A DNA stretch of 59,403 nt from the IMG/VR virus record IMGVR_UViG_3300028883_000053, positions 1 through 59,403 of that record; one strand, 5' to 3'. The notes beneath the pieces were generated by a model. The model was not told the origin of the DNA and made no database searches. It saw nothing but the letters and a program-made list of their open reading frames with translations. Positions 1-59,403 of this stretch are shown here, piece by piece. Every line of letters begins with the position of its first letter. Positions within the stretch are counted from its first letter, which is position 1. This DNA is from a virus. Made by a program: the position numbers and the translations under genes.

Positions 1-137
1 CCCAATTGCCTGGGACACGTATCCTCTCTATTGACTGGCCGTGGTTGATGTTCACCTGCGCATAGCCCGCATAGGTCCAGGCGCGACCTAGAACCCTACT
101 AACCGAAGACGCTCCCCATGCGCCTCCCCTCGGTGCA
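1..137. repeat. terminal overlap of a circular genome (copy at 59267-59403)
   Basis: Bases 1-137 match 59267-59403 except at position 127 (C) versus 59393 (A). The integrase frame is continuous across the join, so this is best read as assembly overlap of a circular or circularly permuted molecule, with a unique length of 59,266 bp, rather than a functional direct terminal repeat. Confidence 0.9.
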
Positions 138-790
138 GGCACGTGCGCAAGACCTGACGCTAGCGCCGTCGCAGACATGCCACCGTACACGTATTCATCA
201 AAGATGCGACGCACGATATTCGCTTCTTCAGGCACGATGACGACCTGACCATCCTTGCCGCCGATCTTGATGTAACCGTACGGCGCTCCCCTTGGCATCT
301 CGCCTCGCTTGACCTTTCCGATTGTACCCATCCGGTTGCGATGACGCAGGCGGATCATCTCGGCCTGGGACATCGCAGACTCTAGCGCCAACATCAGCGT
401 AGCGCCTTCCTGGCGGGATTGCTCGGTTGCGTCGATGCTAGACGGCGGCGCAGATCGGCTATATATAGCGATGCCTGATTGATGGCAGTATGATACGACC
501 TGCATGATCAGCGCAGTCGTTCGACCCAGCCGAGACAGGTCACGGCATACGAGCAGATCAGCGCCACGGTTCTGCATGATTGTTCGTAGTTGTGCGTACG
601 CCTCGATACGGCTGCAGGCATCGTCGAAGCCGATGATTTCGCGCGACTCGCCAGGTACCTCTAGCGATGCGACCTGCACGCCACCGATCTCGTCAATCAG
701 CGCCTTATTTCTGTTCGCTTGGTCTATCGGGGATTCCTTTTCGGTCTGCGGTTTGGACGACACAGCAACCCACGAAATGCACCTGATCAT
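1..790 (-). CDS. int: large serine integrase, N-terminal part (joins 58611-59266 across the circle)
   Basis: Reading leftward from ATG at 790 (RBS AAGGA about 7 bases upstream, in-frame TAG just before it) the frame stays open to base 1 and continues in frame at 59266 when the terminal overlap is removed, giving 481 residues. The resolvase catalytic domain has the nucleophile motif VAVSSK (Ser11) and RDLSRLGR at residues 83-90; a recombinase domain follows (GGMSATALA, RVLGRAWTYAGY). It should catalyse attP x attB integration of the prophage. Odd: the usual Arg two residues before the catalytic Ser is Ala here. attP was not located; the 790-968 gap or the gap before 58611 are the natural places. 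Confidence 0.93.
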   Translation of the reverse strand, partial: MIRCISWVAVSSKPQTEKESPIDQANRNKALIDEIGGVQVASLEVPGESREIIGFDDACSRIEAYAQLRTIMQNRGADLLVCRDLSRLGRTTALIMQVVSYCHQSGIAIYSRSAPPSSIDATEQSRQEGATLMLALESAMSQAEMIRLRHRNRMGTIGKVKRGEMPRGAPYGYIKIGGKDGQVVIVPEEANIVRRIFDEYVYGGMSATALASGLAHVPAPRGGAWGASSVSRVLGRAWTYAGYAQVNINHGQSIERIRVPGNW

Positions 791-968
791 CCGATTCCTT
801 ACTTTTGGCTTCTATGGTAAGTAATGTAAGATAAGTGGCTATGGCAGAGGTCTGACATCAAGGAAAGTTGTCATGGCTAGTAAATATCATATAGATTTTA
901 TTCATCGCAGGCAGGGACATAGAGACGGCTGGCTGTTTCACCGACTAAACAAAGATAGTAGACGCAAG
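791..968. other. intergenic region between integrase and repressor
   Basis: About 180 bases without a convincing gene. It holds the integrase RBS and, on the minus strand, AT-rich stretches that could be a -10 element, but no clean -35/-10 pair. Short inverted elements (CTTAC/GTAAG near 799-823) and a repeated CTATGG are visible. In serine-integrase phages attP usually lies next to the integrase, so this is one candidate location; no attP core can be assigned from a single sequence. Confidence 0.4.
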
Positions 969-1520
969 TTAGTCGACCTTACCATCTCTTTCATCCAGGA
1001 TACGACGCCACCGCCGAAGGGCGTTCTCGTACTCGACGATCATCGCATCGGGACCGCTAGACGCAAACGTACTGGCTAGCGAATGCGCCAGTTCTTCTGC
1101 GGCTTCGTCGCCTATACGGTCAATGAGGGCATCACGCAGCGCATACCATACTTCTTCTTCTCGACTTGTTCGTAGCAGTGTTCGGCCAATATCCAGTAGT
1201 TGCGCCTGATAGACGGGACCTAAGCTCTTGGCGACCTCTGTAATATCGTAAACGATACCCTCGCCTACCTGATTTATTGGTGGCTGCGGGTCGTCCGATA
1301 TCAGTAATAAATAGTCTGCGGTCGTCCCTAGCGACTGCGCGAGCGCTGCGATGATATCCCCGCTGGGTATCCCATTGGACCGCTCTAGCTTGCTGATATA
1401 TGTCTCGCCTACATGCACACCGTATAGGCGCATACGGTCCCACAAATCCTTCTGCTTAAGATCCAAATCTTGCCTCAATACCCTGACCCGCTTGCCTGTC
1501 GTATCCAGCATATGCTGCAT
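969..1520 (-). CDS. XRE-family repressor (lysogeny regulator candidate)
   Basis: 183 residues with an N-terminal helix-turn-helix of the XRE/Cro-CI type (KQKDLWDRM, then GETYISKLERSNGIPSGDI, then LAQSLGTTADYLL, residues about 20-75) and a C-terminal region without an obvious LexA-type protease motif. Position beside the integrase and divergent from the rightward early promoter at 1583-1611 is the classical place for the lysogeny repressor. ATG at 1511 (residue 4) has better RBS spacing than ATG at 1520. It probably binds the 1521-1611 region and represses the early operon and perhaps itself. Confidence 0.82.
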   Translation of the reverse strand: MQHMLDTTGKRVRVLRQDLDLKQKDLWDRMRLYGVHVGETYISKLERSNGIPSGDIIAALAQSLGTTADYLLLISDDPQPPINQVGEGIVYDITEVAKSLGPVYQAQLLDIGRTLLRTSREEEVWYALRDALIDRIGDEAAEELAHSLASTFASSGPDAMIVEYENALRRWRRILDERDGKVD

Positions 1521-1582
1521 CTTTCGTCTCTTCTAATCGTCGAGGTTTCGATAAATAATTACTATGAAAATACAATAAATTG

Positions 1583-1611
1583 TTGACAAGGCGGTCTGAC
1601 GAGTGTATACT
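1583..1611 (+). promoter_or_regulatory. rightward early promoter, TTGACA-N17-TATACT
   Basis: TTGACA at 1583-1588 and TATACT at 1606-1611 with a 17-bp spacer: a near-consensus sigma-70-type promoter facing the early genes. It lies in the 138-bp divergent gap with the repressor. On the opposite strand TTGTCA/CATAGT, also 17 bp apart, is a weaker candidate for the repressor promoter and overlaps this -35, so repressor and early transcription could exclude each other. Confidence 0.8.
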
Positions 1612-1658
1612 TACTGTTGTTGGTAAATTCCGCACGCTATCATAGGACCATATGACAC

Positions 1659-1874
1659 ATGGCGCATGGCAAGCTCAATCAGATCGAGGTCGCTAGTGAC
1701 GACGGTCACGTTTTTGTTTTGTTTGGACGCAGGTCACTGAAAGATGCAGCGACTGATATGTTACAGAATGCTGTCGATTCTGCTTGGACCGGACAGCTTC
1801 GGCATGATATACCTGCTTCTACGGTAAAATATAGCACAAATTCACAAGATTACAATACCGGATTTGCCAAATAA
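1659..1874 (+). CDS. first early gene, small protein of unknown function
   Basis: 71 residues, first open frame after the rightward early promoter, with AGGA 11 bases before the ATG. I recognise no domain. A Cro-like or excisionase-like role would suit the position, but no helix-turn-helix is obvious, so function is left open. Confidence 0.5.
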   Translation: MAHGKLNQIEVASDDGHVFVLFGRRSLKDAATDMLQNAVDSAWTGQLRHDIPASTVKYSTNSQDYNTGFAK

Positions 1875-1950
1875 GCGCACAATTCTGTGTTTTTGTGTAT
1901 ATGAGTATATCAGGGAACGGGACAGATAGCGCAATCTAAGGAGGCATTTG

Positions 1951-2520
1951 ATGTCGCTGGATACGAATTGCACGCAGAATATGATGGATGGCTCAGGCAA
2001 GGTCGTGGGCGTCAGCCTGTCGCACTTTGCGTTGCCAGATAGCAAATACAGGCTGGCTCGCTGCTCGTTGCGGGACGAGTACGCAGCGCAGGGTCAGACC
2101 ATCGCACGGGTGACGGCGATAGACAAGCACGGCGTCCCGCAGCGTGGCAGGGTCGCATTGCTGTGGCCCTACAATGGCAACACAGACTTCGGTCACAGTG
2201 CGGTGACGAATGACGTCACACCCATCGAGCATATGATCTCGAACGCATACACGCCACCTAACGTTGGCCCGCTGGCGATAGCGATCCTGGACGATGACGG
2301 CTTTGCGTCTGACGTCGTCGCTGGCCTGGGATTACCCTACGGTCATCACGTCAGCTTTGACATTGTATTCCAGGAGCGTGGCGCTGACGTCGACCCGACC
2401 GACGATCTCGATGACGACGAACATAACGATCTCCCTGTTGTCCCGCAGGAAGATATTCTCGCAGCGCTAATCGCAATCCGCAACGGCGTTGACAGCATCA
2501 TAGACGCATTAGAGCTATAG
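1951..2520 (+). CDS. beta-rich protein of unknown function, acidic C-terminal linker
   Basis: 189 residues from ATG 1951, which has a strong AAGGAGG seven bases upstream (TTG at 1948 is less likely). Residues 15-140 look beta-rich (VVGVSL, YRLARCSLRDEY, GRVALLWPYNGN, GLGLPYGHHVSFDIVFQER); the last part resembles, from memory, a domain attached to secreted cell-wall or glycan enzymes in Chloroflexota and relatives. A run of Asp at about 148-156 links to a C-terminal helix (LAALIAIRNGVDSIIDAL). No signal peptide. Function unknown; an Ig- or carbohydrate-binding-like fold is a guess. Confidence 0.7.
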   Translation: MSLDTNCTQNMMDGSGKVVGVSLSHFALPDSKYRLARCSLRDEYAAQGQTIARVTAIDKHGVPQRGRVALLWPYNGNTDFGHSAVTNDVTPIEHMISNAYTPPNVGPLAIAILDDDGFASDVVAGLGLPYGHHVSFDIVFQERGADVDPTDDLDDDEHNDLPVVPQEDILAALIAIRNGVDSIIDALEL

Positions 2521-2535
2521 GCACACAGGACATAT

Positions 2536-2559
2536 AAGGCCCGTCGCAAGGCGGGTCTT
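2536..2559 (+). terminator. hairpin after the 1951-2520 gene
   Basis: AAGGCCCG and CGGGTCTT pair over an 8-base loop with one G-T wobble. It follows the stop codon and ends in TCTT, so it may partly terminate; its 3' arm runs into the TTGACA of the next promoter. Confidence 0.45.
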
Positions 2560-2586
2560 GACATTCCGTTCGTCGCATAGTAACGT
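2558..2586 (+). promoter_or_regulatory. candidate promoter of the replication operon
   Basis: GGGTC-TTGACA at 2558-2563, the same -35 context as the dispersed promoter family, with a 17-bp spacer to TAACGT at 2581-2586. The -10 is weak and lacks the TGn extension, so it may need an activator or be under tight control by the palindrome at 2592-2614. Confidence 0.45.
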
Positions 2587-2591
2587 TGCTA

Positions 2592-2614
2592 GCGTAGTGA
2601 CATGATCACTACGC
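2592..2614. promoter_or_regulatory. perfect inverted repeat, operator candidate
   Basis: GCGTAGTGA at 2592-2600 and TCACTACGC at 2606-2614 form a perfect 9-bp inverted repeat around CATGA. It sits just downstream of the 2558-2586 promoter, at or after the expected start site. GCGTAGTGA also occurs in the spacer of the capsid promoter (35744-35752) and in the spacer of the minus promoter at 31610-31638, so a shared regulator is possible. Confidence 0.5.
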
Positions 2615-2654
2615 CTCAACCTATCCACCCACCAAAGCGAACGAAGGGGAACAG

Positions 2655-2765
2655 ATGACAAACAGAAGCAAATTTGAGACTGCGATGTGGTACGTATTCA
2701 TCGTCGCTGTCTGGTCTATCGTGGGCGGTATCAGCGCTTGCATGTCTACTGTGAACGGATGGTGA
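2655..2765 (+). CDS. small single-span membrane protein
   Basis: 36 residues from ATG 2655, preceded by GAAGGGGA at good spacing. One hydrophobic segment (MWYVFIVAVWSIVGGISA, residues 11-28) fits a transmembrane helix. It lies three bases before the next gene in the early operon. Function unknown. Confidence 0.55.
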   Translation: MTNRSKFETAMWYVFIVAVWSIVGGISACMSTVNGW

Positions 2766-2768
2766 GCC

Positions 2769-2957
2769 ATGACAGACGCAGACATGATAACGAGGCTGGC
2801 TGAGAATACACGTCGCATCGTGAAGCTAACCGCAGACCTGACCAAGGCGCTGGGCGAGCCAAATAGATGGTTCATCGTCGACGAGATACAGGAATTGTCA
2901 GACGAGAACGAGCGCATACGCCTGGACTATGCGCTGAGGCTTGGTCATGACAATTGA
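2769..2957 (+). CDS. small helical protein upstream of primase
   Basis: 62 residues, charged and predicted helical (MITRLAENTRRIVKLTADLTK, then QELSDENERIRLDYALRL). It overlaps the primase start by 11 bases, which suggests translational coupling. No domain recognised; a coiled-coil accessory to the primase is possible but unproven. Confidence 0.6.
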   Translation: MTDADMITRLAENTRRIVKLTADLTKALGEPNRWFIVDEIQELSDENERIRLDYALRLGHDN

Positions 2958-3870
2958 CATCGACAAACTGAAGGCGGAGTATCGACTAGAGGACACGGTC
3001 GAGCGCCTGACGGGCCAGCAGATCACCAAGCACAAGATAAGCTGTCCTCTGCACGAGGACAAGACACCATCGATGCACATTTACGATGACGGTCGTTTTC
3101 ACTGCTACGCATGTGGCGCTCACGGCGACGTCTTGGACTTCGTCGGCATTTACCTGTACGGGCGCAATTACAACAGCGATGCGCACTTCAAGGACGTCAT
3201 CGACCACCTCGGCGGCGTCGACATCAAGCCGATCCCGCGCACAGCGCCGTCTACACGCAGACCGAAAAAGCCAGGGCTATCAATCAGCGCCGTCGCAGTC
3301 GACAACTGGAATCTAACGATGCCTGACGACAGGCGAGAATTCTGGCATAGTCGCTGGCTGCGGGACGATGTGATTGATTTCTACAAGCTGGGCTGGGACG
3401 GTCGACGATACACCATACCTCTAGCATATCGGGGCGTCTATTTCGGCGTCAAACGGCGTAAGGCGGACGATGTGGACGACGGCATAGAGGCCAAGTATAT
3501 GATGTCGAAAGGCAGTCGAGCAGGGCTGTTTCCGGCTGATTGCCTGTTCACTGCGCAGCACGTCATCATCTGCGAGGGCGAAATTGACGCCTTGCTGATA
3601 CGACAGGCTGACCTGGACGCAGTGACGACAACGGCGGGCGCTGGGTCATGGAAGCCGCAGTGGGCGAGATTCTTCAGTCATATTCCACGCATCACAATTC
3701 TATACGACAACGACGACGCAGGGCGCGAAGGCGCTCTGAAAGTGCGAAAGAGCCTGCGCAAGGCCGAGATCGCCACATTGCCTGAGGGCGTCAATGATGT
3801 GGGCGACCTGCACGAGATATGGGGCATCGACGATGCCACCGCTTGGCTGCGAACGATTGGAGCAGAATGA
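2947..3870 (+). CDS. DNA primase with CHC2 zinc finger and TOPRIM domain
   Basis: 307 residues from ATG 2947 (GAGG eight bases upstream). The CHC2-type zinc finger has C33, H36 (CPLHEDKTPS) and C53, C56 (HCYACGAHGDVLDFV). The TOPRIM domain has CEGEIDALL near residue 210 and YDNDDAGREGA near 254. This is the DnaG-like primase layout in a compact phage form without a separate helicase-binding domain. It should make RNA primers with the DnaB-type helicase at 7434. Its TGA overlaps the ATG of the initiator gene by four bases. Confidence 0.9.
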   Translation: MTIDIDKLKAEYRLEDTVERLTGQQITKHKISCPLHEDKTPSMHIYDDGRFHCYACGAHGDVLDFVGIYLYGRNYNSDAHFKDVIDHLGGVDIKPIPRTAPSTRRPKKPGLSISAVAVDNWNLTMPDDRREFWHSRWLRDDVIDFYKLGWDGRRYTIPLAYRGVYFGVKRRKADDVDDGIEAKYMMSKGSRAGLFPADCLFTAQHVIICEGEIDALLIRQADLDAVTTTAGAGSWKPQWARFFSHIPRITILYDNDDAGREGALKVRKSLRKAEIATLPEGVNDVGDLHEIWGIDDATAWLRTIGAE

Positions 3871-4598
3871 TGGGCTTTTCCTGTATACCTAACGACCTAA
3901 TAGACGACCCACAGATCGGCGCATACGAGATCGCAGTCTATGCGATCATAGCACGGCATAGCGACAGCGAGGGCGACAACGCAACGCCAAGCGTCAGCAC
4001 GATTTCGAGCTTGGCGGGTATCGGAGAGACGACCGTGAACAACGCAGTCAATACGCTGTCCAGACTAGGTTACGTCGCCAAGGTGCGACGATTTCTCCCT
4101 AACGGAGGCAACACATCGAACGGCTATAAACTGCCCAAACAGACGCCAGAACCCTACACCGCCACACGGCGCACGGGTCAGCCTACTGAGCACCCCCCCT
4201 ACACCGCCACACGGTCACGATCAATAGAACAACAACACCTTACTAACGTTCCTGCGGAACCCGAGCCTGCACAGACGGTTGACGATCAGCACAGATCATT
4301 TGCTGATACCGTGCAGGCATACGTCGACGAGGCAAATGCTGCAGGCAACAAGAATGCGGTCTGCATGCGGGCATACAAGGAGTTCTACGGTGGGCGAACG
4401 CCACCCGATTTCGGCTATCTCGGTCGGGTCGCCAAGAAGGTGGGCGGTCACGGTCGGCTGATTCGTATGCTGGCGGAGACGTCTATCAAGCCACCTGACG
4501 GCGACGTGCTGGCATACATTCAGGCTGTGAAGAAGGGCAAGGCTGACGAGGAAGAACGCAACACGGGAATGAGCCGAGCGCGTGTCTTGGCTGAGTGA
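3867..4598 (+). CDS. winged-helix replication initiator / helicase-loader-like protein
   Basis: 243 residues starting at the ATGA overlap with primase. Residues 1-80 form a winged-helix domain like those at the N-terminus of phage replication initiators and DnaD-like proteins (IPNDLIDDPQIGAYEIAVY, then SVSTISSLAGIGETTVNNAVNTLSRLGYV). A Pro/Thr/Arg-rich linker (PYTATR twice, residues about 97-116) is encoded by the iteron-like DNA repeats. The C-terminal 90 residues are helical and resemble helicase-loader tails. Placement between primase and helicase supports a role in origin recognition and helicase loading; exact family is inference. Confidence 0.78.
   Translation: MMGFSCIPNDLIDDPQIGAYEIAVYAIIARHSDSEGDNATPSVSTISSLAGIGETTVNNAVNTLSRLGYVAKVRRFLPNGGNTSNGYKLPKQTPEPYTATRRTGQPTEHPPYTATRSRSIEQQHLTNVPAEPEPAQTVDDQHRSFADTVQAYVDEANAAGNKNAVCMRAYKEFYGGRTPPDFGYLGRVAKKVGGHGRLIRMLAETSIKPPDGDVLAYIQAVKKGKADEEERNTGMSRARVLAE
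4152..4214. repeat. iteron-like direct repeats inside the initiator gene, candidate replication origin
   Basis: The 18-mer CCCTACACCGCCACACGG occurs at 4152-4169 and 4197-4214. It is followed by an A-rich stretch (GATCAATAGAACAACAACAC). Iterons within the initiator gene next to an AT-rich stretch resemble the lambda O origin. A diverged copy of the whole element lies at about 34697-34790, with the centre CCACA replaced by its reverse complement TGTGG. Confidence 0.55.
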
Positions 4599-4623
4599 CC
4601 TACGGGTCAGAAAGGAATGCAGT

Positions 4624-5007
4624 ATGTGGCTGTATACGACAGAGGGATTCTATAGCATCGTGCAGGACCGAAACAACGCATCACGTCTGATGGTGCGAGC
4701 GAGGGACCTGAACGACCTGCGCAATTTTCGACATCGTCTGCGGGACGCCAATCCAGACGACAGGGTAGACATCGTCGAGACGGTCAATGCGGATTACCTG
4801 TATAGGCTATTTGCGCCACGCCAGGACGTCATGCGGGTCGTTGGCGACCTAACCTGCAGCATCGACTACGACAACTACAAGAACGCTGTCAGCATCGTAC
4901 AGGGACACGAGCGGGCTAGCATATACATGCGAGTCTGGTCTGCGATGGTCGACCTACAGAAGCCCTGGCGCGACAGGCTGTTTGGGTGGGAATCGCACCA
5001 AAACTGA
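4624..5007 (+). CDS. conserved phage/plasmid protein of unknown function
   Basis: 127 residues from ATG 4624 (AAAGGAA upstream). The MWLYTTEGFYSIV start and IDYDNYKNAV ... HERASIYMRVWSAM end match a small family I remember from actinophages and plasmids, without known function. Last gene of the replication transcription unit before the next promoter. Confidence 0.75.
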   Translation: MWLYTTEGFYSIVQDRNNASRLMVRARDLNDLRNFRHRLRDANPDDRVDIVETVNADYLYRLFAPRQDVMRVVGDLTCSIDYDNYKNAVSIVQGHERASIYMRVWSAMVDLQKPWRDRLFGWESHQN

Positions 5008-5026
5008 CGAATCTCGAAATTGGGTC

Positions 5027-5055
5027 TTGACAACGTCATGACGTGGTGATACACT
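5027..5055 (+). promoter_or_regulatory. early promoter of the dispersed family
   Basis: AAATTGGGTC then TTGACA (5027-5032), 17 bp, TGA-TACACT (5050-5055), with the downstream leader CAATCAGTGAACG and RBS CGAAAGGA. Drives 5099 onward. Confidence 0.88.
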
Positions 5056-5098
5056 TCAATCAGTGAACGATAAAACGCCAGACCGAAAGGACGACATC

Positions 5099-5302
5099 AT
5101 GACACGGTCAATCGACTTTAGCGACTTCCCGAACGACACAGCCTTTGCTAGCGACTTAGGCTGGCGACCAGGGCAATTTCCGAAGGTCATCAATGTCGGC
5201 GGTCACGAGTACAAGACCCGATATGTCGACGGCGCTGACGGCGAGGTCTGGTCTGTCAAGTACGCAAGCGGCTCACACTTCTTGACGGTCTACAACGACT
5301 GA
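5099..5302 (+). CDS. small protein of unknown function
   Basis: 67 residues from ATG 5099, about 11 bases after CGAAAGGA. An in-frame GTG at 5063 lies inside the promoter leader and is unlikely. Short beta-rich protein (EYKTRYVDG, EVWSVKYASGSHFLTVY). First gene of an operon of small early proteins. Confidence 0.65.
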   Translation: MTRSIDFSDFPNDTAFASDLGWRPGQFPKVINVGGHEYKTRYVDGADGEVWSVKYASGSHFLTVYND

Positions 5303-5322
5303 CATCTGCAGGACACACACAC

Positions 5323-5345
5323 GGGGTCGGCTACCTGTCGACCCC
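5323..5345 (+). promoter_or_regulatory. intergenic hairpin flanked by CA repeats
   Basis: GGGGTCG and CGACCCC form a 7-bp perfect stem, flanked by ACACACAC on both sides. No T-tract follows; the next gene starts after the shared leader GAAACGAAAGGCTACATC. One of the hairpin-RBS cassettes of this genome. Confidence 0.65.
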
Positions 5346-5377
5346 ACACACACACTAGCGAAACGAAAGGCTACATC

Positions 5378-5665
5378 ATGACCGAGCAACTAAGCACAAT
5401 GACCGTCGGGGAAATGATCGAGAGGCTGCAGGAATTCGACGAGAACACACCGGTCGTCTTTAGCTACGAATACGGCGACTACTGGCGCAACATATGCGCA
5501 AACACTGCGGGGCGGGACGACGTCGACGAGGGCGAGGTCGAATGGTCAAACTATCACAACTCCTGGAAGCTGTCGAAGGATAGCGACGAATTCGAGGACG
5601 GCGAGGACGCAGAGGACGACGACGAGCGACAAGTTGCTGTCGTAATCGGTCCGAAGTACTGGTAG
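5378..5665 (+). CDS. acidic conserved phage protein of unknown function
   Basis: 95 residues. The N-terminal MTVGEMIERLQEFDENTPVVF and YEYGDYW are typical of a small family found in many phages (helix, then strands), function unknown. The C-terminal third is very acidic (Glu/Asp run), suggesting DNA mimicry or protein binding; that is speculation. Confidence 0.72.
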   Translation: MTEQLSTMTVGEMIERLQEFDENTPVVFSYEYGDYWRNICANTAGRDDVDEGEVEWSNYHNSWKLSKDSDEFEDGEDAEDDDERQVAVVIGPKYW

Positions 5666-5676
5666 GCGGTATCAAC

Positions 5677-5701
5677 GGGACCTGTCGCCTTGGCAGGTCC
5701 C
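5677..5701 (+). promoter_or_regulatory. intergenic hairpin, GGGACCTG type
   Basis: GGGACCTG (5677-5684) pairs with CAGGTCCC (5694-5701). The same arms recur at 32450, 33068 and 34250. It precedes GAAACGAAAGGCTACATC and the next start. Confidence 0.7.
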
Positions 5702-5733
5702 TACACTATAGCGAAACGAAAGGCTACATCATC

Positions 5734-6027
5734 ATGGCAGGTAATTTTGTAATCGTATCACAGGCGCTAGATACGTATACGGGCGAGGCATCATATGTGA
5801 CGTGGGGCGGTCGTATGCTATGGCTAGGTCCCTTAGAGGGATACCCTGACGGTGTCAATACGAAGCGCTACAAGACACGGGTCGCAGCGGATCAGGCGCT
5901 GCGCAGGATGAAGCGACAGTATCCCGAATTCCCATTTGAACAGAACGCCAAGGTGACGGTCTGGTCTGCGCTTTGGCAGGACAACGACACGCCAGATTGG
6001 TCAGCATATAACGGAGGCAAATCGTGA
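5734..6027 (+). CDS. early protein of unknown function
   Basis: 97 residues, ATG 5734 after AAAGG. Sequence is rich in aromatic residues and has no recognised motif. Its TGA overlaps the GTG of the next gene (GTGA), so the two are coupled. Confidence 0.65.
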   Translation: MAGNFVIVSQALDTYTGEASYVTWGGRMLWLGPLEGYPDGVNTKRYKTRVAADQALRRMKRQYPEFPFEQNAKVTVWSALWQDNDTPDWSAYNGGKS

Positions 6028-6188
6028 CGATCATCGTTTCAGGACATCGAGCGTTCCGTGCAATAGAGGACGGCTCGTATTGGCGGGTCGAGGAATTGCG
6101 AAACGGTTTATGGGTCGCGGTCGGCTTGGCGATCAGCGCAGATGCAGCCGAGCGCCTATGCGACGAGATGCACGAAAGGGGTCTGTGA
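6024..6188 (+). CDS. small coupled protein of unknown function
   Basis: 54 residues starting at GTG 6024 in a GTGA overlap with the previous stop, with GGAGGC upstream. It ends at TGA 6186-6188, which overlaps the next ATG. Sequence looks like a small alpha/beta protein (YWRVEELRNGLWVAVG, then AERLCDEMHERG). Function unknown. Confidence 0.6.
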   Translation: MTIIVSGHRAFRAIEDGSYWRVEELRNGLWVAVGLAISADAAERLCDEMHERGL

Positions 6189-6472
6189 TGGGCAATGCAT
6201 CGGTCAGCAAATTGTACTCGGAATGGTACAGCGAGTGGGGTGGCGGGTCACTGAATATGAGCCTGTACAAATACACATCTGAGGGCGTGATGCCAATATA
6301 CGTCGTCGATTGGACGATAGATGACAGGTACGAGCAGGAGGTAGACAGCGACCAGACAGCCACGGTCGATTGGGCGGAAAGGGACGCTAAGCATATCAGG
6401 GAGTGTATTGCACTATTTGACTCGCTCAAGGAGACGCACGCGCATGACCTGAGGGGCGAGGACGATGGCTAA
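6188..6472 (+). CDS. early protein of unknown function
   Basis: 94 residues from ATG 6188, with GAAAGGGG upstream and TGATG overlap with the preceding gene. Longer starts upstream would overlap that gene entirely. Acidic, with a C-terminal helix (KHIRECIALFDSLKET). No domain recognised. Confidence 0.62.
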   Translation: MGNASVSKLYSEWYSEWGGGSLNMSLYKYTSEGVMPIYVVDWTIDDRYEQEVDSDQTATVDWAERDAKHIRECIALFDSLKETHAHDLRGEDDG

Positions 6473-6626
6473 AAATTCCAAGGGCGAGAAGCGGGTCTGT
6501 CCCGAATGCGGACAGACGATGGATGGATGGCGCTGCATCATGCGCCCTCACCCAAAACACGGCTGGTCTTGGCCGATTACGGTCAAGGTCTGCCTTAGAT
6601 GCCACGCAAAGAGGATCAAGAAATGA
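6465..6626 (+). CDS. small zinc-ribbon protein
   Basis: 53 residues, ATG 6465 overlapping the previous gene by 8 bases. Two cysteine knuckles, CPECG and CLRCH, separated by about 28 residues, make a zinc ribbon likely. Its TGA overlaps the next ATG (ATGA). Likely a nucleic-acid- or protein-binding accessory; partner unknown. Confidence 0.65.
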   Translation: MAKNSKGEKRVCPECGQTMDGWRCIMRPHPKHGWSWPITVKVCLRCHAKRIKK

Positions 6627-7009
6627 ACATGATGGTATCGGCTGACGCAGTGACGAACAAACAGCAGTCTGACTTTATGGCCTGGTGCAGGGACCACGAT
6701 TCGGGCGCAGACTGCACGCCACAGGCATACGGGTACTTAGCTGGCGTGATAGACGGTATAACGCAGCCTGACGCCCACAAGGACGTGTTACAGCTACTGT
6801 TGGGGCATCGCATCGACCATGATCACAGACCTGCGGCACAGCTAGTCGACGGCCTGCTTGATTGGCTTCCCAAGACCAAGGGTCGGGGCATCAAGAAGCA
6901 GCTAAACCCGAGCTATCGACCGGACTATGCTAGCTGCATCGCCAGGCTGCATGAAACCGTTATGCGGGGCAAGGGACAGTTAGGATTCAAAGAGGTACTT
7001 TATGGCTAG
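6623..7009 (+). CDS. early protein of unknown function
   Basis: 128 residues from the ATGA overlap at 6623 (AGAGGA upstream). Mostly helical, with a basic stretch KTKGRGIKKQ near residues 88-97. No domain recognised. Overlaps the next gene by 8 bases. Confidence 0.65.
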   Translation: MNMMVSADAVTNKQQSDFMAWCRDHDSGADCTPQAYGYLAGVIDGITQPDAHKDVLQLLLGHRIDHDHRPAAQLVDGLLDWLPKTKGRGIKKQLNPSYRPDYASCIARLHETVMRGKGQLGFKEVLYG

Positions 7010-7262
7010 GATACAGCGGGGAATGTTTGTCAGGACAACACGCAACGTACGAGCGCCTTGGCGCATGATTCCGAAAGGGTCACGGGCTCAGATCAGTGTC
7101 AGATACTACTTCCCACAGCCTAACGGCGAAGAGGAACGATTCGTCACGATCCTGTCTTTCACAGACCGCAAGCTGCGACCGCCAAAGGATGAAATGATTC
7201 TGGACGTCGGAGCAGCGGAGGGCGACGAGCTACCGTCCTGGCTGCAGGTCGACAATCGCTAA
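7002..7262 (+). CDS. small basic beta-rich protein, SH3-like pattern
   Basis: 86 residues. MFVRTTRNVRAPWRMIPKGSRAQIS and later short strands suggest a small SH3-like barrel, as in KOW-type nucleic-acid-binding proteins, but this is pattern resemblance only. Last gene of its operon; a new promoter starts ten bases after the stop. Confidence 0.62.
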   Translation: MARIQRGMFVRTTRNVRAPWRMIPKGSRAQISVRYYFPQPNGEEERFVTILSFTDRKLRPPKDEMILDVGAAEGDELPSWLQVDNR

Positions 7263-7271
7263 GATTGGGCC

Positions 7272-7300
7272 TTGACATCGTCCCTACGATATGATACATT
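7272..7300 (+). promoter_or_regulatory. early promoter of the dispersed family (helicase)
   Basis: ATTGGGCC then TTGACA (7272-7277), 17 bp, TGA-TACATT (7295-7300), then CGAATCAGTGAACGG. Drives the helicase gene through a 130-base leader. Confidence 0.88.
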
Positions 7301-7433
7301 CGAATCAGTGAACGGCAAACCGCCAGAACGAAAGGACGCAGACGACTTCGACCTTCAACTTTAGGGTCATATCAACCATACGCTGAGGGGCGGGCGACCG
7401 TCCCTCTACTTTTTCTAGCGACGAAAGGATCAC
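7301..7433 (+). promoter_or_regulatory. helicase leader with RBS lacking a start and a terminator-like hairpin
   Basis: The leader has the usual CGAAAGGACGCAGAC but no ATG follows (ACG ACT TCG), although the same words are followed by ATG at 32208. Downstream, GAGGGGCGG (7385-7393) and CCGTCCCTC (7398-7406) form a hairpin followed by a T5 run at 7410-7414, then a second RBS and the helicase ATG. It looks like a cassette that lost its gene; the hairpin could attenuate helicase expression. Confidence 0.6.
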
Positions 7434-8771
7434 ATGGCTACAGCAAACACAGACGTCGTCACAGCGGCGGAGCATCTAGTAGGCAACCTTTGGTTTCAGA
7501 TGGACGCAGTGAGCGTCATCGCATCACGTCTGCAGCCCGATACAATGCGCAACGTCGTGGGCGGTCCACCTGCGATGGCGTACTCGGAAATGTGCAGGCT
7601 GCTTCGGTCCGAGCGGGAACAGCTATCGGCGGGCGCATTGGAGGCATCGCTCAAGTCGATGAGGTTTGATTGGTCCTGGCTAGACGACCTGCAATCACGG
7701 GTCGCTTCCGAGAGCATGCCTGTACTTATGCGATACGCTGCGACGATCAACAACGCTGCAGACCTGCGGAAAATTCGCACGTATTGCGCACGAGCAGACC
7801 AAGACGCACAAAGACAGGGCGCATACGCAGAGGACGTCGCAGCAGACCTGTTGCGGGCGCTCACAGACCAAGCGGAAGCAGCCACGGAGGTCGAACACAT
7901 ATCAGCGCCGATCAGCCGACTGCGAGATCAGTTCCAGGCTATGAAAGACGGCACGTACGATTGGGGACAGAAGACCGGATTCCGAGCAATCGATACGCTG
8001 ATCAGGATGGTCGACGGTGACCTGATTGTCCTTGGCGGTCGACCGTCGCAGGGCAAGTCGTCGCTAGCGAGACAGATAGCGCTACATCGTGCGAAGGAGA
8101 TACTGCGCAACGGCGAGAAGGGTCAGGTCGTCATCTTCACGGCTGACGATACTGCGGCGAAAACCGTCGAGGCTATGGCGGGCATCGAGGCACAGGTAAA
8201 TCTTGCTAACGTGCGCACAGGCAAGGCTACGAGCGAGGATTGGGCGAAGCTAGAGGATGCGATGCAGACCATCGAGCTACTACCGATCCAGGTAGACGAT
8301 ACGACACAACCGACAGTAGAACAAATGTACTATCGTGCAGCGATGCTAAACGCCCAAGCGCCTGTCAAGCTAGCGATCATGGACTATCTCGAATTGGTCA
8401 GCGTTCCCAAGGTATCGTCCGAGCTTGAGCGGGTCACACAGGCTGCACGTGGCATCAAGAGCATCGGGTCGACCCTTGGCTTCCCCTACCTGCTTCTGTC
8501 GCAGCTTCGCAAAGATGTGGACGACAGACGGGACAAGTGGCCCACGGCTGCAGACACGAAATACGCAGGCGAGGCGGAGGCTGACGTTATGATGCTGGCT
8601 ATGCGACCTGAACACTACATCAATCGTGGCGACACGATAGAGTGCAACGACGAAGATCGTCAGGGCGTTGCGCTGATCAATGTCGCTAAAAACAAGACAG
8701 GTCAGGTCGGCGTAGCACGGCTATCTTTTCGAGCAGAGGTCAGCAGTTTTGGTGACCTGTATCGCGTATAG
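7434..8771 (+). CDS. dnaB: DnaB-type replicative helicase
   Basis: 445 residues, the usual length for DnaB. An N-terminal helical domain is followed by the RecA-like motor: Walker A GGRPSQGKSS (201-210), VVIFTADDT, Walker B LAIMDYLELVS, then SQLRKDVDDRRDKWPTAADTKYAG with the arginine-containing C-terminal motifs (VALINVAKNKTGQVGVARLSF). It unwinds DNA at the fork and would work with the primase at 2947 and the loader-like protein at 3867. ATG 7434 has AAAGG upstream. Confidence 0.92.
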   Translation: MATANTDVVTAAEHLVGNLWFQMDAVSVIASRLQPDTMRNVVGGPPAMAYSEMCRLLRSEREQLSAGALEASLKSMRFDWSWLDDLQSRVASESMPVLMRYAATINNAADLRKIRTYCARADQDAQRQGAYAEDVAADLLRALTDQAEAATEVEHISAPISRLRDQFQAMKDGTYDWGQKTGFRAIDTLIRMVDGDLIVLGGRPSQGKSSLARQIALHRAKEILRNGEKGQVVIFTADDTAAKTVEAMAGIEAQVNLANVRTGKATSEDWAKLEDAMQTIELLPIQVDDTTQPTVEQMYYRAAMLNAQAPVKLAIMDYLELVSVPKVSSELERVTQAARGIKSIGSTLGFPYLLLSQLRKDVDDRRDKWPTAADTKYAGEAEADVMMLAMRPEHYINRGDTIECNDEDRQGVALINVAKNKTGQVGVARLSFRAEVSSFGDLYRV

Positions 8772-8775
8772 GGTA

Positions 8776-8804
8776 TTGACGCAGACACTACAAAATGATA
8801 CACT
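8776..8804 (+). promoter_or_regulatory. promoter upstream of the small EAD1-like operon
   Basis: TTGACG (8776-8781), 17 bp, TGA-TACACT (8799-8804). It lacks the AATTGGGTC upstream box. AGGAG lies just before ATG 8823. Confidence 0.82.
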
Positions 8805-8822
8805 GACAGACAGGAGCGAGCG

Positions 8823-8996
8823 ATGATTCCAGTAGGAACTAAATTCACGATGCGGGGCGACGAGTCTGGATACGTATACGTCGTAATCAAGACGACGCCA
8901 GATCGCTTCTATAGCGTGCAGGACGGTGTGGACCGTCCAGGATTTTGGGCTAACAATCGTTTCTTCGAGACGACATGCGAGCAAATCAATTCATAG
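8823..8996 (+). CDS. small protein overlapping the EAD1-like gene
   Basis: 57 residues from ATG 8823 after AGGAG. Small beta-rich protein (GTKFTMRGDESGYVYVVIK, then RFYSVQDGV). It overlaps the next gene by 22 bases and shares its promoter. Function unknown. Confidence 0.6.
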   Translation: MIPVGTKFTMRGDESGYVYVVIKTTPDRFYSVQDGVDRPGFWANNRFFETTCEQINS

Positions 8997-9253
8997 GCAC
9001 AGCGATCAACGTTCTATCATCTGTGGCGGGTGATGTGGGCGATATCGAAAGGCGTGCAGCGTCAGCGGGTATCGACGTAAGTCGTATCAACTGGCAGGGA
9101 AGTGCGAAAATCGTGTGGTACAGAGTGTTGCAGGAGGCGGGGAAGATTCCTGACAGCCTGGAAATACTGCTCGCAGACGTCTATAACGACTATCCCACGG
9201 ACCAGATCGCCTATATACGTTCAATGTTACTAGTAGGGAGGGATGATACCTGA
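8975..9253 (+). CDS. stand-alone EAD1-like (effector-associated) domain protein
   Basis: 92 residues that are almost entirely one small helical domain. The pattern DIERRAASAGIDVSRINW, GSAKIVWYRVLQEAGK and a later YP matches the EAD1 signature as I know it (xxIxRxxxxAGId, GsaxxxW, AxxxGkL, EYPxN). EAD1 is a death-like adaptor domain described in bacterial NTP-dependent conflict systems, where matching EADs bring effectors to sensors. A paralogous domain lies in 10682-11206. No effector domain is attached. Role inferred: decoy or adaptor. The family call needs a profile search. Confidence 0.62.
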   Translation: MRANQFIGTAINVLSSVAGDVGDIERRAASAGIDVSRINWQGSAKIVWYRVLQEAGKIPDSLEILLADVYNDYPTDQIAYIRSMLLVGRDDT

Positions 9254-9388
9254 GTGCGCAAGGTCACGGGGCGGCGAAACATCTAGTTGGTAATGCGAAT
9301 AGATCAGTGGACGTCGCCCTATGACCAACGGTAATTATGCGGCAACGCTATATATAAATCGACCCATCTAATAGAGACAGGAGATTAC

Positions 9389-9913
9389 ATGCAGGCTGAG
9401 ATCATGGACGCAATCAAGACGGCGCATGCGGTGCTGTGGACGAAACGCAGGGAGATCGAGGATCGATGGCCCACACCGGATCAGGGCGACAGCTTCCTGT
9501 TTGCGGTCGCGGAGCTAGGAGAGGTCGTCGACGCGCATATGCGCACAAAGGGTCAGTACGTGCGCAACAACGAGCATCTGCGCGCAGTGCAGGACGAGAT
9601 GGCAGATGTCGCCATGATGCTACTTACGGCGCTGGGCGACGATCCTGAATGGCCTGGGATGGACGACATGCCAGATACATTCGAGTCGTTTGGTATCGGC
9701 GAGATTGTGTCGACGATGAGCGAGGTCATGGCTTGGTATACGTACGCAGATGACGTCGACGTCGACAGCATAATGTCGTATCAGATCGTGTGGGTCTTGT
9801 CGGGTCTATACGTCTACTTTGAGGCACGGGGCGAGACGTTGGCGTCTGCGGTCAGCCAACGATTAGCGCGTATCGAGGCCAAGGTGACGCAGGAGGAGAT
9901 GGCAATAGCATGA
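9389..9913 (+). CDS. MazG-like nucleotide pyrophosphohydrolase
   Basis: 174 residues. The all-alpha NTP-pyrophosphatase metal site is visible as AVAELGEVVDA (E..E) and QDEMADVAMML (E..D) at residues about 40-80. A second helical half (STMSEVMAWYTYADDVDVDS) resembles a duplicated MazG-type unit. The family hydrolyses NTPs or ppGpp-like nucleotides and is common in phages, where it may clean or shape the nucleotide pool or dampen host stress signalling. RBS AGGAG before ATG 9389; the 135-base gap upstream holds a TATATA-rich stretch but no clear promoter. Confidence 0.75.
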   Translation: MQAEIMDAIKTAHAVLWTKRREIEDRWPTPDQGDSFLFAVAELGEVVDAHMRTKGQYVRNNEHLRAVQDEMADVAMMLLTALGDDPEWPGMDDMPDTFESFGIGEIVSTMSEVMAWYTYADDVDVDSIMSYQIVWVLSGLYVYFEARGETLASAVSQRLARIEAKVTQEEMAIA

Positions 9914-10149
9914 TACGCTTCCTGAGGAATGTGTGGCTGCAGCACAGCTTCAATCGTGGCGGGCGCGAATGGCGCAAATGGTATAAGGCAGTCGACGTCT
10001 ACGAGGGCGACACTAGCACTGCGTGGCACATTCCACCTTACCTGCAGCGCTACCGAGACTCTCTATATGAGGACATGACGCGCCGTGGCTTCGTTTGGGA
10101 TGGCGTCGCTTGGAATAGACGCACGTTCAGAATATCGTTATCACGCTAG
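9910..10149 (+). CDS. small basic protein of unknown function
   Basis: 79 residues, coupled to the MazG-like gene by an ATGA overlap. Rich in Arg, Trp and Tyr (REWRKWYKAVDVYEG, then RRGFVWDGVAWNRRTF). No domain recognised. Terminated by the hairpin at 10171. Confidence 0.6.
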   Translation: MIRFLRNVWLQHSFNRGGREWRKWYKAVDVYEGDTSTAWHIPPYLQRYRDSLYEDMTRRGFVWDGVAWNRRTFRISLSR

Positions 10150-10170
10150 CACAGCACGTGCAGGATGTAG

Positions 10171-10204
10171 CGCCTCGTCGATATCGGCGGGGCGTTTTTC
10201 TTTC
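10171..10204 (+). terminator. intrinsic terminator
   Basis: CGCCTCGTCG and CGGCGGGGCG pair over an ATAT loop (10 bp, two G-T wobbles), followed by TTTTTC and TTTC. Ends the transcript from 8776. Confidence 0.88.
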
Positions 10205-10214
10205 TCATTCGGTC

Positions 10215-10243
10215 TTGACAACGTCCCTACGAGGTGATACAGT
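10215..10243 (+). promoter_or_regulatory. early promoter of the dispersed family
   Basis: TTCGGTC then TTGACA (10215-10220), 17 bp, TGA-TACAGT (10238-10243), then GAATCATCGAACG. Starts a one-gene unit ending at the terminator at 10551. Confidence 0.87.
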
Positions 10244-10289
10244 TGAATCATCGAACGACAAGCACACCAGCGACCGAAAGGACCGCAAG

Positions 10290-10532
10290 ATGAAACTCAG
10301 CAAGAACGCAGTATCGGCGATGCGACAGGCTAAAGCCCAATTTGTGAACGCCGAGCTAGAACTGTCGACCGGCGACGTGCAGAAGTCATACAGCACAAAC
10401 CTGCACGCCTGGGATATCCTGCAGGAGGGCGAGCAGACAGCCTTCAACTACGGCGAGGCGCTACCCAAGGGATACGCTGACGTATACACCATCATCGAGG
10501 CGCAGAAGGAACGCATCGGCGACAAGATGTAG
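10290..10532 (+). CDS. small helical protein, single-gene unit
   Basis: 80 residues from ATG 10290 after CGAAAGGA. Helical; KNAVSAMRQAKAQFVNAELELSTGDVQKS resembles a tetratricopeptide-like helical hairpin. A similar pattern (EALRVAKQALKDRDLTTANK) is seen in 32208-32441, so the two may be paralogues. Function unknown. Confidence 0.68.
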   Translation: MKLSKNAVSAMRQAKAQFVNAELELSTGDVQKSYSTNLHAWDILQEGEQTAFNYGEALPKGYADVYTIIEAQKERIGDKM

Positions 10533-10550
10533 ACCGAGCACAGACCGCAC

Positions 10551-10580
10551 AGACCCTGGCACAGACGCCAGGGTCTTTTC
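10551..10580 (+). terminator. intrinsic terminator
   Basis: AGACCCTGGC and GCCAGGGTCT form a perfect 10-bp stem with a 6-base loop, followed by TTTTC. It isolates the accessory unit that begins at 10617. Confidence 0.9.
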
Positions 10581-10616
10581 TATTTCCGCTATATATCATG
10601 ATTCTACTGTATCAAT

Positions 10617-10645
10617 TTGACATGACATTCTGCCCATGTTATGAT
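10617..10645 (+). promoter_or_regulatory. near-consensus extended -10 promoter of the accessory unit
   Basis: TTGACA (10617-10622), 17 bp, TGT-TATGAT (10640-10645). It is closer to the sigma-70 consensus than the others and lacks their AATTGGGTC box and leader, so it may escape the shared early regulation and be active in the prophage. Confidence 0.85.
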
Positions 10646-10681
10646 GTCAATAATGGCGAAAGCCGGGAGGCACGATCACGC

Positions 10682-11206
10682 ATGGGATGGTGGACTGAGG
10701 CGACGTCTGACCTACAGTCGGTCTTGGTTGGGCTATACCCGAGCCAGGCTGACATCGAACGGGTGGCTTTCTCGTCTGGTATCGACACGTCGCAAATCAT
10801 ATGGAACGGATCAGCGGCACAAAATTGGTTTCGTACGTTAAGGGCGGCGGGGAAGCAAGGAAGATTGCTCTCGGTCGTCCGTTTTGTATGCGGTGAATAT
10901 CCGAACAACGCAAAACTGGCGACGCTCGAATATTACATACGGCACAGCGAAAGGGACGCACGGTTGAAGGCGGGCGATACGGTCGACGCAGACGATACAG
11001 TGGGCGAGATGCCTATGTTCGCAACACGCGACGACAGGTGGCAGTCGTTTATGGAGGCTATCCTGCGGGTCGAGGAAAATCAGCGGGCGATATCTGACAG
11101 GCTGCTTCGGCTAGAACTGAATGCGATGACGCCAATGATGTATGGCGTTTCTACCGTCGTCATATCGACCCTTGTAACGCTCGTCCTGCACATGGTCATC
11201 TGGTGA
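10682..11206 (+). CDS. EAD1-like domain protein with coiled coil and C-terminal membrane anchor
   Basis: 174 residues from ATG 10682 (GGGAGG upstream); the longer frame from 10598 contains the promoter. Residues 5-85 hold an EAD1-like domain: LLVGLYPSQ-type start, DIERVAFSSGIDTSQIIW, GSAAQNWFRTLRAAGKQGRL, EYPNNAKL. A linker follows, then an amphipathic helix (EENQRAISDRLLRLELN) and a hydrophobic C-terminal segment (VSTVVISTLVTLVLHMVIW), much like XhlA-type membrane proteins. The domain is paralogous to 8975-9253. Inferred role: membrane-tethered adaptor in a conflict or exclusion system. Overlaps the following frame. Confidence 0.66.
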   Translation: MGWWTEATSDLQSVLVGLYPSQADIERVAFSSGIDTSQIIWNGSAAQNWFRTLRAAGKQGRLLSVVRFVCGEYPNNAKLATLEYYIRHSERDARLKAGDTVDADDTVGEMPMFATRDDRWQSFMEAILRVEENQRAISDRLLRLELNAMTPMMYGVSTVVISTLVTLVLHMVIW

Positions 11207-11220
11207 CGACAGGAGGATTT

Positions 11221-12066
11221 ATGGCTGCGGAGCCGACGGTGAAGTTCGACACGATCAGGCTGAACTTTCGAGATGTCGGTCCTGGATGGGAAACCTGGAT
11301 TTTATCAGCGCCAGACGTTCATTGGGATAACCCGCACACAGATCGGAATCTGTTTCGGAAACACATGGATCAGGTCGTCAAGCGGGACGGTATAGCGATA
11401 TTCCCAGGTGATTTCTTTTGTGCGATGCAGGGCAAGTGGGACCCTCGCAAGACCAAGGAGGACCTGCGCCCAGAACATCAAAACGGCGACTATTTGGATT
11501 CACTTGTTCGCACTGCGACCGACTGGTTCGAGCCGTATCGTGACCACATCGGCTTTATCAGTATGGGCAATCATGAAGTCGGCATCCTGAACCGTCACGA
11601 GACGAACCTGACCGCACGTCTGTGCAGCGCCCTGGACGTGCCACAGGGTGGTTACAGCGGCTTCCTAGACATACTGACCGAGAGTGCTGCGGGTGGTAAC
11701 AGACGTCGACACAGGGCGTTTTGGCATCACGGGGATGGTGTAGGCGGTGAGGTCACCAAAGGAGCGCTACGAACAGACCGCTGGGGAAGCTGGGTAGAGG
11801 GTGTCGATATCCTGATCGGCGGTCACATTCACCAGTCGTGGGTCATCTGGACGTCGGCATTGACGGCGCTAGCATCAGGGAGACAGGAGTTGGTCGACAG
11901 GGCGCACATATGCTCGTCGACGTACAAGCAAGAATACGAGATGCAGGGTACGTGGCACGTCAGGAAAGGACGCAGACCACGACCCATCGGCGGCACTTGG
12001 ATTCACTTCTATTACGACAGGTCGGCACGCGGTCGGGTGAAATTCAATGCGTTCCGAGCAATCTAG
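11221..12066 (+). CDS. calcineurin-like metallophosphoesterase
   Basis: 281 residues from ATG 11221, which has AGGAGG five bases upstream (a longer GTG start at 11203 overlaps the previous stop). The dinuclear metal motifs are present in order: APDVHWD, FPGDFF, MGNHEVG, WHHGDG and GGHIHQ. The family cleaves phosphoesters, including DNA ends, proteins or cyclic nucleotides; substrate is not predictable here. It shares the transcript with the membrane EAD1-like protein, so a nucleotide-signal or nuclease role in the same system is worth testing. Confidence 0.85.
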   Translation: MAAEPTVKFDTIRLNFRDVGPGWETWILSAPDVHWDNPHTDRNLFRKHMDQVVKRDGIAIFPGDFFCAMQGKWDPRKTKEDLRPEHQNGDYLDSLVRTATDWFEPYRDHIGFISMGNHEVGILNRHETNLTARLCSALDVPQGGYSGFLDILTESAAGGNRRRHRAFWHHGDGVGGEVTKGALRTDRWGSWVEGVDILIGGHIHQSWVIWTSALTALASGRQELVDRAHICSSTYKQEYEMQGTWHVRKGRRPRPIGGTWIHFYYDRSARGRVKFNAFRAI

Positions 12067-12082
12067 GAAGGACCTTTTTGGC

Positions 12083-12562
12083 TTGATCTGTTCTTCACCA
12101 TCGATCACCGGTCACGGCTACGACACACTAGCGGCTGCGATCCTGCAGCGAGCGTTGAAGGACTGCGTACTTGGTAGGCGAGATCGGCGTGTTGATGCGA
12201 CAGCGTGGTTGCTGCGTTGTGGCGACGATTGGGCGAAGATGATCAATGTATCCTATGACGTCCTAACGGACGTCTTGCGGCGTCTGGTCACGCCACAGAC
12301 GTATCTGGACGCTATACGCTACAACGAAGATATCGCTTGTGGCGAGCGGGTCGAGTCTGTGCGTGTTGCCGTTCGTAACGGCAGGCTGCTCATAGACGAC
12401 TTTGTGCTTTACCAGTGCTTCTGCGACGTGGTCGATGAGGACGACATCACGGCGCAGTTACTGATCGGAATATTGGACGGGTCAGCGACGATATATGTGT
12501 TCCCTGACGAAGTCGACGAGGTGCGAGCGATCTGGTCGACACTATGCGATGACGGAGGCTAA
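12083..12562 (+). CDS. conserved phage-like protein of unknown function
   Basis: Start uncertain: TTG 12083 has AGGAAGGA nine bases upstream (159 residues), while ATG 12047 would overlap the phosphoesterase by 20 bases (171 residues). Residues about 10-60 (AAAILQRALKDCVLG, DATAWLLRCGDDWAKMI) resemble a helical phage family I have seen but cannot name; the C-terminal half is acidic with strands. Function unknown. Confidence 0.62.
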   Translation: MICSSPSITGHGYDTLAAAILQRALKDCVLGRRDRRVDATAWLLRCGDDWAKMINVSYDVLTDVLRRLVTPQTYLDAIRYNEDIACGERVESVRVAVRNGRLLIDDFVLYQCFCDVVDEDDITAQLLIGILDGSATIYVFPDEVDEVRAIWSTLCDDGG

Positions 12563-12564
12563 AC

Positions 12565-12753
12565 GTGAACAAAATCTATCAGGCGATCCAGCAAATCTAC
12601 ACAGACTACGGTCTGCTGCAAATGCTGATCGTGGCGGCGCTGATCGTCGCACTATGCGTTATCGTGCTGGCTATTTTCCAGTACGCTTTTGGCTTCACGG
12701 TGCAGGAAATGTTCGAGCAGTTCAAGCTGTACTTTCCGCCAGCGGGCGCGTAA
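12565..12753 (+). CDS. small single-span membrane protein, holin-like size
   Basis: 62 residues from GTG 12565, with GGAGGC upstream. One long hydrophobic helix (LLQMLIVAALIVALCVIVLAI, residues 18-38) is followed by an amphipathic tail (VQEMFEQFKLYF). Could be a holin or a membrane partner of its neighbours; the muramidase is far away on the other strand, so holin is only a guess. Confidence 0.6.
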   Translation: MNKIYQAIQQIYTDYGLLQMLIVAALIVALCVIVLAIFQYAFGFTVQEMFEQFKLYFPPAGA

Positions 12754-12803
12754 TTTTTTTGATCATCATGTAGTGACATGACACCTACGAAAGGAGGTAG
12801 TAA

Positions 12804-14012
12804 ATGAGTAAAGTCTATCGACTGATCGCTATCTTGTCTGTGGTACTGTTTGTGTTTGTTGTGGCCATTCCAGCATATGCGCAGGACAGCGATGATTACA
12901 GCCTGTACATGCCATCGATCAGGGCTGCGACGGGCGATCCTGTACTCGATGAACTCGATATCACACTTGAGGTAGCGGCTACATCTGAGCAGCTATCAAC
13001 ACCGTTTGGCGTAGGCATGCCTTGGCAGGCAAAGGAATACAGCAGCAGCCCATCGGACTACTATCGGCGCACGTTCAATGTACTGAAGACGACAGCGACG
13101 AGCGGGACCTATAACGGGACGGTATACAAGCCGTGGTGGTATGACTGGCAACCGGACGGCGCATCTTGGACGGGTGCGTTGTGGTGGAAACTGCAATACG
13201 TACCAATGCTGTGGGGCTGCTCGACGGATTGGGGACCATCTGGCTGTACCAACGGCGACTGCGACAGCGACGGCTACGGCGACTATTACAAGGAATTCAA
13301 GGACCTGCTTTACGAGCAATATCTCGTTGATCAGGAAGAAAAGGTGGTCCTGCTCTGCAATGAGCCGACCCAACAGGCGGGCATCGATTACGAAGACTTC
13401 TCTGGCATGCTGGCCGATCTGTACGAAGACGTATACGCGCCCGCATATCAGAATTACGGTCTGGAACCCAAGTGGATCGGTCCTAATATCAGCGTAGCAG
13501 CGGCGATTAATGATAGCACATTCATTGCGGGCGTTATCGATGAGATTGACTGGTTAGGCGGAGGGTGCTTGTGGTACGGCACGCTCCCGTGGTGCCTCGA
13601 CACTTATTACGCTCCGCTAAGTCTGTATTCGCCTCTTCACTGGGGTATCCACATCTATGATACGACGACGACTGGCATGGAGAATCAGTTGGATTGGTGG
13701 GAGGGATTCCTGGCCGATCAAATTGACGAGTCAACTTTCCTGGACGCACCAGAAACAGCGTGGATCACGGAGTTTGCGTCGCTATCCTACGACTGGAACG
13801 TTCAGAAGGCGACTGTCTCTTGGGGATACGATGCGATATCAGACACGAGCCACGATGTCGATAAGGCGTTCTGGTTCGGGGCGGACACGCACGAGGTCCC
13901 TGGCTGGTCGATTGACCCATACAACGATTTGGTGCAACAGAACGAGACGACACTGACGGGGCGAGGTACTCGGTTCGTATCTGAATTCTTGGATTGGGCC
14001 AATACACATTGA
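12804..14012 (+). CDS. secreted glycoside-hydrolase-like protein
   Basis: 402 residues with a signal peptide (hydrophobic core at residues 7-22, AYA cleavage after 26) and a very strong RBS (AAAGGAGG). After a YSLYMPSI segment the protein has a TIM-barrel glycosidase pattern: VVLLCNEP with Glu187 as likely acid/base and AWITEF with Glu323 as likely nucleophile, as in clan-A glycosidases and the glycosyl-hydrolase-catalytic-core group. Secretion rather than virion packaging suggests surface modification by the lysogen. Substrate unknown. A related catalytic pattern recurs in the fusion gene at 26046-27470. Confidence 0.78.
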   Translation: MSKVYRLIAILSVVLFVFVVAIPAYAQDSDDYSLYMPSIRAATGDPVLDELDITLEVAATSEQLSTPFGVGMPWQAKEYSSSPSDYYRRTFNVLKTTATSGTYNGTVYKPWWYDWQPDGASWTGALWWKLQYVPMLWGCSTDWGPSGCTNGDCDSDGYGDYYKEFKDLLYEQYLVDQEEKVVLLCNEPTQQAGIDYEDFSGMLADLYEDVYAPAYQNYGLEPKWIGPNISVAAAINDSTFIAGVIDEIDWLGGGCLWYGTLPWCLDTYYAPLSLYSPLHWGIHIYDTTTTGMENQLDWWEGFLADQIDESTFLDAPETAWITEFASLSYDWNVQKATVSWGYDAISDTSHDVDKAFWFGADTHEVPGWSIDPYNDLVQQNETTLTGRGTRFVSEFLDWANTH

Positions 14013-14041
14013 GTCGATCTGCCATGCGCAGACACGATATC

Positions 14042-14065
14042 GGGACCGTCATTCGTGGCGGTCCC
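14042..14065 (+). terminator. hairpin after the secreted glycosidase gene
   Basis: GGGACCG (14042-14048) and CGGTCCC (14059-14065) form a 7-bp stem. No T-tract follows, so termination may be partial; no promoter is visible before 14087, and the late genes may rely on read-through. Confidence 0.5.
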
Positions 14066-14086
14066 AGCACATAGAACGGAGACGTT

Positions 14087-14437
14087 TTGCTAATCGTACT
14101 TGACGGAGAAAGACCGCCAAGCTGGAACAAGATTTACAGCGCAGGACATTGGTCTAAGCGCAAGAAGATCGTCGACCCGATACATGAGGCAGTCTGGTAT
14201 GCGATTCCCGCAGGGACCAGACCGTTCAAGCGTAGGGTCGACATCACGGTCAGGGCATATTTCCGCTCTAAGGCGCTGGATAGCGACAACATACCCGCCA
14301 AGCTGTACATAGATGGGCTGCGTGGGCGGGTCATCGTGGATGACGACAGGCGCTACGTTCGGGCGGTGACGACGCAGTCTATGCGGGACAAGCAAAGACC
14401 CAGGGTAGAGATCGAGATCACGGAGACGGGGGAGTGA
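14087..14437 (+). CDS. rusA: RusA-like Holliday junction resolvase
   Basis: 116 residues from TTG 14087 (CGGAG upstream). The RusA pattern is visible: an N-terminal strand, PPSWNKIYS, basic KRKK, then SKALDSDNIPAKLYIDGLRG with the D-x-DN-x2-K metal-binding acidic cluster, and VIVDDDRRY with a further Asp. It would resolve branched DNA before packaging. Coupled to the next gene. Confidence 0.84.
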   Translation: MLIVLDGERPPSWNKIYSAGHWSKRKKIVDPIHEAVWYAIPAGTRPFKRRVDITVRAYFRSKALDSDNIPAKLYIDGLRGRVIVDDDRRYVRAVTTQSMRDKQRPRVEIEITETGE

Positions 14438-14622
14438 AGACTTTCATCTGTCATTGCAGACAATGCACCGAAGTTCGCAAGCGACAGAGAGGCAGGCACT
14501 CGTGGCGGCACGCCGACATCAAGGCCAAGAAGCACGGTCTACGGTCGACCGTACGTACACGCTTACGACAGGGAGAATACGACGATCTGCCCGAATCGAT
14601 TACGGCAGACTATTTCGCATAA
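14434..14622 (+). CDS. small basic protein with N-terminal Cys/His cluster
   Basis: 62 residues from GTG 14434 (GTGA overlap with RusA; GGGGGA upstream). FICHCRQCTEVRKRQRG gives a possible zinc site, then a basic Arg/Lys-rich middle. Likely nucleic-acid binding; no family assigned. Confidence 0.58.
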   Translation: MKTFICHCRQCTEVRKRQRGRHSWRHADIKAKKHGLRSTVRTRLRQGEYDDLPESITADYFA

Positions 14623-14631
14623 GGGGATCGG

Positions 14632-15435
14632 ATGGAACCTATCAAATGGACGACCGAGAAGCGCAGGGCGGGCGGCCTAGTTCCCTGGGATCGCAACCCC
14701 CGCACGATGACGCAGAAGCAGGCGGAGCAGCTAGAGGAATCGCTTCAGCGCTTCGGTCTAGCAGACCCGATCATCATCAACACGGACAACACGATCATCG
14801 GCGGTCATATGCGGGATCGCATCCTGCTTCTGATGGAAGAATACGGTCCAAATGCCGAGGTCGACGTGCGCGTGCCTGACCGTGAATTGACCGAGGACGA
14901 GGTCGCAGAACTGAATGTCAGGCTCAACAAATCCGGTGGTACGTGGGACATGGACGCGCTAGCGAATGAATTCGATCTGAATGACCTGATGGATTGGGGC
15001 TTTGAGGATTGGGAACTAGGCATGGGCGAGGACATCGGTGACGCAGAAGACGAGGACGTCACCACGGACGATCCTGGGCCGTCTAGCGACGAAGCACGGC
15101 AGACACTGGCAGAACGCTTCATTGTCCCGCCGTTTAGCGTCCTGGACGCACGTCAGGGCTACTGGCAGACACGCAAGCGGGCGTGGGTGGCTCTAGGTAT
15201 TCGGTCCGAGCTAGGTCGTGGGATGGACTTGGTCAGACAGTCTGCGACCGTGAACGACGAGGACTTCTACCGTCAGAAGACAGCCAAGGAAAAGGAGCTT
15301 GGTCGCGAGTTGACAACAGAAGAATTCCTGCGTGACTATCACGTGATGCCTAAGCGACTGAAGATCAGAGGGAAAGACCCTGCGCGCACGTTCGGTCAGG
15401 ACCTAATGCGAGGGGAGAATCCGAAGTATGCGTAA
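14632..15435 (+). CDS. ParB/sulfiredoxin-like nuclease-domain protein
   Basis: 267 residues. The ParB-like domain spans residues 1-95 (LVPWDRNPRTMTQKQAEQL, IIINTDNTIIGGHMR, TEDEVAELNVRLNK). Residues 155-200 (RFIVPPFSVLDARQGYW, RAWVALGIRSELGRG) form the linker typical of phage ParB-methyltransferase fusions. The C-terminal segment KEKELGRELTTEEFLRDYH is repeated, diverged, in the next protein. This suggests an ancestral ParB-methyltransferase fusion was split here. Likely acts on phage DNA together with its neighbour; catalytic activity is not shown. Confidence 0.8.
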   Translation: MEPIKWTTEKRRAGGLVPWDRNPRTMTQKQAEQLEESLQRFGLADPIIINTDNTIIGGHMRDRILLLMEEYGPNAEVDVRVPDRELTEDEVAELNVRLNKSGGTWDMDALANEFDLNDLMDWGFEDWELGMGEDIGDAEDEDVTTDDPGPSSDEARQTLAERFIVPPFSVLDARQGYWQTRKRAWVALGIRSELGRGMDLVRQSATVNDEDFYRQKTAKEKELGRELTTEEFLRDYHVMPKRLKIRGKDPARTFGQDLMRGENPKYA

Positions 15436-16855
15436 GGTCAAGATATCGGCTATGTCTGCGCGCCAGAAATTCAACGGCTGCGACCCTGATTATATAGCGA
15501 ATGTCTGTCACGCCACCTGTTGCGACGCACCGTCAAGGCCAACGGGCTGTCTGGTGACCATACACCCGACTGAGCAGGCGGCTATAGAGGGAATAGGCGG
15601 CGTTGTATCAAACGGGCTATTGCAACCGAAACAGGGCGCTAAGGGCTGTCCGTTCAAGCAGGGCGACGGTCTGTGCAGCATACACTATTCTGGCGTCAAG
15701 CCGTTCGGCTGCATCGCAAGCCCTTTCACGCTGAACAAGAACGGCACACTGATCATACGCAACCGCTATAGGATGCTTAAGTGTTTCGATGACGGTAAGA
15801 GACTGCCCGCATACGTCGCATTCAGGGAGTCGCTTAACTTGATATTTGGTGACGACGAAGCGCAGCGCATCTGCGATCACCTAGACGATGGCGGCGGTGA
15901 CATGCAGGCTACGATATCCGAGAGGAACTACAAAATACTGATGGACAACGACGAAATCAAGAAACAAGACAAGGCGAACCCGAATCACGTTGCAGACGGT
16001 CTGCTCATGCAGTCTGACAGCGGCAACGACCCACAGTTCTACTACAAAAAGCAGCAAAAGGAGAAGGAACTAGGTCGGGAATTGACGACCGAGGAATTCC
16101 AGCGGGATTACTACGAGGGACCTGACAGTTATCAGACAGGCACGTCTATCTTTGACCCTGTCCTGACCGAACTAGTGTACACGTGGTTTAGTCCTGCGGG
16201 CGCTCACATACTAGACCCTTTTGCGGGCGGAAGCGTGCGGGGCATCGTCGCAGGATACATTGGGCGAGACTACACAGGCGTGGACCTGCGAGCAGAGCAA
16301 GTCGAGGCGAATCGGGTGCAGGCTGACGAAATGATTGATGGCGACACGAAACCGCAGTGGATAGTAGGCAATAGCCTGACCGACATACCAAACGAGCGCT
16401 ACGATCTAGTTTTCTCCTGTCCACCGTACTTTGACCTAGAGATATACAGCGAAGACCCTGCAGACCTGTCAAACTACGACGGCTACGATGCGTTTCTTGA
16501 GGACTATCGGCGCATCATAGCGCAGGCTGTCGACCATCTGCGCAACGATCGTTTTGCCTGTTTCGTCGTTGGCGATATCAGGGACAAGAACGGCATATAT
16601 CGCAACTTTGTGGCTGACACGATAGACGCATTCCAGACCGCAGGAGCGCAGCTATACAACGAGGCGATCTTGGTGACCGCAGTCGGGAGTCTGGCGCTGC
16701 GGGTCGGGCGTCAGTTCACTGCAGGACGCAAGCTGGGCAAGACGCACCAGAACGTTTTGGTATTCGTGAAAGGCGACCCTAAGGCGGCTGCAGACTACTG
16801 TGGGCCAGTCGAGGTCGCAGAGCTAAATGATACGGACTACCAAGTAGGTGACTAA
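15428..16855 (+). CDS. cysteine-cluster (YkgJ-like) domain fused to a DNA N4/N6 methyltransferase
   Basis: 475 residues, overlapping the ParB-like gene by 8 bases. Residues 1-150 carry many cysteines in a YkgJ-like metal-binding pattern (CHATCCD, GCPF, GLCSIH, KPFGCIASPF). Residues 205-225 repeat the linker KEKELGRELTTEEFQRDYY. The rest is an S-adenosylmethionine-dependent DNA methyltransferase: DPFAGGSVRG for cofactor binding and FSCPPYFDLE as the (D/S)PPY catalytic motif. It presumably methylates phage DNA against restriction. The metal-cluster domain on a phage methyltransferase is unusual. Confidence 0.82.
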   Translation: MRKVKISAMSARQKFNGCDPDYIANVCHATCCDAPSRPTGCLVTIHPTEQAAIEGIGGVVSNGLLQPKQGAKGCPFKQGDGLCSIHYSGVKPFGCIASPFTLNKNGTLIIRNRYRMLKCFDDGKRLPAYVAFRESLNLIFGDDEAQRICDHLDDGGGDMQATISERNYKILMDNDEIKKQDKANPNHVADGLLMQSDSGNDPQFYYKKQQKEKELGRELTTEEFQRDYYEGPDSYQTGTSIFDPVLTELVYTWFSPAGAHILDPFAGGSVRGIVAGYIGRDYTGVDLRAEQVEANRVQADEMIDGDTKPQWIVGNSLTDIPNERYDLVFSCPPYFDLEIYSEDPADLSNYDGYDAFLEDYRRIIAQAVDHLRNDRFACFVVGDIRDKNGIYRNFVADTIDAFQTAGAQLYNEAILVTAVGSLALRVGRQFTAGRKLGKTHQNVLVFVKGDPKAAADYCGPVEVAELNDTDYQVGD

Positions 16856-17394
16856 TGGCAACTGCAAAGAAGCGCAAGTCTGACGCACTGTCCAGAGCAG
16901 ACCGCAGGCGCAAAGTATCAGAGATGTATGTTAAGGCGATGGCACAGATTGACATTGCGGCTGAGCTAGGATGCAGCCAGAAAACTGTGAGCCGTGACAT
17001 TGCTGCGATCAAGGACGCATGGCTGCAGTCTGCATTGGTCAATTTCGACGAGGCGCAGGCTGAGGCGCTAGCGAAGGTCGACAGGCTAGAGAATGAGTAT
17101 TGGACGGCGTGGGAAAGCAGCAAGAAGGACAGGGTCAAGCGGTCCAAGACCGAAAATAGGAAGGGTGACGATGAAGATACACGGCTAGCGCAGGAAGTGC
17201 ATGCTAGGGACGGAAACCCTAGTTTCCTGCAGGGCGTGCAGTGGTGCATCGACCGCAGGGTCAAGATACTTGGTCTGGATGCACCGCAGAAACGGAAGGT
17301 GGAACATAGTGGGTCAATCGATGTTAGCCAGCTATCAGACGACGAACTCGATTCCCTCATTGCAACGCTTGAGGGCGGAGAGGGAGCGGCGTAG
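16855..17394 (+). CDS. terS: terminase small subunit
   Basis: 179 residues. An N-terminal helix-turn-helix (EMYVKAMAQIDIAAELGCSQKTVSRDIAAI, residues about 22-51) is followed by a helical oligomerisation region. Directly upstream of the large subunit, which overlaps it. It should recognise the packaging site and load the motor. Confidence 0.82.
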   Translation: MATAKKRKSDALSRADRRRKVSEMYVKAMAQIDIAAELGCSQKTVSRDIAAIKDAWLQSALVNFDEAQAEALAKVDRLENEYWTAWESSKKDRVKRSKTENRKGDDEDTRLAQEVHARDGNPSFLQGVQWCIDRRVKILGLDAPQKRKVEHSGSIDVSQLSDDELDSLIATLEGGEGAA

Positions 17395-18778
17395 ACGTCT
17401 GCAGCGGGGCTATACCAAGTCATTTCGTGACTTTATAGCGGAGGTCAATCCAAGATTAGAATTTTACCCGCACATCGAGAAGCTGATTGCGGTCCTGCAG
17501 CGCGTTGCAGACGACGAACTGGATCGGCTCATGATTTACATGCCACCGAGACACGGCAAGAGCGAGACGGTCAGCCGTCTATTTTCGGCGTACTATCTGC
17601 TACGACACCCGAACCGTTGGGTGGGGCTGAACAGCTACGCAGCCGAGCTAGCCTACAGCCTAAGCAGAAACGCACGCGAGAATTTCACCCGTGGCGGCGG
17701 CGAGATGCGATACGACGCAGCGGCGGTCAAGCACTGGCAAACGAACGGCGTGGGCGGCATGTGGGCGGCGGGTGTGGGCGGTCCTATCACCGGCAAGGGC
17801 TTTCACTTAGGCATTATCGACGATCCTCTGAAGAACGCAGAGGACGCCAACAGCGAGAAGATACGGGCCAAGCAGAAGGACTGGTACAGGTCGACATTCT
17901 ATACCCGTGGCGAGCCTGGAAATGCGATCATCGTAGTACAAACCAGATGGAACACAGACGACCTGTCAGGTTGGCTGTTGACGTCAGAGAAGGACGAGGA
18001 TCAGGAGCCTGAGCGATGGCATGTTATGTCGATGCCTGCGATAGCAGAGGCAGAAAAGCAGCAGTTTCCTGCAGCCTGCACGGTTGAGGACGACGAAAGG
18101 AGCGCAGGCGAGGCGCTATGTTCTGAGCGCTACGATGTCAAGAAGCTAAACGGCATCGCACGCAGGGTCGGGTCATATTTCTGGAATGCGCTCTATCAGC
18201 AGACACCGATAGCACGCGACGGGAATATGTTCCAGCGGCATTGGTTTCGATTGGTCGACGCGATCCCAGCCAATGCGAAAAAGGTCAGGTTTTGGGATAT
18301 GGCGGCGACGACACCGAAGGCGGGGTCAGACCCTGACTGGACGGTCGGCTTGTTGGGCGCAATGGACGAGGATAAGCACCTGTACATCTGCGATATACGC
18401 AGGACACGGGACACTCCAGGACAGATCGAGAAGCTAATCAGGCAAACAGCGCAACTAGACGGGCCAAATGTTGTGCAGTTAATGGGAGAGGAAGCAGGGA
18501 GTGCAGGTAAAAAGCAAATTCACGATTACGCTGTCCGCATTTTGGCTGGATTTCCTTTTGGCGGCATTCGAGAGACGGGTGACAAGGTGACGAGGGCAAT
18601 GCCGGTCAGCAGTCAAGCAGAAGTAGGCAACATCAGCATCGTCAAGGGGCCGTGGATTGACGAGTTCTTCGACGAGATAGAGGCGTTCCCGCTAGGGGTG
18701 CACGACGATCAAGTAGACGCTATGTCAGGCGCACTAATGGAGCTAATTCAGGGAGCAGGGTCATGGCTAATCGGATGA
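17369..18778 (+). CDS. terL: terminase large subunit
   Basis: About 469 residues from TTG 17369 (another TTG at 17360; the open frame extends to 17201 inside the small-subunit gene, so the start is uncertain). ATPase: Walker A MPPRHGKSE (about residues 59-66) and Walker B LGIIDDP (about 149-152). Nuclease: FWDMAATTP with the first catalytic Asp and GVHDDQVDAMSGAL near the end. It translocates and cuts phage DNA into proheads. Overlaps the portal gene by 16 bases. Confidence 0.93.
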   Translation: MRAERERRRRLQRGYTKSFRDFIAEVNPRLEFYPHIEKLIAVLQRVADDELDRLMIYMPPRHGKSETVSRLFSAYYLLRHPNRWVGLNSYAAELAYSLSRNARENFTRGGGEMRYDAAAVKHWQTNGVGGMWAAGVGGPITGKGFHLGIIDDPLKNAEDANSEKIRAKQKDWYRSTFYTRGEPGNAIIVVQTRWNTDDLSGWLLTSEKDEDQEPERWHVMSMPAIAEAEKQQFPAACTVEDDERSAGEALCSERYDVKKLNGIARRVGSYFWNALYQQTPIARDGNMFQRHWFRLVDAIPANAKKVRFWDMAATTPKAGSDPDWTVGLLGAMDEDKHLYICDIRRTRDTPGQIEKLIRQTAQLDGPNVVQLMGEEAGSAGKKQIHDYAVRILAGFPFGGIRETGDKVTRAMPVSSQAEVGNISIVKGPWIDEFFDEIEAFPLGVHDDQVDAMSGALMELIQGAGSWLIG

Positions 18779-20205
18779 GATATTATGTATCGGACGGGGC
18801 TAAGTCTGTCCCGCTTAATTCACTGCCCGAGGAAGCCTGGACCATCATCCAGGGCGACACGGGCGACGCAGATCAGGTGCGCAAGCTGTACGAGGTCGTT
18901 TCTGTCCTGCGACGAGGTGTCGACCTGCGGGCCAATGCACTGTTGGACGTGCCGTGGTACGTCTATCAGGGTGACGCAGAAGAGCCTGTATTAGATTATA
19001 CAGGCAATAAGGCGGTGGGCGGAGATCTGTCGTGGCTCACCGACTTACCCATGTTGCTATGGCTGACCGAGGCTGGACTATCCCTGCATCCTGAGGCTTT
19101 TTGGTTCGGAAGGATGACTAAGGAGCGCCAGCGTCGACGTAAACCCGTTGTTTGGGATAAGCTGCGCTTCCTGACACCTGCGTCGATGACGCCACAATAT
19201 GACGAACAGAGCGGGCTGACGGGCTTTGAGCGGCGTGTTGGCGAGCGGCGGGTGACGCTGTCAACGGATCAGGTGATTTACTTCAGTCTACCAAATCCAA
19301 CGCACGAAACAGACCCGAACACCGCACCTGCGCAGGCTGCAGCGGCTGCTGCTGGCGTCATATACAACTTAGACAAATTCGCTGCATCCTTTTTTGATCG
19401 AGGCGCTATCAAGGCAACATTGTTGTCTGTCCCGAACACCGCACCTGAGCTAGAGCGCAAAAAGCTCAAGACTTGGTATCAGCGGGTCGTTGCAGGCATC
19501 AATAACGCATTTGCTACCGAGGTCATATCGTCTGAGATCGAGCCGATCACGATAGGCGAGGGTACGTCTGAGATAGCAGATACGGGGCTGACCGAAACTA
19601 AGGAACGACAGGTTGCTACTGCGTTCGGCATTCCGTGGTCCAAGCTATTCGCAGACGCAGCCAACCGAGCAGTATCAGAGCAGGACGACCGCTCGTTTTT
19701 CAAGGAAACGATCCTTCCTGACGCACGTCTGATCGCACGCACCATCAATACGCATCCTATCTTCAGAGATAACGATCTGCGGCTGGTATTTGCACAGAAC
19801 GAAATGCAAATCTTCCAGACCGACGAGCTAGAGCGTGCGCAGACCTTCCAGACGTACGTCAACGGCGGAATGAAGCCGTCGGTCGCAGCCGAGATCGCAG
19901 GCGTTGGCCTGCCCGATGGCGTCAAATACGAGGACCTAGACCCTGAGGAACCGAGTCCTGAAGAATTGGATGCAGCGGCTGCGCAGAATCAGCCACCACA
20001 GCAGCCACAGCAGTCCACAGGCGAAGAAGATACAGAGGCCAAGCGGTTCAGGGCATGGGCCAAGAAACGGGCTGACAGACCCGATTTCAGCGTTGACGAT
20101 TTTCGATCTGATATCCTGTCACGGTCTGACAAGGCGTCCATCCTGATCGATATGATGGAGGGCGGCGTTGCCGTGAATGCGCCCTTTCGTCCTGGCGTCT
20201 ACTGA
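18763..20205 (+). CDS. portal protein
   Basis: 480 residues, HK97-type portal pattern: VVSVLRRGVDLRANALLDVPW near the start, a long helical stem region, GIPWSKLF and DDRSFFKETILPDARLI. The C-terminal tail is Pro/Gln-rich with acidic residues. It forms the dodecameric ring through which DNA enters and leaves, and docks the terminase. Overlaps the MuF gene by 29 bases. Confidence 0.88.
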   Translation: MANRMRYYVSDGAKSVPLNSLPEEAWTIIQGDTGDADQVRKLYEVVSVLRRGVDLRANALLDVPWYVYQGDAEEPVLDYTGNKAVGGDLSWLTDLPMLLWLTEAGLSLHPEAFWFGRMTKERQRRRKPVVWDKLRFLTPASMTPQYDEQSGLTGFERRVGERRVTLSTDQVIYFSLPNPTHETDPNTAPAQAAAAAAGVIYNLDKFAASFFDRGAIKATLLSVPNTAPELERKKLKTWYQRVVAGINNAFATEVISSEIEPITIGEGTSEIADTGLTETKERQVATAFGIPWSKLFADAANRAVSEQDDRSFFKETILPDARLIARTINTHPIFRDNDLRLVFAQNEMQIFQTDELERAQTFQTYVNGGMKPSVAAEIAGVGLPDGVKYEDLDPEEPSPEELDAAAAQNQPPQQPQQSTGEEDTEAKRFRAWAKKRADRPDFSVDDFRSDILSRSDKASILIDMMEGGVAVNAPFRPGVY

Positions 20206-22720
20206 GCAGCCAGTAGATCACGCGGCTATACGTGCGGCGTTGCAGGCACGGCGGGACGATGACGAGTACGAGAAGAACCTGCGTATGGGATTCGAGCGAC
20301 GGGTCGAGCGGGATATCGGCGAGGCGCTATATGATGAATTTCGCATCTGGTGCATACGTCTGATCTACTATGCAAAACAGGTCGCCAGGAAGTCTGCATT
20401 TACCAAGGACTTTTGGGGCGATATCGACGCCAACAGCGAACTGGTCATGGACGACGAGGACTGGTGGGAGGCTGCGGACGAATTCATTGACGGCGGTCCT
20501 ATCATGGACGAGGTCGAAGAGGCTATGGTCAATAACCCGACACCGTTAACGGCGGCAACGGGTCAGGTCGGCACTTCAGGTCGGGTCAAGGATGCATTAA
20601 TGCGGGCGCTGTCCGAAAGCGTCAGCCTTGGCGCGGATATCGCATTCGACCAGATGGATCAGGCTGGCATGTCTTTCGACTATACGCTAGTGAACGACAA
20701 AGCACGTCAGGAAGCGCTGTTGTACGGCGGAGAATTGGTTACAGGCATCACGCAGCATACGCAGGACGTGATGCGGCGGGACATCGCACGCTGGATAGAA
20801 AACGACGAACCGCTATCGTCGCTGGTTAAGGACATCGAACGGTTCGGATTCGACCGCAAGCGGGCCAAACTGATAGCGTCTACCGAGGTCACCCGAGCAA
20901 TTGCTATCGGTCAACATCAGGCGTTCATCGAAAGCGGTGTTGAGGTGATGCAATGGCGCACCGCACGAGACGAGCGGGTCTGCCCGATCTGCGGCAAGCT
21001 GCACCGCCAGGACGTGGGCATCTACGATCGTTTTTCTGGCGCACTGCCTGACGACATGCAGCAGCGATACAAGACAACTTTCCAGCTACCGCCAGCCCAC
21101 CCGCGCTGCAGGTGCTGGATCGTTCCGGTGGTTAAGGAGATATCAGACAAGGACCTAGAGGCGCTGTCGAAGCCCGCATTGCCTGAGGGCATCCTAGAAG
21201 ACGGCTTCCCTGACGACCTGAACCGACTGGAACACGTGCGGGATTTGGGCGGGTCGACAGGCGCAAAGCTAGTACGCGACCCGAATACGGGCGCTCTGTA
21301 CGTACGCAAAACCGGCAACAGCGTAGGTCATCTGCGAGAGGAAGTGCTCGCAGACAGGGCATACAAGGCTATGGGCGTCAATGTCCCTGATCTGCACCTG
21401 TACGAGACAGACGGTGGACCTGTCAAGCTCGCTAAATTTATCCCTGACGGTACAACGCTCGGCGACCTGAAGCGCAGCGATCCTAGAGCATACAAACGAG
21501 CCGTCAAGGAGGTCAGGAAAGACTTTAGCGCAGACGCACTACTCGGCAATTGGGATGTGGTCGGCATGTCTAACGACAACATTATGGTCGACAAGGCTGG
21601 CGCTGTCTGGCGTATTGATAACGGCGGGTCGCTGCGATATCGTGCGCAGGGCGGCATGAAACCGATGGGATTCACGGAATACCCGCAGGAACTGTGGACG
21701 ATGCGCAAGCGGCGCTGGAATGACAGGATATTCGACACAACCGAGGACGTGCTGGGCGATACCAAGTGGTTTGACATCGAGAAGCAAATGCGCAGGATAG
21801 GCAAGAACGAGGACGAATTACTGGCGCTGTTTGACGAGAACCCTGACGTGCGCAAGGCGCTCAAGGGTCGGCTAGGTCACTACGACGAATTAACTAAGAT
21901 GTCATCCAAGATGCGACGGGACGATTGGGTGGGCGACTATGTCGACATATTCAGCCGTCACAATATCGGTCTGCAGGCTGCAGGATGGACCGAGACGCTA
22001 CCAGACGAACTCAAAATGGTTCGTGGTGACCTGCATCGAGTCGTAGACGGCAAAGGCAGGCGCTGGGACAATCTACGAGGTCGAGATTCTGCGTCCACTA
22101 AGCTAATGGACTACATCAACGCCAATGGTGGATCGTACGGTAGAGGCAGGAGCGATGTCGTCACCTTTTGGGCGGGAGAACAGGCTGGATCGTCCTGGTC
22201 ACCTGGGGCTATGGCGGGCAAGGCGTTCTGGAAAAGGCAGCGCAAACTTCCCGCAGACACATGGTCTTGGGGCGAATGGCGCGGCTACGACTTCAAAAAG
22301 GCAGACACATTCCTGGATCGAGCGCTGCAGATCACCGGAAAGGAGAACTACGAAGAATCGATGGCGGCAATGCATGCGGCATCCTATCAGGCTATGCTGC
22401 GGGTCAAGGGTCCTGGTCGCAACATACGCAAGCGCACGTGGCGTATTTGGCGTGGCGACAGCCCAGGATCGCTGCATGCACGGGGCATCGGTCCTGGCGA
22501 GACAGCGGTCATCCAGAAGGGAATCAGCGAGTCGACGTCAGGCTTCAAGTTCAACTGGCACGGCGGCGAGACGTATCAGGACGTGCCGTTCCACAGAATC
22601 ACTGCGGTATACTGGTTTGATCGCACCGCAGGAAGCGGAGATGGTCTGCTACTCGGTGACGGCGAGAACGAGTTCCTTGCGATGATGGACGGTATACCTA
22701 CTACTTGGAAGATGCCATAA
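20177..22720 (+). CDS. MuF-like head protein fused to a kinase-like domain and an ADP-ribosyltransferase-like domain
   Basis: 847 residues. Residues 1-320: MuF-type head morphogenesis domain, ending in the zinc motif C269-PIC-272 and HPRCRCW (308). Residues about 350-560: protein/phosphoinositide-kinase-like fold with GGSTGAKLVRD, KLAKFIPDG and the catalytic-loop-like GNWDVVGMSNDNIMV (about 458) and RIDNGGSLRYRAQGG. Residues about 640-847: ADP-ribosyltransferase-like R-S-E pattern, RIWRGD (756), SESTS (about 785), GENEFL (Glu830-x-Glu832). MuF proteins are injected or packaged, so this looks like a virion-carried effector or toxin. Confidence 0.8.
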   Translation: MRPFVLASTEQPVDHAAIRAALQARRDDDEYEKNLRMGFERRVERDIGEALYDEFRIWCIRLIYYAKQVARKSAFTKDFWGDIDANSELVMDDEDWWEAADEFIDGGPIMDEVEEAMVNNPTPLTAATGQVGTSGRVKDALMRALSESVSLGADIAFDQMDQAGMSFDYTLVNDKARQEALLYGGELVTGITQHTQDVMRRDIARWIENDEPLSSLVKDIERFGFDRKRAKLIASTEVTRAIAIGQHQAFIESGVEVMQWRTARDERVCPICGKLHRQDVGIYDRFSGALPDDMQQRYKTTFQLPPAHPRCRCWIVPVVKEISDKDLEALSKPALPEGILEDGFPDDLNRLEHVRDLGGSTGAKLVRDPNTGALYVRKTGNSVGHLREEVLADRAYKAMGVNVPDLHLYETDGGPVKLAKFIPDGTTLGDLKRSDPRAYKRAVKEVRKDFSADALLGNWDVVGMSNDNIMVDKAGAVWRIDNGGSLRYRAQGGMKPMGFTEYPQELWTMRKRRWNDRIFDTTEDVLGDTKWFDIEKQMRRIGKNEDELLALFDENPDVRKALKGRLGHYDELTKMSSKMRRDDWVGDYVDIFSRHNIGLQAAGWTETLPDELKMVRGDLHRVVDGKGRRWDNLRGRDSASTKLMDYINANGGSYGRGRSDVVTFWAGEQAGSSWSPGAMAGKAFWKRQRKLPADTWSWGEWRGYDFKKADTFLDRALQITGKENYEESMAAMHAASYQAMLRVKGPGRNIRKRTWRIWRGDSPGSLHARGIGPGETAVIQKGISESTSGFKFNWHGGETYQDVPFHRITAVYWFDRTAGSGDGLLLGDGENEFLAMMDGIPTTWKMP

Positions 22721-22721
22721 T

Positions 22722-22994
22722 ATGATGAATCTCGAACGAACACGGCGATCTAGACGTATGGGTCATGATATCCTGTTGCTAACGATAGACGGCGAACAGG
22801 CGGTCGTGGCTGACGATCTCAGCCAAGGGCTACTGTGGGATTACGGCGTGGTCTACCTTGGCCTGGAATGGCGGGACAAGATATCGGTCACGGTGCGGGA
22901 TCACGATCTGAAAGGGGCGACCGACGATCCTGACATCGTCGCAGCAGTCAAGGAATGGGCGACAGACATATTCGAGGTCGATAGCGATGCCTGA
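22722..22994 (+). CDS. small acidic protein after the MuF-toxin gene, immunity candidate
   Basis: 90 residues, starting two bases after the MuF-fusion stop. Mixed alpha/beta (DILLLTIDGEQAVVADD, WDYGVVYLGLEWRDKISV, then an acidic C-terminal helix). Not recognised as a standard head-neck protein. Its size, acidity and position directly behind an ADP-ribosyltransferase-like domain fit an immunity protein, by analogy with polymorphic toxin loci. Inference only. Confidence 0.6.
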   Translation: MMNLERTRRSRRMGHDILLLTIDGEQAVVADDLSQGLLWDYGVVYLGLEWRDKISVTVRDHDLKGATDDPDIVAAVKEWATDIFEVDSDA

Positions 22995-23394
22995 GATATC
23001 AATCGAGATTGAGGGGATCGAAAAAGCCCTGTCGAGGCTAGACGAGCGCAAGGTACGCAGGGAAATGAACAACGCTATGCGGGACGTCGTCAATAAGGTG
23101 CATCATGACATCACCGACTACCCGCCAGAATTACCTAATCAGGTATACGTCAGGAAAGGCAGCGGCGGTCTTGGCGGCAGTTTTACGACCAAGGTCAAGA
23201 CGTCGCTACGGTCTGTCAAGGGGATTGTCGGGTCAGTCCTGGGCTATGTTCCCTGGGTCGTATCAGATGCGTTTCAGGCATCGATTCATCGTGGAAGATG
23301 GAAAACAGACCGTCAGGTCCTAGAGAAGAATGCGAAGTATTTCGAGAAGCGTCTGCGGGCTGCAGTGTTGAGGGTACTTAACGGCTATGTCTGA
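22987..23394 (+). CDS. HK97-gp10-like neck / tail completion protein
   Basis: 135 residues. ISIEIEGIEKALSRLDERKV at the start and the C-terminal helical part (KNAKYFEKRLRAAVLRVL) match the gp10-like family that joins head and tail. Unusually it lies with the terminase-portal block, 16 kb from the other connectors at 39834-40816. Confidence 0.75.
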   Translation: MPEISIEIEGIEKALSRLDERKVRREMNNAMRDVVNKVHHDITDYPPELPNQVYVRKGSGGLGGSFTTKVKTSLRSVKGIVGSVLGYVPWVVSDAFQASIHRGRWKTDRQVLEKNAKYFEKRLRAAVLRVLNGYV

Positions 23395-23569
23395 GTGGGT
23401 CGACCTGCGACAAAATGGTGTCAAATGGGGCGAATACAATCCCCGCACGAATGAGGTTCGTTTCGTGCGGGGCAAGCGGTCTGCATGCTTCAATCTCGCT
23501 CGTCTGCGTAAGCAGCGGCGTCGACGTCGAGGGTCAGGTCCTGACCAGAATCAATCCGCTCGGCGATAA
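23387..23569 (+). CDS. possible small basic protein at the operon end
   Basis: 60 residues, ATG overlapping the previous stop by 8 bases. Basic C-terminus (RKQRRRRRG). It runs into the convergent ribbon-helix-helix gene and contains an 11-bp hairpin, so it may be just the operon tail. Confidence 0.4.
   Translation: MSEWVDLRQNGVKWGEYNPRTNEVRFVRGKRSACFNLARLRKQRRRRRGSGPDQNQSARR
23441..23472 (+). terminator. strong hairpin at the end of the first structural operon
   Basis: CCCCGCACGAA (23441-23451) pairs perfectly with TTCGTGCGGGG (23462-23472) over a 10-base loop. No T-tract; it could stop or protect transcripts between the convergent operons. Confidence 0.55.
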
Positions 23570-23702
23570 TAGCCTCGACGGTCATGTTGACCGACAGCTT
23601 CGCAGCGTCTGATATTGCACGCAGCCAACGCCACATATCGGGCTTTAGCATGATGCGATAGCGCTGCTCCCTGCTTTCCATTGTAGGCACTGCCTCAGCC
23701 AT
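23490..23702 (-). CDS. ribbon-helix-helix protein
   Basis: 70 residues from ATG 23702, which has GGAGCGAG upstream and overlaps the previous gene's end. YRIMLKPDMWRWLRAISDAAKLSVNMTVEAIIAERI is a ribbon-helix-helix (Arc/CopG-like) pattern. It resembles its neighbour 23695-24009, so the two are probably duplicated DNA-binding regulators. Confidence 0.7.
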   Translation of the reverse strand: MAEAVPTMESREQRYRIMLKPDMWRWLRAISDAAKLSVNMTVEAIIAERIDSGQDLTLDVDAAAYADERD

Positions 23703-24009
23703 TTTCTCGCTCCAATCCATGCAGCCTGAATTCTTCCTGCTTGTCTGCTACCAGCATCTCGATGACCTGATTGACGCTAACCTTGTAGGATGACGGGCGC
23801 TCTATGTCGCTCATGTCTACTCCGTCAGCCTTAGCTTTCTTATACGCCTTCAGCGCCGTCGCTCGTTGCACGTCTAGCTGTTCAGCCTGTCCCTCTAGCC
23901 ATTCCCACATATCGGGTCGCAGACGTATCGTCATGCCACCTGGTGTTTTCTTAAGCGCAGGGTCAATCGGCTTTCTGCCCGACCCTTCACGCCATCCACC
24001 TAATGTCAT
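23695..24009 (-). CDS. ribbon-helix-helix protein
   Basis: 104 residues. After a basic start (GGWREGSGRKPIDPAL) comes MTIRLRPDMWEWLEGQAEQL and SYKVSVNQVIEMLVADKQEE, a ribbon-helix-helix with an insertion between its parts. First gene behind the minus promoter at 24035-24063. Likely represses its own promoter and possibly others. Confidence 0.7.
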   Translation of the reverse strand: MTLGGWREGSGRKPIDPALKKTPGGMTIRLRPDMWEWLEGQAEQLDVQRATALKAYKKAKADGVDMSDIERPSSYKVSVNQVIEMLVADKQEEFRLHGLERENG

Positions 24010-24034
24010 AATTCGCTCCTTTCGTTATGATACA

Positions 24035-24063
24035 ACTGTATCACAGCGCCTCGTCTGCGTCAA
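24035..24063 (-). promoter_or_regulatory. leftward promoter of the ribbon-helix-helix pair
   Basis: On the minus strand TTGACG (24063-24058), 17 bp, TGA-TACAGT (24040-24035), then RBS GAAAGGAG. It overlaps the 3' end of the preceding gene (24041-24286). Confidence 0.82.
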
Positions 24064-24286
24064 GCGCCCACTCGACTAATTCACGCAGACGCCCTATAAA
24101 GTCCTGATAGAAATAGACCTGCACGATCTGATTCGGGTCAGTCAACACTTTGTCGGCTGCGGCGTACAGGTCCATGCTAACTACTTCCCTCGGCTTGTTC
24201 TGCGGCAGACCGACCGTAATCAGACGACCGTGACGCACTATCACACCGATAGACGACTTCCACCCTCCCGATCCTGATACAGCCAC
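24041..24286 (-). CDS. small protein at the end of the leftward operon
   Basis: 81 residues from GTG 24286, directly after the stop of the zinc-ribbon gene. Hydrophobic strands in the first half (SSIGVIVRHGRLITVGL), helical second half (FIGRLRELVEWALDADEAL). Function unknown. Confidence 0.58.
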   Translation of the reverse strand: MAVSGSGGWKSSIGVIVRHGRLITVGLPQNKPREVVSMDLYAAADKVLTDPNQIVQVYFYQDFIGRLRELVEWALDADEAL

Positions 24287-24514
24287 CTATGTTCGCCTCA
24301 GCAGTTCATACAGGCGAGCAAAGATACCCATGTCCTCGTCCGGTCCGTTTGGATGCAGGGCATTAAGGCCGTACATCGACACGTGCCGACTCTGTACGAA
24401 ATCGACTGCACCGCAGTGGATGCAGTGGTCACCGTCTATTGGCGTCATTCCACCGCAGTATACGCAGTCAACCTTGTCTTGATGCCTCGGCGGCGGCGGT
24501 ATCGTGTAGCCCAT
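24287..24514 (-). CDS. zinc-ribbon protein
   Basis: 75 residues from ATG 24514, three bases after the previous stop; a longer frame upstream lies antisense to codon use and is unlikely. CVYCGG and CIHCGAV, 15 residues apart, form a zinc ribbon at residues about 18-38. C-terminal helix. Partner unknown. Confidence 0.66.
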   Translation of the reverse strand: MGYTIPPPPRHQDKVDCVYCGGMTPIDGDHCIHCGAVDFVQSRHVSMYGLNALHPNGPDEDMGIFARLYELLRRT

Positions 24515-24515
24515 T

Positions 24516-24929
24516 TTACTCTCTCTCCTTGGCGAAATCGCTCCATTTCTCGACACGTTTGATTGACAGGTATCGCTTGCCTCGCTCCTTGGCGACCATA
24601 GCAGCGCCGATCTCGTCCGCACTGTATACGACAGGAATGTTGTGGTCACGGGCGACCTTAACCTCTCGGTCAGCGCCTGCAGATTCACCGCCCAGGCGCA
24701 GCAACACGTCGCAACACGGCACGAACGCAAGGTCTTGTGCCATCCATTGCTCATAGGTGATATGCGCACCGTGACGCCCTGTATAGAAGTGAGCCATTAG
24801 CGGATTGAAGACCGCGTACCCATCGTCGATGAGACGTACAGCCTCACCCATCATGCGGTGCGTATTTTCTATTGCGGTTGTTGGGTCACCGTCACCGGTG
24901 TACGGTCCCGATAAGAATACCTTGATCAC
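24516..24929 (-). CDS. nucleoside 2-deoxyribosyltransferase-like protein
   Basis: 137 residues. FLSGPYTGDGDPTTAIENT at the start, FNPLMAHFYT, YEQWMAQDLAFVPCCDVLLRL and GGESAGADREVKVA match the small deoxyribosyltransferase-like family (DUF4406-type), with the Glu in GGESAG at the usual place. Members cleave or exchange nucleobases on deoxynucleosides or nucleotides. Likely nucleotide metabolism or handling of modified nucleotides during infection. Confidence 0.8.
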   Translation of the reverse strand: MIKVFLSGPYTGDGDPTTAIENTHRMMGEAVRLIDDGYAVFNPLMAHFYTGRHGAHITYEQWMAQDLAFVPCCDVLLRLGGESAGADREVKVARDHNIPVVYSADEIGAAMVAKERGKRYLSIKRVEKWSDFAKERE

Positions 24930-25351
24930 TACGAAATCCTCCTTGCAACTCTGACTTGTTCGCCCAACCCAATGTCGTACTTCTCTCCGTCGAATTGCCT
25001 GGAATATGGCGGAAGTTTGTCGTAACCAGCCATATCGAAGCTATAGTCTCGCTCAAGCGTCACGTCGACATATTCACCGATCTCAGCCTGCGCAGCGTCC
25101 TGCAGGCTGATTACGACGCTGCGGCGATAGCGTCTGAACGGTATCAGATCGTCCCGATATCCCTCCCGCCAAGGCCCGACTATAACACTGTATCGTCTGC
25201 CATCCTCGATCGCCTGCATGATCTGCTCGCCGATTGTGATATTGGCCATGCGCTTGCGTTGGGCAACGATCTCGTCTGCACACACCAGAACAAGCGCCTC
25301 GTCATTTGCGACGAATTCCAGCGTAAAGATGCCCGTCTTTTTGTCGGTCAT
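24929..25351 (-). CDS. protein of unknown function
   Basis: 140 residues from ATG 25351 in an ATGA overlap with the upstream gene. Alternating strands and a helix (NITIGEQIMQAIEDG), then RRSVVISLQDAAQAEIGEYVDVTL. No domain recognised. Confidence 0.62.
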   Translation of the reverse strand: MTDKKTGIFTLEFVANDEALVLVCADEIVAQRKRMANITIGEQIMQAIEDGRRYSVIVGPWREGYRDDLIPFRRYRRSVVISLQDAAQAEIGEYVDVTLERDYSFDMAGYDKLPPYSRQFDGEKYDIGLGEQVRVARRIS

Positions 25352-25701
25352 TCGCTCGCCCATGCGCAGTCTCCTTTGCATATCTCGGACAGCCTGACAG
25401 ACCGTGCCGCTCCATCCTTGTAGTGTATGTTGACGAATCGTCGTTCAGGGAACGGAAGCGACAGGTGCGACCAGCGTATTGCGCCGTCCTGCGCAGCGTC
25501 TATCGTGGGCCAATCGCACGGGGTCGATATCCAGCCACCGTAGCAGACGTGGATGCTCTCGACGTCGTCACCGGTTACGATCTCAACGCTGTATCGTTCC
25601 CCGCCGTAGTACTCCACACGAGCTTCGATGGGCTGCTCACCCTGTATGAATGGAAGCCATATGGATATCGTCAGCAGCAAGCCCATAATCGTGCTAGTCA
25701 T
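25348..25701 (-). CDS. small secreted or membrane-anchored protein, paralogue of 25706-26053
   Basis: 117 residues from ATG 25701 (AAAGGA upstream). N-terminal hydrophobic stretch (STIMGLLLTISIWLPFIQ) as a signal or anchor, then a soluble beta-rich domain ending KGDCAW. The neighbour has the same plan (LLLTIALWLPFMQ ... GECGW), so they arose by duplication. Two cysteine pairs (HVC...PC, IC..DC) suggest disulfides outside the cytoplasm. Could take part in lysis or exclusion; unknown. Confidence 0.68.
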   Translation of the reverse strand: MTSTIMGLLLTISIWLPFIQGEQPIEARVEYYGGERYSVEIVTGDDVESIHVCYGGWISTPCDWPTIDAAQDGAIRWSHLSLPFPERRFVNIHYKDGAARSVRLSEICKGDCAWASE

Positions 25702-25705
25702 TCTG

Positions 25706-26053
25706 TTAATCCTTTCTCCATCCGCACTCACCTACACAGACATCGGCCAGCGGGAATATCGTCCTAGTGTCGTTCTGCGTCACGATCTCGATCACGTGCA
25801 TTCTAGGAACTTGAACCGAACCACCGATCCAAATGTGTTGCTCTGCGTACATATCCTGCAGGCGCAGCGGTTGATACGCCAGATTTGTGTTGTAGACGAA
25901 GCACAGGTTTACTTCCTGCACGTCGTTTCGTGCCTTGACCTGAAAGTCATACAATTCGATGTCGGCTATGCGGGTCATTTCGACCTGCACGGGCGAGGGC
26001 GACTGCATGAACGGAAGCCACAGTGCAATGGTCAGTAGTAGTGCGTTAATCAT
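25706..26053 (-). CDS. small secreted or membrane-anchored protein, paralogue of 25348-25701
   Basis: 115 residues from ATG 26053, which overlaps the end of the glycosidase-Dam gene by 8 bases and has GGAGG upstream. N-terminal hydrophobic helix (INALLLTIALWLPFMQ), then strands and a C-terminal VCVGECGW. Same architecture as the next gene. Confidence 0.68.
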   Translation of the reverse strand: MINALLLTIALWLPFMQSPSPVQVEMTRIADIELYDFQVKARNDVQEVNLCFVYNTNLAYQPLRLQDMYAEQHIWIGGSVQVPRMHVIEIVTQNDTRTIFPLADVCVGECGWRKD

Positions 26054-27470
26054 CCTCCAAATCCTTTCTCCAATCCCATCCTTGGATCGCTCCCTCGGGC
26101 CACCCAGGGCCAAATACTACAATCGCAGTCGCATGGCCGGGCCTTTTCTTGTTCTCTACGCCCTCGGGCGGGTCGAACGCAACCCGTCCACGCAACAGAT
26201 AGATCGAACCCTTCATCGCTAGTTCGTGCCACCATGCGGTATCGGTGGACGCTCGCAGCACGCAGACGGTCGTCACACCGTTCGCTCTTTCGTCCAGCGC
26301 CTTCGTCAGCCACACTTCAGTCTGACCGTATGGTGGATTACAGAACGCTAATCGACTTTTGACACCGTATTCCCACCAGTCAACCTTCAAGCCGTTGTTT
26401 GCGGGCGTGATATAGTTTTCGGCTTTCGCATTGTCGTCAGTTGCACAGACGTCCAGGTCAAATGCGCCGAACTTCGACTCTAACGCTTCCATCAAATCGT
26501 CTGGCGTCGACCAGTCCTGATACCCGTTCGTCTTGACGTGCGACATAACGTTGGTTTCGACCTGTTCGGGTACAGTGTATCCGTTGCGTATCGCAGCGAT
26601 CAGATCGTCCTGTACTCCGATCTTGTTCTTGATCGACCATCGATCATAATCCTCCCAACGATACAGGCATGAGCAGTGTATCTTCTGATTGCCTGCGACC
26701 TGATTCCAGCGGTCGACCTCAGCGTACATCTCCTGCACCCAACCGTCGTTGACGTCTGCCCATGCCTCGTCGCCCTGATCAGTCTCGGTGATGTAGACGG
26801 GAAGCGACGTCATGCCTGCGGGTATAGCGTGCATGAAGTCCTGATAGCAGCGGAAATGCCAGCGCCAGCCCTCAGGATGAACAGCGTCAGACGCCACAAA
26901 CGACGGGTCAGCACCGTGAGTGTAGGCATGAAGGGCGATACCGTCCAGATTGCCAGGGCCTACTACTTTGAGGATTGTACCGAAGTATGAGATCGGGTCG
27001 ATGCCTGTCTGCATGTTCCACGGAGCTACAGCAGCAACGATCACCTCGTCATTTTCGTGGCCGTCTAGCGACCTGATTGCAGTGCGGCACAGCTTGAACG
27101 CCCGTGCGTAGTCTCCGGCAGCAATCCAGCCATCTTCGGGCCACTCGTTTTCGTGGTTTGGTTCGTTCCCTATAATCCAGCGTGTGACGCTTTGCGTGCG
27201 TGCGACGTATTGCGCACAGCTAGATGCGAAACGCTCGTATTCATGTATCATCGGGAGCGTACCCGTCGACCCGTACCCGTTATTGATGCGCACGATCACG
27301 TCAATTTGGGCGTCCGCCAGTTCGGAGTAGTCGGTTCGAGCGTCCCGTCCACCGTCCAGCCCGACTGCGACCGTATCGACGACCCAGCCGGACGTGCGAT
27401 CACCGGTCACATTTTCGTGCAACAAATGCGCCCCGCCAGCATCGTGTATGCCGTAGATTGATTTTCTCAT
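26046..27470 (-). CDS. fusion of a glycoside-hydrolase-like domain and a phage Dam methyltransferase
   Basis: 474 residues from ATG 27470, in an ATGA overlap with the previous stop; the frame extends further upstream only through that gene. Residues 1-285: clan-A glycosidase pattern with IIGNEPNHE (Glu103) and VYITETDQG (Glu229). Residues 315-474: phage N6-adenine methyltransferase of the Dam type with DWSTPDDLMEALESKFGAF, DLDVCATDDNAKA and LAFCNPPYGQT (NPPY 378-381). There is no signal peptide. One enzyme for glycans and one for DNA in a single chain is unexpected; a gene fusion by deletion of a stop is the simplest origin. Confidence 0.82.
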   Translation of the reverse strand: MRKSIYGIHDAGGAHLLHENVTGDRTSGWVVDTVAVGLDGGRDARTDYSELADAQIDVIVRINNGYGSTGTLPMIHEYERFASSCAQYVARTQSVTRWIIGNEPNHENEWPEDGWIAAGDYARAFKLCRTAIRSLDGHENDEVIVAAVAPWNMQTGIDPISYFGTILKVVGPGNLDGIALHAYTHGADPSFVASDAVHPEGWRWHFRCYQDFMHAIPAGMTSLPVYITETDQGDEAWADVNDGWVQEMYAEVDRWNQVAGNQKIHCSCLYRWEDYDRWSIKNKIGVQDDLIAAIRNGYTVPEQVETNVMSHVKTNGYQDWSTPDDLMEALESKFGAFDLDVCATDDNAKAENYITPANNGLKVDWWEYGVKSRLAFCNPPYGQTEVWLTKALDERANGVTTVCVLRASTDTAWWHELAMKGSIYLLRGRVAFDPPEGVENKKRPGHATAIVVFGPGWPEGAIQGWDWRKDLEDD

Positions 27471-27673
27471 TCGCCAGTCTCCTTGAACGCCCGTTCGCAG
27501 TCCTTCAGCGTAATGCCTAGTTCGCCGAAGAAATCGCGCAACGACATGCGTTCGCCTTCGATACCGACGCACCCGTCATACCAACCGCCTATTGCTATGT
27601 CGCGGCTTGTTTTGTAGAAGGTCACGTCGATTCCTGAGTAATCAAAGTCGCCAATGTAATATGTCTTAGGCAT
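27467..27673 (-). CDS. small protein of unknown function
   Basis: 68 residues, overlapping both neighbours (8 bases upstream, 4 downstream). Strand-rich start (TYYIGDFDYSGIDVTFYKT), helical end. No domain recognised. Confidence 0.62.
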   Translation of the reverse strand: MPKTYYIGDFDYSGIDVTFYKTSRDIAIGGWYDGCVGIEGERMSLRDFFGELGITLKDCERAFKETGE

Positions 27674-28100
27674 CGTCAGCCTCCGGTCGCATACGCAGCG
27701 TCGTTCGCCAGTCGATACCCATCGGCAGACGCAGCCCGCTTGTACGTGGAAAAGACATATCCACTATTGGCAAATTCCCCCAGCCCTGTTCGGTCGGTTC
27801 GTCCAGGTAATCTCCTGGAATCAGCCAAATACCGAGTCCGGTTGGCGTAAACGCATGGGCCGTGGCGACGTCCGGCGCTTTGGACCAGTCCGGTTCGGGT
27901 ATCCTCGACAGGTCCCTGATCTGGTCTATCAGCGGGACGAGTATCAGCGCAAAGCGGATCAGCCAGCCTGCGTACCCTACCAACTGAGGCGCATTTTGGG
28001 CGTTGATAAATTCCCGAATCCCGCTTCTGGTTCGCCTGTCCTGCGGCGTTCCATCGGCTAGGTAATCCATCATCTGTTTGATGTCCTGGTCTGTCGTCAC
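27666..28100 (-). CDS. protein of unknown function with a hydrophobic segment
   Basis: 144 residues from GTG 28100, with AAAGGAG upstream and a GTGA overlap with the muramidase stop. One hydrophobic stretch (LVGYAGWLIRFALILVPLI, about residues 40-58) may span the membrane; next to the muramidase this could be a holin-like partner, but the soluble C-terminal part is long. Unproven. Confidence 0.6.
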   Translation of the reverse strand: MTTDQDIKQMMDYLADGTPQDRRTRSGIREFINAQNAPQLVGYAGWLIRFALILVPLIDQIRDLSRIPEPDWSKAPDVATAHAFTPTGLGIWLIPGDYLDEPTEQGWGNLPIVDMSFPRTSGLRLPMGIDWRTTLRMRPEADDA

Positions 28101-28720
28101 GGCATCTCCTTTCCCGCTACGATCTGCTCGTACGCATGCTTGAATAGCCCTGCGTACAATTCGACCTGACCTGTTCCGTTGTACAGCGCAGCGACCCTGG
28201 TCCAGTTTGCATTCTGCAGCGCCGTCACCGCACCAACCCGATACAGGTAAGCGAACACGGCTGCGACCTGATTTAGCTCGCCTGTCTCGCTGTCACTGAA
28301 CGACTCCATCATTTCCTGCACGGAAGCGTAGCCTATACCGCCATAGTTGAAGCCCATCACCTGACCTGCACCCATGCCGATGGATCGCATCGAAGCGTTC
28401 CGGTCGACGTCTGCGAAGTGCTGGAACGCATGCCATTCTTCCTCCTGCGACGCATGCAAGGCACGCCAATCTTCATCTTCGCTAGGTCGCCATTCTTGGT
28501 ACTTCCACGGCTCGTCCTTGTCATACACGAGCGTCTTTTCGTACAGATCGATGTTGGGCGTTAGCGAGTCGAAAACATGCGCCTCGAATCGTATGATCAA
28601 TCTACCCGCAGGGCTGAAGCCAGACCCGCCAGACTCGACCCTAAGCAGCGCCCTGATATAATCTGGGTCGATGCCCAATATGCGGGACTGTGCCTCGATA
28701 AACCATCGTTTCTCGTTCAT
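28097..28720 (-). CDS. N-acetylmuramidase-type endolysin (DUF3380-like)
   Basis: 207 residues. Pattern of the phage muramidase family: IRALLRVESGGSGF (Glu29 region as catalytic acid), RLIIRFEAHVF, EEEWHAFQHFADVD, SIGMGAGQVMGFNYGGIGYASVQEM and YNGTGQVELYAG. It should cut glycan strands of peptidoglycan. No signal peptide, so it would need a holin. It is encoded in the leftward operon with SSB and exonuclease rather than in the late structural operon. Confidence 0.86.
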   Translation of the reverse strand: MNEKRWFIEAQSRILGIDPDYIRALLRVESGGSGFSPAGRLIIRFEAHVFDSLTPNIDLYEKTLVYDKDEPWKYQEWRPSEDEDWRALHASQEEEWHAFQHFADVDRNASMRSIGMGAGQVMGFNYGGIGYASVQEMMESFSDSETGELNQVAAVFAYLYRVGAVTALQNANWTRVAALYNGTGQVELYAGLFKHAYEQIVAGKEMP

Positions 28721-28731
28721 TCAAATGCCTC

Positions 28732-29067
28732 CTAAATCAGCGATTCCTGCTTCAGCCATTGCGGTATATTTCCCTTCCGTATCGATTGCTTGGCCTTGCG
28801 CAGATCGTCCTCCTTGCGCCCTATTTCCTGCATCGCAACCCGCAGCGCGTCGGTCATCGGCTGCACGTTGCGCAGGTCGACCCAGCGCCCTAAGCCTGCG
28901 TCTGCGTCTCGCTTGTCGGTTGCTATGCGCACCTGATCAACACCTTCTGATCGACCGAACACACCGAACAGACAATCGCTTGTTACCCATGCCTGTCGCA
29001 GTGACGGCTCGTCGAATCCCGACGCAAGATACCAGCATATTTCGTCCAACGGTTCTAGCGCCGTCAC
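28732..29067 (-). CDS. protein of unknown function
   Basis: 111 residues from GTG 29067 (GTGA overlap with the previous stop; GGGGAGG upstream). Helical C-terminus (ALRVAMQEIGRKEDDLRKAKQSIRKG). No domain recognised. Confidence 0.6.
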   Translation of the reverse strand: MTALEPLDEICWYLASGFDEPSLRQAWVTSDCLFGVFGRSEGVDQVRIATDKRDADAGLGRWVDLRNVQPMTDALRVAMQEIGRKEDDLRKAKQSIRKGNIPQWLKQESLI

Positions 29068-29450
29068 AGCACGCCTCCCCACACTTCGGGGTCAAGTATC
29101 GGATCATCGTCGTCATCGTCCTGTGGGCTGTCTGTGGCGTCCTCGTCGTCGCCTGGACCTCCTGCCTGCCCGATAAGCAGGTTGCGGCTAATCAATCCCT
29201 CTAGCATGTCATCTGACGGCTTCGACCAATCGCTGGTCGGGTCGCATACGGCTATGTGGCCTCGCCACTTCCCATCATCGTCCAGTGATAGTTCCTGGCG
29301 CACAAGGACGACAGACTTAGTCGACGGCAGTATGAGCGTTATCGTGCGCAGCTTGTGATGGTCTTTCTCGAAGTCAGCGATGACTGCCTCGCTTTTGTCA
29401 ATCTCCCAGGCGATCCAGTTGCCGCGTATGTATTTCGGTTCTTCTTTCAA
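29064..29450 (-). CDS. protein with acidic Asp-rich tail, unknown function
   Basis: 128 residues from TTG 29450 (GGAGG ten bases upstream). A beta-rich N-terminal part (KLRTITLILPSTKSVVLVRQ) is followed by an Asp/Glu-rich tail at residues 100-122. No domain recognised. Confidence 0.6.
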   Translation of the reverse strand: MKEEPKYIRGNWIAWEIDKSEAVIADFEKDHHKLRTITLILPSTKSVVLVRQELSLDDDGKWRGHIAVCDPTSDWSKPSDDMLEGLISRNLLIGQAGGPGDDEDATDSPQDDDDDDPILDPEVWGGVL

Positions 29451-30176
29451 TTAAGCCTCCGTCCATTCCAAGAATCGTTTGCGGTCCCACACTGACGGGT
29501 CATCCATCCACGATGTATCAGGCACGGATAGCAGAAGCGCATCACGCACCCGCAGCCACCCGTTGCGCAGAGGCATTCTGCTTTCCTTGCCTGCGCGCGT
29601 CGTCCAACGCATAGCCTTCGCTTTTTCGCAGGCAATCGCGACCTCGACCGTCGAGACTGCGTCCTGCGTCACGTACTCTAGGACCTTGTCAAACTCGCCA
29701 TCACGCCACATCTTCGGCGCTAGCGCTCCCGACATACCCTCTGTCTTACCTGCGAGATTCATCGTCTTAGCGACCGTATCCAGACCGACACCGAATCCCT
29801 TTGCGCAGACCACATGAAACATCATGTCGATGTGGTTTAGCGCTATCCGTGCGCAGTCTGCATAGCGCCCTGATTCGATTGCCAAAACACGGAAATCAAA
29901 TGCTAGCCCGTTCCAGGTGACGAGCGTGTATCCTGCGTCGACGAAACGCTGCAGTTCGTCGACCATAATGGACGCTTCCTGTTGCGACATCTGGCCGTTG
30001 TGTGGCACGTTCTGCGGCGATGTATAGCCAGCGTGCCACGTGTACGGCGCAGCGCCGTCTGCGTACGCCATAGCGCCCACGGTGATACCCAGCGGAACTA
30101 GGTCGAGCCAGTCTTCGCCCTGCTCGATGTCCTTGTAGATTTCGATGTCCCATCCGCACAACTTGCGGTCTATCAT
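29451..30176 (-). CDS. DEDD-type 3'-5' exonuclease / RNase H-fold nuclease
   Basis: 241 residues from ATG 30176 (AAAGGA upstream). Exo I GWDIEIYK (D-x-E), Exo II TWNGLAFDFRVL (Asp), later HIDMMFHV and Exo III YVTQDAVSTVEV (Y...D) match the DnaQ-like family. It lies next to SSB, so it likely trims DNA ends during replication or recombination. No polymerase domain is attached and no phage DNA polymerase is visible in the genome. Confidence 0.82.
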   Translation of the reverse strand: MIDRKLCGWDIEIYKDIEQGEDWLDLVPLGITVGAMAYADGAAPYTWHAGYTSPQNVPHNGQMSQQEASIMVDELQRFVDAGYTLVTWNGLAFDFRVLAIESGRYADCARIALNHIDMMFHVVCAKGFGVGLDTVAKTMNLAGKTEGMSGALAPKMWRDGEFDKVLEYVTQDAVSTVEVAIACEKAKAMRWTTRAGKESRMPLRNGWLRVRDALLLSVPDTSWMDDPSVWDRKRFLEWTEA

Positions 30177-30239
30177 TACCCGATCCTTTCTGCGGGCTGT
30201 GACGCTCCTCCGAACGTCCCAGCCCGCACGATGTATCAC

Positions 30240-30629
30240 CTAGAACGGGATGTCTTCACCGTATCCTGCGTCACCGCCACCACTAGACGGCGCTGGCGCA
30301 TCTGACTTGTTGCCGAGGAAGTTGACGACACGTGCCGTCACCTCAAGTGACGTGCGATGATTCCCTTCACGGTCCTGCCAGACCGTCGGCTCCTTGACCT
30401 CACCCAGGACCATCACCTGACGACCCTTGGCTAGGTGTTCGGATACCGTGCTGGCTAGCCTTCCCCAGCAGGTCACCTTCCACCAGATGGTTTCCTCCTG
30501 CGTCTCACCGTCCTTGGTCCAGCGGCGTGACGTCGCCATACTGAAGTCCGCTACCTCTGTCCCTGACGGCGTATACCGCATTTCAGGGTCGCGTCCTAGG
30601 TTGCCGATCAGCGTGATTTGTTGAAACAT
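30240..30629 (-). CDS. ssb: single-stranded DNA-binding protein
   Basis: 129 residues, bacterial SSB pattern: OB fold with ITLIGNLGRDPEMRYTPSG, FSMATSRRW, WWKVTCWGRLA, LAKGRQVMVLGEV, then a Gly/Ser linker and the acidic tip DIPF that binds partner proteins. Complete length for a phage SSB. Confidence 0.95.
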   Translation of the reverse strand: MFQQITLIGNLGRDPEMRYTPSGTEVADFSMATSRRWTKDGETQEETIWWKVTCWGRLASTVSEHLAKGRQVMVLGEVKEPTVWQDREGNHRTSLEVTARVVNFLGNKSDAPAPSSGGGDAGYGEDIPF

Positions 30630-30656
30630 AGCGCCTCCTTTGTAGGCTGCGTGTGG

Positions 30657-31199
30657 TTATTCAGACCAGGCATTTGCCAGACGGTCGACCGATTCCTTCA
30701 GGGCTAGCAGCGCATAGATGATGCCTGCAGCGGCGGCGTTGCTGTCACCGAGCATTTCTGCATAGTCACGTGCGTGGTCCTCGGTCACAACCTTCTCGAT
30801 CATCGGGTCTAGCACCAGATCGGAATTACTGTATTCGAATGCCTCTGGCGGCAGTTCGTCGATGTCTGGCAGCGGTCCAAAGTCAGGCTGCGACCCCTTG
30901 CCGTTGCTGTTGATCCGCAGCGTGGCGGCTTCTTCATTGTACGCTTTCTTGGTGTCTGACAGGCTCTTCTTCAGGTCCTGGTACTCACAGCCGAGAATTT
31001 CTGCATATGCCCGCAGAGCGTCTGTTGTGGTCCCACGTGCGGGAAATTCACCCCGCTCTATCATACTAATCACGTACTGATAGAAGTCCTTGTCACCGGT
31101 CAGTTCGATGACACGTTCAGACATTTCAGCCTGCGTCATCTTTGCGCGCTTGCGCAGGACGGCGATCAGGTTGCCAAATGTGATATTGTAGGTACTCAT
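30657..31199 (-). CDS. second XRE-family regulator
   Basis: 180 residues. N-terminal helix-turn-helix (FGNLIAVLRKRAKMTQAEMSERV, then VISMIERGEFP) and a C-terminal region that differs from the integrase-linked repressor. First gene behind the minus promoter at 31257-31285 and head of the long leftward operon (SSB, exonuclease, muramidase and more). Likely an autoregulator of this operon or a second lysis-lysogeny switch. Confidence 0.82.
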   Translation of the reverse strand: MSTYNITFGNLIAVLRKRAKMTQAEMSERVIELTGDKDFYQYVISMIERGEFPARGTTTDALRAYAEILGCEYQDLKKSLSDTKKAYNEEAATLRINSNGKGSQPDFGPLPDIDELPPEAFEYSNSDLVLDPMIEKVVTEDHARDYAEMLGDSNAAAAGIIYALLALKESVDRLANAWSE

Positions 31200-31256
31200 T
31201 TGCGATTCCTTTCGTTTCGCTTGGTGACAGACTGCACCGTGCAGCCTGTATTATCG

Positions 31257-31285
31257 AGTGTATCATAGCGTCAACATGATGTCAA
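31257..31285 (-). promoter_or_regulatory. leftward promoter of the regulator-SSB operon
   Basis: On the minus strand TTGACA (31285-31280), 17 bp, TGA-TACACT (31262-31257). It lacks the AATTGGGTC box. Drives 31199 and probably the whole run to 24041, in which nearly all genes overlap. Confidence 0.85.
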
Positions 31286-31295
31286 TACCGATACA

Positions 31296-31331
31296 CTAAA
31301 AAGACGGGATCGGCCTCGACGACCGATCCCG
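31296..31331 (-). terminator. leftward intrinsic terminator
   Basis: Read leftward: CGGGATCGG, 9-base loop, CCGATCCCG, then TCTTTTTAG. Ends the one-gene transcript of 31344-31565, just before the next leftward promoter. Confidence 0.88.
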
Positions 31332-31343
31332 ATTGGTGACTCG

Positions 31344-31565
31344 CTATGCTGCGAAGGTCCAGCGCATGACATTGCCGTCACGTACCCAGCCGATCTGCAG
31401 CGTATACATTCCGTCGATATACTCGCCCGTTATACCCCAGATATCCCAGACCTGTCCGAGGATTTTCTTCGGCTCGTACCCCTCGGTGTGGTACTTCTTG
31501 ACGAAGATCGTGGCCTTGTCTCGCTTGACCTTTCGCATCTTCACTCGCTGTTGTCGGGCTGTCAT
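31344..31565 (-). CDS. small basic protein, single-gene cassette
   Basis: 73 residues from ATG 31565 (GAAAGGACAGCGAC before it). Basic N-terminus (RQQRVKMRKVKRDKATIF), then strands. Own promoter and terminator. Function unknown. Confidence 0.65.
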   Translation of the reverse strand: MTARQQRVKMRKVKRDKATIFVKKYHTEGYEPKKILGQVWDIWGITGEYIDGMYTLQIGWVRDGNVMRWTFAA

Positions 31566-31609
31566 GTCGCTGTCCTTTCGTCGCTGGTCTGTTTTCGTTC
31601 ACTGATTGA

Positions 31610-31638
31610 AGTGTGTCACAGCGTAGTGAGTATGTCAA
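31610..31638 (-). promoter_or_regulatory. leftward promoter of the dispersed family
   Basis: Minus strand: TTGGGTC then TTGACA (31638-31633), 17 bp, TGA-CACACT (31615-31610), then TTCAATCAGTGAACG and the RBS CGAAAGGA. Spacer contains TCACTACGC, half of the operator-like palindrome at 2592. Confidence 0.85.
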
Positions 31639-31643
31639 GACCC

Positions 31644-31682
31644 AAAACAAAAGTCGGGACAGACCGCCTGATCTGTCCCGAC
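31644..31682 (-). terminator. leftward intrinsic terminator
   Basis: Read leftward: GTCGGGACAG, 10-base loop, CTGTCCCGAC, then TTTTGTTTT. Ends the transcript of 31691-31909. Confidence 0.88.
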
Positions 31683-31690
31683 ATGACGCC

Positions 31691-31909
31691 CTATTCCAGC
31701 AGGCTACGCAGGTAGTTCTTCAGGTCGCCTTCGTCACCCTCGCAGACGACGATTCCCGTATCGTGGCAGACCCTCTCTAGCATGCGATAGTTGCCAGCGC
31801 CTCGGTCGACGTCGCAGCGTACATAGTATGTGCCGCCGTATTCCTCGTTGAAAGCCTCGACATAGTCCTCTAGTACGGTCAGGTCGTCTAGCACGTTTGC
31901 GGTTGTCAT
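31691..31909 (-). CDS. small acidic protein, single-gene cassette
   Basis: 72 residues from ATG 31909 (CCGAAAGGACTGCATC before it). Acidic, alpha/beta (LEDYVEAFNEEYGGTYYVR, then GIVVCEGDEGDLKNYL). Own promoter and terminator. Function unknown. Confidence 0.65.
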   Translation of the reverse strand: MTTANVLDDLTVLEDYVEAFNEEYGGTYYVRCDVDRGAGNYRMLERVCHDTGIVVCEGDEGDLKNYLRSLLE

Positions 31910-31935
31910 GATGCAGTCCTTTCGGTTCGCTAGTT

Positions 31936-31960
31936 GGGGCTGGACAGGTCGCCCAGCCCC
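31936..31960 (-). promoter_or_regulatory. leader hairpin
   Basis: GGGGCTGG (31936-31943) and CCAGCCCC (31953-31960) form an 8-bp perfect stem in the leader of 31691-31909, between its promoter and RBS. Confidence 0.65.
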
Positions 31961-31974
31961 TTGATGCTGATTGA

Positions 31975-32003
31975 AGTGTATCACTATGTCGGTACGTTGT
32001 CAA
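31975..32003 (-). promoter_or_regulatory. leftward promoter of the dispersed family
   Basis: Minus strand: AGATTGGGTC then TTGACA (32003-31998), 17 bp, TGA-TACACT (31980-31975), then TCAATCAG. Confidence 0.88.
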
Positions 32004-32101
32004 GACCCAATCTTAGAATTGGCCTGTTTTGGTCTGGTGACAGGCGCTGCGCAGGGCAAGCTATTAATAGAGCGCTGCGTCGACCTGCAGACCAATCTTC
32101 A

Positions 32102-32149
32102 CGAATTTCGAAATTGGGTCTTGACATCATACCCACGTTCTGATACACT
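32102..32149 (+). promoter_or_regulatory. rightward promoter of the dispersed family with AATTTCGAAATT palindrome
   Basis: The palindrome AATTTCGAAATT lies just before GGGTC-TTGACA (32121-32126), 17 bp, TGA-TACACT (32144-32149), then CGAATCAG. The palindrome could be an UP-like or operator site; shorter forms precede 5027, 33636 and 34881. The TTCACGAATTTCG upstream is also shared with 34846-34860. Confidence 0.88.
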
Positions 32150-32207
32150 CGAATCAGATGCAGGACAACACGGGCGACAGCCCACAAGTGTACGAAAGGA
32201 CGCAGAC

Positions 32208-32441
32208 ATGAATGCAGAATACGGAGTAGAGGCGCTAGAGGCACTGCGAGTCGCAAAGCAGGCGCTGAAGGATCGGGACCTGACGACCGCCAACAAGTAT
32301 CAGGGTGAGGCGATCGACCTGGTAGGCGAAACGCCCGAGGTCTGGCGAGTCGGAAAGGCGATCCTGGCCCTTGAGACACTGCCAGAGTCTGGCTGGCCCA
32401 AGGTCGAGCCGTACATCGTCGACCTAATGCCGGAGTCGTAA
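32208..32441 (+). CDS. small helical repeat-like protein
   Basis: 77 residues from ATG 32208 after CGAAAGGACGCAGAC. Helical; EALRVAKQALKDRDLTTANKY resembles a tetratricopeptide-like hairpin and the protein at 10290-10532. Function unknown. Confidence 0.65.
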   Translation: MNAEYGVEALEALRVAKQALKDRDLTTANKYQGEAIDLVGETPEVWRVGKAILALETLPESGWPKVEPYIVDLMPES

Positions 32442-32449
32442 ATCAATCA

Positions 32450-32473
32450 GGGACCTGTAGGAATGCAGGTCCC
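32450..32473 (+). promoter_or_regulatory. intergenic hairpin, GGGACCTG type
   Basis: GGGACCTG (32450-32457) pairs with CAGGTCCC (32466-32473). Lies between 32208-32441 and 32500-32697, before the RBS. Confidence 0.7.
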
Positions 32474-32499
32474 ACCACCACCGACCACAGGGAGGCATC

Positions 32500-32697
32500 A
32501 TGAAGGCTACAGTCATCGAGGTACGTCACCCGAACCAGTACGAACGCCCCAAGGTCAAGGTTCAGGTGCGCAGGCGGTCGAGACCCGACTATCTTTTTAT
32601 GCGGGACCACCGCCACCTGTACGACCAACTGCAGGTCGGCGACACCATCGAGGTCGTACGCCATACCAACAACCCGTACGTCGTCCCTGTCGAGTGA
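32500..32697 (+). CDS. small basic beta-rich protein
   Basis: 65 residues from ATG 32500 (GGGAGG upstream). ATVIEVRHPNQYERPKVKVQVRRRS and LQVGDTIEVVRH suggest a small OB- or SH3-like barrel, nucleic-acid binding possible. Function unknown. Confidence 0.62.
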   Translation: MKATVIEVRHPNQYERPKVKVQVRRRSRPDYLFMRDHRHLYDQLQVGDTIEVVRHTNNPYVVPVE

Positions 32698-32704
32698 CAG
32701 GGAC
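32683..32704 (+). promoter_or_regulatory. hairpin spanning a stop codon
   Basis: GTCCCTGTC (32683-32691) and GACAGGGAC (32696-32704) form a perfect 9-bp stem with loop GAGT. It covers the stop codon of 32500-32697 and precedes the AAAAGGAG of the next gene. Confidence 0.7.
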
Positions 32705-32726
32705 CAACGCCCAAAAGGAGCGCATT

Positions 32727-33059
32727 ATGCTATACCGAGTCTACTATCAGAACGAGCCGAGCTTCGAAATCCCGAAGCAGATCATCGTAGGCGAGACCCA
32801 CACCTTCGTGCGCAAGGTCGAGGCGCTATCTCCCGAGGACGTCTATCGTGAGATGCAGGCGGAAATCTGGTCGCCAAACGGCGAGGCCAGGGACTTGATC
32901 CGCAAGCTGGGTCTCCGCCACACGTCAATGTCCGTGGGCGACGTGATACGCAGCGAGGACGGCTTCGAGGTCTACGTCGTCGACGATGTCGGATTTCGTC
33001 AGGACGTCACATTCTGGACGCGAACACCTGCGTATGAGCCAATCATCGCAGCGAGCTAA
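32727..33059 (+). CDS. YodL-like protein of unknown function
   Basis: 110 residues from ATG 32727 (AAAAGGAG upstream). LYRVYYQNEPSFEIPKQ at the start and LRHTSMSVGDVIRSEDGFEVYVVDDVGF at the end resemble the YodL-like family of mobile elements, with the conserved SMSVGDVI turn. Function unknown. Confidence 0.7.
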   Translation: MLYRVYYQNEPSFEIPKQIIVGETHTFVRKVEALSPEDVYREMQAEIWSPNGEARDLIRKLGLRHTSMSVGDVIRSEDGFEVYVVDDVGFRQDVTFWTRTPAYEPIIAAS

Positions 33060-33067
33060 TCATCATA

Positions 33068-33092
33068 GGGACCTGTCACCGAGGCAGGTCCC
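33068..33092 (+). promoter_or_regulatory. intergenic hairpin, GGGACCTG type
   Basis: GGGACCTG (33068-33075) pairs with CAGGTCCC (33085-33092), followed by CGAAAGGACTACATC and the next ATG. Confidence 0.7.
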
Positions 33093-33112
33093 GCAATCGA
33101 AAGGACTACATC

Positions 33113-33475
33113 ATGAACACCCGATATACACTCGTCGACTTTCACGTACCCAACATCGTGTCGGACGGCTGGACCATTTGGAACGCACCAAGACCGCTCG
33201 CGGGTCAGGTCGTATGGCAGAGCGATTTCGTCAAGGGCATCTTCTACGCTGCAGCCGATCCTGGCGACGTCGAGGGCTACGAGTACGCAGCCGACTTCAA
33301 CGAACGCATGGATGCCTGCATCCTGGTTAGGGCGACCGAGCAGCAGTGTGTGGACAGCGCTGTGGCGCATCTGACCGACAGAGGATATAAGCCCCTAGAC
33401 GTCAGCGTCTGCGTCCAACAGGACCGTGAGTGGGCTATACAGCGGGGTCTGGACGTGATGAACGGCTACGAATAG
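33113..33475 (+). CDS. protein of unknown function
   Basis: 120 residues from ATG 33113. Alpha/beta pattern (YTLVDFHVPNIVSDGWTIW, ACILVRATEQQCVDSAVAHL, DREWAIQRGLDVM). No domain recognised. Followed by a large hairpin. Confidence 0.65.
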   Translation: MNTRYTLVDFHVPNIVSDGWTIWNAPRPLAGQVVWQSDFVKGIFYAAADPGDVEGYEYAADFNERMDACILVRATEQQCVDSAVAHLTDRGYKPLDVSVCVQQDREWAIQRGLDVMNGYE

Positions 33476-33488
33476 CCCGCACAATACG

Positions 33489-33523
33489 AAAGGCCCTGCA
33501 GACGTGAGGCGTCTCAGGGCCTT
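33489..33523. terminator. two-part hairpin, terminator readable on both strands
   Basis: GGCCCTG/CAGGGCC (33492-33498, 33515-33521) encloses AGACG/CGTCT (33500-33504, 33510-33514) with one unpaired base. Rightward it ends CTTCC; leftward it is followed by TTTCGTATT, which makes it a terminator for a transcript from the minus promoter at 33565. Confidence 0.75.
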
Positions 33524-33564
33524 CCTAGCGAACGAAAGGTTTTTTGTAAACCCACCGTGACATC

Positions 33565-33593
33565 ATATTAACACAGATGCCTCGCTGCGTCAA
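33565..33593 (-). promoter_or_regulatory. minus-strand promoter of a candidate short RNA
   Basis: Minus strand: TTGACG (33593-33588), 17 bp, TGT-TAATAT (33570-33565). The first structure downstream is the hairpin at 33489-33523 only about 35 bases after the expected start, and no gene begins on that strand, so a roughly 70-75-nt untranslated RNA is possible. Confidence 0.6.
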
Positions 33594-33635
33594 TACCCTG
33601 TCGGGACGAAAATAAATATTGGTCGAAATTGGGTC

Positions 33636-33664
33636 TTGACATAGACCCTACATTCTGATACACT
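33636..33664 (+). promoter_or_regulatory. rightward promoter of the dispersed family
   Basis: CGAAATTGGGTC then TTGACA (33636-33641), 17 bp, TGA-TACACT (33659-33664), then CGAATCAGTGAACG. Drives the J-domain and HNH genes. Confidence 0.88.
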
Positions 33665-33709
33665 CGAATCAGTGAACGAGATAACCCGCCAGTCTGAAAG
33701 GACACAGAC

Positions 33710-34231
33710 ATGAAATTCTTCACAGGTATCAAGACCGCAGCGGACGCCAAGAAACTGTATCGCGAGCTAGCGATGCAATTCCACCCCGACAGAGGCGGCG
33801 ACGTCGAGACGATGCAGGCGATCAACGCCGAGTATCACGAGGTCCTGGCTAGCATGCACGGTCAGACGACGACCCAGGCAGACGGCAAGGAATGGACATA
33901 CTACTACAACGAGACGGTCGAGCAGGAAATCATCGACCAGATCGACGCCACGCTGAAGGCGGCAATCCTGACCGACAGCCACGACTTCAACCTTATCGGT
34001 CGCTGGCTTTGGGTGACGGGCGATACCCGACCCATCAAGGAGGGTCTGAAACAGCTACACTTTCGCTGGCACAGCAAACGAACCGCTTGGTATTGGAAGC
34101 CGTCGACAGCCAAGCGTAGCGTCTACAACAAGGGCGCTAGCCTGCAGGACCTAGCACGAACCTACGGTGCAAGCCACATCGGAACCGACCGTCAGGAGGA
34201 CGAGGCGAAGCAGGTCAAGGCGCTGACCTGA
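33710..34231 (+). CDS. J-domain protein
   Basis: 173 residues. Residues 10-45 form a short J domain, YRELAMQFHPDRGGDVETMQAINAEYHEVL, with the HPD motif that stimulates Hsp70 (DnaK) ATPase. The C-terminal 110 residues (WLWVTGDTRPIKEGLKQLHFRWHSKRTAWYWK) are typical of phage and plasmid J-domain proteins. It probably recruits host DnaK for replication or assembly. Ends at a strong terminator. Confidence 0.85.
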   Translation: MKFFTGIKTAADAKKLYRELAMQFHPDRGGDVETMQAINAEYHEVLASMHGQTTTQADGKEWTYYYNETVEQEIIDQIDATLKAAILTDSHDFNLIGRWLWVTGDTRPIKEGLKQLHFRWHSKRTAWYWKPSTAKRSVYNKGASLQDLARTYGASHIGTDRQEDEAKQVKALT

Positions 34232-34249
34232 TACGGGCGACACACAAAC

Positions 34250-34277
34250 GGGACCTGCGCGCTGCAGGTCCCTTTTT
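34250..34277 (+). terminator. intrinsic terminator, GGGACCTG type
   Basis: GGGACCTGC (34250-34258) and GCAGGTCCC (34264-34272) form a perfect 9-bp stem followed by TTTTT. Confidence 0.85.
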
Positions 34278-34294
34278 CATGAAGGGATATGACG

Positions 34295-34693
34295 ATGTCT
34301 AACCAGTACTCAAGATCAAAGATAGCACGCATCGCAGCCAAGACCGATTGGCATTGCTGGTATTGCGGGCGTGAAGTCAGGCGCTACGGAATCGGTGTCA
34401 GCCATGCCGAGACGCTGCACCTAGAACATAGCACGCCACGATCTGACGGCGGCGACAATAGCGATGACAATCTGGTCCCTGCATGCGGGACATGCAACAC
34501 GTCGAAGCAGACTAAGGACGTAGAGCGATACCGTTTTTCCTGTATGCTGAAGGACCTGGGCATCGTGGAATTCTCCGACGCGCAGATAGACGCACTTGTC
34601 ACGATCCTGGGCTTCGATTTATACGAATCAGTGAGGGTGATGTATCGGAAAAAGCACGGCTGCGACATGCGCTTTTACGGCGAGGACTGCTAG
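34295..34693 (+). CDS. HNH endonuclease
   Basis: 132 residues from ATG 34295 (AAGGGA seven bases upstream; ATG 34289 is too close). Zinc/HNH motif: CWYCGR, LHLEHSTPRSDGGDNSDDNLVPACGTCNTSK, with the second His-Asn pair in DDNL and the CxxC pairs. Free-standing HNH proteins are often packaging cofactors or homing nucleases; here it sits away from the terminase. Confidence 0.85.
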   Translation: MSNQYSRSKIARIAAKTDWHCWYCGREVRRYGIGVSHAETLHLEHSTPRSDGGDNSDDNLVPACGTCNTSKQTKDVERYRFSCMLKDLGIVEFSDAQIDALVTILGFDLYESVRVMYRKKHGCDMRFYGEDC

Positions 34694-34880
34694 CTTACCC
34701 TACATCGCATGGCGGTCATGGGTCAGGCGCATGAGCACCCCCCCCTACACCGTGTGGCGGTGACGATCAATATAAATACTTACTACTTACTAACGGCGCA
34801 GAAGCGCCAACAGCGCAGACGACGCTGCGCAGACTGTGCAGGCAATCTTCACGACTTTCGGAAATTCCCGAAATTGGGTC
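34694..34880. repeat. non-coding second copy of the origin-like element
   Basis: No gene. Bases about 34697-34790 parallel 4152-4250: TGAGCACCCCCCCTACACCG is identical in both, then TGTGG replaces CCACA, then CGGT.ACGATCAATA is shared. An AT-rich run (ATATAAATACTTACTACTTAC) follows. CCGTGTGGCGG (34750-34760) is the reverse complement of the iteron core. Small inverted repeats (GGCGCAGAAGCGCC) come next, then the promoter's upstream box. Confidence 0.6.
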
Positions 34881-34909
34881 TTGACAACGTACCCACGTCA
34901 TGATACACT
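34881..34909 (+). promoter_or_regulatory. rightward promoter of the dispersed family
   Basis: CGAAATTGGGTC then TTGACA (34881-34886), 17 bp, TGA-TACACT (34904-34909), then CGAATCAGTGAAGG. An RBS CCGAAAGGA follows at about 34938 but no start codon is found after it (ATA then TGA). Confidence 0.88.
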
Positions 34910-34974
34910 CGAATCAGTGAAGGGCAAGACACAAATCCGAAAGGAAAGACGATAGACTGACAACACAACAAGTA

Positions 34975-34997
34975 GGGTCGGGCGACATGCCTGACCC
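34975..34997 (+). promoter_or_regulatory. leader hairpin
   Basis: GGGTCGGG (34975-34982) and CCTGACCC (34990-34997) pair with one G-T wobble, before the shared AAAAGGCTACATC leader of 35025. Confidence 0.65.
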
Positions 34998-35024
34998 GAC
35001 ACACAATCAAGAAAAGGCTACATC

Positions 35025-35225
35025 ATGCGACAGTCACAGAAATACAACGCCAACGTCGAGTCAATCATCAATATGCGCAGAGAGGTCGATGAGGGGCTGC
35101 AGAAAATCGACGAACTGCTAGAGGGTCACTACTACCACCCGATCACAGACCAGATCGTCGAGGAACAGGAACGCATCATCAAGTGCTACAAGTCTATGAC
35201 GTACGCGCTACAGGGCATGAAGTAG
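35025..35225 (+). CDS. small helical protein
   Basis: 66 residues from ATG 35025. Two charged helices (VESIINMRREVDEGLQKIDEL, then IVEEQERIIKCYKSM), coiled-coil-like. Function unknown. Confidence 0.65.
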   Translation: MRQSQKYNANVESIINMRREVDEGLQKIDELLEGHYYHPITDQIVEEQERIIKCYKSMTYALQGMK

Positions 35226-35244
35226 GCTGCAGGTCATCATACAC

Positions 35245-35266
35245 GGGGCGGTCGTCTGACCGTCCC
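35245..35266 (+). promoter_or_regulatory. intergenic hairpin
   Basis: GGGGCGGTC (35245-35253) and GACCGTCCC (35258-35266) form a 9-bp stem with one G-T wobble, then CGAAAGG and the next gene. Confidence 0.65.
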
Positions 35267-35293
35267 GACACCCAACCACGAAAGGCGAGCGAA

Positions 35294-35617
35294 ATGACAA
35301 CATCAAGTGACGTATACGTGAAGATCGAGCAGGGACAGACGGCGCGACATAGTCGACACTTTTACAAGGCGGCGCAACTACTGAGCCAGTCGATGCAGAA
35401 GCTACTAGCAGACGTGCAGGTCGAGAGGGACAAGCTAGAGGCGCAAATGGACGCCATCGAGGAAACGATGAAGAAATATCCTGCGATGCCACATAGCGAC
35501 GCCAAGGCATGCGACTACTTCGAGAAGGTCGAGCAGGAACGGGACGATCTGCAGGCTGCATACATGATAGCGCTGCAGGTATACGAGGAGTCAATCGAGG
35601 GGCTGAAGCTACTCTAG
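35294..35617 (+). CDS. coiled-coil protein of unknown function
   Basis: 107 residues from ATG 35294 (AAAGGCGAGCGA before it). Long heptad-like helices (MQKLLADVQVERDKLEAQMD, then FEKVEQERDDLQAAY). Last gene of the early cassette region. Function unknown. Confidence 0.68.
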   Translation: MTTSSDVYVKIEQGQTARHSRHFYKAAQLLSQSMQKLLADVQVERDKLEAQMDAIEETMKKYPAMPHSDAKACDYFEKVEQERDDLQAAYMIALQVYEESIEGLKLL

Positions 35618-35635
35618 TTGCAGACGCAGACACGA

Positions 35636-35670
35636 AGACCCTGGCCCTAGCGGTCGGGGTCTTTTTATTT
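35636..35670 (+). terminator. intrinsic terminator before the capsid module
   Basis: AGACCC/GGGTCT and inner GGCC/GGTC pair around CTAGC, followed by TTTTTATTTT. Separates early cassettes from the structural genes. Confidence 0.85.
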
Positions 35671-35736
35671 TGCTGCCACAGCGCCACAGGCGCACGCTGT
35701 GGCGTTCTACGCACATAGCTGGTATATCAGGTCGAT

Positions 35737-35765
35737 TTGACAGCGTAGTGACGCTGTGATACACT
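35737..35765 (+). promoter_or_regulatory. capsid-operon promoter with operator-like spacer
   Basis: TTGACA (35737-35742), 17 bp, TGA-TACACT (35760-35765). The spacer contains AGCGTAGTGACGCT, an AGCGT/ACGCT inverted repeat that shares GCGTAGTGA with the palindrome at 2592. It lacks the AATTGGGTC box, so it may be controlled differently from early promoters. Confidence 0.82.
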
Positions 35766-35793
35766 GCAGACAGTCGAATATTTGAGCGCTAGA

Positions 35794-35840
35794 CGCCGAC
35801 GGGAGTGGATTCCGCATCCACGCTGTCGGCGCTTTTCATT
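35794..35840 (+). ncRNA. double-hairpin terminator-like structure, attenuator or short RNA
   Basis: CGCCGAC/GTCGGCG (35794-35800, 35825-35831) encloses GTGGAT/ATCCAC (35805-35810, 35816-35821), followed by CTTTTCATTT. It lies about 25 bases after the expected start of the 35737 promoter and 20 bases before the capsid ATG, so most transcripts might stop here unless antitermination acts. Alternatively the approximately 65-nt product is itself a small RNA. Confidence 0.6.
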
Positions 35841-35854
35841 TACACGGGGCGAAT

Positions 35855-37819
35855 ATGGACGAGCTAATTGCATTTGGGGCGACGCTGAAGGCGCGACAGG
35901 TCGATGACGAGACAGGCATCGTCGAGGCGCTTGGCGTGCGATTCAGTGACCCTAGCGAGCTTGACCTGTACGGGGATTACTTCGACGCACGCACCGACTT
36001 TGGACCGCATAAGGGCAACGGCATGGCTGCGACGCTGAATCACCGAATGCCGATGCACACCGACAAGACGTCAGGTCCCGAGGCGACCAAGATGGAGCGG
36101 CTGTCGAAGCTGAAGTTTGGGAATCCGGTCGTGGCCGAGATGACTGACGCAGGCATCTTAGCCCGACACGTGCTTGACCTGCGGGACGAGTACGAGCGCA
36201 TGATCTTCGAGCTAGCGTCGCAGGGCAAATTGTCCTGGTCTAGCGGGACCGCACCGCACATGGTCGACCGTGGCGACGACGGGCATATACGCACGTGGCA
36301 CATAGTCGAATGGGCATATACGCCAACACCCGCAGAGCATCGATTGCCTTCAATCATGCCTGCGAAATCATATGTCGAATTAGTGAAAACCTGGGCAGAG
36401 CAGGCTTCCGGTTCAGAGGTGCAGATGCCAGAGGACGCCAGATCAGCGTCAGCGCAGAGCACAGAGGCGGAGCAGGTCGACAGCCCACCGAATCGTGACG
36501 CAGTATCAGATACTACGGAGGACTCCAAAATGGAGGCACCAAACGTCAACAAAGGGGTCGACCAGGAGGCACTGACCGCAGAAGCCATGAAGGCTCTGCT
36601 AACCGAATGGAAGGCCGAAATGGTCACCGAAGCCGAGACAAAGGCTGCGGAGGCTGCAGGGAAGTCTGTCGAGACGCTGAATGAGCAGATCAGCGGTCTG
36701 ATGGACATGCTGGAAGATCAGAAAATGGCGCGCATGGCCGAGGACGCAGGATATATCAGCAATATCGGCGGCACAGCCGATCCTGAGGTCAAGAGTTTCG
36801 GAGATTTCTGCCTCGCAGTGCGGCGCAAGGACACGAAGCGACTGGTCAAGGTTTACGGGTCACAGCCTGACGGCAGCGACACGAAAGCCCTGGAACTTGG
36901 CGACGGCAGCGGCGCTGGCTGGTTGGTCCCGATGGACTACAGCACCGAGCTTATGCGAGTCTCCGAGATTCAGAGTCCGGTCATGTCGCGTGTTCGCGTG
37001 ATTCCTGTGGGTGTTCCTGCAGGCTCATGGCCCGCTCTGGATCAGTACACCGCACCGTCTACCGCAGGCAACGGCGACACCGCATTTGCGGGCGGCGTAA
37101 CGGCTGCGATGACTGCGGAGGGCGAGGCGCTGACCGAGACCGAACCGGACTTTAGCATGCTAGAGTGGCGTGTTCACAAGATCGGCGGAATCACCAAGAT
37201 CAACAACGAGCTAATCGCAGACAGCCCGCAGACCATCGACGCCTTGCTGTCGGGTCTGTTCGGAATCGCTGTCGGGGCGAAGATGGAGAAATATGTCATC
37301 CGTGGAGACGGCGCTGGCGAACCGCTCGGAATCCTGAATTCTGGCGCAATCGTCAACGTGACACCTGACACGGATGGATCGTTCACGTGGCCCGATGTGG
37401 CGTCCATGACGGCACGTCTTCGCAGCGTAGGCGGTCAGGCTATCTGGCTTGCGCATCCTAGCGTGTGGCCCGATATCCTGCAGATGGAAATCGGCACTGC
37501 AGGCGCAAATGCCTGGACCGCAAACATGCAGGCTGGTCAGGGCGGGACGATCAACGGTTATCCGATTGTGAACTCCGAGCACAGCCCGCAGAAGGGCAAT
37601 GCTGGCGGCGTAGTCTTGGCTGACCTGAGCGCCTACATCGTGTGGCGTCGCGAGGGTCTGTCCATCGCATTCAGTGAGCATGTTGACTTCGCCAACGACC
37701 GAGGCACATGGCGCTTCACTGCACGTGCGGACGGCAAGCCGTGGCTGAAGGACGCCATCACCCTTGCTGACCCGCAGGGTAGTTACGAGGTCAGCCCGTT
37801 CGTTGTCCACAACGACTAA
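35855..37819 (+). CDS. prohead protease fused to HK97-type major capsid protein
   Basis: 654 residues. Residues 1-185: S78-like prohead protease (TLNHRMPM, KLSWSSGTAPH with the Ser, WAYTPTPAEHR). Residues about 225-300: Ala/Glu-rich coiled-coil scaffold (delta) region. Residues about 310-654: HK97-fold capsid (GWLVPMDYSTELMRVSEIQ, ITKINNELIADSPQTI, YVIRGDGAGEPLGILN, YIVWRREGLSIAFSEHVDF). One chain supplies protease, scaffold and shell; self-cleavage would release the mature subunit near residue 300. Confidence 0.9.
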   Translation: MDELIAFGATLKARQVDDETGIVEALGVRFSDPSELDLYGDYFDARTDFGPHKGNGMAATLNHRMPMHTDKTSGPEATKMERLSKLKFGNPVVAEMTDAGILARHVLDLRDEYERMIFELASQGKLSWSSGTAPHMVDRGDDGHIRTWHIVEWAYTPTPAEHRLPSIMPAKSYVELVKTWAEQASGSEVQMPEDARSASAQSTEAEQVDSPPNRDAVSDTTEDSKMEAPNVNKGVDQEALTAEAMKALLTEWKAEMVTEAETKAAEAAGKSVETLNEQISGLMDMLEDQKMARMAEDAGYISNIGGTADPEVKSFGDFCLAVRRKDTKRLVKVYGSQPDGSDTKALELGDGSGAGWLVPMDYSTELMRVSEIQSPVMSRVRVIPVGVPAGSWPALDQYTAPSTAGNGDTAFAGGVTAAMTAEGEALTETEPDFSMLEWRVHKIGGITKINNELIADSPQTIDALLSGLFGIAVGAKMEKYVIRGDGAGEPLGILNSGAIVNVTPDTDGSFTWPDVASMTARLRSVGGQAIWLAHPSVWPDILQMEIGTAGANAWTANMQAGQGGTINGYPIVNSEHSPQKGNAGGVVLADLSAYIVWRREGLSIAFSEHVDFANDRGTWRFTARADGKPWLKDAITLADPQGSYEVSPFVVHND

Positions 37820-37836
37820 GGACTAGAGCCTAAGTA

Positions 37837-37858
37837 GGGAGTCGGGCGACCGGCTCCC
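37837..37858 (+). promoter_or_regulatory. intergenic hairpin after the capsid gene
   Basis: GGGAGTCGG and CCGGCTCCC pair (one G-T) over GCGA. No T-tract; perhaps stabilises the capsid mRNA 3' end or tunes read-through. Confidence 0.6.
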
Positions 37859-37888
37859 AAGGCATAAAGACCAAGGAGGATTTCAAAA

Positions 37889-38341
37889 ATGAGTTTGAAT
37901 GCACAGGGTCAGATGTCCGAGCGTCTCGCTGTCGTTGCCTGCATCGATCCAGACGCTTATACGACCGGCACAACCGCATCTGACACCATCGACATGAAGA
38001 ATCGTGGCCGAGTGATGTTCATCGTTCAGGCGGGTACGCTTGGTTCGTCTGCGACGCTTGACTTCAAGCTGCAGGGCTGCGCAACCAGCGGTGGCACGTA
38101 CGCAGACATCAGCGGTAAGGCCGTCACGCAGTTGACCGAAGCAGGGACTGATAGCGACAAACAGGCTATTGTCGAGATCAGCGCCGAGGAATTGAAGGAC
38201 CTGGGCTACAGGTACATCAAGGGTCAACTAATTGTCGGCACAGCGACGAGCGACGCAGGTGTTGTGGCGCTAGCGGGCGACCTCGCCTACTATCCCGCAG
38301 CCGACGTTGACCTGACGTCTGTCGACGAGATTGTGGCGTAA
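37889..38341 (+). CDS. capsid decoration or head-fibre-like protein
   Basis: 150 residues, AAGGAGG before ATG 37889. Beta-rich (IDMKNRGRVMFIVQAGTLGSSATLDFKLQG, GGTYADISG, YRYIKGQLIVGTATSD) in the manner of small phage surface proteins with jelly-roll folds. Position right after the capsid supports decoration of the head. The same fold pattern recurs in the tail protein at 40819. Confidence 0.7.
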   Translation: MSLNAQGQMSERLAVVACIDPDAYTTGTTASDTIDMKNRGRVMFIVQAGTLGSSATLDFKLQGCATSGGTYADISGKAVTQLTEAGTDSDKQAIVEISAEELKDLGYRYIKGQLIVGTATSDAGVVALAGDLAYYPAADVDLTSVDEIVA

Positions 38342-38364
38342 GCGCACGCAGAAAGGAGCGCATC

Positions 38365-39168
38365 GTGCGAGTACTGGTCTATTGTCCAGTCGCACCAAAA
38401 ACGCCCAAGATATACGGAAGAACGCTCCAATCGATCTTTAGGCTCGATTGGAGCTTTCCGCTTGATTACGTCTTTGGGCGCGAAGATCATCCTGCCGGCA
38501 CAGGTTACGAGAACATACGGGATAAGCACAATCATGCGCGGCGCATCGTCCTGAATGACGGCTACGACGCAGTCTTGTTTGTAGAGGCTGACATGGTCAT
38601 ACCGTCTGACGCACTGCGCAAGCTAGTTAGCGTCGACGCAGATGTGGCTTATGGGCTGTACGTCAATCGGCACGGTTGGAGGCGCTGGCTAGCGTTCACG
38701 ATGCTAGACCGAAACGGGGCGCAGAGTCTGTCGCAGAAGCCCGACCTAGCGCAGGCATGCTGGGGAAGCCCGATTGAGACGCAGGGCGCTGGTATGGGCT
38801 GCACGCTGATCAGGCGGCATGTCCTAGAGAAACTAGAGTTCCGGCTCCCGCAGGACGGCGGCGACGACGTCGCAGACGACTGGATGTTTGCGCTCGACTG
38901 TCAGCGGCTAGGATTGCGTCAGGTCCATCACTTGGGCGTTGTCTGTGGTCATATCAGCCCAAACGGTGTGTTGTGGCCCGATCCTGAAGCAAAGGACCTA
39001 TGTCGCACCGAATTCGACGAGGATACGCCACCTGCGGGGCAGATAGCGACCAAGGATAAGCCGGTGGTGATTGACATCACCGGATTGAACAGAAAGGACG
39101 TATACGGATGGCAGACGGAAATGCGAAACCCAAACGTCGCACCGCAAAGCCCGAGCGGTATCGAGTAA
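38365..39168 (+). CDS. glycosyltransferase-like protein, GT-A type
   Basis: 267 residues from GTG 38365 (GAAAGGAG upstream). VLVYCPVAPKTPKIYGRTLQSIF start, NHARRIVLNDGYDAVLFVEADMVIP with a D-x-D-like metal motif (EAD), and GAGMGCTLIRRHVLEKL match family-2-like glycosyltransferases common in phage head operons. It may glycosylate capsid, decoration or tail proteins. Confidence 0.8.
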   Translation: MRVLVYCPVAPKTPKIYGRTLQSIFRLDWSFPLDYVFGREDHPAGTGYENIRDKHNHARRIVLNDGYDAVLFVEADMVIPSDALRKLVSVDADVAYGLYVNRHGWRRWLAFTMLDRNGAQSLSQKPDLAQACWGSPIETQGAGMGCTLIRRHVLEKLEFRLPQDGGDDVADDWMFALDCQRLGLRQVHHLGVVCGHISPNGVLWPDPEAKDLCRTEFDEDTPPAGQIATKDKPVVIDITGLNRKDVYGWQTEMRNPNVAPQSPSGIE

Positions 39169-39293
39169 ATGTCGCCCTGGTCTATCAGAATCGGGGCTTA
39201 AACGTTGGCAACGTCATAAGCAGCAAGGACTATCCAGCCAGCGTACTAGTCGACTGGCTAGCGAAGGGTCAGGTGCAGAAATTTGAGACTTGA
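39108..39293 (+). CDS. small basic protein between glycosyltransferase genes
   Basis: 61 residues overlapping the 3' end of the upstream gene by 61 bases and the next gene by 11. Basic start (GNAKPKRRTAKPERYR), then YQNRGLNVGNVISSKDYPASV. Similar small genes often lie before head-tail connectors; function unknown. Confidence 0.58.
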   Translation: MADGNAKPKRRTAKPERYRVNVALVYQNRGLNVGNVISSKDYPASVLVDWLAKGQVQKFET

Positions 39294-39834
39294 GGTAATC
39301 ACCAGAACCTATATGCGACCGCAGATGCTACGGCGCAATTGGGAAAGTTTAGTCGAGCAGACAAGCAACGATTGGATGCAGACCAGACTCCCTGATTTGG
39401 TCGGGATCGGCGTTGAGGCTGCGAACGCCAAGATAGCGGAAATCGCACCTATGCTGACTGGTGATTACATCTGGATACTGGACGATGACGACGAGTGTTT
39501 TTATCGGCGCTTCGTGCAGGAAGTGCTAAATATCGCAGTATTGCACAATCCAGAACTGATCATGGTGCGTATGGATCACGGTCTGCTGGGGATACGACCG
39601 AATGACAGGGCGTGGCGCAGGTCACCGACGCACGGTCAATACGGGTGCAGTTCATTTGTGGCGAGGCGAGATCTGTTTCAGACGCACGCGCACCGGTGGG
39701 CGACGGGCGTCTATCACGCAGACTATATGTTCCTTGAGACTGCGTACAGGCACGCATCGCTGCGCAATGCAGTCTACTGGCATAACATCGTCGCTAGTCG
39801 GGTGCAGCGCATTAGTTACGGAATGCCGGAATAA
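39283..39834 (+). CDS. second glycosyltransferase-like protein, GT-A type
   Basis: 183 residues from TTG 39283. VITRTYMRPQMLRRNWESL start and GDYIWILDDDDECFYRRF with the D-x-D metal site are family-2 glycosyltransferase features; shorter than usual but with a C-terminal HADYMFLETAY acceptor-side motif. Works presumably with the gene at 38365. Confidence 0.8.
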   Translation: MRLEVITRTYMRPQMLRRNWESLVEQTSNDWMQTRLPDLVGIGVEAANAKIAEIAPMLTGDYIWILDDDDECFYRRFVQEVLNIAVLHNPELIMVRMDHGLLGIRPNDRAWRRSPTHGQYGCSSFVARRDLFQTHAHRWATGVYHADYMFLETAYRHASLRNAVYWHNIVASRVQRISYGMPE

Positions 39835-40415
39835 TGTCATACATCACCAAGACAGAATTCAAAGCATATCGAGGAATCAGCGGCACGGGCGACGACGACC
39901 TGATTGACGACCTGATAGCGGGCGCACAGAAGAAGGTCGACAACTATTGTCATCGCACATTCGAAGCTAGCGCAGACACGACACGCTACTTTGACGCCGT
40001 GGACGATGTGGACGGCTACACGCTGTTTCTGGATAGCGACCTATGCGCTATCACCACAATCACCAACGGTGACGCTGACGGCACTGAGATTCTGTCCACA
40101 CAGTATGTGACGGAGCCGCGCAACGACACGCCATACTATGCGATCAAGCTGCTGGCGTCGTCGGGTCTAGCTTGGGAGTACGAGGACGATCACGAAAATG
40201 CGATCAGTATCGAGGGTCGCTGGGCATACAGCACAACCGCAGACGATCTGATCAAGAAGGTTATGTATCGTCTCGTCGCCTACTACTACGACCAGCGCAA
40301 GAATGCGGCTGACCTGGACCGACCGATTGTCACGGGGCAAGCGACCGTTCTACCGTCAAAGTTGCCGTCTGACATCGCAGACGACCTAGCGCCCTATGTG
40401 AGGTTGGTTTTCTAA
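39834..40415 (+). CDS. head-tail connector (gp6-like)
   Basis: 193 residues. ITKTEFKAYRGISGTGDDDLIDDLIAGAQKKVDNYCHR is the typical start of gp6-like connectors that dock under the portal. Overlaps both neighbours by one base. Confidence 0.83.
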   Translation: MSYITKTEFKAYRGISGTGDDDLIDDLIAGAQKKVDNYCHRTFEASADTTRYFDAVDDVDGYTLFLDSDLCAITTITNGDADGTEILSTQYVTEPRNDTPYYAIKLLASSGLAWEYEDDHENAISIEGRWAYSTTADDLIKKVMYRLVAYYYDQRKNAADLDRPIVTGQATVLPSKLPSDIADDLAPYVRLVF

Positions 40416-40816
40416 TGGCATACACAAATCTGGCTGGTCTAATGTCTGACCTGATGGACCTGACCGTCACAGACGTGGCGACGGTCCTGGATCAGCCACC
40501 GGAATTCATAAACGACACCGACCTGCCTTTGATGTGGCCCAACCTTCCAGAGCAGTCGGGAGAGCTAGTTTCTGTCGGTGGCGCTGTCGGGCTTGCCGTT
40601 GGTCGGGCTGAGGTCATCATCGCAATCGAGCCTGAGGCATTCGAAAGTCATGCGGTCAATTTCGCTTTGGCCGTATCGATTGTCGACGATCTGTATGCGC
40701 AATTCAGCGCTAACACCGTCGCTATCGGCATCGATAGCTGGACTATAGCGGTGGAGCGCAGGGTCATCAACGAGGCGGCGTATTGGTGCGTGGTAGCAAC
40801 TGTGGAGGCTAGCTGA
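40415..40816 (+). CDS. neck or tail-terminator-like protein
   Basis: 133 residues. Size, order after the connector and before the major tail proteins, and mixed alpha/beta content fit a tail terminator. No strong motif. Confidence 0.6.
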   Translation: MAYTNLAGLMSDLMDLTVTDVATVLDQPPEFINDTDLPLMWPNLPEQSGELVSVGGAVGLAVGRAEVIIAIEPEAFESHAVNFALAVSIVDDLYAQFSANTVAIGIDSWTIAVERRVINEAAYWCVVATVEAS

Positions 40817-40818
40817 TA

Positions 40819-41550
40819 ATGGCTCCGACCAAGGGAACGAATGCGAGCTTATTTGTAGACGAATTCAAGTTTGACAGCGCAACAGCAAAGCTGACGGTAG
40901 ACATCAATGTGGGCGAAGGGTCTGCGATGAGTCTGGCGTCGACCGGCGAGGAATACGCAGCGCTGCTCGGCACGATGCGAATCATGCAGGACGGCTACGT
41001 TCAGGGCTTCAATGCAGACGAATTCGAGGCGGAATTATACGACCGGCTCGGCGTGACTGGCGTTGTCGTATCGGCGCTATTCGGGACGCAAAACACGGCA
41101 TGTCCTGCGTACATCATACCGGATGCATTCGACACAAAGATGGAGTTCGCAGCGCCTATCAAGGACGTCATGACGCTGAACGGCGAGTGGGCTGCATCTG
41201 ACGATTGCTATCGTGGCATTCGCATCGTCGACCAAGTGACGATCTCGGCTACGGGCGCAGAGGACGCCATTGACCTAGAAACCGCAGGGTCAAACGGCGG
41301 GCTGTTTGTCGTCCATGTGACAGCTATAACGGGGTCAGCAACAGACGCAATGGTCAAGCTGCAGTCTGCATCGACCGAGGGCGGTTCGTACAGTGACGAG
41401 GCTACAGTGACGTTTAGCGATGTCGGTGGCTTTACGGCTGTCGTCAGCGACGCTGTGGATCGGTGGGTACGGCTAAACTGCACCAGCTTAGGCGGTGCAA
41501 CATCATTCGTGGTGACGGCTATCGCGTGCGTCGACGGCGTCACAATGTAA
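40819..41550 (+). CDS. tail-tube-like protein with added beta-sandwich domain
   Basis: 243 residues. N-terminal 130 residues look like a tail-associated domain; residues about 135-243 (DQVTISATGAEDAIDL, GGLFVVHVTAITGSATDAMVKLQSA) form a beta-sandwich similar in pattern to the head protein at 37889. Possibly a decorated tail-tube protein. Confidence 0.62.
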   Translation: MAPTKGTNASLFVDEFKFDSATAKLTVDINVGEGSAMSLASTGEEYAALLGTMRIMQDGYVQGFNADEFEAELYDRLGVTGVVVSALFGTQNTACPAYIIPDAFDTKMEFAAPIKDVMTLNGEWAASDDCYRGIRIVDQVTISATGAEDAIDLETAGSNGGLFVVHVTAITGSATDAMVKLQSASTEGGSYSDEATVTFSDVGGFTAVVSDAVDRWVRLNCTSLGGATSFVVTAIACVDGVTM

Positions 41551-41564
41551 CGGAGGACTAAATC

Positions 41565-41975
41565 ATGGCAGGTGTGAAAGGGGCTGGCAATGTAACGGTC
41601 ACCTACAACAGCAACGAGATCACGAATTACCTGAGTCAGGTGCAGTTGCAGGGCGTAATCAGTGAGCTAGAGGCTACGCATATGGGCAGCACAGCCGAGG
41701 AATACGTTCCTGGGCTTGCGTCCTGGTCTGCGACGATTGACCTGATCGGATGGGATTCTACGGTGGACGGCTATCTTGCGCCTGATATCGTTAGCCCAGG
41801 CACGAAGCGGACCTGCGCAATTGCGTTCACGAACGGCGGAACTACGGTTACCTACACGTGGACGTCAGAGGCGTTTATAACGTCATTCAGTCTGCAGGCT
41901 GCACCGTCCGAAATCATCGGAGCGGCTGGAATTCAGCTTCGCCTGAACGGAGCACCGGCACGGGCAACCAGCTAA
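41565..41975 (+). CDS. major tail protein candidate
   Basis: 136 residues, GGAGG before ATG 41565. Beta-rich; NVTVTYNSNEITNYLSQVQL, ATHMGSTAEEYVPGLASWSATI resembles phage tail-tube subunits. Lies directly before the tail assembly chaperones, the usual place of the major tail protein. Confidence 0.72.
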   Translation: MAGVKGAGNVTVTYNSNEITNYLSQVQLQGVISELEATHMGSTAEEYVPGLASWSATIDLIGWDSTVDGYLAPDIVSPGTKRTCAIAFTNGGTTVTYTWTSEAFITSFSLQAAPSEIIGAAGIQLRLNGAPARATS

Positions 41976-41989
41976 TCGAAAGGAGCAGT

Positions 41990-42373
41990 ATGCGCTACGA
42001 ATGTGACGTAGAGGGATTCGAGGGGAATTTCGTCAATTTCTCGGACTCGTGGACTCGCAAGGAGATTCGCGAGTTTTGGGATAAAAGCAGCGATAACACG
42101 ACCGCAGATGAATTCATGAAGTTGGTATCGTCCAAAGTCAAGGGGCTGCATCTTGACGTCGTCTATGGCGATCAGATTACCGAGCCTGTACAGTTGACCG
42201 AAGATGCGCTCGACAGGATAGACAACAGGCTGTTTCGATGGATTACATTCGTCATCATCGACGCAGCGCATGAGGTAGTTAAGCTGGGAAACGCAGTCGG
42301 GGAGCGATTGTGGGCTACAGTCGAAACATCGCAAGACACGTCGCTCCCGACGAACTCACAGACGGATGGCTAA
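41990..42373 (+). CDS. tail assembly chaperone, upstream (G-like) frame
   Basis: 127 residues from ATG 41990 (AAAGGAG upstream). Helical; located between major tail protein and tape measure. At codons CTG-GGA-AAC it contains the slippery heptamer GGGAAAC (42286-42292), so a fraction of ribosomes should shift -1 into the next frame, giving a 205-residue fusion. Confidence 0.82.
   Translation: MRYECDVEGFEGNFVNFSDSWTRKEIREFWDKSSDNTTADEFMKLVSSKVKGLHLDVVYGDQITEPVQLTEDALDRIDNRLFRWITFVIIDAAHEVVKLGNAVGERLWATVETSQDTSLPTNSQTDG
42286..42292 (+). promoter_or_regulatory. programmed -1 frameshift site GGGAAAC
   Basis: G-GGA-AAC in the correct phase of the chaperone frame, as in lambda G/GT (GGGAAAG). After the slip, the -1 frame is open without a stop to 42606. 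Confidence 0.85.
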
Positions 42374-42606
42374 TGCGGCTTTTTCCAGGTCGCACACTGG
42401 ACGAACTAGACCAGATGGATTTCGCACGTCTGCAGCGCGCATTGGATGCACGCGCGGTCGAGCGGGCTGAGGACAAGCGCAAGCGCCTGTTTGACGGCGA
42501 GATCAATGCGGGCGATATCGACGAAAGCGAATGGGAGATCATCCTAGAGAACGATGCTATCGAGCAGAAGCTACTAGAGTCTAGCACGGACGACACAGAA
42601 GATTAG
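42292..42606 (+). CDS. tail assembly chaperone, downstream (T-like) frame made by -1 frameshift
   Basis: The -1 frame entered at 42292 encodes 104 residues to the stop at 42606. A GTG at 42310 exists but lies deep inside the upstream gene without RBS, so frameshift expression is more likely. Helical, charged (ERAEDKRKRLFDGEINAG). The fusion bridges tape measure and tube subunits during tail assembly. Confidence 0.8.
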   Translation, partial: RSRGAIVGYSRNIARHVAPDELTDGWLMRLFPGRTLDELDQMDFARLQRALDARAVERAEDKRKRLFDGEINAGDIDESEWEIILENDAIEQKLLESSTDDTED

Positions 42607-42614
42607 CTGGCAAC

Positions 42615-42636
42615 AGCCGTCCGATATCGGGCGGCT
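42615..42636 (+). promoter_or_regulatory. hairpin between chaperone and tape-measure genes
   Basis: AGCCGTCCG and CGGGCGGCT pair (one G-T) over ATAT. May set relative expression of the chaperones and tape measure. Confidence 0.55.
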
Positions 42637-42659
42637 TGCTGCGTCAGCGGGAACACACA

Positions 42660-44774
42660 ATGGCTGCATCAAAAGTAGACCTAATTCTCGACGCCAAGAA
42701 TAAGGCGTCCGGCAAAATCAAGCAGGTCGGCTCGGACCTAAAGGGGCTTGACAAGGCTGCGGGCGCTGCATCCTCAGGCATCACGGCGCTGGCTGGTGCG
42801 GCTAGCGTTGCGGCGGTCGCAGGGCTGTCTGCGATGGCGTTTGAGATGACGTCGACCGCCAAGCAGTTCGAGGCGATATCGGTCGCAGGTCGACGCATGG
42901 CTGCGGAAAATGGCGACAGTCTCGACATGATGCTGGCTGCGATGAAAGAAGCGTCTGCGGGCATGATTAACGAGACAGACCTGATTCTGGCTGCGAACAA
43001 GGCTATGACATTGGGCGTCGCATCGTCTACCGAGGACCTTGTCGCGCTAATGAATCTAGCGGCTGAACGAGGACCTGCGCTTGGTCTTTCGATGGCCCAA
43101 GCATTCGACGACTTGGTCACTGGTCTTGGTCGTGGGTCTGCACTAATCCTCGACAATTTGGGCATCGTGATGGACCTGAACACGGTCAACAAGGAATACG
43201 CAGACAGCGTAGGAAAGACCGTGCAGGAACTGACCGAGGCCGAGAAAAAGCAGGCGCTAGTCAATTCTGTTTTGTCCGAGGCCAAGGGCAACACAGAACT
43301 GATCATCGACCCGACCCAGCAAGCTGCAGCGGCGTGGAAGGGCTTCAGGACGCAGCTCGCATTGATGGTCACGGAGGGCGGGGCGGTCCCTGGCGTCCTA
43401 AATGCTATCACGGGCGCTCTTAACGGGATCACCGACACGCTACTGACCGTCACTCCTGGCGAGGAATTTGCATACACGGCGGCGATGCTAGAAAAGCTCA
43501 AGGGCGAGAACGAGGAACTAAATCGTATCGTCGAGAGCAGCCTGACGCCAATGTTCCTCAAGAATCAATACCTGCAGAAGATAGCAGCAAATGAGGAACT
43601 GATTACGGAATTGCAGCAGCGCAATGCGCAGTCTGCGTTGGACATGGCAAATGCCGCAGGTCAATATTACGGCGGCGCGGACAAGCTAGCGCAGGACGCC
43701 ATCGCATCGCAGGAAGCGCTAGAGCAACAGGTCAAGGCTACGACAGATGCCCTAAATGCACTTCAGGCAAAATCGGAATCAGTCAAGGCTAGCATCACGT
43801 CGTCTCTTATGAGCGGTGCGACTGACTTCGTAGGCGGTGATGCGGTCGCAGGCTACAACATAGCACGTGAGAAGTCTGTCGAGCTAGAGACACAGTTAGC
43901 ACAGATAGCGCTCGCCAACAATATCTCGATGGAGGATGCCAACAAATACATTCTCCCCGAACTGATTGCTGGGCAGACTGACCTGTGGCGTGAGGCGACC
44001 AAGACATCTAGCGCCGTCGCACAGATCAGCGATGAATACAGGAACCTGCAGAGCGCCGTCGATAGCGTCCTGAGCGAGGCGCTGGACGTTGGCGTGGGCG
44101 ATGCGTGGCGGGAAGGTCTACCAAGACCAGAAGCAGTGAACGAGGACGCCAGACGGCTTGCAGACGTCGCTGTTCAGGGCTTCGCTAGCCCTTGGGCGAA
44201 GTATTTCCAAGACACGTTTCCTGACCTGTGGGGCGAGATGACTTCAGGCGGTGACATACAGTCGGCTGCAGCGGAAATCTTGAATCAATTCGAGCAGGGT
44301 CTGCGACCTGAACTAATCGACAAGGAGACAGCCAAGGAGCGCGTGCGCAAGATGATAATGGGCGACGCTAACTTGGCCGAGCTAGCGCGTGAAATCACGA
44401 ACGAACTGGCGGCTGAGATGGGCGTCAGCGCCGAAACGATACGAGGGTACGCAGACAGCGTTCTAGGCACAAACGACACGTCTACCGCAGGCACAGACGC
44501 ATCTAGCGCCTTTGGTGACGGAGCAGTCTCACAGATCAAGGAGGCGCAGACAGGAGCCATCGTCGTGGGCGAGTTTCTGGCACAGATTCGCGAGAATTTC
44601 GAGACGATCAAGACCGAGGGTAAGAATGCTGGTAAGGAATGGGGCGGCGGTTTCTTGGAGACAGTGCGGGACGGCGTACCTGCGGAACTCGTCAGTCTAC
44701 TAACCGACCTCGTCACCCCTGGCGTGATGGCTAATCTGTCGCAGTATGGGACACTGACAGGAGCAGATCAATAA
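42660..44774 (+). CDS. tail tape measure protein
   Basis: 704 residues from ATG 42660. Long, helical and Ala-rich, starting SKVDLILDAKNKASGKIKQV (typical tape-measure entry) with a hydrophobic segment near residues 37-60 (GITALAGAASVAAVAGLSAM). Size suggests a tail of about 100 nm if 1.5 Angstrom per residue holds. No peptidase or lytic domain seen. Confidence 0.88.
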   Translation: MAASKVDLILDAKNKASGKIKQVGSDLKGLDKAAGAASSGITALAGAASVAAVAGLSAMAFEMTSTAKQFEAISVAGRRMAAENGDSLDMMLAAMKEASAGMINETDLILAANKAMTLGVASSTEDLVALMNLAAERGPALGLSMAQAFDDLVTGLGRGSALILDNLGIVMDLNTVNKEYADSVGKTVQELTEAEKKQALVNSVLSEAKGNTELIIDPTQQAAAAWKGFRTQLALMVTEGGAVPGVLNAITGALNGITDTLLTVTPGEEFAYTAAMLEKLKGENEELNRIVESSLTPMFLKNQYLQKIAANEELITELQQRNAQSALDMANAAGQYYGGADKLAQDAIASQEALEQQVKATTDALNALQAKSESVKASITSSLMSGATDFVGGDAVAGYNIAREKSVELETQLAQIALANNISMEDANKYILPELIAGQTDLWREATKTSSAVAQISDEYRNLQSAVDSVLSEALDVGVGDAWREGLPRPEAVNEDARRLADVAVQGFASPWAKYFQDTFPDLWGEMTSGGDIQSAAAEILNQFEQGLRPELIDKETAKERVRKMIMGDANLAELAREITNELAAEMGVSAETIRGYADSVLGTNDTSTAGTDASSAFGDGAVSQIKEAQTGAIVVGEFLAQIRENFETIKTEGKNAGKEWGGGFLETVRDGVPAELVSLLTDLVTPGVMANLSQYGTLTGADQ

Positions 44775-45133
44775 TGGCAGCGCCTTCATTGAACAGTAAC
44801 ACGATTGCGTATCCTGCGACCTACGAGCCGAATATAGGCTATCGTGGCGGCGCACGGTCTATGGCTGACGGCACAATAGTTCGTGACCTAGTGAATTCGA
44901 GCTACAAGCGAACGATCAGGATGACATTCAGGCTGATCACAGAGGCGGAGCTAGACACGCTGATCGCGTCCTATCATGCGGCGGCAGATGACGCAGGCGT
45001 TATCTTTACGGATCATAACGGTGACAGCTATACGGTCACGCAGCCTGTATCGGCTACTGAACTGCAGATATCGCAGATCAGGCTAACTAGCAGTTATCGA
45101 TACAACGTGACAATGGTCCTGCAGGAGGTTTGA
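44774..45133 (+). CDS. distal tail-like protein
   Basis: 119 residues, overlapping the tape measure stop by one base. Beta-rich (NIGYRGGARSMADGTIVRDL, YKRTIRMTFRLITEAELD), small distal-tail-type pattern after the tape measure. Function by position. Confidence 0.65.
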   Translation: MAAPSLNSNTIAYPATYEPNIGYRGGARSMADGTIVRDLVNSSYKRTIRMTFRLITEAELDTLIASYHAAADDAGVIFTDHNGDSYTVTQPVSATELQISQIRLTSSYRYNVTMVLQEV

Positions 45134-46620
45134 TGACGACCCGCGAGATAGATTATCACTTCAGAGTTGATTGGGATTTCGACGGCAGTTATACGGACGA
45201 ATCTCTGCATTTGATCAGCGCTAACGGACGTCTGCGTCTGGCTGCACCTGCATCTTCTATCGCATCACCGAAGGGTATTGTGGATCAGATGACGGTCGTT
45301 CTCGATAATTCAGAGGGCAGATACAGCCCTATGAATTCAGCGGGCGCTTTGTACTCTAGCATTCAGGACGGCGGCGCATATCATGCACCATGCTATTTCG
45401 AGGTCAGCATAGACGGCGGCTCTAATTTCTATCGCACCTTTACGGGCGTAATCAAGATTCCTGTCGAGCAGGGACCTACGATAAGAACGACTGCGATAGT
45501 GTCAATAGATTGTCGGGGCAGGGACGAGACACTGCTCAATAATCGGGTCAGCACGACGCAGACACGCTTCCAGACGGCATACGCCAACTACTGGAATGAG
45601 GCCGAAATCATCGATCAGTGGCTGACAGATGCAGGGCTGTCAAGCGGCAGTGACTATGTCGTGGACGAGGGTCTGTTTCGTGTTCCGTGGGTCTGGCTAG
45701 ACGACGAATCACCTATCGAGGAAATATGGGCGCTGGCTGCGGCGTGCGGCGGTCGCTTCTACTGCGATCCTGATGGCGTGTTTCGATACGAGAACGCCTA
45801 TCACTGGCTGTTATCACCGCACACAGTCTCGCAGGAGACGATTACGGAATCTAATCACGCACAGATCATGCCATACTATAGCGACAGGGACCTATATAAA
45901 TCTGTCACGGTCGAAACGTCCGGGCGTGCGTTAGCGGCAATCGACACGATCTGGCAAGCGGAGAATGTCGTCACCGTCGCACCCAATACGACCAAGACAG
46001 TAACTGCGAAAATGCGCCAACCCTGTTACTCAGTGAATGCGATATCCTACACGGCGGTTACTCCTGGCGGAGTCGACCTGGACAGCTACATTACGGTTAC
46101 TGCGACATACTATGCGCAGCGCATAGAACTGTCAATCGAAAATGCACACACAGAACAACAGGCAATGCTGATCGGTCTGCAGGTGACAGGCATCGCAGTG
46201 GACGGTCGACCGTCGCAGGAGGAAACGTACGATTCTGACGATACGTCATATTGGAACACTAGTAAGCGTCAGGGTCGCACGCGTGCGTTACGATCCAATG
46301 CGTGGGTGCAGACCAGGACGCAGATGGAATTCCTTGGAACTTTCCTAATCGATCGTTGGGAGAATCCTATCCTAGCCTATCGTCTGCAGGGCGTCCCTGG
46401 CGACCCACAGCGGCGTCTGGGCGACCGAATCACGATAGACGATGAATCGGTCATGTCTAGCAGTCGGGACGCATACGTCACCGAGATTACGTGGCGGGCT
46501 GACGGGACAGGATTCGTTCAGGATATCATCGCATACGATGCGCTCAATATGTTCCCATCATCGAGCTATTTCGTGCTCGGAACAAATCAGTGCGGTGACA
46601 CGGAGGTCCTTTTCTACTGA
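45133..46620 (+). CDS. baseplate / tail-tip hub-like protein
   Basis: 495 residues from ATG 45133 (TTG 45130 possible). Beta-rich N-terminal part (YHFRVDWDFDGSYTDESLHL, FYRTFTGVIKIPVEQGP), middle with IIDQWLTDAGLSSGSDYVVDEG and WALAAACGGRFYCDPDGVFRYE, which is the hub/gp27-like pattern of siphophage tail tips. Confidence 0.75.
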   Translation: MTTREIDYHFRVDWDFDGSYTDESLHLISANGRLRLAAPASSIASPKGIVDQMTVVLDNSEGRYSPMNSAGALYSSIQDGGAYHAPCYFEVSIDGGSNFYRTFTGVIKIPVEQGPTIRTTAIVSIDCRGRDETLLNNRVSTTQTRFQTAYANYWNEAEIIDQWLTDAGLSSGSDYVVDEGLFRVPWVWLDDESPIEEIWALAAACGGRFYCDPDGVFRYENAYHWLLSPHTVSQETITESNHAQIMPYYSDRDLYKSVTVETSGRALAAIDTIWQAENVVTVAPNTTKTVTAKMRQPCYSVNAISYTAVTPGGVDLDSYITVTATYYAQRIELSIENAHTEQQAMLIGLQVTGIAVDGRPSQEETYDSDDTSYWNTSKRQGRTRALRSNAWVQTRTQMEFLGTFLIDRWENPILAYRLQGVPGDPQRRLGDRITIDDESVMSSSRDAYVTEITWRADGTGFVQDIIAYDALNMFPSSSYFVLGTNQCGDTEVLFY

Positions 46621-47231
46621 TGGCATATCAGGCTATATCGTCCCTTTCTGCGGGGAGTACGGTCACGGCATCGTATCTCAACAGGTTGGCTGACAACGCC
46701 GAGTTCATATACGACGTCATGGATCAGGGCAATACTCCCTTCGCATCCTACAGTCGCGAGTCTGTTTCGTCTATCGACGAGACAGATGTCTTGTGGCGAT
46801 TCAGGCATCGCAATCGATACCTGAATTATCAGATATGGTCGCTGGGCTACACGCATATTCGAATCTACTACAACGGCGTTCAGGTCGCAGGGAGCGAATC
46901 ACCGACTGCAGGATATTACACGGGCGTTGCAGACCTAGAGGACATAACGTCCTGGTCGAATTACGAGGGCGGCTGGCTGATCACAACGGTCTACGCAGGC
47001 GGGACCGGCGAGGCAGACATCGTCATCAATGACGGGACATACTATCTCTGCACTGCAGATCACACGGCAGACGCATCAAACGAACCGGGCGTTGGCGGGT
47101 CTTGGACGTCATATTGGGCGGCGATAGCAGAGCCTGTCATCGGCTCGATCTACACGGTCCACGTCGACATCGGTTTTGACGAGAACAGGGTCGGCATCGT
47201 CGACTACCTGATGGAAGGGTATGGGCTATGA
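46620..47231 (+). CDS. tail-tip protein with carbohydrate-binding-like region
   Basis: 203 residues. Starts with helix ASYLNRLADNAEFIYDVMDQ; the C-terminal half has TYYLCTADHTADASNEPGVGGSWTSYW, a pattern of chitin/carbohydrate-binding (CBM5/12-like) modules on phage tails. Related in plan to the next gene. Likely contacts the host surface. Confidence 0.7.
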   Translation: MAYQAISSLSAGSTVTASYLNRLADNAEFIYDVMDQGNTPFASYSRESVSSIDETDVLWRFRHRNRYLNYQIWSLGYTHIRIYYNGVQVAGSESPTAGYYTGVADLEDITSWSNYEGGWLITTVYAGGTGEADIVINDGTYYLCTADHTADASNEPGVGGSWTSYWAAIAEPVIGSIYTVHVDIGFDENRVGIVDYLMEGYGL

Positions 47232-48070
47232 CATTCGAGAAGCTAGCGGACCGAGTCGACGATGAACTGTTGACTGCGACCTGTCTTAATGCACTGTCGC
47301 AGAACGTCGAGCACGCCTTCGGAATGACGCAGGGCATGAACGTCGGCTTCCAGACCTACGTTGGCGATGTCTCAGACCTGACCGGATCAGACGTTATTTG
47401 GATGATACGGCACAAGCTAGACTACTTTCACTACAACATCGTTGTTGACGCTGACCTGGACGATATATATATCAAGGCGCTACTGGTCGATAATTCAGGA
47501 AGCACGATCACGCTATACAGCAACGCCTCGCCAGGGTCTACGCATACGTTCAGTGGCTATGTCGACGTATCGAGCCTGTTGTCTGCGAGCAACTGGTACA
47601 AGGTGTGGGTCGAGATAGACTACTCGGATGGGGAGACCCACGCAACGTACGTCTATGACCTGTACGAGTCTGACGCCACATCGTTAGGCACGTCGACCGA
47701 GTCGAGCTACGCAGCACCGCAGCGCTGGTCGCACGGTGACACCGTATCGGCTGCGAATATGAACAAGTATAAGACGGCGCTGGACGCTGCTTACAGCCGT
47801 TCAGGTGACGAGCAGTATATTCAATTGGTTCGTCAGAACAACACGCCAGACGGCGCTAGTGGCTATCGTGGCGGCTACTTTTTCGTACACCGTCAGCGCT
47901 GGTTGCACTTTGTCGGGGATCAGGTCGAAATCGTCGACCCTATTCTAGGAAATGATACGCAGGAAGAAACGACGAGTCCGGTTGACCTGTACACGGTCGA
48001 TTGGCTTGCCGAGGGCATGCTGTACGAGGTCAAGGACTGCGTATTCTGCACGGAGGACAGCGATCCATAA
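47228..48070 (+). CDS. tail-tip protein, partial paralogue of its upstream neighbour
   Basis: 280 residues, ATGA overlap. FEKLADRVDDELLTATCLNALSQNVEHAFG and later HGDTVSAANMNKYKTALDAAYSRSG repeat the start pattern of 46620-47231; beta-rich between. Ends one base into the fibre gene. Confidence 0.68.
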   Translation: MTFEKLADRVDDELLTATCLNALSQNVEHAFGMTQGMNVGFQTYVGDVSDLTGSDVIWMIRHKLDYFHYNIVVDADLDDIYIKALLVDNSGSTITLYSNASPGSTHTFSGYVDVSSLLSASNWYKVWVEIDYSDGETHATYVYDLYESDATSLGTSTESSYAAPQRWSHGDTVSAANMNKYKTALDAAYSRSGDEQYIQLVRQNNTPDGASGYRGGYFFVHRQRWLHFVGDQVEIVDPILGNDTQEETTSPVDLYTVDWLAEGMLYEVKDCVFCTEDSDP

Positions 48071-51000
48071 TGCCGAAAGATCAAAAAGAACGGATAATTG
48101 ATACTCCATTCACAGCGCCGTCACGCACGGGCGCTTCATCCTATGTTCCAGGTACGTCTGCAGGGACGATTACGGAACACACGCTGAACTCGCACACGGG
48201 CAATCTGGACTGGTCACGGGTCGACAAGACCGGATCAGCGCTGTCTGATATCGTGAGCAGACCGCACAGCGCCTTGACCGGCATCGCAGCGGACGATCAC
48301 CACGATCCTGTCACCGTCACAACACGGCTCACGCTAGACACGCAGCTAATCGACATCAATCTGGCAGCAGCCTTTTCGTGGACGGGCAGTCATTCCTGGA
48401 CGCAGGACCTACAGGTCAACGCAGACCTTGACTTCATAGGGGCGCAGTCAATCACGACGTCGAGCGGAGATCTAACGATAGCGCCAACTGACGACATCTC
48501 GCTGATTCCTGGCGAGGGCGAGGTCAAGCTGACGGGCGACCTGAAGTTCATGGGCGACGCACGCAGCATTCAAACGGCATCATCCTACGACCTGACGATC
48601 ATTCCTGGCGGCAACATAGTTCTCGACCCGACAGGCGGATACGTCGAGGCGGCTGAGGGCGTCAATCTGAAGTCAGACGATTACGCATCCAGAACTACAG
48701 GCTGGCAGATCACGGACGGCGGCAACGCTGAATTTCGCAATCTGATAGCGGATGAACTACAGGTAAAGGTCTTCACGGCGGCACTAGAACAAGTCTCCGA
48801 TTCGATCTTTGGCGTCTTTCCGAGTAGCGGCATCCTGTCGCGCGATTTCAACGTGCCGAATCCTGGTAACACGCGCACGCTGTACGTTCACGATAAGGAG
48901 GCGATGCCTGACACGCGCATTTTCACGTCTGGCGACACGGTCTGCATTCAGGAATTCTCACGCAGCGCAACCGGTCTGACCGTCGCCTATTGCTGGGGCG
49001 TCGTCACCAATTACAGCGATCTAAGCGACGGCGAGCAGTCCTGGACCTTCACCCGATCATCGTCACCAAACGGCGGTAGCGCAAGCGGCACGATCCTGGC
49101 GGGCGTCCCTGTCGTCGACTACGGGACAGCGGGAGACGGCATCGTCGAGACGATAGCGACACCTGTCAGCGGGGATATTGACGAACAGGACACTCCGTTT
49201 ATGCACGTCGCTACTTGGGCGACGCATCCTGCATCACTGACCGAGCGGGTGCGCGTCGGCAACCTGACAGGATTGTCACTGACGGGAATCAGCGGTCACG
49301 GCTTCTATACGGGCGAAGGGTCGACACGCTATTTTGCTTCGACACCTGATGGAATCTACATGCGCAACGCAAACATCACGTCGAACGACGGGAGCGCAGA
49401 TACGGTCAATATTACATCTGACGGTGAGCTTAAACTAGGAACGAACGTCGACGATGACGCTACGACCTACTTCAGCGTTACCAGCGATGGAAACGTGCGG
49501 ATGGGACCGTATGCGACCGACCAGCCCAACCTCATGTGGGATCAGGCTGCAGGCGATTTCTCTATTCGTGTATACGACGAGGACGTGATTCGTTTCGAGA
49601 GTACGGGTGACAGCTACTTCACTGGCGTTATGCAGATCAATACGTCTGGTGAATTCCGATTTGGCGATTCGTCCGAGGATATGAGCGGCGTGTCGCTTCC
49701 CGATGATTTCACAGGCATTCGCATGTGGAAAGACGGGACGCAATACGCAGGTCATCTTGAATACTACGCAAACGGCGATCAGAAGTGGCACAGTGTTTAT
49801 ACGGGCGCATGGTATACAGGATATGTATACGGCACGAGCTATTTCTACGATCAAGGCAATGCCGAGCACTTGTATGATGTCCTATACGGACCATACGAAA
49901 CAGCGCAACTCAATCGCTGGGGATTGATGGTCAAGGCCCATGAGGGCGTGCCGTATATCTTTGACTATTCGCTTGGAAGCGACTATGACGATTGGTCTGT
50001 CAACGGCATAACGTTTTGGCCGCAACTCAACGACTCGATGGCGTACTCGATCAACGCCTACACTGAAAAGCCAACCGCTATGATCTTTTCGGTCGGAGAC
50101 GATACCGCAACGCATACGGTCACAGATGTCAATCTGAACGAGGACTCTCGGTTCTCGAATATGTCATCGGGCAGGGTCGGCATGCTGATGGTTGGCCCTG
50201 GCGAGCGATACGCAGACGGGGACACGTATTGGGGCGAGGTCGATCCGCTCAACTACAACTTCCTTGGCGATCCGCTATTCACCCTTAACCCTACTGTATT
50301 TCTTGGGCTATACGGGACGACCTCAAGGATAGAATTTTGGGGGGCTGATTCGTTTCGGGTCGACACTGACTCGGCGCAATTCCAGCTAGAATCAAGCTAT
50401 TCTCTCAGCACGACAACGGGCAGTATCTCGATGTTCACGGGTACGCATCATGGATTAGTACTCAGCGACACGGGTACGCATACGCTGTACGGCGCAAACG
50501 ATGGAAACACGAAATTAATTCCAGAAATCAATGCCGCAGACACCGATCCTGTAACGACAGGATACGACCTGGGCGACGGCACGCATTTCTGGCGCACGAT
50601 ATACGCACGTAGCATCGTCGGGGCAGAGGCGATCACGTCTGGCGGGGCGGTCGAATCCACGTATGTAAAGACGCAGGAATTGCGAGGCTCGCTGACAGAC
50701 CTAGCGATTGGCACTGCATCAAACGGTGGAACCGTAATCATCAAAGAGTACGATGGTGCAGGCGAGCAGAACTTGCACGTATACGGCGCAGGTCAATTCG
50801 CTAGCGGTATCAGCATCGACACGGGCGGGAAGATAGTCGGTCCTGCAAATCTGGAAATCGAACTTGGCGGCAGTTCATACGAGATCAAATCGTATTTCGA
50901 TAAAATCGACCATCACATTGACGGCTTCTACTCGTCCAGCTTGGACGACTTCACTGGCTCGCTGTCCTGGTCGAATTTGGATACCGGCGGCAGTGACCTG

Positions 51001-54000
51001 GACGACCTGCAAACGTCCCGCATTCAGGACATGACGAGCCGAGATCACGGCGAGCTAACAGGGCTTACCCACGACGACCATTCGATCTATGTTCACAAGT
51101 CGATTGCTCGCACGATCACCGCCAAGCATACGTTCAACCCATCTGTCGCAGGCGCACCGTTCATCATCGGCGCAAATGCAGATGAGGTGCAGGTCGATGG
51201 TCTGAAGGCTGAATTCGCAAGCAAGCTGAATCGTTCTGTGTTGTCGGGTGACGGCCTGTCGGGTGGCGGCAAACTGACGACCAGCCGCACACTAGCGGTC
51301 GATTCTTCGGTCGCACGGTCCACGTGGGCGGTCACAGCGGGCGCTGGGCTGACCGGAGGGGGCAACCTATCAAGCGGCGGGATTACGGTCGCTGTGGGCG
51401 CAGGAACGGGTATTACGGTCAACGCAGATGACATCGAGATCAATCAGGCTGCAGCGCTGACGCTGACGAATCTGACGGTCGGCTCGACGGGCGCACCGTT
51501 TGCGGTTGCTGCAGGGTCGCAGGGTCAGACCGTGACAGGGCTAAAGGCTGACACGGTCAACATTTCTGTTACTGGTGGTGCAGGTTTGACGGGCGGCGGA
51601 GCGCTGACGACAGATCAGGCGCTAGCGGTCGGGGCAGGAGACGGCGTGAGCGTCACCACAGACGCCGTGGCGGTCGATTCTACCGTAGCAAGGTCTACTT
51701 GGCTGATCAACACCGGTGACGGGCTGAGCGGCGGTGCAGCGCTGTCTGAGGCGGGACCGACACTCACTGTCGATTCATCGGTGGCGAGGAATTCATGGAA
51801 CGTCGATACGGGCGCTGGCTTGAGCGGCGGCGGGTCGCTATCGTCTAGCGGTCTGACGCTGACGCTCGATACATCGTACTCACCGACCTGGACGGGCGCT
51901 CATACGTTCCAGGTGACGATGACGACACGGGACCTGTTGCCGGAAACGGCGGACACGTACGACATCGGCTCGTCCTTGTACCCATATTCGAATCTGTGGG
52001 CGTCGCAGGTCAATGCGGTGATCTTCGCAGAGAACACGCAGCAACTAATCGACCATATGTTTGTCATCGCTCACGGGTCTGGCATCCTGCCGGAGGTCGT
52101 ATCGACCGATACGCAGATCGATTTTGGCGACACGATGACGGTGGGCGATATCATCGTGATACGAGGACACGATACCAACGGCAACGCCAAGACCGAGTAT
52201 ATGTCGATTGACTCGCTGTCGACCGGCACGACGTACAACGTGACCAGGGACCTCGCAGCGGCGCATGCGACCGATCCTCATTGGGCGGACGGCACAGTCT
52301 ATCAAATCAATGGTCAGACGGGTGACGGGCGCATCGAGCTTGACAATAGCGACACGCCACGGATCAGCGTTATCACGCAGGGCGCAACGTACAACGCACA
52401 GACCGAGCGAGCGCGCATGGGCGACCTGGACGGCATACTCAGTCTGGCGTCCGGCACGCACGGCTTCGCAGCGGCAGCGAACCTCAACGCAGCGCAATCG
52501 TCCTTCACCGGCTTTACGGTCGACCCGACCAACGGCATGCGCCTATTCAATACCGATTACCTAGCCTACGAATCAGGCTCGCTCGTCACGCAGATCGACG
52601 AGACAGGTTTGATTTTCGGCGATAACACCAACAGCAATAATCGTAAGATATCGTGGTACGACGGCGAGGTGGGCGATGTTGGATCAGATGAGATAGCGGT
52701 CATTCGGGGATACACAGACGGCGCTGCTCGGATGGACTTTCAGACGAACGCACCGACCGGAAACGATGCGAAATTCTACTTCTACGCATACGGTACGTCG
52801 TCAGTCGATTCGGCGTCCCTAGAAATCAAACACGATTACTCGGAGACGTCACGCAACGCCATTATGATGTACGCAGACCGTATCGGGCTGGGTCACACGG
52901 GATACCCGACACGGGATGGGACGGCGATATTCACGGATTTGGACACGAGCGATTACGACATCGACGGCATGTACATGGGCAAGGTCACGACCGATAACGC
53001 CTTCGCTATGATGTTTCGACCGGAATTAGGCTATGGAATCACGATGTTCTCTTATCAATCTGGCATGTATTTCTCGGGCGAGCTTGGCTTAAATGCGACC
53101 GACCCGAGCTACGCATTCGCCCATTTCGATTCATCCTACGATGCGTTGATCGTCGACAATATCGGCATCGGCACAGACTCGCCAGACGAGATGCTACACA
53201 TATACGGGACGACCCCAACCATCAAGCTGGAGGACAGCGCAGCCAGCCTTGCGTACGCTTCTATATCATCTGACGCCACGGATGGTCGTTTGCAATTGAG
53301 CGCTGACGACGACGGCACAAACGGGAGTTCGCATATAAGCTTCGACGTAGGCGGGTCGACTCAGATGATACTCGACTCTAACGGCCTTCTGTACAATATG
53401 ACCGACATTCTGATCGGTCCAAATACGGGCAATCAGCAAGATCATCTGACGATATACAAAGGCTCGCCTACAATCACCCTCGAGGACTGGAATAACAACT
53501 ACTACTCGCAGATTTCGATGGATAACGGCAACCTGACCATTGCCACGGACGTTGGCGGCGGAAATGCGAGCGCAAACACCATCATATTCGAAATTGACGA
53601 CGACGAAGTCTTCAGGCTGAACGAGCTAAACTATATGAACTACTCACGTCTCGACCTCGCGGTCGAGGGGAGGCTCGTAACCGAATCGATATCCAGCGAC
53701 TACAGCGAGGGCATTTCAGATGACGGCGTATGGGTGGTGACGCCTCCGCAGAACTCGGGTACGGCGATCCTGTACGGGGCGGTTGGAATCACGAATCAGG
53801 CTAGGTCTGATTCGTTCGCAATTTTCACGTATAAGGTCACGTCCACAGAGACTTGCTTCATCGTCCTGCAACCCGCTAGCGAGGTCGAGGTGACGAGCGG
53901 GTCAGCCCTGACGGGAACGACCGGCACGAACGGCAAGATCACAATCAGCGCATATAACGGCGATCTATATATCGAGAATCGGCAGGGCGTCATTGCATAC

Positions 54001-54027
54001 GAGGGCATCCTGTTTCTAGGCTTCTAA
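48070..54027 (+). CDS. giant tail fibre
   Basis: 1985 residues from ATG 48070. N-terminal HTLNSHTGNLDWSRV virion-attachment part, long beta-rich stem (SDGELKLGTNVDDDATTYFSV), a repeat block at about 51240-51900 with units of the type GAGLTGGGxLTxxxxLAVDSSVARSTW (four to five copies), and YDIGSSLYPYSNLWASQV fibre-tip-style repeats. No C-terminal chaperone domain or depolymerase motif was recognised. It is the likely receptor-binding fibre. Confidence 0.88.
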   Translation: MPKDQKERIIDTPFTAPSRTGASSYVPGTSAGTITEHTLNSHTGNLDWSRVDKTGSALSDIVSRPHSALTGIAADDHHDPVTVTTRLTLDTQLIDINLAAAFSWTGSHSWTQDLQVNADLDFIGAQSITTSSGDLTIAPTDDISLIPGEGEVKLTGDLKFMGDARSIQTASSYDLTIIPGGNIVLDPTGGYVEAAEGVNLKSDDYASRTTGWQITDGGNAEFRNLIADELQVKVFTAALEQVSDSIFGVFPSSGILSRDFNVPNPGNTRTLYVHDKEAMPDTRIFTSGDTVCIQEFSRSATGLTVAYCWGVVTNYSDLSDGEQSWTFTRSSSPNGGSASGTILAGVPVVDYGTAGDGIVETIATPVSGDIDEQDTPFMHVATWATHPASLTERVRVGNLTGLSLTGISGHGFYTGEGSTRYFASTPDGIYMRNANITSNDGSADTVNITSDGELKLGTNVDDDATTYFSVTSDGNVRMGPYATDQPNLMWDQAAGDFSIRVYDEDVIRFESTGDSYFTGVMQINTSGEFRFGDSSEDMSGVSLPDDFTGIRMWKDGTQYAGHLEYYANGDQKWHSVYTGAWYTGYVYGTSYFYDQGNAEHLYDVLYGPYETAQLNRWGLMVKAHEGVPYIFDYSLGSDYDDWSVNGITFWPQLNDSMAYSINAYTEKPTAMIFSVGDDTATHTVTDVNLNEDSRFSNMSSGRVGMLMVGPGERYADGDTYWGEVDPLNYNFLGDPLFTLNPTVFLGLYGTTSRIEFWGADSFRVDTDSAQFQLESSYSLSTTTGSISMFTGTHHGLVLSDTGTHTLYGANDGNTKLIPEINAADTDPVTTGYDLGDGTHFWRTIYARSIVGAEAITSGGAVESTYVKTQELRGSLTDLAIGTASNGGTVIIKEYDGAGEQNLHVYGAGQFASGISIDTGGKIVGPANLEIELGGSSYEIKSYFDKIDHHIDGFYSSSLDDFTGSLSWSNLDTGGSDLDDLQTSRIQDMTSRDHGELTGLTHDDHSIYVHKSIARTITAKHTFNPSVAGAPFIIGANADEVQVDGLKAEFASKLNRSVLSGDGLSGGGKLTTSRTLAVDSSVARSTWAVTAGAGLTGGGNLSSGGITVAVGAGTGITVNADDIEINQAAALTLTNLTVGSTGAPFAVAAGSQGQTVTGLKADTVNISVTGGAGLTGGGALTTDQALAVGAGDGVSVTTDAVAVDSTVARSTWLINTGDGLSGGAALSEAGPTLTVDSSVARNSWNVDTGAGLSGGGSLSSSGLTLTLDTSYSPTWTGAHTFQVTMTTRDLLPETADTYDIGSSLYPYSNLWASQVNAVIFAENTQQLIDHMFVIAHGSGILPEVVSTDTQIDFGDTMTVGDIIVIRGHDTNGNAKTEYMSIDSLSTGTTYNVTRDLAAAHATDPHWADGTVYQINGQTGDGRIELDNSDTPRISVITQGATYNAQTERARMGDLDGILSLASGTHGFAAAANLNAAQSSFTGFTVDPTNGMRLFNTDYLAYESGSLVTQIDETGLIFGDNTNSNNRKISWYDGEVGDVGSDEIAVIRGYTDGAARMDFQTNAPTGNDAKFYFYAYGTSSVDSASLEIKHDYSETSRNAIMMYADRIGLGHTGYPTRDGTAIFTDLDTSDYDIDGMYMGKVTTDNAFAMMFRPELGYGITMFSYQSGMYFSGELGLNATDPSYAFAHFDSSYDALIVDNIGIGTDSPDEMLHIYGTTPTIKLEDSAASLAYASISSDATDGRLQLSADDDGTNGSSHISFDVGGSTQMILDSNGLLYNMTDILIGPNTGNQQDHLTIYKGSPTITLEDWNNNYYSQISMDNGNLTIATDVGGGNASANTIIFEIDDDEVFRLNELNYMNYSRLDLAVEGRLVTESISSDYSEGISDDGVWVVTPPQNSGTAILYGAVGITNQARSDSFAIFTYKVTSTETCFIVLQPASEVEVTSGSALTGTTGTNGKITISAYNGDLYIENRQGVIAYEGILFLGF

Positions 54028-54036
54028 GGAAAAAAA

Positions 54037-54309
54037 ATGGCAAGTATCACATTCACGGTCGCAAACAAGACGTCTACGCTGGAAATCAGCGACGCACGCT
54101 TCATCGAGATCGCACGCATCATACGGGACGCAGAGCTAACCGATCCTGACGGGCAGATGACGGCGCAGGAGCAGCTAGACTGGTTCACGTTACACGTTGC
54201 ACGTATGGTCCGCAAACGGGCGATTGCGATGCGCAGACGTGAGCTTGAGCGGAACGACGAGGCGACGATTCAGACGGAGTTTGGCGAGGACTGGTCGACC
54301 GGAAGTTGA
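54037..54309 (+). CDS. small protein after the fibre gene
   Basis: 90 residues, ATG 54037 after AAGGAAAA. Strand-rich start (SITFTVANKTSTLEISD), then helical and basic (VARMVRKRAIAMRRRELERN). Possibly a fibre assembly factor by position. Confidence 0.62.
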   Translation: MASITFTVANKTSTLEISDARFIEIARIIRDAELTDPDGQMTAQEQLDWFTLHVARMVRKRAIAMRRRELERNDEATIQTEFGEDWSTGS

Positions 54310-54334
54310 CACGGTATTGACGAAATGATACACT
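54306..54334 (+). promoter_or_regulatory. promoter of the last rightward gene
   Basis: TTGACA (54306-54311), 17 bp, TGA-TACACT (54329-54334), overlapping the preceding stop. No AATTGGGTC box. Confidence 0.82.
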
Positions 54335-54376
54335 GATTGCAGGGTACGATATCGACCTATTGCGAAAGGAAATGTG

Positions 54377-54709
54377 ATGCAGGAAAAGCAGGAAGTGACA
54401 GTTGCGCAGCGGCTGCAGGGTCTACAACTACAGCACGCTCAGATGGTGCAGGAACGTGACGGTCTGGAAAAGACACGGGACGAGGCCGAGGCGCGCATAG
54501 ACGCACTGACCAAGCGCATCGACCACGCCGAGGGCATGATTGCGGCGTATCAGGAAATCGCTCAGGCGGAGCAGGCTGCGCAGCCCGCACCGCAGCCCGA
54601 ACAGCCAGAGGCAAAGGCAGCGCAGAATCGGAAACAGCGCAGGGCGTCTGCGTCACACAAGCGCAAATCGACGCCAAATAAAAAGCAGCCCGAAAAAGAG
54701 GCTGCTTGA
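54377..54709 (+). CDS. coiled-coil protein with basic tail
   Basis: 110 residues from ATG 54377 (AAAGGA upstream). Residues 8-75 form a coiled coil (LQLQHAQMVQERDGLEKTRD), then a Pro/Gln linker and a Lys/Arg-rich tail (NRKQRRASASHKRKS). Own promoter and terminator. Function unknown. Confidence 0.68.
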   Translation: MQEKQEVTVAQRLQGLQLQHAQMVQERDGLEKTRDEAEARIDALTKRIDHAEGMIAAYQEIAQAEQAAQPAPQPEQPEAKAAQNRKQRRASASHKRKSTPNKKQPEKEAA

Positions 54710-54741
54710 TCTGGATACCACATCAATCCTTCTGTGTGACG

Positions 54742-54769
54742 GGGCGCTGTCGATACACTGACAGCGCCC
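54742..54769. terminator. terminator between convergent operons
   Basis: GGGCGCTGTC (54742-54751) and GACAGCGCCC (54760-54769) form a perfect 10-bp stem, then TTGTCGTTT. A second hairpin AAGCAGCC/GGCTGCTT lies at the end of the upstream gene (about 54684-54709). Confidence 0.82.
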
Positions 54770-54776
54770 TTGTCGT

Positions 54777-55163
54777 TTAGCTATCGTATTTGATGCGGGC
54801 GTACTGCTTGGGCTTCGATCGGAAAGCATACAGTTCCTCATGAGCCATCGCATATCCCTCTAGCATCTTGGCGTCCCATATGGCGGCGGGCGTGACTATC
54901 ATAACCTTCATGTCGTCACCCTGGACCGACTGACCGAAATCCACGACGGCGTTACGCAGGCGCTTCTCTAGCGTCTTGATCTCGTCGTCTAGCTCGAACA
55001 GTGCGTTGTCTGTCTCGTCCTCGATCCTAGCGACTGCGTCGACCTGTTCTGGCGTCAGTATATCGTTGACGCGGCGGCGTCCTGACGCGGCGGTCTGCTT
55101 CCGTTCATGACGTGCCTCACTGAGGCGGATCATCATCTGATTGATACCTGTTGCATTCGTCAT
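54777..55163 (-). CDS. helical protein of unknown function
   Basis: 128 residues from ATG 55163 (GAAAGGAAT upstream). Charged helices (VARIEDETDNALFELDDEIKTLEKRL) and a C-terminal GYAMAHEELYAFRSKPKQYARIKY. Function unknown; last gene of the leftward recombination operon. Confidence 0.64.
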   Translation of the reverse strand: MTNATGINQMMIRLSEARHERKQTAASGRRRVNDILTPEQVDAVARIEDETDNALFELDDEIKTLEKRLRNAVVDFGQSVQGDDMKVMIVTPAAIWDAKMLEGYAMAHEELYAFRSKPKQYARIKYDS

Positions 55164-55168
55164 CGTTC

Positions 55169-55504
55169 TTATTCCTTTCGTGCTTGGTCTGTGGCGGCGT
55201 CTGCTAGCGCATTCGCCATTCTGTTTATGCACTTATGGGCTATCACCGACATCTGATCCTGTATGCGAATCTTCTGCTCCTGGCTGGCGATGTAGGCATC
55301 GGCGCTGTTGCGTGATTCCCTGCTCATGCTTCCTGCGCGATACCTAATCGCCAATGCACCCGTTAGTCGTTCGTTGATCTGATCGTGTTCTGCACGCAGC
55401 CTTTCTGTAACGCTATCGTCCATCCCTAACATCAATCTAGCTGTCTCCCTGATCGTATCGGGCGTGGCGTCTTCGTCTATGTCTATCACTACTTCGATTC
55501 TCAT
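55169..55504 (-). CDS. helical protein of unknown function
   Basis: 111 residues, ATGA-coupled to the metallopeptidase gene. Helical (TERLRAEHDQINERLTGALA, then ASQEQKIRIQDQMSVIAHK). No domain recognised. Confidence 0.62.
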   Translation of the reverse strand: MRIEVVIDIDEDATPDTIRETARLMLGMDDSVTERLRAEHDQINERLTGALAIRYRAGSMSRESRNSADAYIASQEQKIRIQDQMSVIAHKCINRMANALADAATDQARKE

Positions 55505-56157
55505 TTTGTCTCCTTCACGATTCTATAGCGACCGTCTGCATCCTTGGTGCGCAGCCAGACCTCGCCGTTGACTTCAAATTTGTGTTCTACTGTCGAGCCG
55601 TCATCGGTCGCATGCATTGTTACCGTTGTGGATGCCTGTGGCCGTCCCTGTGGGCGCTTCGGCGGCATCGCAGGCTGCTCGTCCCGCTCACCGTCTACGG
55701 CGCTATATAGGTGTTTTACAGCGTGCCAAGGGACCTCCGAGGCTACTAGGTCATAGGCTGCGATAAATTCAGGACCGTGCTGTTTCGGCGCAGCGCTTCC
55801 GTTCGAACCGATCATCTGCAGCAAGTGCGCAAATTCGTGGCTGACGATCCAGTACAGCGCCTCGCTTCCTCGTGCTTGTCGGTCCTTTGGTATGTTGTGA
55901 CCTAGCATAGCCATGCTGCTGAGCACCGTTTCATACTCTATAAAGCCAGTGCGCATGCGATAGTGACCAAGTCTAGCGCCGAAAACCCAGCGATGCTTGG
56001 ATGACATCTTGGCCTTGCGGTCGTATTGGCACTTGTGATATATGCGACGTCCGCTCGTGAATTTTGTCTTGGATGATACATTGAAGCGGTCCCGCAGCAT
56101 CTGCAGGTGTTTGGTTATTGCTGTCCGTTCGGCTGCGGTCCAAGTTGCCTTTGCCAT
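55501..56157 (-). CDS. SprT-like zinc metallopeptidase
   Basis: 218 residues. YWIVSHEFAHLLQMI carries HExxH (HEFAH), and KQHGPEFIAAYDL supplies the third ligand, as in SprT-like/Spartan-type peptidases. A C-terminal beta domain follows a Pro-rich linker. In cells this family removes proteins crosslinked to DNA; beside a Rad52-like protein, a DNA repair or host-protein-removal role is likely. Confidence 0.78.
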   Translation of the reverse strand: MAKATWTAAERTAITKHLQMLRDRFNVSSKTKFTSGRRIYHKCQYDRKAKMSSKHRWVFGARLGHYRMRTGFIEYETVLSSMAMLGHNIPKDRQARGSEALYWIVSHEFAHLLQMIGSNGSAAPKQHGPEFIAAYDLVASEVPWHAVKHLYSAVDGERDEQPAMPPKRPQGRPQASTTVTMHATDDGSTVEHKFEVNGEVWLRTKDADGRYRIVKETK

Positions 56158-56182
56158 TTTCGGATTACCTTCGTTCGCTTGT

Positions 56183-56209
56183 GACCCGCCAGATTACGCA
56201 GGGCGGGTC
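56183..56209 (-). promoter_or_regulatory. leader hairpin before the metallopeptidase gene
   Basis: GACCCGCC (56183-56190) and GGCGGGTC (56202-56209) form a perfect 8-bp stem upstream of the 56157 start, followed on the minus strand by GAAGG and the ATG. Confidence 0.65.
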
Positions 56210-56252
56210 GTCTGCGGTGACCTGTCATCGGTCCGGTCACCCGACTCGTCTT

Positions 56253-56447
56253 CTAGACTGAGTAACCGAAGTCGTGACTGTCGGCCCACTGCATCTCGGA
56301 CTTCCAGAGTGACTTGACCTCTCGGTACAATTCCTTCGGAGTCGGATTCCATTCGGGGTTAGGCTCGAATGGATCGTTACGATACGCATCGAGTAGTTCC
56401 GCCGTGTCGATCCCGAACATCTGCTTGCAATATTCTCGGACTGTCAT
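56253..56447 (-). CDS. small protein of unknown function
   Basis: 64 residues, behind the 56527-56555 promoter, AGGAGA before the ATG. VREYCKQMFGIDTAELLDAY and a Trp-rich end. Function unknown. Confidence 0.62.
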   Translation of the reverse strand: MTVREYCKQMFGIDTAELLDAYRNDPFEPNPEWNPTPKELYREVKSLWKSEMQWADSHDFGYSV

Positions 56448-56526
56448 GTTGTTCTCCTAGAAGTTTCGGCCTGCTGGCCTCGTCGGAGCGACTAGCTTGT
56501 CGCTGACTTCCCGTTCCTATGATACA

Positions 56527-56555
56527 AGTGTATCATGATGTGGTGACGATGTCAA
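56527..56555 (-). promoter_or_regulatory. leftward promoter of the dispersed family
   Basis: Minus strand: AAATTGGGTC then TTGACA (56555-56550), 17 bp, TGA-TACACT (56532-56527). It lies inside the last codons of 56533-56847. Confidence 0.85.
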
Positions 56556-56847
56556 GACCCAATTTCGGCTGATATTTGTTACGCCTCCGTTGATGTGCTT
56601 TGCGGGCTGCATCTGCGCGCAGGTGACAGGGCGCACATAGCGCAGCCACGAAAACGACGGGCGCATCTGGTGCGTGGTTATCAGGGTATAGATGGGCGAC
56701 CGTCAGCGCACGTTTATTGGTGTCAAACGGCTCGCCAGGACGTCTGCAGACCTCCCCGCATTGCTGACAGGTCCAGTCTGCGGCGTCCTTGATCTCGGTC
56801 GCTATGTTCTCCCAATCGACGGGATAGCGCTCGCGCTGCATTGGCAT
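56533..56847 (-). CDS. HNH-like / zinc-binding endonuclease
   Basis: 104 residues from ATG 56847, one base after the Rad52-like stop. WTCQQCGEVCRRPGEPF, LTVAHLYPDNHAPDAP and ALCAPCHLRADAA give two CxxC pairs with HNH-like spacing (AH-x-N-H). Its C-terminal residues are encoded by the next promoter, so that end may not be functional sequence. Confidence 0.72.
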   Translation of the reverse strand: MPMQRERYPVDWENIATEIKDAADWTCQQCGEVCRRPGEPFDTNKRALTVAHLYPDNHAPDAPVVFVAALCAPCHLRADAARKAHQRRRNKYQPKLGLDIVTTS

Positions 56848-56848
56848 G

Positions 56849-57685
56849 TTACGCAGCCAGCGCCAAGTCGTAATACTCGCTGTACAGCTTGGGCAGGTCG
56901 TCCTTTGTGAACGAACCGCCAATCGTCGTCTGGACCATCGCAGACCAAGCCTTGCGCGCAGACCCGATATCCTTCACGTCGTCGACGTACGATACAGCCC
57001 ATTCCTGGGCATCTGACGGAGCCTTCCAGGTCGCTATGATGGCGTCCTTGGCCTCCTGCTGGTCTGCGTTCAGTTTCGGCGTTGTTGGCGTCTGTGGCTG
57101 CTCCTGCGGCGCTTCAGGCTGTGGGTCAGGGTCTACAGCCTCGACGTCATCTAGTGACTGCACGGGCGGTTTCTCGCCGTTGCCGTTCCCGTTGGTCGAC
57201 TGCGCAGCGCCGTTTCCGTACGTACGCTGCACCCACTTCGCCATGCCGTTTCTCAGCTTGGTGACGGTATCGTCTGCGAAGATATCGTTCTTTCCTCGCT
57301 TCTTGGTGATGGCCCACGGAGACGATACGGCGTACAGGTATCGACCGATTCCAAGCTGCGCACAGGCACGCTTGAACGCACGTGCCTCGGCTGACATCAA
57401 ATCGGTGTCAGACGCTGCAGCCTTGCGGGTGACGGTTCTACCGTCTGGCATCATCACAGACAGCGTAGAGATGGCGTTTTTGTTGTCTAGGAATTCGACA
57501 TCTGTGGACCAGCCCATAGGACCGTATACGCTGTCGAGGCGGTCCATGTAGGCGCGTGACTCGGCGTAGGCGAGGGCAAGGCCCATCGTCTTGCCATCCT
57601 TGGTGTATGTCGACCCGACCCGAAACTCGATAACGTCCATGTCAAACGGTTGTGCTAGCGCCTGCATCATCTGCTTGTCGTTCAT
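56849..57685 (-). CDS. Rad52/Rad22-like single-strand annealing protein
   Basis: 278 residues from ATG 57685 (CGAAAGGACGCAG upstream). YAESRAYMDRLDSVYGPMGWSTDV and SDTDLMSAEARAFKRACAQLGIGRYLY are the Rad52-family DNA-binding signature. A Gln/Pro linker leads to a C-terminal helical part. It anneals homologous single strands and, with SSB and exonuclease, could support recombination-dependent replication. Confidence 0.87.
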   Translation of the reverse strand: MNDKQMMQALAQPFDMDVIEFRVGSTYTKDGKTMGLALAYAESRAYMDRLDSVYGPMGWSTDVEFLDNKNAISTLSVMMPDGRTVTRKAAASDTDLMSAEARAFKRACAQLGIGRYLYAVSSPWAITKKRGKNDIFADDTVTKLRNGMAKWVQRTYGNGAAQSTNGNGNGEKPPVQSLDDVEAVDPDPQPEAPQEQPQTPTTPKLNADQQEAKDAIIATWKAPSDAQEWAVSYVDDVKDIGSARKAWSAMVQTTIGGSFTKDDLPKLYSEYYDLALAA

Positions 57686-57743
57686 TTCTGCGTCCTTTCG
57701 CATAGGGTAAATGTAGGGCGACCTCGGTCGCCCTGTATCGTGA

Positions 57744-58070
57744 CTAGAAAAGAATTGGTTCACCGTATGGATCGTGCTCGGGCAGACCTGTATAGTAGTT
57801 AAGCGGCTCGCCGTTTGGACCGTAAGACAGACCGGAATTGTAGTATTCGATCTCGGTCATGTACTTGGTGGGTCGGGTATCGATGCCCTTTGCGTCCTGC
57901 AGCGCACGCTCTGTCTCGGCGTCTGCCTCAGCCTCTAGCGCAGCGCATTCGCCCGTTCTGGCTAGCTTCCAGCCCCTACGTTCTAGCTCGCTTGCGCAGG
58001 ACTCGATTGGTTCGCAGCGCATATATTTGATGTAGCCCTGCATCGATTCTGAAAATTGTGCCTCTGTCAT
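57744..58070 (-). CDS. first gene of the leftward recombination operon, unknown
   Basis: 108 residues, AAGGAG before ATG 58070. N-terminal helices with CEPIESCASELERRGW, then Tyr/Pro/Gly-rich tail (YYTGLPEHDPYGEPILF). Function unknown. Confidence 0.64.
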   Translation of the reverse strand: MTEAQFSESMQGYIKYMRCEPIESCASELERRGWKLARTGECAALEAEADAETERALQDAKGIDTRPTKYMTEIEYYNSGLSYGPNGEPLNYYTGLPEHDPYGEPILF

Positions 58071-58118
58071 GACTGTCTCCTTCGTTCGCTAAAGGGTGGT
58101 TTTGTTTGACTCGAATCG

Positions 58119-58147
58119 AGTGTATCATGATGTAGGCACGATGTCAA
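58119..58147 (-). promoter_or_regulatory. leftward promoter of the Rad52 operon
   Basis: Minus strand: TTGACA (58147-58142), 17 bp, TGA-TACACT (58124-58119), then CGATTCGAG. Divergent to the next promoter. Confidence 0.85.
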
Positions 58148-58172
58148 TACCAACCTGACAGACAATTGAGTA

Positions 58173-58201
58173 TTGACATCGTATTGACGGCGTGTTACCC
58201 T
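58173..58201 (+). promoter_or_regulatory. rightward promoter divergent to the Rad52 operon
   Basis: TTGACA (58173-58178), 17 bp, TGT-TACCCT (58196-58201). Drives the ribbon-helix-helix gene, which may control both divergent promoters. Confidence 0.72.
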
Positions 58202-58241
58202 GAAATCACCGACCAAGGGACATAGTAGAAAGGATCAGGTT

Positions 58242-58496
58242 TTGGCAAAGAATCAGCGGGATCGCTGGGTGCAGGTGCGCATGAGCGCAGAGGAAAAGAA
58301 AGACCTGCAGCGACTGGCTACGGACTACGGGATGGATAGTTCAAGCATGATGCGGGCTATGGTGCAGTACTTCAAGGACGTGCGTCCTATCCTGCAGGTA
58401 TCACCGGTGGGAAAAGGATCAGCCCCAGCGCCTTATACGATGCTATCGAGCGCCTTGAGAGCGACGTTGACGAAGCGCTCGGCGGTCACAGCGTAG
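58242..58496 (+). CDS. ribbon-helix-helix regulator
   Basis: 84 residues from TTG 58242 (AAAGGA upstream). WVQVRMSAEEKKDLQRLATDYGMDSSSMMRAMVQYF is a ribbon-helix-helix pattern. Third such protein in the genome; placed between divergent promoters and next to the integrase. Its 3' part and the bases after it form long-range AGCCCCAG/CTGGGGCT pairing (58422, 58506). Confidence 0.68.
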   Translation: MAKNQRDRWVQVRMSAEEKKDLQRLATDYGMDSSSMMRAMVQYFKDVRPILQVSPVGKGSAPAPYTMLSSALRATLTKRSAVTA

Positions 58497-58610
58497 AAAG
58501 CTGACCTGGGGCTATTTAGTGCGGCGGTATAGGCGGTTCGGTTTGCGGGCATACAAACACAAATTCCTGAACGTGTGCTTGTATAGCTGTATACGTCGAG
58601 TAGACGCGTG
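58497..58610. other. intergenic region downstream of the integrase
   Basis: No gene seen. Contains CTGGGGCTATTTAG and short inverted pieces (GTTTG/CAAAC, GTATA elements). One candidate place for attP. The integrase stop lies at 58611-58613. Confidence 0.4.
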
Positions 58611-59403
58611 TCACAGGTATTCGATGCTAGACACCTTATTGTCTGCGACGTATACGACGAAGTGCTTCCTGACCCATGCGTTCAGTCGTTTGATGTCTGG
58701 ATTATCCAGCATATCAAGACCAGCAGACGCCACTGTCTCGTATCGGCTGCGGCGTACATTTGGCGTCTCGGCTATTTCTATTTTGTTGCGCAGGTCATCC
58801 AGCCTCTTTGTAGCAGACACTAGCTGGTTTTCTAGGTCACCCATTATTTGCATATATTCATCGTCAGACAGCGTGTTTAGCGTATACGCCTTAACTAAGC
58901 GTATACGCTGTCTTTCTATGCGGTCGGCTATCGACTGCGTTTGTCTCGCCTCGATTTCTATACGGTCTGTTTCGTCGGGCATGCTGTCGACTATCTGATC
59001 GATCATCGCTTCATCGGACAGCGCACGAATAGCGGCTCGCAGGGCTGCGGTCACCCTAGACTCTATTATATGACTCCCTAAACATTTGTTGCTGCAGCGA
59101 TACCCTCGCTCTCCGGTTGCATTCTTACCCATCGCATACAGCGCAGCACCGCATTGATCGCAGTGCAGGACACCGCTATAGGGTATAGGACCTACACGCT
59201 TAGAACTGGCGCGTCGCTCCTTTATTTCTAGCGCCTGCTTTGCGACGTCATCGCTTATGATCGCCTCCCAATTGCCTGGGACACGTATCCTCTCTATTGA
59301 CTGGCCGTGGTTGATGTTCACCTGCGCATAGCCCGCATAGGTCCAGGCGCGACCTAGAACCCTACTAACCGAAGACGCTCCCCATGCGCCTCACCTCGGT
59401 GCA
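58611..59403 (-). CDS. int: large serine integrase, C-terminal part (continues from 1-790)
   Basis: Residues about 264-481 of the integrase. The zinc ribbon has HCDQC (C299, C302) and YRCSNKC (C321, C325), then a coiled coil (IERQRIRLVKAYTLNTLSDDE, QLVSATKRLDDLRNKIE) that controls synapsis in this family. Bases 59267-59403 repeat bases 1-137. In this end copy, 59393 is A instead of C, which turns codon 222 (GGA) into TGA; the start copy is intact. Confidence 0.92.
59267..59403. repeat. terminal overlap, second copy
   Basis: Matches bases 1-137 except A at 59393 for C at 127. See the copy at the window start. Confidence 0.9.

Follow-up and report, generated by a model that had tools for sequence, protein, structure and literature searches.

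The stretch of viral DNA analysed here, a record of 59,403 bases (the window), encodes a single chain in which a glycosidase-like domain is followed by a DNA methyltransferase. We consider it likely that the N-terminal half is a lysin glycosidase module of Chloroflexota phages, and that a gene fusion of recent date attached it to a complete Dam adenine methyltransferase of the stand-alone type. The result on the glycosidase family outweighs the fusion in importance. It concerns a clan-A domain without family assignment in Chloroflexota, a phylum with a poorly studied cell wall and poorly studied phages, and in the phages themselves. As it is repeatedly coupled to modules of the M23, GH108, SLT, muramidase and amidase types, it is a candidate cell-envelope glycosidase of a kind not described before. 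The fusion, in turn, demonstrates that attachment of a lysin module to an unrelated cytoplasmic enzyme is possible, while a bifunctional role, for which a single contig is at hand, would be unusual.

The coding frame of the fusion gene (Table 1) is unbroken, with zero internal stops and with numerous stops in both alternative frames. In the 5′ direction it extends to a GTG at 27572, which would give a form of 508 residues. The ATG at 27470 is nevertheless the better start, because AAGGAGA is found 7 nt 5′ of it and because it overlaps the stop of the preceding open reading frame as ATGA.

Table 1. Coordinates of the fusion gene, its parts and its upstream neighbours in the window
Feature	Position	Strand	Evidence
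Fusion gene, glycosidase-like domain and Dam methyltransferase, 474 aa	26046..27470	-	Open frame, AAGGAGA, ATGA overlap, PF05869, weak DUF5722
Glycosidase-like (clan A type) domain, residues 1-298	26577..27470	-	Alignment of 57 sequences, AlphaFold2, Foldseek
Candidate acid/base Glu103 codon	27162-27164	-	Alignment and AlphaFold2 model
Candidate nucleophile Glu229 codon	26784-26786	-	Alignment and AlphaFold2 model
Linker TVPEQVETNV, residues 299-308	26547..26576	-	End of glycosidase homology at about Y298, start of Dam homology at M309
Dam (PF05869) domain, residues 309-474, own Met at start	26046..26546	-	Pfam, PHROG 111, motif alignment, codon use
NPPY motif codons of Dam domain	26328-26339	-	Motif alignment
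Small ORF of 68 aa with ATGA overlap at the fusion start	27467..27673	-	No family (Pfam, PHROG)
Possible holin, 144 aa, with a single strongly hydrophobic segment	27666..28100	-	Hydropathy maximum 2.0 at residue 40
N-acetylmuramidase (endolysin) gene, 207 aa	28097..28720	-	PF11860 E=1.2e-34; PHROG endolysin E=1.2e-31

Within the N-terminal domain, the residues N102, E103, P104, N105, H181 and E229 are invariant in an alignment of 57 homologous sequences. An AlphaFold2 model of this domain, for which the homologue alignment was used as input (pLDDT 95.4, pTM 0.93), is a (β/α)8 barrel with all eight strands in order, in which N102-E103 follow just past strand 4 (residues 97-100) and E229 lies within strand 7 (residues 225-231). 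A glutamate after strand 4 combined with a glutamate on strand 7 is the arrangement of clan-A retaining glycosidases. As modelled, the N-terminal half thus has a clan-A glycoside hydrolase fold and is a predicted glycosidase. Foldseek returned GH5, GH128, GH53, GH30 and GH26 structures as neighbours (probability 1.00 for GH5, GH128, GH53 and others), albeit at just 10-15% identity and with a TM of about 0.5-0.6 to any solved member, and a profile search against solved structures gave a single weak GH5 match. Because of these low values we describe the domain as a clan-A barrel that does not clearly belong to any family: it has the barrel, the NE at strand 4 and the E at strand 7 in common with GH5, GH128, GH53, GH30 and GH79, but lacks a family assignment. 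Its likeness to DUF5722 (PF18989) is confined to a weak match of 68 residues around the NEP strand (E=1.2e-5), which at 24.9 bits falls below the gathering threshold of 30.5.

Relatives of the glycosidase-like domain were reached via phages with related terminases. Two such contigs carry the domain at 42% identity, and an alignment with one of them (A1) was then used for a wider search, resulting in 31 viral loci and 61 genome loci, the latter mostly from Chloroflexota, among them Anaerolineae and Caldilineae, plus a few from Armatimonadota and others. Single-sequence pattern scans of viral contigs, both with the whole protein and with the glycosidase-like domain alone, produced zero matches, as did tblastn of the domain against annotated phages; tblastn against plasmids produced one weak match, related to an archaeal disaggregatase. 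In the family tree, the window copy branches alone, without supported neighbours. Judged from these homologues, the host of the phage is probably a member of Chloroflexota. The family (loci L014-L044 and L045-L095) is centred on Chloroflexota and their phages and represents a candidate new glycosidase family, for which we found neither a characterised member nor enzymatic data. One Caldilineaceae MAG (G013; loci L076, L086 and L095) contains at least five open frames with the domain, some of them with different lytic partners.

The C-terminal domain was recognised by PF05869 on residues 344-488 of the 508-residue form (E=1.5e-27; 96.8 bits, gathering threshold 28.1), with a second figure of E=6.8e-30, and by PHROG 111 (DNA methyltransferase; E=1.3e-48). 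It is full length and has the NPPYG and TDTxWWH motifs, conserved in an alignment of 18 sequences, in common with the phage Dam N6-adenine methyltransferases of PF05869. It differs from these stand-alone proteins in being preceded by 308 residues, and its 82.9 bits remain below the cut-off of 97.05 for the TIGR01712 phage_N6A_met equivalog. A scan of viral Dam proteins yielded 26 relatives, all 26 of them free-standing in frames of 143-221 aa, and the Dam matches in 400 Chloroflexota genomes occupy frames of 123-222 residues, all without a glycosidase-like domain. A Dam-like match elsewhere in the record was present in four of 12 phage records bearing the glycosidase-like domain, two of these matches residing in frames of 399 and 466 residues distinct from the glycosidase gene. 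Since one viral locus (L044) has a free-standing Dam about 1 kb from the glycosidase gene, on the opposite strand, and another (L018) has a free-standing adenine methylase gene of the D12 class at a distance of about 1 kb on the upstream side, it is not unusual to find an adenine methylase gene in the vicinity of this lysin gene. With respect to codon use, the Dam half has the lowest score of 29 segments and ranks below every one of 330 windows of equal length taken from other phage genes, a figure to be read as a ranking and not as a probability, as these windows overlap. The glycosidase half is ordinary in the same comparison, and this difference between the halves supports a recent joining.

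A reading of the sequence alone had proposed one chain of 474 residues starting at 27470, a clan-A pattern with Glu103 in NEP and Glu229 in TET, and a Dam-type NPPY methyltransferase. All of this is borne out by the agreement of open frame, AAGGAGA and ATGA overlap, by the invariance of both glutamates (Glu229 in TETD) and their location where strands 4 and 7 end, and by the PF05869 score together with the intact motifs.

Homology to the glycosidase family stops at about residue 298 and Dam homology begins at Met309, with about 10 residues between them. The join is real in the sequence and is found in one metagenomic contig only. Among the relatives, a fusion to Dam was present in 0 of the 31 viral loci, in 0 of the 61 genome loci, and in 0 of the 13 matching genomes among 400 Chloroflexota. 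Searches based on the muramidase and on an exonuclease led to distant relatives only, with Dam or the glycosidase-like domain in none of the loci fetched, and a second copy of the junction peptide was not found, although records very near the window perhaps lay outside this search. Thus, the search for relatives with the same fusion came back empty, and the homologues found are always split, an outcome that the sequence-only reading had named as one that would speak against the fusion.

This outcome could point to an assembly or sequencing error, such that a lysin glycosidase gene and an adjacent Dam gene following it were merged when a stop or frame change was lost in the join of about 10 codons. 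A singleton metagenome contig without a second copy of its junction would be in line with such an error, as would the Met start that the Dam part has of its own and the full length of both parts. However, both homologies share one frame to within about 10 codons of the join, homopolymers in this region do not exceed 3, and the next stops in the alternative frames occur 50-90 nt inside the Dam part. Moreover, Met309 is kept, but a good Shine-Dalgarno sequence at normal spacing is absent before this internal ATG, so that a separate Dam gene would start poorly. We therefore regard an error at the join as unlikely. A recent fusion of neighbouring genes, which the sequence-only reading had offered as one of two explanations, is favoured by partners that are separate in every relative found, by a short linker between full-length domains and by the foreign-looking codons of the Dam half. 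In this sequence of events, the Dam gene would have been newly acquired and then joined to the gene of the lysin glycosidase.

The assignment to lysins is based on the company that the glycosidase-like domain keeps. In the phages with related terminases, a Pro-rich linker comes after it and then Peptidase_M23 (E=2.3e-25), and a signal peptide is absent. Across the 31 viral loci, the partner in the same chain is M23 in 15 cases and GH108 in four, with no lytic partner recognised in the remaining 12; in some phage versions SH3 or SLT accompanies M23, and in others SH3 accompanies GH108. Three of these 12 consist of nearly nothing but the glycosidase-like domain and several have C-terminal modules of other kinds; use as a lysin is therefore not established for every viral version. 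In one GH108 version (L014), a Phage_holin_4_1 gene (E=2.1e-30) is located two genes upstream, with one ORF of 209 aa between them. The bacterial versions, mostly from Chloroflexota MAGs, are fused to Amidase_2, to the muramidase PF11860 and SH3, to LysM, or to SLT and M23. With M23, GH108, SLT, N-acetylmuramidase, Amidase_2, LysM and SH3 as partners across phages and bacteria, the catalytic domain is one that is shared with lytic cell-wall enzymes, as in phage endolysins. In the window itself, the PF11860 muramidase gene stands three genes upstream of the fusion on the same strand, with a protein of one transmembrane segment between them. This 144-aa protein had zero Pfam or PHROG matches but is possibly a holin, to go by its hydrophobic segment; a holin recognised by Pfam is found only in the relative L014. 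Given the lytic partners, the holin gene near the L014 copy and the muramidase gene in the window, the domain is best read as a cell-envelope glycosidase of lysins and cell-wall enzymes.

One might instead suppose that the glycosidase is a depolymerase or virion-associated enzyme acting on another host glycan, such as a sheath, S-layer or capsule. Its clan-A fold neighbours include glucanases, galactanases, mannanases and xylanases, and some phage members combine unrecognised C-terminal modules with a position after other late genes. However, the recognisable partners are mostly peptidoglycan enzymes, one phage copy is near a holin gene, and the window gene sits in the muramidase block and not in the structural block, which makes this role rather improbable.

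For the lysin module fused to Dam, we envisage the following course of events. The chain, which has no signal peptide, would be synthesised in the cytoplasm, where the Dam half, if active, would methylate adenines of the phage DNA and thereby probably protect it from restriction. The glycosidase half would encounter its substrate only once lysis permeabilises the membrane and, if it too has retained its activity, might then help the neighbouring muramidase to cut the envelope glycan. Holin-dependent endolysins normally lack signal peptides, so a cytoplasmic glycosidase needs no special explanation. As for the presumed target, peptidoglycan can be part of a multilayered envelope in Chloroflexota studied so far (Litorilinea aerophila, PMC13319060).

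The fused product resembles modular phage endolysins in which a glycosidase is combined with an M23 peptidase, or with GH108 and SH3: in relatives built in this way the same domain is N-terminal, a signal peptide is absent, the partners are lytic and, for L014, a holin gene is nearby. The fused product departs from them in that a DNA methyltransferase takes the place of a lytic domain as the second catalytic module, and in that its glycosidase is a clan-A barrel not placed in a known family. We think it very unlikely that the fusion is functional and selected as such, either by combining early DNA methylation and a late lysin in one cytoplasmic protein or by re-purposing the glycosidase half to sugars on DNA. 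The second explanation of the sequence-only reading, in which the glycosidase would cooperate with Dam and trim glycosylated DNA or some intracellular glycan, can draw on two catalytic domains with intact motifs in one chain, but is hardly credible, as the domain is elsewhere coupled to cell-wall hydrolases and found near a holin, no DNA enzyme was recognised in the same chain in any other family member found, and a narrow literature search gave no paper on lysin-methyltransferase fusions or on glycosidases acting on glycosylated DNA.

Several other genes of the window deserve mention. The fusion gene is followed on the minus strand by two tandem paralogues without a family (25348-25707 and 25706-26074; 25% identity, E=4e-14), which have N-terminal hydrophobic segments and a common C-x-G-x-C-x-W end and might play an accessory part in lysis or in the envelope. 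A second protein with glycosidase-like motifs (CNEP, ITEF) is encoded on the plus strand at 12804-14012; it has a signal peptide as well as a YMPSI segment. It belongs to no Pfam or PHROG family and has no relative in 201 Chloroflexota genomes; we considered it as a paralogue of the glycosidase half of the fusion and rejected this, since sequence similarity between them is absent. Also on the plus strand, at 15428-16855, there is a DNA methyltransferase-like gene (PHROG 12517 at 9e-104; PHROG 498, DNA methyltransferase, at 1.3e-76). It is preceded by a ParB-like gene, and the two share the segment KEKELGRELTTEEF.
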